Part shown: positions 1 through 19,099 of the stretch, in pieces | How positions within the stretch are numbered: the first letter of the stretch is position 1 | Layout: the number at the start of each line of letters is the position of its first letter | Assembly (NCBI GenBank): GCA_946482335.1 | Contig: CAMLRG010000095.1 | Span: 1 to 19,099 of the forward strand | Reading direction: 5' to 3' | Origin: an uncultured Duganella sp. | GTDB lineage: Bacteria; Pseudomonadota; Gammaproteobacteria; Burkholderiales; Burkholderiaceae | DNA: 19,099 nt | Notes under the pieces: generated by a model | Seen by the model: only the letters and a program-made list of their open reading frames with translations | Told to the model about the DNA's origin: nothing | The model's database searches: none | Position numbers and translations under genes: made by a program

Positions 1-1532
1 GCCTTCATGCCGATTTCCATGGTCAGCTTGGTCAGCTTCTCGCCCAGGTCGCCCAGCGGGGTGATGAACTCGGACATCGCTTCGTCGGTGCCGTTTTCTT
101 CCACGAAGGCGCGGATCTTTTCGCCGAACTTGCGCAGCTTGGCGCCGTTGTCCATCAGGATCTTACGGCCCAGCAGGTCCAGCGACTGCACGGTGTTGGT
201 GCCTTCGTAGATCAGGTTGATGCGCGCGTCGCGCACGTACTGCTCCATGCCCCACTCGGAGATGTAGCCGTGGCCGCCGTACACCTGCATTGCGTCGGAG
301 GTGGCGATCCATGCGTTGTCGGTGATGAAGGCCTTGATGATCGGGGTCAGCAGGGCCACTTCGTCGCCGGCTTCCTTGCGCACTTCTTCGTCGGGGTGGT
401 GCAGTTCGCGGTCGATCTGCAGCGCCACGTAGGAAGCGAAAGCGCGCGCGCCTTCGGCGTAGGCTTTACCGGTCAGCAGCATGCGGCGCACGTCAGGGTG
501 CACGATGATCGGGTCGGCCGGGCCGTCAGGATTCTTCACGCCGGACAGCGAGCGCATTTGCAGGCGGTCTTTTGCGTACACCAGCGCATTCTGGTAAGCC
601 ACTTCGGTCAGGCCCAGGGACTGCACGCCGACGCCCAGGCGGGCGGCGTTCATGAACACGAACATCGCCTGCAGGCCCTTGTTCGGCTGGCCGATGATCC
701 AGCCCTTGGCGCCGTCCAGGTTCATCTGGCAGGTCGAGTTGCCGTGGATGCCCATCTTCTCTTCGATGGCGCCGCAGAAGATCGGGTTGCGCTCGCCGAT
801 CGAACCATCGGCGTTCGGCAGGAACTTCGGCACCAGGAACAGGGAGATGCCCTTCGAGCCTTCCGGAGCGTCCGGCACGCGAGCCAGCACCAGGTGCAGG
901 ATGTTTTCGGACATATCGTGTTCGCCGGCCGAGATGAAGATCTTGGCGCCGGTGATCGACCAGGAGCCGTCGGCGTTAGGGATGGCTTTGGAGCGCAGCA
1001 TGCCCAGGTCGGTGCCGCAGTGCGGCTCGGTCAGGCACATGGTGCCGGTCCACTCGCCGGAGACCAGTTTTGGCAGGTAGGTGGATTTCTGTTCCGGGGT
1101 GCCGTGGGCCAACAGGCACTCGTAGGCGCCGTGCGACAGGCCCGGGTACATGGTCCACGCCTGGTTGGCCGAGTTCAGCATCTCGTAGAACGAGTTGTTC
1201 AGCACGATAGGCAAGCCCTGGCCGCCGTATTCGGGATCGCAGGCCAGTGCGGCCCAGCCGCCTTCAACGTACTGCTGGTAGGCTTCCTTGAAGCCTTTTG
1301 GCGTGGTCACGGTCTTGGCTGCGGCATCGTGGTGGCAGCCTTCGCGGTCGCCGGAGTGGTTCAGCGGGAACAGCACTTCGGAGGTGAACTTGGCGCCCTC
1401 TTCCAGCACCTGGTTGATGATGTCCGCGTCGGTTTCGGCGTGGACTGGCAGCTCTTTCAGCTTTTCCTCCACGTTCAGCAGTTCGTGCAGGACGAATTGC
1501 ATATCACGGATTGGCGCGACGTATTGACCCAT
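1..1532 (-). CDS. Acyl-CoA dehydrogenase (long ACAD type), C-terminus cut by window edge
   Basis: FAD-dependent acyl-CoA dehydrogenase that would introduce the alpha,beta double bond in acyl-CoA thioesters, passing electrons to ETF. The start at 1532 (MGQYVAPIRD) is preceded by GGAG at good spacing. 510 codons lie in the window and the frame is still open at base 1. The sequence shows the ACAD middle-domain signature (GTMCLTEPHCGTDLG, then ITGAKIFISAGEHDM) and the C-terminal signature YGGHGYISEWGMEQYVRDAR followed by IYEGTN; Glu443 of that motif is the expected catalytic base. Members of this roughly 590–600-residue subfamily carry an extra N-terminal segment and a C-terminal PF12806-type domain, so about 85 residues are probably missing. 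The TetR gene 55 bp upstream, in the same direction, is the likely regulator. The exact substrate (medium/long-chain fatty acyl or a 3-methylmercaptopropionyl-CoA-like compound) cannot be told from sequence alone. Confidence 0.95.
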   Translation of the reverse strand, partial: MGQYVAPIRDMQFVLHELLNVEEKLKELPVHAETDADIINQVLEEGAKFTSEVLFPLNHSGDREGCHHDAAAKTVTTPKGFKEAYQQYVEGGWAALACDPEYGGQGLPIVLNNSFYEMLNSANQAWTMYPGLSHGAYECLLAHGTPEQKSTYLPKLVSGEWTGTMCLTEPHCGTDLGMLRSKAIPNADGSWSITGAKIFISAGEHDMSENILHLVLARVPDAPEGSKGISLFLVPKFLPNADGSIGERNPIFCGAIEEKMGIHGNSTCQMNLDGAKGWIIGQPNKGLQAMFVFMNAARLGVGVQSLGLTEVAYQNALVYAKDRLQMRSLSGVKNPDGPADPIIVHPDVRRMLLTGKAYAEGARAFASYVALQIDRELHHPDEEVRKEAGDEVALLTPIIKAFITDNAWIATSDAMQVYGGHGYISEWGMEQYVRDARINLIYEGTNTVQSLDLLGRKILMDNGAKLRKFGEKIRAFVEENGTDEAMSEFITPLGDLGEKLTKLTMEIGMK

Positions 1533-1587
1533 TTTTTTCTCCAGAAGGCTAAAAGGTTATGTTTTCCCGGCTGCGCGGAACGCAGCC

Positions 1588-2226
1588 TCAAGACGGTTGA
1601 TAGTTTTCGATCAGTCGGTTGAAGCCAATGCCAGCCCGGTCCACGCTGCCCGGTGCGCGCATGAAGCGCGCCTCGTGGTGCAGGGCCAGGATCAATCCAT
1701 ACATTTCATACACCAGCTGGTTCGCATCGGTATCGGGGCGCAGGTCGCCGTTGTCGATGGCCTGGCGCACGCAACGCAGCAAGGCCGCCTGCCAGGCGCT
1801 GACCATGGCCAGCAATTCTTCCCGGATCGGGCCAGGACGGTCGTCATACTCGACGGCGCCGCTGATATAGATGCAGCCCGAGGCGATTTCCACGCTGACC
1901 CGTTTGATCCAGTTGGCAAACATGGCACGCAGGCGAGGCAAGCCGCGGGCTTCCTTCATCGCCGGGTAAAACACTTCCTGCTCGAAACGATGGTGATACA
2001 GCTTCAAGACTTCGATCTGCAAATCTTCACGCGACCCAAAGTGCGCGAATACGCCGGACTTACTCATGTTCATCTTATCGGCGAGCAAGCCAATGGTCAG
2101 GCCTTCCAGGCCATCGCGGCTTGCCAGGTCGAGGGCCACATCGAGGATGGCCGCACGGGTCATTTCGCCTTTGCGCATGAATTTCGTTGGGGTATTTACA
2201 AGAATGCCACTCACTTTTGAACCCAT
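1588..2226 (-). CDS. TetR/AcrR-family transcriptional regulator
   Basis: 212-residue one-component repressor. Residues about 20–67 form a typical TetR N-terminal helix-turn-helix: TRAAILDVALDLASRDG, then LTIGLLADKMNMSKSGVFAHF, where the SKSGVFAHFGSREDL stretch is the recognition-helix signature. The rest is an all-helical ligand/dimer domain of the TetR_C type. The start at 2226 gives a short N-terminal extension; Met17 (base 2178) is an alternative, and neither has a strong Shine-Dalgarno. It lies 55 bp upstream of the acyl-CoA dehydrogenase on the same strand, so the two are probably co-transcribed. This arrangement fits a regulator of fatty-acid/acyl-CoA breakdown that responds to an acyl-CoA, but the ligand is inference. 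A perfect 10-bp palindrome in its promoter (2288–2297) suggests autorepression. Confidence 0.93.
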   Translation of the reverse strand: MGSKVSGILVNTPTKFMRKGEMTRAAILDVALDLASRDGLEGLTIGLLADKMNMSKSGVFAHFGSREDLQIEVLKLYHHRFEQEVFYPAMKEARGLPRLRAMFANWIKRVSVEIASGCIYISGAVEYDDRPGPIREELLAMVSAWQAALLRCVRQAIDNGDLRPDTDANQLVYEMYGLILALHHEARFMRAPGSVDRAGIGFNRLIENYQPS

Positions 2227-2285
2227 CCAGATAGAAGGAAAAACCTTATTCTCGCTCTAACAGATCGGCCGCTGGTGAAAAGTTT

Positions 2286-2327
2286 TGCGAACGTTCGTAC
2301 TATTATCCAGCGGGTGGCGAAAGTCAA
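2286..2327 (-). promoter_or_regulatory. Putative promoter and palindromic operator of the TetR gene
   Basis: On the minus strand a TTGACT box (plus 2322–2327) is followed after 16–17 bp by TAATAGT (plus 2298–2304 region) as a possible -10. Directly abutting it is the perfect palindrome CGAACGTTCG (2288–2297), extendable to 14 bp with one mismatched pair (2286–2299). Position and symmetry fit a TetR-family operator overlapping the -10/start point, giving a leader of about 65 nt before the ATG at 2226. Promoter assignment by eye only. Confidence 0.5.
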
Positions 2328-2368
2328 ACAGCGCGACTAGAAGCGCGCCTCTATTGTTGCGACGCAGC

Positions 2369-2450
2369 AAATGTCCACCCTGGGGTCCGGAACGCTTATT
2401 GACATTTCCAAGAATGTCCATAAGCGTTCCTGACCCCGGGGTGGACATTT
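2369..2450. repeat. 82-bp near-perfect palindrome (REP-like element) after hslR
   Basis: Two 38-base arms (2369–2406 and 2413–2450) are reverse complements at 35 of 38 positions, separated by a 6-base spacer TCCAAG. The arms begin AAATGTCCACCC and contain GGAACGCTTA; mismatches fall at arm positions 13, 20 and 32. It starts only 4 bases after the hslR stop codon, so the hslR transcript would carry a very long hairpin at its 3' end. It has no U-tract, so it is not a classical intrinsic terminator, but it could stabilise mRNA or block read-through towards the TetR gene. The element differs in sequence from the 102-bp repeats at 9310 and 12638, apart from short GGGGTC/GACCCC motifs. Dispersed copies elsewhere in the genome are expected for REP/MITE-like elements but cannot be seen here. 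Confidence 0.9.
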
Positions 2451-2454
2451 CTTT

Positions 2455-2835
2455 TCAGGAATCGGTGGCACGTTGCCACTGGCGGCGGTCGCGCTTGGTG
2501 GGGCGGCCTTTGTTGTCGGCGAAGGGTTCGGGGAACAATTTTTTGCGCTCGATCAGGGCGGCGCGGCGGGCCAGCGACTCTTCGCTTTCTTCGTACAGCA
2601 GGCGGGCGATCGGGGCCCCTTCGCGCTTGCCGGAAATGCCGACGATGAGCACGTCCCACTCATCGGCACCATTGTCGATATGCAGGCGCTCCCCCAGCTT
2701 GGCGTTGCGCGAGGGTTTGATCCGCTCGCCACTGGTCAATTTGACCTTGCCCTTGTCGATGGCGTCGATGGCCAGCTGCCGCGTCTTGAAGAAACGCGCC
2801 GCCCACAGCCATTTGTCGATTCTTACCTCATTCAT
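2455..2835 (-). CDS. hslR: Ribosome-associated heat shock protein Hsp15 (S4 domain)
   Basis: 126-residue S4-type RNA-binding protein. The N-terminus VRIDKWLWAARFFKTRQLA and the following KGKVKLTSGERIKPSRNAKLG are the hallmark S4 fold of Hsp15. In E. coli this protein binds free 50S subunits carrying stalled nascent chains and helps recycle them after heat stress. The C-terminal half is highly basic (RKK, KGRPTKRDRRQWQR), as usual for the family, and probably contacts rRNA. Its ATG overlaps the clsB stop codon (ATGA) and an AGGG lies about 8 bases upstream inside clsB, so translation is coupled. It appears to be the last gene of the block starting at 8780. The long palindrome at 2369–2450 follows the stop directly. 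Confidence 0.93.
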   Translation of the reverse strand: MNEVRIDKWLWAARFFKTRQLAIDAIDKGKVKLTSGERIKPSRNAKLGERLHIDNGADEWDVLIVGISGKREGAPIARLLYEESEESLARRAALIERKKLFPEPFADNKGRPTKRDRRQWQRATDS

Positions 2836-3995
2836 GCGTATTTCCCTACTGCAAATATGCGCATCAAGGTGCGGTACACGATGTATGCGACGTCATAACC
2901 GAAACGCCGGAAACGCCCGACGTGTTCGAAATCCTGCGGGTGGATCACCACGCCTTCGGCAATGGCATCTTCGATATGCCGGCGCAGCGCGCGGGCAAAT
3001 TCCGCATCCTTGATCACCACATTGGCTTCCTGGTTGAGGAACAGGCTCAGCCCGTCCACATTGGAGGAGCCAACGGTCGCCCAGTCGTCATCGATGACGG
3101 CCACCTTGGCATGGAGCTGGGTCTTGCGGTATTCGACTACCTTGACGCCCGCTTCGAGCAGTTTGGGATAGAAGGAATGCGCGACCGCATCCTGCATCCA
3201 CAGTTCGCCAACGCCGATCAGCAGCACCACCTCCACCCCGCGCTGCGCGGTCGCGGCCAGGGCGCGGCGGAACTTGCGTCCCGGCGCGAAATAGGGATTG
3301 GCCAGCAGCACGCTTTTCTTCGCCCGGCCCAGCGCCTGCAAATAGGCGCGCTGGATGGTGAGCCGGTTGCGCAGGTTGTCGCGCACCACGAAACCGGCTT
3401 GCATCGTACTCTGGCGTGCCATCTTGTTCAGTTTGCGCACTTCATTGAACAGGGTCAGGCGCTTGACGATGGTCATGCGGCCCAGGCGCCGCCATTGCGT
3501 CTCGGCTTCGGTACGGATCGATTCCACCAGCGGGCCGCGTACGGCTACCGCAAAATCCCAGCGCGCCGCCGCCAGTTGCAGCCGCGGCCGGTGGTCGGTG
3601 TACATGTCGTCGTTGATATTGATGCCGCCTACGAATGCCACTTCGCCGTCGACCACGCAAATCTTGCGGTGGGTGCGCGTCACGCCGCGCCGGAACCAGG
3701 GGTTGAAGATGCGGTGCTCGACGCCGGCTGCCGTCAATTCCGCGTGCATGCGGTACACCGGCTTGTGCCCGGTGCCGAACCAGTCGGTAATCATGCGCAC
3801 GGCCACGCCGCGCTGGGCGGCGGCCTTCAGCGCGGCCAGCACGCGCGTGCCGGTCTCGTCCTCGGCAAAGATATAGGTCTCGAAATAGACTTCGTATTGT
3901 GCGGCCCCGATCGCCTCCAGCAGGGCTGGAAAATAGTCGGTACCGCAGTGCAGGAGCTTGACTTCGTTATCGGCTAAAAAATCGACGTGACGCAT
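2832..3995 (-). CDS. clsB: Cardiolipin synthase B (phospholipase D superfamily)
   Basis: 387-residue membrane-associated enzyme making cardiolipin by phosphatidyl transfer, related to E. coli ClsB (YbhO). Two HKD catalytic motifs are visible: H109-x-K111-x4-D116 (THRKICVVDGEVAFVGGIN) and H295-x-K297-x4-D302 (LHAKVAVIDDDWATVGSSN), each followed by the expected GG/GS-N residues. The length agrees with ClsB, which lacks the N-terminal transmembrane pair of ClsA; a modestly hydrophobic tail (residues about 366–385) may contact the membrane. The gene starts 3 bp after the stop of the YbhP-like gene and overlaps hslR by 4 bp. The ybhP–clsB pairing is the same as in enterobacteria, which supports the assignment. 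Other PLD-family transferases are a less likely reading. Confidence 0.93.
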   Translation of the reverse strand: MRHVDFLADNEVKLLHCGTDYFPALLEAIGAAQYEVYFETYIFAEDETGTRVLAALKAAAQRGVAVRMITDWFGTGHKPVYRMHAELTAAGVEHRIFNPWFRRGVTRTHRKICVVDGEVAFVGGININDDMYTDHRPRLQLAAARWDFAVAVRGPLVESIRTEAETQWRRLGRMTIVKRLTLFNEVRKLNKMARQSTMQAGFVVRDNLRNRLTIQRAYLQALGRAKKSVLLANPYFAPGRKFRRALAATAQRGVEVVLLIGVGELWMQDAVAHSFYPKLLEAGVKVVEYRKTQLHAKVAVIDDDWATVGSSNVDGLSLFLNQEANVVIKDAEFARALRRHIEDAIAEGVVIHPQDFEHVGRFRRFGYDVAYIVYRTLMRIFAVGKYA

Positions 3996-3998
3996 GGA

Positions 3999-4811
3999 TC
4001 AGGAAAGCAATTTCAGGTTGGCCACGATGGGCGCGTGGTCCGACAACCGGGCCCACATCGCGCCATGCAGGACTTCCGCAGCCTCGACTTTGAAGCCGCG
4101 CACATAAATGCGGTCCAACCTGAAAAATGGCAAGGCCGACGGGAAGGTGCGCGCCGGCCGCTGGCTCGCCTGGCGCTTGGCCAGGGTCCGCACCATATTG
4201 CCGAACGTCGACCCGCGCTCGATTTCGTCGAACACTTCCGTCACCCCGAGCTCGCGCCGCAGCTTGACGCTGAGCGTGTTGCGCCAGTCGTTGAAGTCGC
4301 CGGCGATGATGACCGGCTCGCCGTTCGGGGCTGAACTGCGCACGGCGTCGATCAAGGCATCGGCCTGGCGCACGCGGCTGCGCTCGAACAGGCCAAGGTG
4401 GATCACATAGCAGTGCAAGGGGCCGCTATCGGTTTGCACCACCGAGTGCAGGATGCCGCGCGCCTCGTATGCATGGTCGGAAATATCGGTATTGGTCCAG
4501 CGCGCGATCGGGTATTTGCTGAGCAGGGCGTTGCCGTGGTGGCCGTGGTCGTATTGCGCATTCAAGCCATACACGCACTGGTGCGATTCCCCGGCGAAAA
4601 ACTCATGCTGGGCCTTTTTCGGCCAATGGCGGTGGCCGTGGGTTTCTTCCCCGTAGCGCGCCTCGATCCGGTCGTGCTGGCCTTGCACTTCCTGCAGGAA
4701 TACCAGGTCGGCCTGGAACGCTTCGATCGCATGCCGCAGCGCATGCACACGGGGATGGCTGCGGTAGGACACGCCCTTGTGGATGTTATAGGTGGCAACA
4801 CGGATCTTCAT
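3999..4811 (-). CDS. ybhP: YbhP-like endonuclease/exonuclease/phosphatase-family protein
   Basis: 270-residue EEP-superfamily metal-dependent phosphoesterase. Visible fold signatures are VATYNIHKG (residues 5–13), metal-ligand Glu41 in FLQEVQG, His138 in VIHLGL, GDFND (171–175), RLDRIYV (231–237) and the terminal SDHAPI with Asp258/His259. These are the core catalytic residues of the DNase I/inositol phosphatase/sphingomyelinase fold. It sits directly upstream of clsB as YbhP does in E. coli, so a role in phospholipid turnover or headgroup hydrolysis is plausible, but the substrate is unknown. The ATG has no evident Shine-Dalgarno; a TAGAAT box lies just 7 bases upstream, see findings. No signal peptide, so cytoplasmic or membrane-peripheral. 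Confidence 0.9.
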   Translation of the reverse strand: MKIRVATYNIHKGVSYRSHPRVHALRHAIEAFQADLVFLQEVQGQHDRIEARYGEETHGHRHWPKKAQHEFFAGESHQCVYGLNAQYDHGHHGNALLSKYPIARWTNTDISDHAYEARGILHSVVQTDSGPLHCYVIHLGLFERSRVRQADALIDAVRSSAPNGEPVIIAGDFNDWRNTLSVKLRRELGVTEVFDEIERGSTFGNMVRTLAKRQASQRPARTFPSALPFFRLDRIYVRGFKVEAAEVLHGAMWARLSDHAPIVANLKLLS

Positions 4812-4884
4812 GGGATTTATTCTAACCCCAACGGCCCGGCTTGCTGGCTGTCAAAAGTATCAGCGGTGCCACGGCACTGTGGAC

Positions 4885-5781
4885 TCAGGCCAGGCGCAGC
4901 ATGAACGCGATGCGGCCCAGCAACTCAAAGCACCAGGTCGCGCCATAGCCGAACGCCCCCACCCTCAGCATCAGCACGATCCAGCCGCCGCCATAAACCT
5001 TGCGCATGGCGAGCAGGACGTACACTGTCAAGGCCGAAAGTAAGAGTGGCTTGGTCAGTCCCTGCATGCCGCCGACCGCGAGGATCACCGCCAGCAAACC
5101 GACCGTCTGCACATGCATTGCGAACACCAGGTGCTCGCCATAGCGCCAGCCCGTGCCCAGGTGCAGCACTTTCAACATGGCCGCCATCAATGGGATCAGG
5201 CAAAGCATGATGGTTGGCCCCACCCGCAGCCACAATTCCCAAAATTGTGCGCTCTGCGTCTGCGCAGGGAGCGCCAGGAATTTGCCGTAATTGACGGCGA
5301 AATTGTCGCTGCCCCAGGCAAAAACGTCGAACAGCCGGCGATCGACCTTATGTATGGCCTGGGTGGCAGCCGCCGGTGCCGCAACCACCGCCGTGGCCTG
5401 GACGGCAGGCGGCGCCGGCGGCAAGCGATAAACCTGCCATTTCATGACCAGGAACGCCAGCAGCGACACCGTCAGCAGCAGCCGCAAGGGGTCAATGAAC
5501 TGGCCGCGCCGGCCACGGATATACTCGACCGTCAATTGGCCCGGCTTGGCAAACAGCCAGCCCAGCGTGCGCCACAGCTTGCCTTCGGCTGCGACGTAAT
5601 GGCCGACGAAGTGGTGCAGGAATTCATGCGCACTGGCGATGTGCACCCTGGCCTTCTGGCCGCATGCGCCGCAATAGGCCGTGCCGACCTCGGCGTGGCA
5701 GTTATGGCAGGTGCCGGTGTGCTGCGGGCGGACGGCGCTGGCCTGCTGGCCGGAATGGAACAGTCTTTTCATGCGCGGCAT
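4885..5781 (-). CDS. DUF3667 family zinc-ribbon membrane protein
   Basis: 298-residue protein of unknown function. A cytosolic zinc ribbon is formed by Cys25/Cys28 and Cys37/Cys40 (CHNCHAEVGTAYCGACGQ). It is followed by the DUF3667 core, in which a conserved Pro-Gly precedes TVEYIRGRRGQFIDPLRLL (residues 80–102). About four to five hydrophobic segments follow (about 99–113, 182–205, 217–240, 245–261, 267–295), so the C-terminal two thirds are membrane-embedded. A Pro/Ala-rich loop (120–142) separates the first segment from the others. The start could be Met1 or Met4; neither has a good ribosome-binding site. It lies 24 bp downstream of the histidine kinase and 73 bp upstream of ybhP. The family label is from recognised motifs, and no biochemical role is claimed. 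Confidence 0.85.
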   Translation of the reverse strand: MPRMKRLFHSGQQASAVRPQHTGTCHNCHAEVGTAYCGACGQKARVHIASAHEFLHHFVGHYVAAEGKLWRTLGWLFAKPGQLTVEYIRGRRGQFIDPLRLLLTVSLLAFLVMKWQVYRLPPAPPAVQATAVVAAPAAATQAIHKVDRRLFDVFAWGSDNFAVNYGKFLALPAQTQSAQFWELWLRVGPTIMLCLIPLMAAMLKVLHLGTGWRYGEHLVFAMHVQTVGLLAVILAVGGMQGLTKPLLLSALTVYVLLAMRKVYGGGWIVLMLRVGAFGYGATWCFELLGRIAFMLRLA

Positions 5782-5805
5782 CTTAACGAAGCGCGCCGCA
5801 GTTAG

Positions 5806-7494
5806 TCAATTTACAACGTCATTCTCGGCCGCAATGGGCGCCATCTGTCGCGGCAGGATCACACGGAAGGTGGTGCCGCGCCCGACCTCGCTGTCGACCT
5901 CGATGCGGCCGCCATGCTTTTGCACGATGCTGTAGGACAGCGACAAGCCCAGGCCCGTACCCTTCCCGACCGGCTTGGTGGTGAAGAAGGGTTCGAAAAT
6001 GCGGCCCAGGTTTTCGGCGGCGATGCCGCTGCCGGTGTCGCTGACCGCTACGGTCACCTCGTCATTCTCGTAGCTGGTGCGCACCGTGATGCGGCCGCGC
6101 GATTCAATCGCGTGGGCGGCATTGACCAGCAGGTTCATGAACACCTGGTTCAGCTGGGACGGGATGCATTCGATCTCGGGCACGTTGCCGTATTCCTTGA
6201 CCACTTCCGCCTTATATTTGATCTCGTTCCATACCACGTTCAGCGTGCTGTCCAGGCCCGTCTCCAGGTTGGCCACCAGCACATCGCCGCCGCCGGCGTG
6301 CGAGAAGTCTTTCATGTCCTGCACGATGCGCTTGATGCGGTCCAGCCCGTCCATCGATTCGGACAGCAGGCTGCCCAAATCTTCGCGCAGGTAGTCGGCA
6401 TCGATTTCCTTGCGCAAGGCGTTCAGCTCGCCGCGGTCGGCATCGGGCAAATGTTCTTCGCGCGCCTCGTAGGCGTCGAGCAGGCGCATCAGCGATTGCA
6501 TATAGCGCTGCAGGCTGCTCAGGTTGGAGTTGACGAAGCCGACCGGATTGTTGATCTCATGCGCCACCCCGGCCGCCAGCACACCGATGGATGCCATTTT
6601 TTCCGATTGCAGCAACTGGTTCTGCGCCTCGCCCAGCTTGCGGATCAATTCCGCCTGGCGCGCCTTTTCGCTTTCCAGCGTGATATTGGCCATTTGCAGT
6701 GCCAGCGTGCGTTCGTGCACCCGGGTTTCCAACTGGTCGCGCGACTCGCGCAGCGCTTGCTCGGCAAGCTCGCGCTCCGTCGTGTCGAGGAAGCCGAACA
6801 CGCGGCCGATGATCCGCTCGCCCAGGAATTGCGGCCGCGAGCGGCATTCGAACACGCGGCCATCGTGCAGGTGCAGCTGGTCCAGCGCCTCATGCGGGTC
6901 GCTCACTTGCTGCAGGCGCTCGCGGCACAGGTCGTGCTCGACCACGTTCGCGGTCAGGAATTCCAGGATGGCGGCATCGTTGCCGTTCTTGAGGAAGGCT
7001 TCCGGAATATTCCACATTTCGCTGAACTGGCGGTTCATGCTGGCGATCTTGTTGTGCCAGTCGATCACCAGGATGCCGTTGCCGGTCGCTTCCAGCGTGG
7101 TGCGCAGCTGGGACAGGGTTTGCTCCAGCACGTCCTCCACCTTGCGTTCCTGGCGCGCGTCGCGGGCCAGGATCAGGATCAGCCAATGGTCTTCGTGGCG
7201 CAGCACGCGCAGCGACTTCATGACCATGATCGGCGTGCCGTCGGCGCGCTGGTATTCCCCCTCCTGGGCATCGATATCCTGGAAGTGCCCGCTGCGGACG
7301 TCCTCCCAATAAAAGACATCCTGCAGCGAGCTTTCGATATCGGTGATCAGCATCTCCGTCAATTGCGGGGCGGTGTAACCAAGCACTTGCTCGGCCACCT
7401 TGTTGGCTACGATGATGCGTAGATCGGCGGGATCGACCAGCAGCATGATGTGGGGGCTGTGGTCGAGCATTAACTGGCGCAGTTCTGATATCAC
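5806..7494 (-). CDS. Cytosolic PAS–PAS sensor histidine kinase
   Basis: 562-residue sensor kinase without transmembrane segments. Order: PAS1 (about 8–115, with LGYTAPQL), PAS2 (about 128–240, with LEATGNGILVID and FGFLDTTERELAE), a coiled-coil linker (about 240–300), a HisKA dimerisation domain with phospho-acceptor His312 in AAGVAHEINNPVGF, and an HATPase domain. The latter has the N box (NLLVNAAHAI, Asn458), G1 (DTGSG, 486–490), F box (FEPFFTT) and G2 (GKGTGLGLS, 511–519). All catalytic residues are present, so it should be active. The HEINNP-type H box is typical of NtrB/ZraS-like kinases. No receiver domain or response regulator is in the window, so its partner is elsewhere. Its ATG overlaps the stop of the HD-GYP gene by 4 bp, which argues for coupled translation and a shared signalling role. 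Confidence 0.95.
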   Translation of the reverse strand: MISELRQLMLDHSPHIMLLVDPADLRIIVANKVAEQVLGYTAPQLTEMLITDIESSLQDVFYWEDVRSGHFQDIDAQEGEYQRADGTPIMVMKSLRVLRHEDHWLILILARDARQERKVEDVLEQTLSQLRTTLEATGNGILVIDWHNKIASMNRQFSEMWNIPEAFLKNGNDAAILEFLTANVVEHDLCRERLQQVSDPHEALDQLHLHDGRVFECRSRPQFLGERIIGRVFGFLDTTERELAEQALRESRDQLETRVHERTLALQMANITLESEKARQAELIRKLGEAQNQLLQSEKMASIGVLAAGVAHEINNPVGFVNSNLSSLQRYMQSLMRLLDAYEAREEHLPDADRGELNALRKEIDADYLREDLGSLLSESMDGLDRIKRIVQDMKDFSHAGGGDVLVANLETGLDSTLNVVWNEIKYKAEVVKEYGNVPEIECIPSQLNQVFMNLLVNAAHAIESRGRITVRTSYENDEVTVAVSDTGSGIAAENLGRIFEPFFTTKPVGKGTGLGLSLSYSIVQKHGGRIEVDSEVGRGTTFRVILPRQMAPIAAENDVVN

Positions 7495-8780
7495 CCGGCA
7501 GCTCCCTGGCCTGGTTTGGTGGCGTCGAAATAGTAGCTGACCCGCTTGCGCGGGCTGAGGTAGGCATAAATTTCCTTCGGCACCTGCGAAGGCTTGATGG
7601 CGCGTACGATATTCAGGTCGCTCTCCCGGTCCATGTCCACCATGATGGCGTCTTCGCGCGCGACGTTCGGCTCGTACACCACCAGTTCAGGCTTGTTCGG
7701 CTTTTCAGTGTTGATGGTGGCCACCATGCCGGTGGCGCCGTTCGAGAGCTGGACGATGGTGCCGGGCGGGTAGACGCCCAGGCAGCGGATGAACACCTGC
7801 AGCAGCTTGGGGTCGAATTTGCCGCGGTTCTTGGCGAACATCAGCGACAGCGCCTCGTGCGGCGTCAAGCCCGGCGTGCCGTTGATCGGGTTGCACAGGC
7901 GGTCGTAAGCATTGGCGATCGCCACGATGCGCGCCAGCACGCCGATGCCCTCCCCTTTCTGATGATGCGGGTAGCCGCTGCCATCGAACATTTCATGGTG
8001 ATCGCGCACGATGGCCACGGCGGCGGCGGGGAACTTGAGCTGTTGGGCCATTTCGGCGCCGACCAGGCAGTGCGTCTCGTACAGGTTCTGTTCCGATTGG
8101 TTCCATGGTTCGGTCTTGGTGATGACCTTGTCGGGGATATTGCGCACGCCGATGTCATGGAACATGGCGCCCACGCCCATTGCGCTGGCCACTTCGCGCG
8201 GCAGCTTGATGTCGCGCGCAATCATCATCGACAGCATGGTGACGTTCAGCGAGTGCAGGTAGATTTCCTCGCCGCCGGTGCGGTCGCCCATCACGTGGAT
8301 GGCCAGGTCGGGCGCGCTGAGGATGGAGTCGGCAATCTTGCCGATCATGGCGCTGGCGCGCTGCAGGTTCTCGGCCGGGCGGGCGAAAATATTCCTTTCC
8401 ATGTCGCGCATGTCGCGCGCAGTGTCGATGAAAGCGTGTTCGATACGGGCCGCATTCTCGCGCTGCTGGCGCATGCGTTCCATCATGGCGCGTTTGGCGG
8501 CCAGTTCCGGCGACTCGGGGGCCGGCGGCGGCGGCGGCTCGGCCGACTTGGCTTCGGCGGCGCGCTGCTCGGCGACCGGCAGCGGGGCCGGCTGGACATC
8601 GCTTAATGCCGGGTCGATACGGATCTTGCGCAAGCCCAGGCTGCGCAACTGGTGGATCTGTTCCTGCGACTTGATCTTGAAATGGCTGAATGCAAAGGGA
8701 TGCTCGAACCACTTCAGGTCGAGATGGACGTATAAGCCGACTTGCAACTGCTCCAGAAGAATATCCTGAGTTTCCGGCAT
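7491..8780 (-). CDS. HD-GYP domain protein with N-terminal DUF3391
   Basis: 429-residue putative cyclic-di-GMP phosphodiesterase. Residues about 1–60 match a DUF3391 domain (LLEQLQVGLYVHLDLKWFEH). A Pro/Ala/Glu-rich linker and helix follow (about 65–120), then the HD-GYP domain: His208-Asp209 in MFHDIGV, THCLVGAEMA, HHEMFDGSGYPHH (His261/His262, GYP 269–271) and IVAIANAYDRL. In the canonical HDxGK motif the lysine is replaced by Val212, which may weaken or alter activity. The start at 8780 is preferred over an upstream in-frame ATG at 8846 because a TATAAT box lies at 8814–8819 and the DUF3391 homology begins right after the 8780 Met. The last 4 bp overlap the histidine kinase gene. First gene of the block down to hslR. 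Confidence 0.92.
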   Translation of the reverse strand: MPETQDILLEQLQVGLYVHLDLKWFEHPFAFSHFKIKSQEQIHQLRSLGLRKIRIDPALSDVQPAPLPVAEQRAAEAKSAEPPPPPAPESPELAAKRAMMERMRQQRENAARIEHAFIDTARDMRDMERNIFARPAENLQRASAMIGKIADSILSAPDLAIHVMGDRTGGEEIYLHSLNVTMLSMMIARDIKLPREVASAMGVGAMFHDIGVRNIPDKVITKTEPWNQSEQNLYETHCLVGAEMAQQLKFPAAAVAIVRDHHEMFDGSGYPHHQKGEGIGVLARIVAIANAYDRLCNPINGTPGLTPHEALSLMFAKNRGKFDPKLLQVFIRCLGVYPPGTIVQLSNGATGMVATINTEKPNKPELVVYEPNVAREDAIMVDMDRESDLNIVRAIKPSQVPKEIYAYLSPRKRVSYYFDATKPGQGAAG

Positions 8781-8813
8781 GGCCTGTGCCCCCAGTTTGA
8801 CAGTCGATGCCTG

Positions 8814-8819
8814 ATTATA
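8814..8819 (-). promoter_or_regulatory. Putative -10 box of the HD-GYP/kinase/clsB block
   Basis: A perfect TATAAT reads on the minus strand here, about 33 bases upstream of the ATG at 8780, giving a leader of roughly 25–28 nt with a GGGGG ribosome-binding stretch before the ATG. No good -35 hexamer is seen at 16–18 bp, so an activator or another sigma input may be needed. It also rules against the longer start at 8846. Confidence 0.5.
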
Positions 8820-8858
8820 GCCGTACGCGGGGCGCACGACTGGCAAGCAAACCGCTAG

Positions 8859-9308
8859 TTACAAGTGCTGCGGTAACTGCAGGATCGCTTCCGCATTGGA
8901 AGGCGAGAAGCAGCGGTCGGCGGCCTCGAGGTAGGGCAGCCAGGCGTGGGCCGTATGCTCGCGCGGGCTCAGCATGATGGGCACGTTGCGCGGCACTTGC
9001 ACGCTGAATATATGTTCCAGGTTGTGCGTGACGCCGGGGGCGTAGCGGTGACGCCAGACGGGATAGATTTCGTAGATGTTCTGCAGGCCCCAATCGCGCA
9101 GCGCGATGGCCTTGCCGTCGGCGACGATGCCGGTCTCTTCGAACAGTTCGCGGGTGGCGGTGGTGAGCAGGGGTTCGTCGATGGCGTCTTTCGAGCCGGT
9201 GACCGATTGCCAATAGCCGGGCTTGTCGGCGCGCTCGATCAGCAATACTTCCAGGTCGGCGGTGTGGATCACGACCAGGACGGATTCGGGGATTTTGTAG
9301 GGCTTCAT
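8859..9308 (-). CDS. nudB: Dihydroneopterin triphosphate pyrophosphatase (Nudix)
   Basis: 149-residue Nudix hydrolase expected to remove pyrophosphate from dihydroneopterin triphosphate, an early folate-pathway step. The Nudix box spans residues 38–61: Gly38, Glu45, then RELFEETGI (53–61) with metal-binding Glu54, Glu57 and Glu58. The Gly-to-Glu spacing is one residue longer than the textbook GX5EX7REUXEEXGU, a variant I recall as usual in betaproteobacterial NudB. The opening KIPESVLVVIHT and the motif YWQSVTGS are characteristic of NudB rather than other Nudix proteins, and the aspS–nudB pairing also occurs in other proteobacteria. The start codon lies one base from the 102-bp repeat at 9310–9411, so its whole leader, including any ribosome-binding site, is repeat-derived. 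Confidence 0.92.
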   Translation of the reverse strand: MKPYKIPESVLVVIHTADLEVLLIERADKPGYWQSVTGSKDAIDEPLLTTATRELFEETGIVADGKAIALRDWGLQNIYEIYPVWRHRYAPGVTHNLEHIFSVQVPRNVPIMLSPREHTAHAWLPYLEAADRCFSPSNAEAILQLPQHL

Positions 9309-9309
9309 A

Positions 9310-9411
9310 AAACCGTTAACCCGGTGCCTGACCCGCAGGGTCAGGCACCAACCAGCGGCGTTCGCGGGCCAAGTGTCAGACCCTGTGGGCCTGACACTGG
9401 TTCTCCGGTTT
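9310..9411. repeat. 102-bp palindromic element (copy A) between aspS and nudB
   Basis: The element fills the intergenic gap, from 1 base before the nudB ATG to the last base of the aspS stop codon. It contains a perfect 12-bp-stem hairpin (GGTGCCTGACCC–gca–GGGTCAGGCACC, 9323–9349) and a second hairpin (GTGTCAGACCC–tgt–GGGCCTGACAC, 9373–9397) with one mismatched pair. Imperfect terminal inverted repeats bracket them (AAACCGTTAACC on the left, GGTTCTCCGGTTT on the right). It aligns along its whole length with the 102-bp copy at 12638–12739; the second hairpin differs by one base, while the termini and the middle segment are less conserved. It would form a structured RNA between the aspS and nudB cistrons. 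Confidence 0.93.
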
Positions 9412-11216
9412 TAGCCAGCCACCTTCGGCTCAGCCGCACGCAGGCGGATATGCAGCTCACGCAGTTGCTTCTCGTCGACCGGCGATGGAGCGTGGGTCAG
9501 CAAGCACTGTGCGCGTTGGGTTTTCGGGAAGGCGATCACGTCGCGGATCGAATCGGACTTGGTCATCAGGGTCACGATACGGTCCAGGCCGAAGGCCAGG
9601 CCACCGTGCGGCGGCGCGCCATACTGCAGCGCATCCAGCAGGAAGCCGAACTTCTCGCGCGCTTCCTCGGCACCGATCTTCAGCGCGCGGAACACTTTCG
9701 ACTGCACTTCCTCGCGGTGGATACGGATCGAGCCGCCGCCCAGTTCCCAGCCGTTCAGCACCATGTCGTAGGCCTTGGCGATACATGCACCCGGATTGGT
9801 CTCCAGCATGTCTTCGTGGCCGTCCTTCGGCGAGGTGAACGGGTGGTGGGTCGCGGTCCAGCGGTCTTCTTCCTCGTCGTACTCGAACATCGGGAAGTCG
9901 ATCACCCACAGCGGCGCCCACACGTCGTTGAACAGGCCGTTGGCCTTGCCGAACTCGGAGTGACCGATCTTCACGCGCAGCGCGCCGATCGCATCGTTGA
10001 CGACTTTGGCCTTGTCGGCGCCGAAGAAGATCAGGTCGCCGTCCTGTGCGCCGGTCAGCTCCAGGATCTTGTTCAGTGCTTCGTCATGGATGTTCTTCAC
10101 GATCGGCGACTGCAGGCCATCGCGGCCCTTGGCCTTTTCGTTGACCTTGATGTAGGCCAGGCCCTTGGCGCCGTAGATCGCCACGAACTGGGTGTAGGCG
10201 TCGATTTCCGAACGCGGCATGTCGGCGCCTTTCGGCACGCGCATGCCGACCACGCGGCCGTTCTTCATGTTGGCGGCGCCGGAGAAGACCTTGAACTCCA
10301 CGTCTTTCATGACGTCGGTCAGGTCGGTGAATTCCAGCTTGACGCGCATGTCGGGCTTGTCCGAACCGTACTTGCCCATCGCTTCGGCGAAGTCCATCAC
10401 CGGGAACGGGTTAGGCAGGTCCACGTCCATGGTGTTCTTGAACACCTTGCGGATCATGTCTTCGAACAGGTCGCGGATCTCCTGCTCGTTCAGGAACGAG
10501 GTTTCGCAGTCGATCTGGGTGAATTCCGGCTGGCGGTCGGCGCGCAGGTCTTCGTCGCGGAAGCACTTGGTGATCTGGTAGTAGCGGTCGAAGTTGGCCA
10601 CCATCAGCAGCTGCTTGAACAGCTGCGGCGACTGCGGCAGCGCGAAGAATTCGTGGGCGTTCACGCGCGACGGCACCAGGTAGTCGCGCGCGCCTTCCGG
10701 GGTGGACTTGGTCAGCACCGGGGTTTCGATATCGATGAAGCCCAGGTTGTCCAGGTACTTGCGCACTTCCATCGACACCTTGTAGCGCAGGCGCAGGTTG
10801 TTCTGCATCTGCGGACGGCGCAGGTCCAGCACGCGGTGGGTCAGGCGCGTGGTTTCGGACAGGTTGTCGTCGTCCAGCTGGAACGGCACCGGCACGGAAG
10901 CGTTCAGCACTTCCACTTGCGAGGCGACCACTTCGATCTTGCCCGACTTGAGGTTGTTGTTGACGGTGCCCGCCAGGCGGTCTTTCACGGTGCCGGTGAC
11001 GCGCAGGCAGTACTCGTTACGCACGGATTCGGCGACTTTGAACACGTCCGCCTGGTCCGGGTTGCAGACCACCTGCACCAGGCCTTCGCGGTCGCGCAGG
11101 TCGATGAAGATCACGCCGCCGTGGTCGCGGCGACGGTGTACCCAGCCGCACAGGCTGACGGTTTGGCCTACGAGGGCTTCGGTTACGAGGCCGCAGTATT
11201 CAGTACGCATGGACAT
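9411..11216 (-). CDS. aspS: Aspartate–tRNA ligase (probably non-discriminating Asp/Asn type)
   Basis: 601-residue class IIb aminoacyl-tRNA synthetase charging tRNA-Asp. Order: anticodon-binding OB domain ([20 protein letters not shown], from about residue 24), class II catalytic core with [27 protein letters not shown] and motif 2 ([18 protein letters not shown]), a bacterial insertion (GAD) domain in the middle, and motif 3 ([15 protein letters not shown]). The length matches bacterial AspRS. The start at 11216 (MSMRTEYCG) has GAGA 6 bases upstream; Met3 is the alternative. The RRRDHGG sequence carries the His that in Pseudomonas aeruginosa AspRS marks a non-discriminating enzyme able to misacylate tRNA-Asn (E. 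coli has Leu), so a GatCAB amidotransferase is expected elsewhere. It lies 26 bp downstream of the DUF502 gene, likely the same operon. Confidence 0.97.
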
Positions 11217-11242
11217 ATTGATTCTCAGTTTCAGGTTAAGTT

Positions 11243-11830
11243 TTATTCAGGGACGACAACGCCCATCGAAACGATGTACTTCAGTGCGGCATCGACGCTC
11301 ATATCGAGCTCGATCACGTCTTGTTTCCGCATCATCAGGAAGAAGCCGGAAGTCGGGTTCGGCGTGGTGGGCACGTAGACGGAGATGTACTCGCCATCCA
11401 GGTGCTTTTGCACTTCGGTGGCCGGCGCGCCGGTCAGGAAGGCGATGGTGCGCGAGCCGGCATGCGGGTACGGCACCAGCACGGCCTTGCGGAAGGCGTT
11501 GCCGGTATCGGAGAACAGCGTATCCGATACCTGTTTCACGCTGCCGTACAGGGAGCTGACCACCGGGATCCGGTGCAGCAGCCTTTCCCACTGCTTGACG
11601 ACAAAATTGCCGACCAGGTTATTGGTCAGCAGGCCGGTGATGAACACGATGAGGATGGTCAGGATAGTGCCCAGGCCCGGGATATCGAAACCGATCAGGG
11701 TACGCGGCTGCCAGCGCTCCGGGACGATCAGGAGCGACTGGTCCATGGTGCTGATGATGATGTTGAGCACCCAGGCGGTAATCGCCAGGGGCACCAGGAT
11801 CAGCAAGCCGGTAATGAAATATTTGCGCAT
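11243..11830 (-). CDS. DUF502 family integral membrane protein
   Basis: 195-residue inner-membrane protein of unknown function. Two transmembrane segments are evident: residues about 5–27 ([19 protein letters not shown]) and about 51–74 ([19 protein letters not shown]). The conserved DUF502 stretch [18 protein letters not shown] (88–105) follows, then a soluble domain with the family's [14 protein letters not shown] (151–164). The start at 11830 is chosen because GAGGA lies 6–10 bases upstream and the first helix begins there; the frame stays open for another 43 codons upstream, but that part is low-complexity Pro/Arg and overlaps fmdB. It follows fmdB by 22 bp and precedes aspS, an order I recall as common in Burkholderiales. 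Confidence 0.93.
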
Positions 11831-11852
11831 CGGGTTCCTCGTGCGGGGGTAA

Positions 11853-12134
11853 TCAGCCTTCGCTGCCGCTGGCCGCCGGCGCCGGGGTGGCTGGGGCGGC
11901 CGCCGGAGCGTCGGGCTTGGGCGAGCTGGCGACGCCGGTCGCCGGGGCGCTGCCGCCACGGAAATCGGTCACATACCAGCCGGTGCCTTTCAGTTGGAAG
12001 CCGGCCGCGGTCAATTGCTTCTTGAAGGTGGATTTGCCGCAGGAAGGGCAGTCCGTGAGCTGCGGATCGGAGATCTTTTGCAGCACATCCTTGGCAAAGC
12101 CACATTCCTCGCAGCGGTAAGCGTAGATCGGCAT
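11853..12134 (-). CDS. FmdB-family putative regulatory zinc-ribbon protein
   Basis: 93-residue small zinc-ribbon protein. The N-terminus MPIYAYRCEECG with Cys8/Cys11 and a second pair Cys29/Cys32 (DCPSCGKSTFKKQ) is the FmdB/CxxC_CxxC_SSSS signature, followed by the conserved LTAAGFQLKGTGWYVTDFR. The C-terminal 30 residues are an Ala/Pro/Gly-rich tail without recognisable fold. The family was named after a formamidase-operon regulator of Methylophilus, but its biochemical role is not settled. A GGAG lies 8 bases upstream of the start. It begins 33 bp after the methyltransferase stop and is followed by DUF502 and aspS. Confidence 0.93.
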   Translation of the reverse strand: MPIYAYRCEECGFAKDVLQKISDPQLTDCPSCGKSTFKKQLTAAGFQLKGTGWYVTDFRGGSAPATGVASSPKPDAPAAAPATPAPAASGSEG

Positions 12135-12167
12135 CTATTACTCCGCAAAAAACATCAAAACCCTGAA

Positions 12168-12857
12168 TTATAAAGCTTTTTTCCGGCGCCAGGCCATCCA
12201 GCGCTCCTTGCCCTGGAATACCGGGATCGAGTCGTCCACCGCCTCGTCCCACTCCAGCTCGAAGTGGGCGCTCATTAACTGGTCGAGCTGCTGCCGGCTG
12301 GCGCCGAACGGCGGGCCCTTGGGCTGGTCGCCGAAGTAGAAGTAGCCCAGCAGGAGGCCGCCTTCCGGCAGCAGTTGCGCCCAGCGCTCGGCCACGCGCG
12401 GCCACATGTCGCGCGGCATGGCGCACAGGAAGGCGCGTTCGTAGATCACGTCCAGCGGCGCGGGCGGCTGGTATTCGAAGAAGTCGGCCAGCACCACATG
12501 CGCGCGCCAGGGCCCGACCGTCTGTTGCGCCGCAGCAACGGCGGCGGGGGAGAAGTCGATGGCGGTGGCGTCCCAGCCGGCCTGGCAGAAGGCTTGCAGC
12601 TCGTGGGCACTGCCGCAGCCGGGGATGAGGGCTGTCGAAACCGGTAAACCAGGTGTCTGACCCGCAGGGTCAGACACCGATACGCGGCGGCCGCGGGCAA
12701 GTGTCAGACCCTGTGGGTCTGACACTGGTTTACCGGTTTGTAGCCAAGCCGCCAGCTGGATCGGCACCCCACCCCGGTCCCAAGGCGTAAACGCCCCCTC
12801 GAAGCGCTGGTCCCAGAACGCCGCCGTGCGCGGATCGCGGTTAGAGAACTCGGGCAT
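12168..12857 (-). CDS. TPMT-family SAM-dependent methyltransferase carrying a repeat-encoded insert
   Basis: 229-residue class I methyltransferase related to the thiopurine S-methyltransferase family. Visible are [19 protein letters not shown] (residues 14–32), motif [13 protein letters not shown] (76–87), the acidic SAM-ribose motif AIDFSPAAV, and the TPMT-type [17 protein letters not shown] and [19 protein letters not shown] segments. The start at 12857 is preferred over 12908 because family homology begins there; it overlaps the 3' end of ubiB by 17 bp. Residues about 40–74 ([10 protein letters not shown]…GLPVS) are encoded by a 102-bp palindromic repeat and lie between the substrate-binding N-terminus and motif I. 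Without the insert the protein would have about 195 residues and read [11 protein letters not shown], close to normal homologs. Whether the enzyme still works is unknown. Substrate unassigned. Confidence 0.88.
12638..12739. repeat. 102-bp palindromic element (copy B) inserted in frame in a methyltransferase gene
   Basis: Perfect 13-bp terminal inverted repeats (AAACCGGTAAACC at 12638–12650 and its complement at 12727–12739) enclose two hairpins: GGTGTCTGACCC–gca–GGGTCAGACACC (12652–12678, perfect 12-bp stem) and GTGTCAGACCC–tgt–GGGTCTGACAC (12701–12725, perfect 11-bp stem). Between them is a small GCGGC-G-GCCGC palindrome. It has the same length and plan as copy A at 9310–9411. Because 102 bp is 34 codons and the minus-strand frame has no stop, the methyltransferase reads straight through it. 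Confidence 0.95.
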
Positions 12858-14400
12858 AAACCTGGTACGCCACCGCGCCGACCACAAACGCGCCCACAAA
12901 GAACACAAAGAACGACATCAGCCGGTTGGTATGCCGCTGCTCCGCCACCAGTTGCGCCAGCAAGACCTTGGTATCCACGTCCCGCTCAGCCGCCAGGGTT
13001 AGCGCCTGGTGCGCCAGCCGAGGCAATTGCGGGAAGATGTGCGAATACCTCGGCGCTTCCGCCTTCAAGCGCTCAATGAAACCGCGCCACCCCACCTGCT
13101 CCGCCATCCAGCGTTCCAGGTAAGGCTTGGCCGTCTTCCACAAATCCAGGTCCGGATCGAGCTGACGGCCCAGGCCCTCGATATTCAGCAGGGTCTTTTG
13201 CAGCAGCACCAACTGCGGCTGCACTTCCACATTGAAGCGGCGCGAAGTCTGGAACAGCCGCAGCAGCACCTGGCCGAACGAAATATCCTTCAAGGGGCGG
13301 TCGAAGATCGGTTCGCAGCAGGCGCGCACCGCCGCCTCCAGTTCGTCCACCCGGGTTTCCTTGGGCGCCCAGCCGGACTCGATGTGCGCCTCGGCCACGC
13401 GCTTGTAGTCGCGGCGGAAGAAGGCCAGGAAGTTTTGCGACAGGTAATCCTTGTCGTAATCGTTCAGGGTACCGACGATGCCGAAGTCCAGCGCGATATA
13501 GCGCCCGAACGTCTCCGGCTCGATCGACACCAAAATATTACCCGGGTGCATGTCCGCGTGGAAGAAGCCATCGCGGAACACTTGCGTGAAAAAGATTTCC
13601 ACGCCATCGGTGGACAGCTTTTTCAGGTCCACGCCCGCCTCGACCAGGCGCGCAGTCTGCGATACCGGGATGCCATGCATGCGCTCCATCACGATCACAT
13701 TGCTCGAGCAATAATCCCAGTACATCTCCGGCACCAGCAGCAGGCGCGATTCGGCAAAGTTGCGGCGCAATTGGCTGGCGTTGGCGGCCTCGCGCATCAA
13801 GTCCAGTTCATCGTGCAGGTATTTGTCGAATTCCTGCACCACTTCCTGGATCTTCAGGCGCTTGGAATCGGCCCACACATGGTTGATGAAGTTGGCCGCG
13901 ATATGCATCAGCGCCACGTCTTCATCGATCAGCTTCTTCATGCCCGGACGCAGCACCTTGACCGCCACCTGGGTGCCATCTTTCAGCGCGGCAAAATGCA
14001 CCTGCGCGATGGAAGCCGAGGCCACCGGCACGCGTTCGAAGCGCGCGAACAATTCATCCGGATGCGCCCCGAGCGAGGCTTCGATCATCGCGATTGCCAG
14101 GTCGGAGTCGAACGGCGGCACGCGGTCCTGCAGCTTGGACAGCTCGGCCACGATATCGAGCGGGAACAGGTCGCTGCGGGTCGACAGCACCTGGCCGAAC
14201 TTGACGAAGATCGGGCCCAGCTCTTCCAGCGCGCGGCGCAGGCGCACTGCGCGCGGCGTGGACAGGTCGCGCCAGAAGAAGACCACATCGAGGAATTTGC
14301 TGATGCGCGGCTTGTCGAAGCCGGAAATGGCGATTTCGTCCAGCCCATAGCGGACGGAGACACGGACAATCTTGAGCAGCCGGAGGAATTTGCGGATCAT
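12841..14400 (-). CDS. ubiB: Ubiquinone biosynthesis atypical kinase/ATPase UbiB
   Basis: 519-residue member of the ABC1/ADCK/UbiB protein-kinase-like family, needed for ubiquinone synthesis, probably as an ATPase that helps extract or deliver lipid intermediates to the Ubi complex. Diagnostic motifs are the KxGQ motif (Lys67 to Gln70 in [13 protein letters not shown]), the Ala-rich nucleotide loop ([10 protein letters not shown], 126–135), Lys148 in VAVKVLRPG, the catalytic loop [13 protein letters not shown] (277–289) with Asp283 and Asn288, and the DFG at 305–307. The C-terminus has a hydrophobic tail (about 494–516) that anchors it in the inner membrane. It is slightly shorter than E. coli UbiB. 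Its ATG overlaps the ubiJ stop (ATGA), and the ubiE–ubiJ–ubiB order of enterobacteria is kept, with a Tim44-like gene inserted. Confidence 0.97.
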
Positions 14401-15005
14401 TTAGCCAGTTTTTGTTCGAGTTTTTCCAGCCGTTTGCTGGCGCGCTCCACGTCGTCGCGGAAGCGGGTCACGTCGGCCGCAAAGCTTTCCGCCACGACGG
14501 GGCGGATCAGCAGCGGATTCTCGTCGAGGAAGTATTCTGCGACATTCTCGGCGACTTTGCGCTGGCTGTTGCGGGCGCCCTGCACCATTGCCTTCGCCCC
14601 CTGCACCAGGCGGACCGCGGCGATCGGGCCCACGATTTTTTCCAGGTCGGCTTCCGCCTCCCAGCGCAACGATTGCGACAGGTGCGAAATGGCGTTGGCG
14701 AATTCGGCATCGCCCTCGATCTGCACGTAGGAGAAGGCACGCTCGCGGTTCTGCGCGATCAGCGGCAGGTCGCCCAGCTTCAGGCGAATCGTCACCGCTG
14801 CCGCCGACGCGCTGCCCGCCGCTTCCACCATGCCATCGGGTGCCACCCGCAAGCGCAGCACAGCCGGGCTGGCGTCGATCACGGCGACCTTGCCGGCATG
14901 CAGTTTGAGTTCTGTGCGCGCCCAGGACTCTTGCGCCAGCAAGTGGTTGATGGTGGCGGCGGCCGGCGCGCTCAGGCCTGGCAGCTTGGGGGGGAATGGG
15001 AACAT
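14397..15005 (-). CDS. ubiJ: Ubiquinone biosynthesis accessory factor UbiJ (SCP2 domain)
   Basis: 202-residue soluble protein expected to bind ubiquinone intermediates and scaffold the cytosolic Ubi complex together with UbiK. Residues about 18–112 form an SCP2-type lipid-binding domain ([17 protein letters not shown], later [20 protein letters not shown]). The remainder is mostly helical and ends in a charged coiled coil ([19 protein letters not shown]). The start at 15005 ([10 protein letters not shown]) is chosen because homology begins there; the frame is open for 28 codons upstream but those cover the intergenic repeat remnant and terminator. The Shine-Dalgarno is weak (AGAAG about 10 bases upstream). 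Its stop overlaps ubiB. A terminator at 15064–15098 separates it from the upstream Tim44-like gene. Confidence 0.92.
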
Positions 15006-15030
15006 TGTTGTCGTCTTCTTTAACCGCAAA

Positions 15031-15062
15031 ACCTGACCCCGGTTTACCGGTTCTACCGGTTT
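15031..15062. repeat. Degenerate partial copy of the palindromic element upstream of ubiJ
   Basis: On the minus strand this reads AAACCGGTAGAACCGGTAAA followed by CCGGGGTCAGGT. It contains the same terminal box (AACCGGTAAACC) as the 102-bp repeats, here repeated in part, and a GGGGTCAGG motif like that in the 82-bp palindrome, but no complete hairpins. It lies between the terminator and the ubiJ start, forming most of the ubiJ leader. It is best read as one decayed or truncated end. Confidence 0.6.
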
Positions 15063-15063
15063 G

Positions 15064-15098
15064 CACAAAACAAAACCGCCCCGGAACACCAGGGCGGT
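15064..15098 (-). terminator. Intrinsic terminator after the Tim44-like gene
   Basis: Read on the minus strand: a 10-bp stem ACCGCCCTGG–TGTT–CCGGGGCGGT (one G·U pair; plus positions 15075–15098) followed at once by TTTGTTTTG (plus 15067–15074). This is a classical rho-independent terminator placed 28 bases after the Tim44-like stop codon, dividing the ubiE block from the ubiJ–ubiB block. Confidence 0.88.
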
Positions 15099-15125
15099 CT
15101 CGATCTTACCAGTTACAGCGCCGGA

Positions 15126-16082
15126 TCAGGCAAGCTGCTGAATACCCGCCAGCATCCAGCCGCTGCTGCCGTTGACCGGTTTGGTCAAGTTCCACACTTC
15201 CTGGAACGATTCCGGCAAGGCGTCGGCAGCCGGCTTCATCTGGCCCCAGAACTTCACGCTGGCCAGGTACTCCTTGCCATCGTTCTCGATACCCAGCAAT
15301 TCAGCTTCGATGGCCACCACATCAGTGTACTCAGCCTGCGCGCCGCGCTCCTGGATCTGCATGCGCAGCTCGGCAAACACTTCCGGCGTGGTGAAGGTAC
15401 GGATGTCCTCCACGTCGGCCTTATCCCAGGCCGCCTGCAGGCGGATGTAATTGGACTTGGCCGCGCGCAGGAAGCCGGCGGTGTCGAAATCGGCCGGCAC
15501 ACCCCACGGAGTATGCGCCGCAGCGGCTGGCGCCAGCGGGGCAGCCAGCGGCTGCACCGGTTGGAACGCCGCCGGCTGCTGCTGGCCCAGGCCCGAACCG
15601 ATTTCCGGCGTCGACGAAGCGCCGTTGTAGCCGTTGCCGCTGAAGGCCGCTGCCGGACGCGGACCGGACGCCTGCGATTTACGGCGCAGCATCGAAACGA
15701 TGAAGTAGATCACGCCGCCGATCAAGGCGATCATCAGGATCGTGCTGATGGCCGAGGCCATCGCGCCACCCAGGCCGAAGTGCGACAGCAATGCGCCCAG
15801 GCCGAGGCCCAGCAGCGCGCCGCCGAGGATGCCTTTCCACATGCTTGGCTTCTGCACCGGGGCCGGCGCAGGTGCCGCGGTACCCGGACGGGTGGCAGTC
15901 GGGGCAGCGGCCGGCGCAGCCGGTGCAGGTGCCGGGGCAGCCTGCTTCGGCATGGTGCTCACGTTCGTCGACTGGCGGCCGAAGGATTTACTGCCCCCCA
16001 TCGGACGCGCGGACAATTCACTCATCATGCTTACTGCGGACAGCGCGATCATCGCGGTGGCCAGGAACTTTTTCATTTTCAT
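15126..16082 (-). CDS. Tim44-like domain membrane protein
   Basis: 318-residue protein with a predicted N-terminal signal/anchor (MKMKKFLATAMIALSAVSMM, then ARPMGG), followed by a Pro/Ala-rich region (about 46–80). Two Gly/Ala-rich hydrophobic segments come next: about 84–103 (ILGGALLGLGLGALL) and 108–131 (ASAISTILMIALIGGVIYFIV). The C-terminal domain (about 200–318) has the Tim44/MBA1-like pattern: FLRAAKSNYIRLQAAWDKAD, DIRTFTTPEVFAELRMQIQE and a final SFQEVWNLTKP and SSGWMLAGIQQL. Bacterial Tim44-like proteins are inner-membrane proteins of uncertain function. Possible starts are ATG 16082, ATG 16076, and GTG 16097, which overlaps the ubiE stop; I chose 16082. It follows ubiE by 11 bp and ends at a strong terminator, so it is co-transcribed with ubiE. 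Confidence 0.9.
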   Translation of the reverse strand: MKMKKFLATAMIALSAVSMMSELSARPMGGSKSFGRQSTNVSTMPKQAAPAPAPAAPAAAPTATRPGTAAPAPAPVQKPSMWKGILGGALLGLGLGALLSHFGLGGAMASAISTILMIALIGGVIYFIVSMLRRKSQASGPRPAAAFSGNGYNGASSTPEIGSGLGQQQPAAFQPVQPLAAPLAPAAAAHTPWGVPADFDTAGFLRAAKSNYIRLQAAWDKADVEDIRTFTTPEVFAELRMQIQERGAQAEYTDVVAIEAELLGIENDGKEYLASVKFWGQMKPAADALPESFQEVWNLTKPVNGSSGWMLAGIQQLA

Positions 16083-16093
16083 CGTCGGATGTC

Positions 16094-16828
16094 TCACATT
16101 TTGATACCAGTGTGCAAAGCGGCCACACCTGCCGTCAGGTTGTAATACTGCACGCGCTCAAGACCCGCAGCCTGCATCATGGTCTTCAGCGTTTCCTGGT
16201 CCGGGTGCATGCGGATGGACTCGGCCAGGTAGCGGTAGCTCTCCGCATCGTTGGCCACTTTCTGGCCCATCCACGGCAACACCGTGAAGGAATAAAAATC
16301 ATACGGTTTTTGCAATGCCGGCGCCACCTTCGAGAATTCCAGCACCAGCAGTTTGCCGCCCGGTTTCAGCACACGGCGCATTTCGGACAGGGCAACATCC
16401 TTGTGCGTCATATTGCGCAGGCCGAACGCCACGCTGACACGGTCAAAATAGTTATCCGGGAAGGGCAACTTTTCCGCATCACAGATCAAGGTGGGGGTGA
16501 CCAGGCCGTTATTCAAGAGGCGGTCGCGGCCGACGCGCAGCATCGACTCGTTGATATCGGTCAGCCAGACTTCGCCCGTCGGTCCCGCCGCCTTGGCGAA
16601 CGCCTTGGCCAGGTCGCCCGTGCCGCCGGCAATGTCCAGCACCTTCATGCCCGGGCGCACCGCCGCATTGGCGATGGTAAACGCCTTCCAGATGCGGTGC
16701 AGGCCGCCGGACAGCAGGTCGTTCATGACGTCGTATTTGGCGGCGACGGAGTGGAAGACTTTGGCAACTTCCTTGGCTTTTTCGTCTTCGTTGACGGTTT
16801 TATAACCGAAATGGGTGGTGTTGGTCAT
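16094..16828 (-). CDS. ubiE: Ubiquinone/menaquinone biosynthesis C-methyltransferase
   Basis: 244-residue class I SAM methyltransferase that C-methylates the 2-polyprenyl-6-methoxy-benzoquinol ring in ubiquinone synthesis. Motifs are the UbiE opening [20 protein letters not shown] (6–25), [17 protein letters not shown] (32–48), SAM motif [11 protein letters not shown] (63–72), LTDINESML (89–97), [14 protein letters not shown] (116–129) and [20 protein letters not shown] (136–155). The length and motif set fit UbiE. The start at 16828 has AAGG upstream and family homology begins just after it; the frame remains open to 16900 but the extra residues are not conserved and lie upstream of the TATAAT box at 16854–16859. 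First gene of a two-gene unit with the Tim44-like gene. Confidence 0.97.
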
Positions 16829-16853
16829 GTCGAGGGTGCCTTGTAATTGCCGC

Positions 16854-16879
16854 ATTATACATTTGTGTGCTCCCGCACA
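16854..16879 (-). promoter_or_regulatory. Putative ubiE promoter with small palindrome in the spacer
   Basis: A perfect TATAAT reads on the minus strand at 16854–16859, about 25 bases before the ubiE ATG, preceded directly by TG. No consensus -35 is seen at 16–18 bp. The spacer holds an inverted repeat TGTGC–N4–GCACA (16866–16879) that could bind a regulator. This lies in the 135-bp divergent region between ubiE and the plus-strand small gene. Confidence 0.55.
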
Positions 16880-16963
16880 GATTTTGAAGAGGCTTGTCAA
16901 CCAGAATGCTCAACGAGTCGTTTTATGGCTCAGACGCATTTGTCAGTCTTTAGGAGATATCAG

Positions 16964-17212
16964 ATGGAGCTTCAGCAAAAATTGCCCGCGGACATTTTTT
17001 TCCCGGAAATCGACGAAGCCACCAAGCAGTTCATCGATGCCACCCGCGCCCAATCGCGCGCCCTGGCGTCCGCCGAGCCGCACCCGATGACCTTTAACGT
17101 TGAGGCCATCCGCCGCCTGACGCCCGAAGCCCGCGCCGCCTTCCGCTACATCTGGGAACGCGAGCAGCAGCGCTACGAGGAATTCCAGCGCCGCAAAATG
17201 ATGGTCAACTGA
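16964..17212 (+). CDS. Small hypothetical protein, only plus-strand gene
   Basis: 82-residue protein I do not recognise. The ATG at 16964 is preceded by AGGAGA at 16952–16957 with ideal spacing, which selects this start within a longer open frame. It has an acidic N-terminal half (LPADIFFPEIDEATKQFIDA), a central TFNVEAIRRLTPEARAAFRY and a charged helical end (WEREQQRYEEFQRRKMMVN). No signal peptide, membrane segment or cysteine is present, so it is probably a soluble, largely helical cytoplasmic protein. It diverges from ubiE (135-bp shared upstream region) and converges with the DUF971 gene. The strong ribosome-binding site and normal codon composition argue it is real; function unknown. 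Confidence 0.75.
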   Translation: MELQQKLPADIFFPEIDEATKQFIDATRAQSRALASAEPHPMTFNVEAIRRLTPEARAAFRYIWEREQQRYEEFQRRKMMVN

Positions 17213-17223
17213 ACATTCTTTCT

Positions 17224-17258
17224 GGGCAGCAACTCGCTGCCCAACTCTTGATTTTCCC
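17224..17258 (+). terminator. Weak terminator-like hairpin after the small plus-strand gene
   Basis: A 7-bp perfect stem GGGCAGC–AACTC–GCTGCCC (17224–17242) lies 11 bases after the stop, followed by ACTCTTGATTTT. The T-run is poor and interrupted, so termination may be partial. Confidence 0.45.
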
Positions 17259-17267
17259 CATAAGCAA

Positions 17268-17294
17268 AGCAAAGCTGGCCGAGGCTGAAGCCTC
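17268..17294 (-). terminator. Possible terminator for the DUF971 operon
   Basis: On the minus strand, GAGGC–TTCA–GCCTC (plus 17281–17294) is followed by GGCCAGCTTTGCTTTGCTT. The 5-bp stem is short and the T-rich tract is interrupted, so this is a weak candidate; it lies about 40 bases past the DUF971 stop. Confidence 0.3.
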
Positions 17295-17335
17295 TCGCGG
17301 CGCCGGCTGCACGCCGCCTTGCCGCACGGCGACCA

Positions 17336-17755
17336 TCAGTGGTGGTGGCCGCAGCCGTGCGCTTTCGCAGGGCCGCCGGGCAATACGGTGCCGGGTTCGC
17401 GGCCGCTGTCGCCGGGGAAGCCGGCCGCCTCCAGGCGCTGCAGGTAGTCGGCCCAGTGCTGCTCCATGCGGGCCCCCAGGTCGTACAGGTAATCCCAGGT
17501 GTAAAGGCCGGAATTGTGGCCGTCGTCGAAGCTCGGTTTGACGGCGTAATTGCCGACCGGCTCGAGGTTGGTCATGGCGACGTCGCGCTTGCCGACTTGC
17601 AGCACTTCCTGGCCCGGCCCATGTCCCTTCACCTCGGCCGACGGCGAATACACGCGCAGCAGTTCGAAGGGAATATTGAAGCTCGCGCCATCGTCGAAGC
17701 TCACTTCGAGGTAGCGCGATTTGCTGTGGACTGTCAGGCCGGTAGGATTGCTCAT
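17336..17755 (-). CDS. DUF971 (gamma-butyrobetaine hydroxylase-like N-terminal) protein
   Basis: 139-residue protein of the DUF971/GBBH-like_N family: an N-terminal beta-rich part (LTVHSKSRYLEVSFDDG, FNIPFELLRVYSPSAEV) and the conserved NYAVKPSFDDGHNSGLYTWDYLYDLG split here as NYAVKPSFDDGH (residues 69–80) and SGLYTWDYLYDLG. The family occurs alone or as a domain of 2-oxoglutarate oxygenases and Fe-S-related proteins; a metal-linked role is suspected but unproven. The C-terminus ends HGCGHHH, a potential metal-binding tail. The start codon overlaps the HIT stop (ATGA). DUF971 next to ubiE is a recurring arrangement in betaproteobacteria, though here the small plus-strand gene lies between them. 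Confidence 0.92.
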   Translation of the reverse strand: MSNPTGLTVHSKSRYLEVSFDDGASFNIPFELLRVYSPSAEVKGHGPGQEVLQVGKRDVAMTNLEPVGNYAVKPSFDDGHNSGLYTWDYLYDLGARMEQHWADYLQRLEAAGFPGDSGREPGTVLPGGPAKAHGCGHHH

Positions 17756-18186
17756 TTCAGGTTCTCGATGATCGCCGCGCGCAAGGCCGGCAGCAAAGCC
17801 GCACGCGCCGCGATGGCGGCGGCGTCGTGCTCGCGCTGCTGCGCGCCCCAGGTCGGGTTCGGGAAGTGCGCATCGTCAGTGTAGCGCGGGATCACGTGCC
17901 AGTGCACGTGCGGCGTCATATTGCCGAAACTGGCGACGTTGACCTTGTGCGGCGCCATGACCGCACGCTGCGCCTGCTCGACCGCCCACACGGTTTGCAT
18001 CACGTGGTCGCGGTCCGCCGGCGGCAGGTCGGTCATTTCGCGCACATGCTCGCGCCATACGACGCGGACATAGCCGGGATAACCGGGCTCGTCGACCAGC
18101 ACGACGGCCAGGCGGTCGTCGCGCCAGGCCAGCACGCCCTCGGGAGGGGCGGCCAGCAGCTTGCACAGGTCGCAGCCGGCCGTCAC
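17752..18186 (-). CDS. HIT family hydrolase
   Basis: 144-residue histidine-triad protein, expected to hydrolyse or transfer nucleotidyl groups from a small nucleotide conjugate. The catalytic triad HVHWHVIPR is at His93/His95/His97, preceded by NVASFGNMTPH. The N-terminal CDLC (Cys5, Cys8) is a possible zinc half-site found in many HIT proteins. The start is a GTG at 18186 whose GTGA overlaps the TGA of the upstream Fe-S gene; the frame runs open much further upstream, but that reading is out of frame with the Fe-S protein and not conserved. Its own stop overlaps the DUF971 ATG. Three-gene coupling suggests one operon. Physiological substrate unknown. Confidence 0.9.
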   Translation of the reverse strand: MTAGCDLCKLLAAPPEGVLAWRDDRLAVVLVDEPGYPGYVRVVWREHVREMTDLPPADRDHVMQTVWAVEQAQRAVMAPHKVNVASFGNMTPHVHWHVIPRYTDDAHFPNPTWGAQQREHDAAAIAARAALLPALRAAIIENLK

Positions 18187-19099
18187 ACCAGCACCCGCTC
18201 GATGCCGCCATCGTTGGCGCGCGCCACGTAATCGACCAGCCAGTTCTCGCCCAGCTTGTGGCGGGCGATTTCGACCACGATGTAATCGGCGGTGGTGCCG
18301 GAATCGTCGTTGTAGCGGGTCAGGCCCTGCAGGCAGGCCGGGCAGCTGGTCAGGATCTTGACGTCGCCGCCAAAGCCGTCGGCACGCAGCTTGTCGGCGC
18401 CCGCCACCATCTCCTGCTCCTTGCGGAAGCGCACCTGGGTCGAAATGTCCGGACGCGCGGCGGCCAGGGTGCCCGATTCGCCGCAGCAGCGGTCGTTCTT
18501 CTCGATCTTCACCTGGTCGACCGTGGACACCAGCGCGTTCACCGTCTTCAACGGGTCCTGCTGCTTCATCGGCGTATGGCAAGGGTCGTGGTACATGTAG
18601 CGCGTGCCGCTCACGCCTTCCAGCTTGACGCCCTTCTCCAGCAGGAATTCATGGATGTCCATGATGCGGCAGCCCGGGAAGATCTTCTCGAACTCGTAGC
18701 CCGCCAGCTGGTCGTAGCAGGTGCCGCACGACACCACCACGGTCTTGATGTCCAGGTAGTTCAGCGTGTTCGCCATGCGGTGGAACAGGACACGGTTGTC
18801 CGTGATCATCTTTTCCGCCTTGTCGTAATCGCCGGCGCCGCGCTGCGGGTAGCCGCAGCACAGGTAGCCCGGCGGCAGCACGGTCTGCACGCCCGCGTGC
18901 CACAGCATGGCCTGGGTGGCCAGGCCCACCTGGCTGAACAGGCGCTCCGAGCCGCAACCCGGGAAATAGAACACCGCTTCCGTCTCGGCCTTGGTGCCCT
19001 GGGGGTTGCGGATGATGGGAACGTAGTCCTTGTCCTCGATGTCGAGCAGCGCGCGCGCCGTCTTCTTCGGCAGGCCGCCCGGCATCTTCTTGTTGATGA
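18183..19099 (-). CDS. Fe-S (CCG-domain) oxidoreductase, C-terminal part, cut by right edge
   Basis: At least 304 residues of a larger protein; the frame is open to the window end (INKK before an internal Met at 19085), so the true start is outside. Two CCG (DUF224, heterodisulfide-reductase-like) domains are visible: FYFPGCGSERL with GYLCCGYPQRGAGDYDKA, and YMYHDPCHTPM with DRCCGESGTLA, followed by LTSCPACLQGL. These cysteine sets bind an unusual Fe-S cluster in GlcF/HdrB-type subunits. In betaproteobacteria such ends belong to very long FAD-linked oxidases with an added Fe-S module (YdiJ/DUF3683-like), which I think is the likely parent, based on the downstream HIT and DUF971 genes. A D-lactate or 2-hydroxyacid substrate is possible but not shown here. 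Confidence 0.88.
   Translation of the reverse strand, partial: INKKMPGGLPKKTARALLDIEDKDYVPIIRNPQGTKAETEAVFYFPGCGSERLFSQVGLATQAMLWHAGVQTVLPPGYLCCGYPQRGAGDYDKAEKMITDNRVLFHRMANTLNYLDIKTVVVSCGTCYDQLAGYEFEKIFPGCRIMDIHEFLLEKGVKLEGVSGTRYMYHDPCHTPMKQQDPLKTVNALVSTVDQVKIEKNDRCCGESGTLAAARPDISTQVRFRKEQEMVAGADKLRADGFGGDVKILTSCPACLQGLTRYNDDSGTTADYIVVEIARHKLGENWLVDYVARANDGGIERVLV

Follow-up and report, generated by a model that had tools for sequence, protein, structure and literature searches.

The 102-bp palindromic element that lies in the reading frame of a TPMT-like methyltransferase gene of an uncultured Duganella sp. is best read as a RAYT-associated, REPIN-like repeat doublet rather than as a coding palindrome of the Rickettsia type. 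With a probability of roughly 0.8, we regard the insert as a non-autonomous RAYT-associated doublet, an ancestral copy of which came to lie in each of two genes and later lost hairpins or changed class, with the reading frame being kept. A twin hairpin with perfect terminal inverted repeats, free of stop codons in the methyltransferase frame, had been claimed in a preliminary description of this DNA and can be read directly from the window, as we call the whole stretch of 19,099 nucleotides that was analysed. The second 102-bp copy mentioned there was located as well, between a nudix-like ORF and aspS (Table 1).

Table 1. Positions of the repeats and of the genes around them in the window
Feature	Position	Strand	Context or basis
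Nudix-like ORF	8859-9308		
Second R1 doublet, 102 nt	9310..9411	.	gap between nudix-like ORF and aspS
Hairpins of the second doublet	9324-9348 (2 mismatches), 9373-9397 (1 mismatch)		R1 pattern scan
aspS	9411-11216		
TPMT-like SAM-dependent methyltransferase, 229 aa, bears the element in frame	12168..12857	-	ORF, Pfam
R1 doublet (REPIN-like), two hairpins, arms outward, 102 bp	12638..12739	.	in the methyltransferase reading frame
Left arm AAACCGGTAAACCAG	12638..12652	+	family arm consensus
Hairpin 1, GTGTCTGACCC-GCA-GGGTCAGACAC	12653..12677	+	0 mismatches to R1 pattern
Hairpin 2, GTGTCAGACCC-TGT-GGGTCTGACAC	12701..12725	+	0 mismatches to R1 pattern
Right arm, inverted copy of the left arm, AAACCGGTAAACCA on the minus strand	12726..12739	-	strand comparison

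The element in the methyltransferase gene begins with AAACCGGTAAACC at position 12638 and finishes with GGTTTACCGGTTT at 12739, and comparison of both strands shows its terminal repeats to match over 15 nt without a difference. Both hairpins have an 11-3-11 architecture and start 48 nt apart. They belong to the class R1, which is described by the pattern AAACCGGTAAACC(A/G) plus GTGTCWGACCC-nnn-GGGTCWGACAC; a second class, R2, follows the pattern GGGTCNGACCC-nn-GGGTCNGACCC. Two inverted units close together, as in a REPIN, are found in the window and in the two-hairpin clusters of relatives. Folded as single-stranded DNA, the element reaches -45.6 kcal/mol on the plus and -43.0 kcal/mol on the minus strand, and none of 200 shuffles per strand folded as well (z = -9.9 and -10.9, respectively). 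A comparison of the window with Rfam gave no match at gathering score. The two 102-nt copies start 3328 bp apart, and the outermost base of the intergenic one is the final base of the aspS stop codon. Repeats are present at the aspS 3' end in the window and in three relatives, and a plain GC hairpin is found there in three others. This GC hairpin of the three repeat-less relatives (loci L196, L197 and L200) is terminator-like, and the impression at the aspS 3' end is one of terminators being replaced or taken over by repeats.

We searched for the exact hairpin (pattern GTGTCWGACCCNNNGGGTCWGACAC) in 294 genomes of the same family, sampled evenly. It was detected in six of them, with 69, 33, 27, 20, 14 and 13 copies, and was absent from the other 288 sampled family genomes; the reversed pattern, used as a control, had no match in any of the 294. 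If up to 3 mismatches are allowed, genome G001 contains 138 hairpins, and at least 10 exact hairpins were found with a narrower pattern in G329, a seventh relative. The methyltransferase had a match in 168 of the 294 genomes, and the six hairpin-bearing genomes were the six best matches. All seven hairpin-bearing relatives belong to Duganella/Pseudoduganella, a group of soil bacteria. A dispersed palindromic element in an Oxalobacteraceae-like group, as suggested in the preliminary description, is supported by the copies in seven relatives. Two observations had been named there as speaking against such an element, namely a genome without other copies and homologs in distant genera with the same residues encoded by unrelated DNA; other copies occur in the relatives and in the window, and no such homologs were seen. 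The high-copy dispersal of RAYT-associated REPs (Nunvar 2010) is also seen in the relatives, and the GT(A/G)G head preceding the palindrome is not in the arm consensus AAACCGGTAAACC(A/G). Genome-wide, arms of the two classes differ in the base ahead of CCGG, which is A in 164 of 180 R1 arms and C in 44 of 74 R2 arms.

Most copies lie between genes. In 1.36 Mb from 121 sources, we analysed 156 distinct clusters, excluding one edge cluster; the genes around them were called by our own script. In this sample, which is biased because contexts were chosen for holding hairpins, four clusters lie within a called gene, 149 are not read through any gene and seven are read through the methyltransferase or TyrA. 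A second batch of contexts was chosen by repeat-peptide score or long-frame reading, loci L196-L202 were chosen deliberately for the methyltransferase, and the contexts from G001 cover 50 of its 69 hairpin places. The neighbouring genes are oriented -- at 62 clusters, ++ at 43, +- at 40 and -+ at 6, with one unresolved. A canonical arm is present at 234 of 312 cluster ends, and for 81 of these 234 arms the distance to a stop codon is -3 to 4 nt. The hairpin is 11-15 nt from the stop at 81 of 186 facing gene ends compared to 42.1 expected for uniform placement in the residual gap, so that tight gaps account for about half of the stop-codon abutment. At one slot (118), the TAA is already present in the empty relatives and the element sits after the TAA in G069.

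The repeats are linked to a tyrosine transposase. Matches to PF01797 (Y1_Tnp) above the Pfam cut-off were found at 37 loci in six genomes, 30 of which were examined for flanking hairpins. Among these 30, R1 is found on both sides of the transposase gene at L078, L083 and L098, R2 on both sides at L075 and L076 and on one side at L077, and neither class at the other 24 at up to 2 mismatches. The transposase locus of G329 (L222) has R1 on both sides. By genome, R1 flanks both sides in G001, G069, G157 and G329, R2 flanks both sides in G002 and G221, and in G284 R2 is found on one side at up to 2 mismatches. The seven bordered transposases share 60-85% pairwise identity, and their best NCBIfam match is REP_Tyr_transpos with 71.8 bits against a cut-off of 80. 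Common neighbouring sequence was detected at six of the seven loci; L076 was unmatched, and its flank is similar. The four R1 transposases cluster together in their tree with a support of 91, and the three R2 transposases do so with only 54. A RAYT-like gene, inverted repeats without GTAG and a dispersed family, which together characterize the TIRs of TIRYTs, are all present. The species tree places G221 (R2) beside G001 (R1) with a support of 91, and support at its deep nodes is low (35 and 44). Transposase type pairs with the flanking repeat class and not with the species tree, as if transposase and repeat class had been exchanged as a pair at one locus (L075-L078, L083, L098 and L222). Which class a coding slot holds is not predicted by the resident transposase: G157 combines an R1 transposase with R2 in the methyltransferase, and G002 an R2 transposase with R1 in both genes.

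The methyltransferase matches the Pfam family TPMT (PF05724) with an E value of 7e-28, and its matches to the NCBIfam thiopurine methyltransferase models are far below the cut-off. The ORF listing also gives a longer form (12168-12908) in addition to the one with 229 residues. Its reading frame runs without a stop across the insert. A hairpin-free ortholog is present in G221, where the corresponding gap measures 26 nt compared to 113 nt in the window. The claim of an in-frame insertion holds, but not that of exactly 34 added codons: the window site exceeds the G221 site by 87 nt, or 29 codons, and not by 102. Neither does removal of 34 codons, which had been expected to restore a normal homolog, reproduce the G221 site. 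AlphaFold2 (71 sequences) modelled the methyltransferase with a mean pLDDT of 85.7. The insert residues 41-70 have block values of 56, 52 and 48, compared to 77-98 for the remaining blocks, and are placed between a helix and the strand that precedes the LIPGCG motif. The model fits a tolerated loop, and translation of the insert is expected to give a hydrophilic and probably disordered one. Five related loci were found in genome contigs, the closest being those of Duganella sp. Root1480D1 and Root336D2 with 73-74% identity. The codon slot is occupied by the R2 class in some relatives, and other repeat-like peptides are found in other proteins of the Massilia group. The same linker of Massilia-group proteins P0084, P0095, P0078, P0099 and P0109 holds such inserts, among them FPRKRES (P0084), an RPTG-type peptide and a tandem VAxQPPAV (P0078 and P0109).

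In-frame copies in several genomes were found in two genes, the methyltransferase and a TyrA-like prephenate dehydrogenase, and the repeats are read in the identical frame in both (VSDPxGQT). We read the coding slots in eight genomes for the methyltransferase and in seven for TyrA. At the methyltransferase slot, two R1 hairpins are present in the window, one in each of G001, G002 and G284, two R2 hairpins in G157, R2 with two overlapping matches in G329, one R2 hairpin in G069 and none in G221, so that six of seven related genomes carry an insert. At the TyrA slot, G001 and G157 have two R1 hairpins, G002 and G069 have one, G284 has two of class R2, and short arm-like remnants are left in G221 and G329. 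A screen of 181 clusters with a broad pattern yielded ten rows, representing the methyltransferase in four genomes, TyrA in three, a patatin-like candidate in one and two rejected cases; of the seven rows for the two genes, four loci had been deliberately chosen or were the window itself. A second screen of 212 clusters, in which the R2 pattern at 2 mismatches takes in R1 copies too, extended the list to three further genomes for the methyltransferase and two for TyrA, and yielded an N-terminal candidate in FlgI. Two rows from L121 and those from L125, L169 and L291 were rejected by eye for upstream reading or no two-sided coding support. The patatin-like candidate in G284 (L264:3010-3126) is an in-frame repeat that separates the signal peptide from the GGGARG part in a protein that is presumably patatin-like, judging from its motifs. 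The other candidate lies in G221 (L156:5272-5340), in frame just ahead of the signal peptide of a protein that we take to be FlgI-like, where a start codon past the repeat is possible.

Between genomes, gap lengths differ by multiples of three or not at all in 49 of 49 pairs at the two coding slots and in 76 of 249 at other slots, which is a descriptive figure without p-value since the pairs share ancestry and are not independent. Database proteins have a similar length spread at both coding slots (best 120 of 4176 and best 120 of 8000), and 30 TyrA loci among 74 genomes were compared. In total, 126 slots were recorded and 36 were readable in at least three genomes. Fourteen of these held R1 and R2, seven held R1, R2 and empty states, eight held R1 and empty states and seven held R1 only. 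Both classes thus occur at 21 of 36 slots, and the seven with R1, R2 and empty states include both coding slots. Changes of class within a slot are seen in many places, and the two coding slots show them in the same way, with the open frame as an extra condition. The base before CCGG is C in three of four in-gene R2 copies (the exception being the methyltransferase of G069) and A in seven of eight in-gene R1 copies (the exception being TyrA of G157). These class-typical arms favour replacement of whole units. However, the R2-like methyltransferase copy of G069 has an R1-like arm and the R1 copy in TyrA of G157 an R2-like arm, so that mosaic change is possible. One-hairpin forms of the methyltransferase retain both outer arms, and a remnant in G221 at slot 38 consists of two fused arms; deletion between repeats is the simplest reading of hairpin loss. 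A new class could have entered an old slot via gene conversion, re-insertion or RAYT-mediated copying.

Based on these observations, we propose that a tyrosine transposase encoded at one locus most likely copies R1 units around the genome, with most copies settling between genes and frequently directly after a stop codon. The ancestor of the group would have gained one copy in the methyltransferase stretch that joins a helix to the first strand, and a second ancestral copy would have landed in a loop of the TyrA-like prephenate dehydrogenase; each slot is common to most relatives. In both genes, the predicted product of its translation is a hydrophilic loop that is probably disordered. The slots may later have lost hairpins, from two to one to a remnant, or switched from R1 to R2 or back, and only frame-open states are seen at the coding slots. 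The weak deep nodes of the species tree (35 and 44) would also allow several insertions in place of one ancestral event. More tentatively, the RAYT system could overwrite resident units, coding ones included, with units of the other class, whereby slot and frame would persist. If true, a protein loop would be repeatedly rewritten from the mobile repeat pool of the genome during speciation. It is rather doubtful that the loop is instead a hot spot for repeated independent insertion, at which each species gained its own R1 or R2 at the same codon. Different classes at one slot in related species would agree with such a history, as would FPRKRES (P0084), VAxQPPAV (P0078 and P0109) and QVAATxWQPP (P0064) in the same linker of other lineages. 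However, the arm-like TyrA remnants in G221 and G329 and the outer arms kept in one-hairpin methyltransferase forms argue against it, and both classes at 21 of 36 slots, a biased fraction as the loci were chosen for hairpins, point to conserved slots with turnover.

The in-gene hairpins could also be kept for a role at the DNA or RNA level, such as attenuation, mRNA stability or protein binding, with the peptide as a by-product. The stems indeed remain paired despite a third-position difference of 19-32% in the methyltransferase between genomes: 97.7% of stem cells are paired in 8 distinct in-gene R1 hairpins, two pairs have changed on both sides, and this level of pairing was reached by 10 of 500 shuffles. 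Still, just 8 distinct rows carry little weight, class exchange or recent copying explain the pairing equally well, and the G221 gene has no hairpin, which makes this explanation unlikely. We consider it quite improbable that a selfish coding palindrome as in Rickettsia, selected for a tolerable peptide, spreads through genes, even if the VSDPxGQT frame is common to two unrelated genes and most complete two-hairpin R1 elements (46 of 49) offer one or more open frames among the six, with 16 of the 49 being divisible by three in length. The four of 156 clusters inside a called gene argue against it, as do the ten rows obtained from 181 clusters, seven of them in two genes, one a candidate and two rejected. 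That the insert results from a sequencing or assembly artefact or marks a decaying pseudogene is hardly credible: a single window represents the source genome, but inserts at the same slot are found in six of seven relatives and in many database proteins, the frame is intact, and the motif residues of the methyltransferase are conserved in the alignment of 71 sequences.

REPIN doublets were reportedly described by Bertels and Rainey in 2011, RepRanger is said to cover bacteria and archaea, and PARCEL elements are said to be small repeats that add residues to ORFs. According to the cited excerpts, RAYT-associated REPs are defined by a GT(A/G)G head (Nunvar 2010, PMC2817692), and RAYTs are flanked by inverted REPs, with different REP classes around syntenic RAYTs (PMC2817692; Nunvar 2013, PMC3686654). 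R1 and R2 share with this system, as far as these excerpts describe it, the short palindrome, the inverted doublets, the mostly extragenic location, the RAYT-like gene between two inverted units and the different REP classes of related strains around syntenic RAYTs (orthogroups). In contrast, R1 has a 13-nt arm, AAACCGGTAAACC, instead of the GT(A/G)G head, and R1/R2 occur in frame within two genes across species. In the excerpts of Di Nocera 2013 (PMC3733652), RAYT-like genes (TIRYT) are bordered by untagged TIRs, and our repeats resemble these as inverted repeats without GTAG tag that are partly self-complementary and form a dispersed family. However, the GGGGWSAS motif given there is not in the R1 arm consensus, and the excerpts name no species of the Duganella group. 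The R1 element is closest to the untagged TIR-repeat type, though built like a REPIN.

REPs inside ORFs of several bacteria, with dimers that encode 20-30 residues, are described in the same excerpts (PMC3733652), as are REP ends that supply stop codons, a preference for gene 3' ends and the case of recB in two Xanthomonas species, where roughly one position is occupied by different REPs. The view that a palindrome tolerated in proteins would be new outside Rickettsia is thus not supported; both intragenic REPs and stop codons supplied by REPs have been published, and the element is ordinary in kind. The less familiar part is the in-place exchange of palindrome classes at conserved slots, two of which are coding. 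Compared to the intragenic REPs in those excerpts, class and hairpin number were tracked here for two genes in seven to eight genomes, and remnants and a comparison of frames were added. Rickettsia palindromic elements, which had been named as the known precedent, are not supported as the nearest one; they measure about 150 bp and are frequent in genes according to excerpts of PMC10969869 and PMC3733652. They resemble our case as palindromes in frame within protein genes. However, the relatives show a RAYT-linked, mostly extragenic repeat with R1/R2 units bordering a transposase gene, and coding copies are exceptional: rather than frequent in-frame insertions in many unrelated genes, we found two recurrent genes and two candidates in the screened clusters of relatives. 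QMITE of Coxiella (PMC5896051, in excerpt) is a small repeat element that adds residues to ORFs; going by descriptions only, it and PARCEL differ from R1 and R2 in size and organisation. Among the literature matches listed, no paper concerned REPs in Duganella/Pseudoduganella.

REPs are usually treated as extragenic. The two coding slots provide a natural series of shortening, remnants and class exchange against an intact frame, which makes in-place replacement of RAYT-linked repeats testable, as well as the feeding of disordered protein loops by mobile repeats. In addition, the stop-codon abutment offers a defined in vitro target for the transposase. In another lineage, the peptide QVAATxWQPP and near-matches to it are found at both slots, in the methyltransferases P0064 and P0054 and in the TyrA proteins P0144, P0148 and P0147, P0054 and P0147 being the near-matches. 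This shared peptide is possibly derived from a third palindrome class; the pattern GTGGCWGCCAC-nnn-GTGGCWGCCAC at 1 mismatch had no match in 74 genomes, a sample that may exclude the species encoding these proteins. Finally, the window contains a further inverted repeat of 38 nt at 2369-2450, in the gap preceding 2455, which is 92% complementary with a 6-nt loop and unlike R1 and R2 in sequence.
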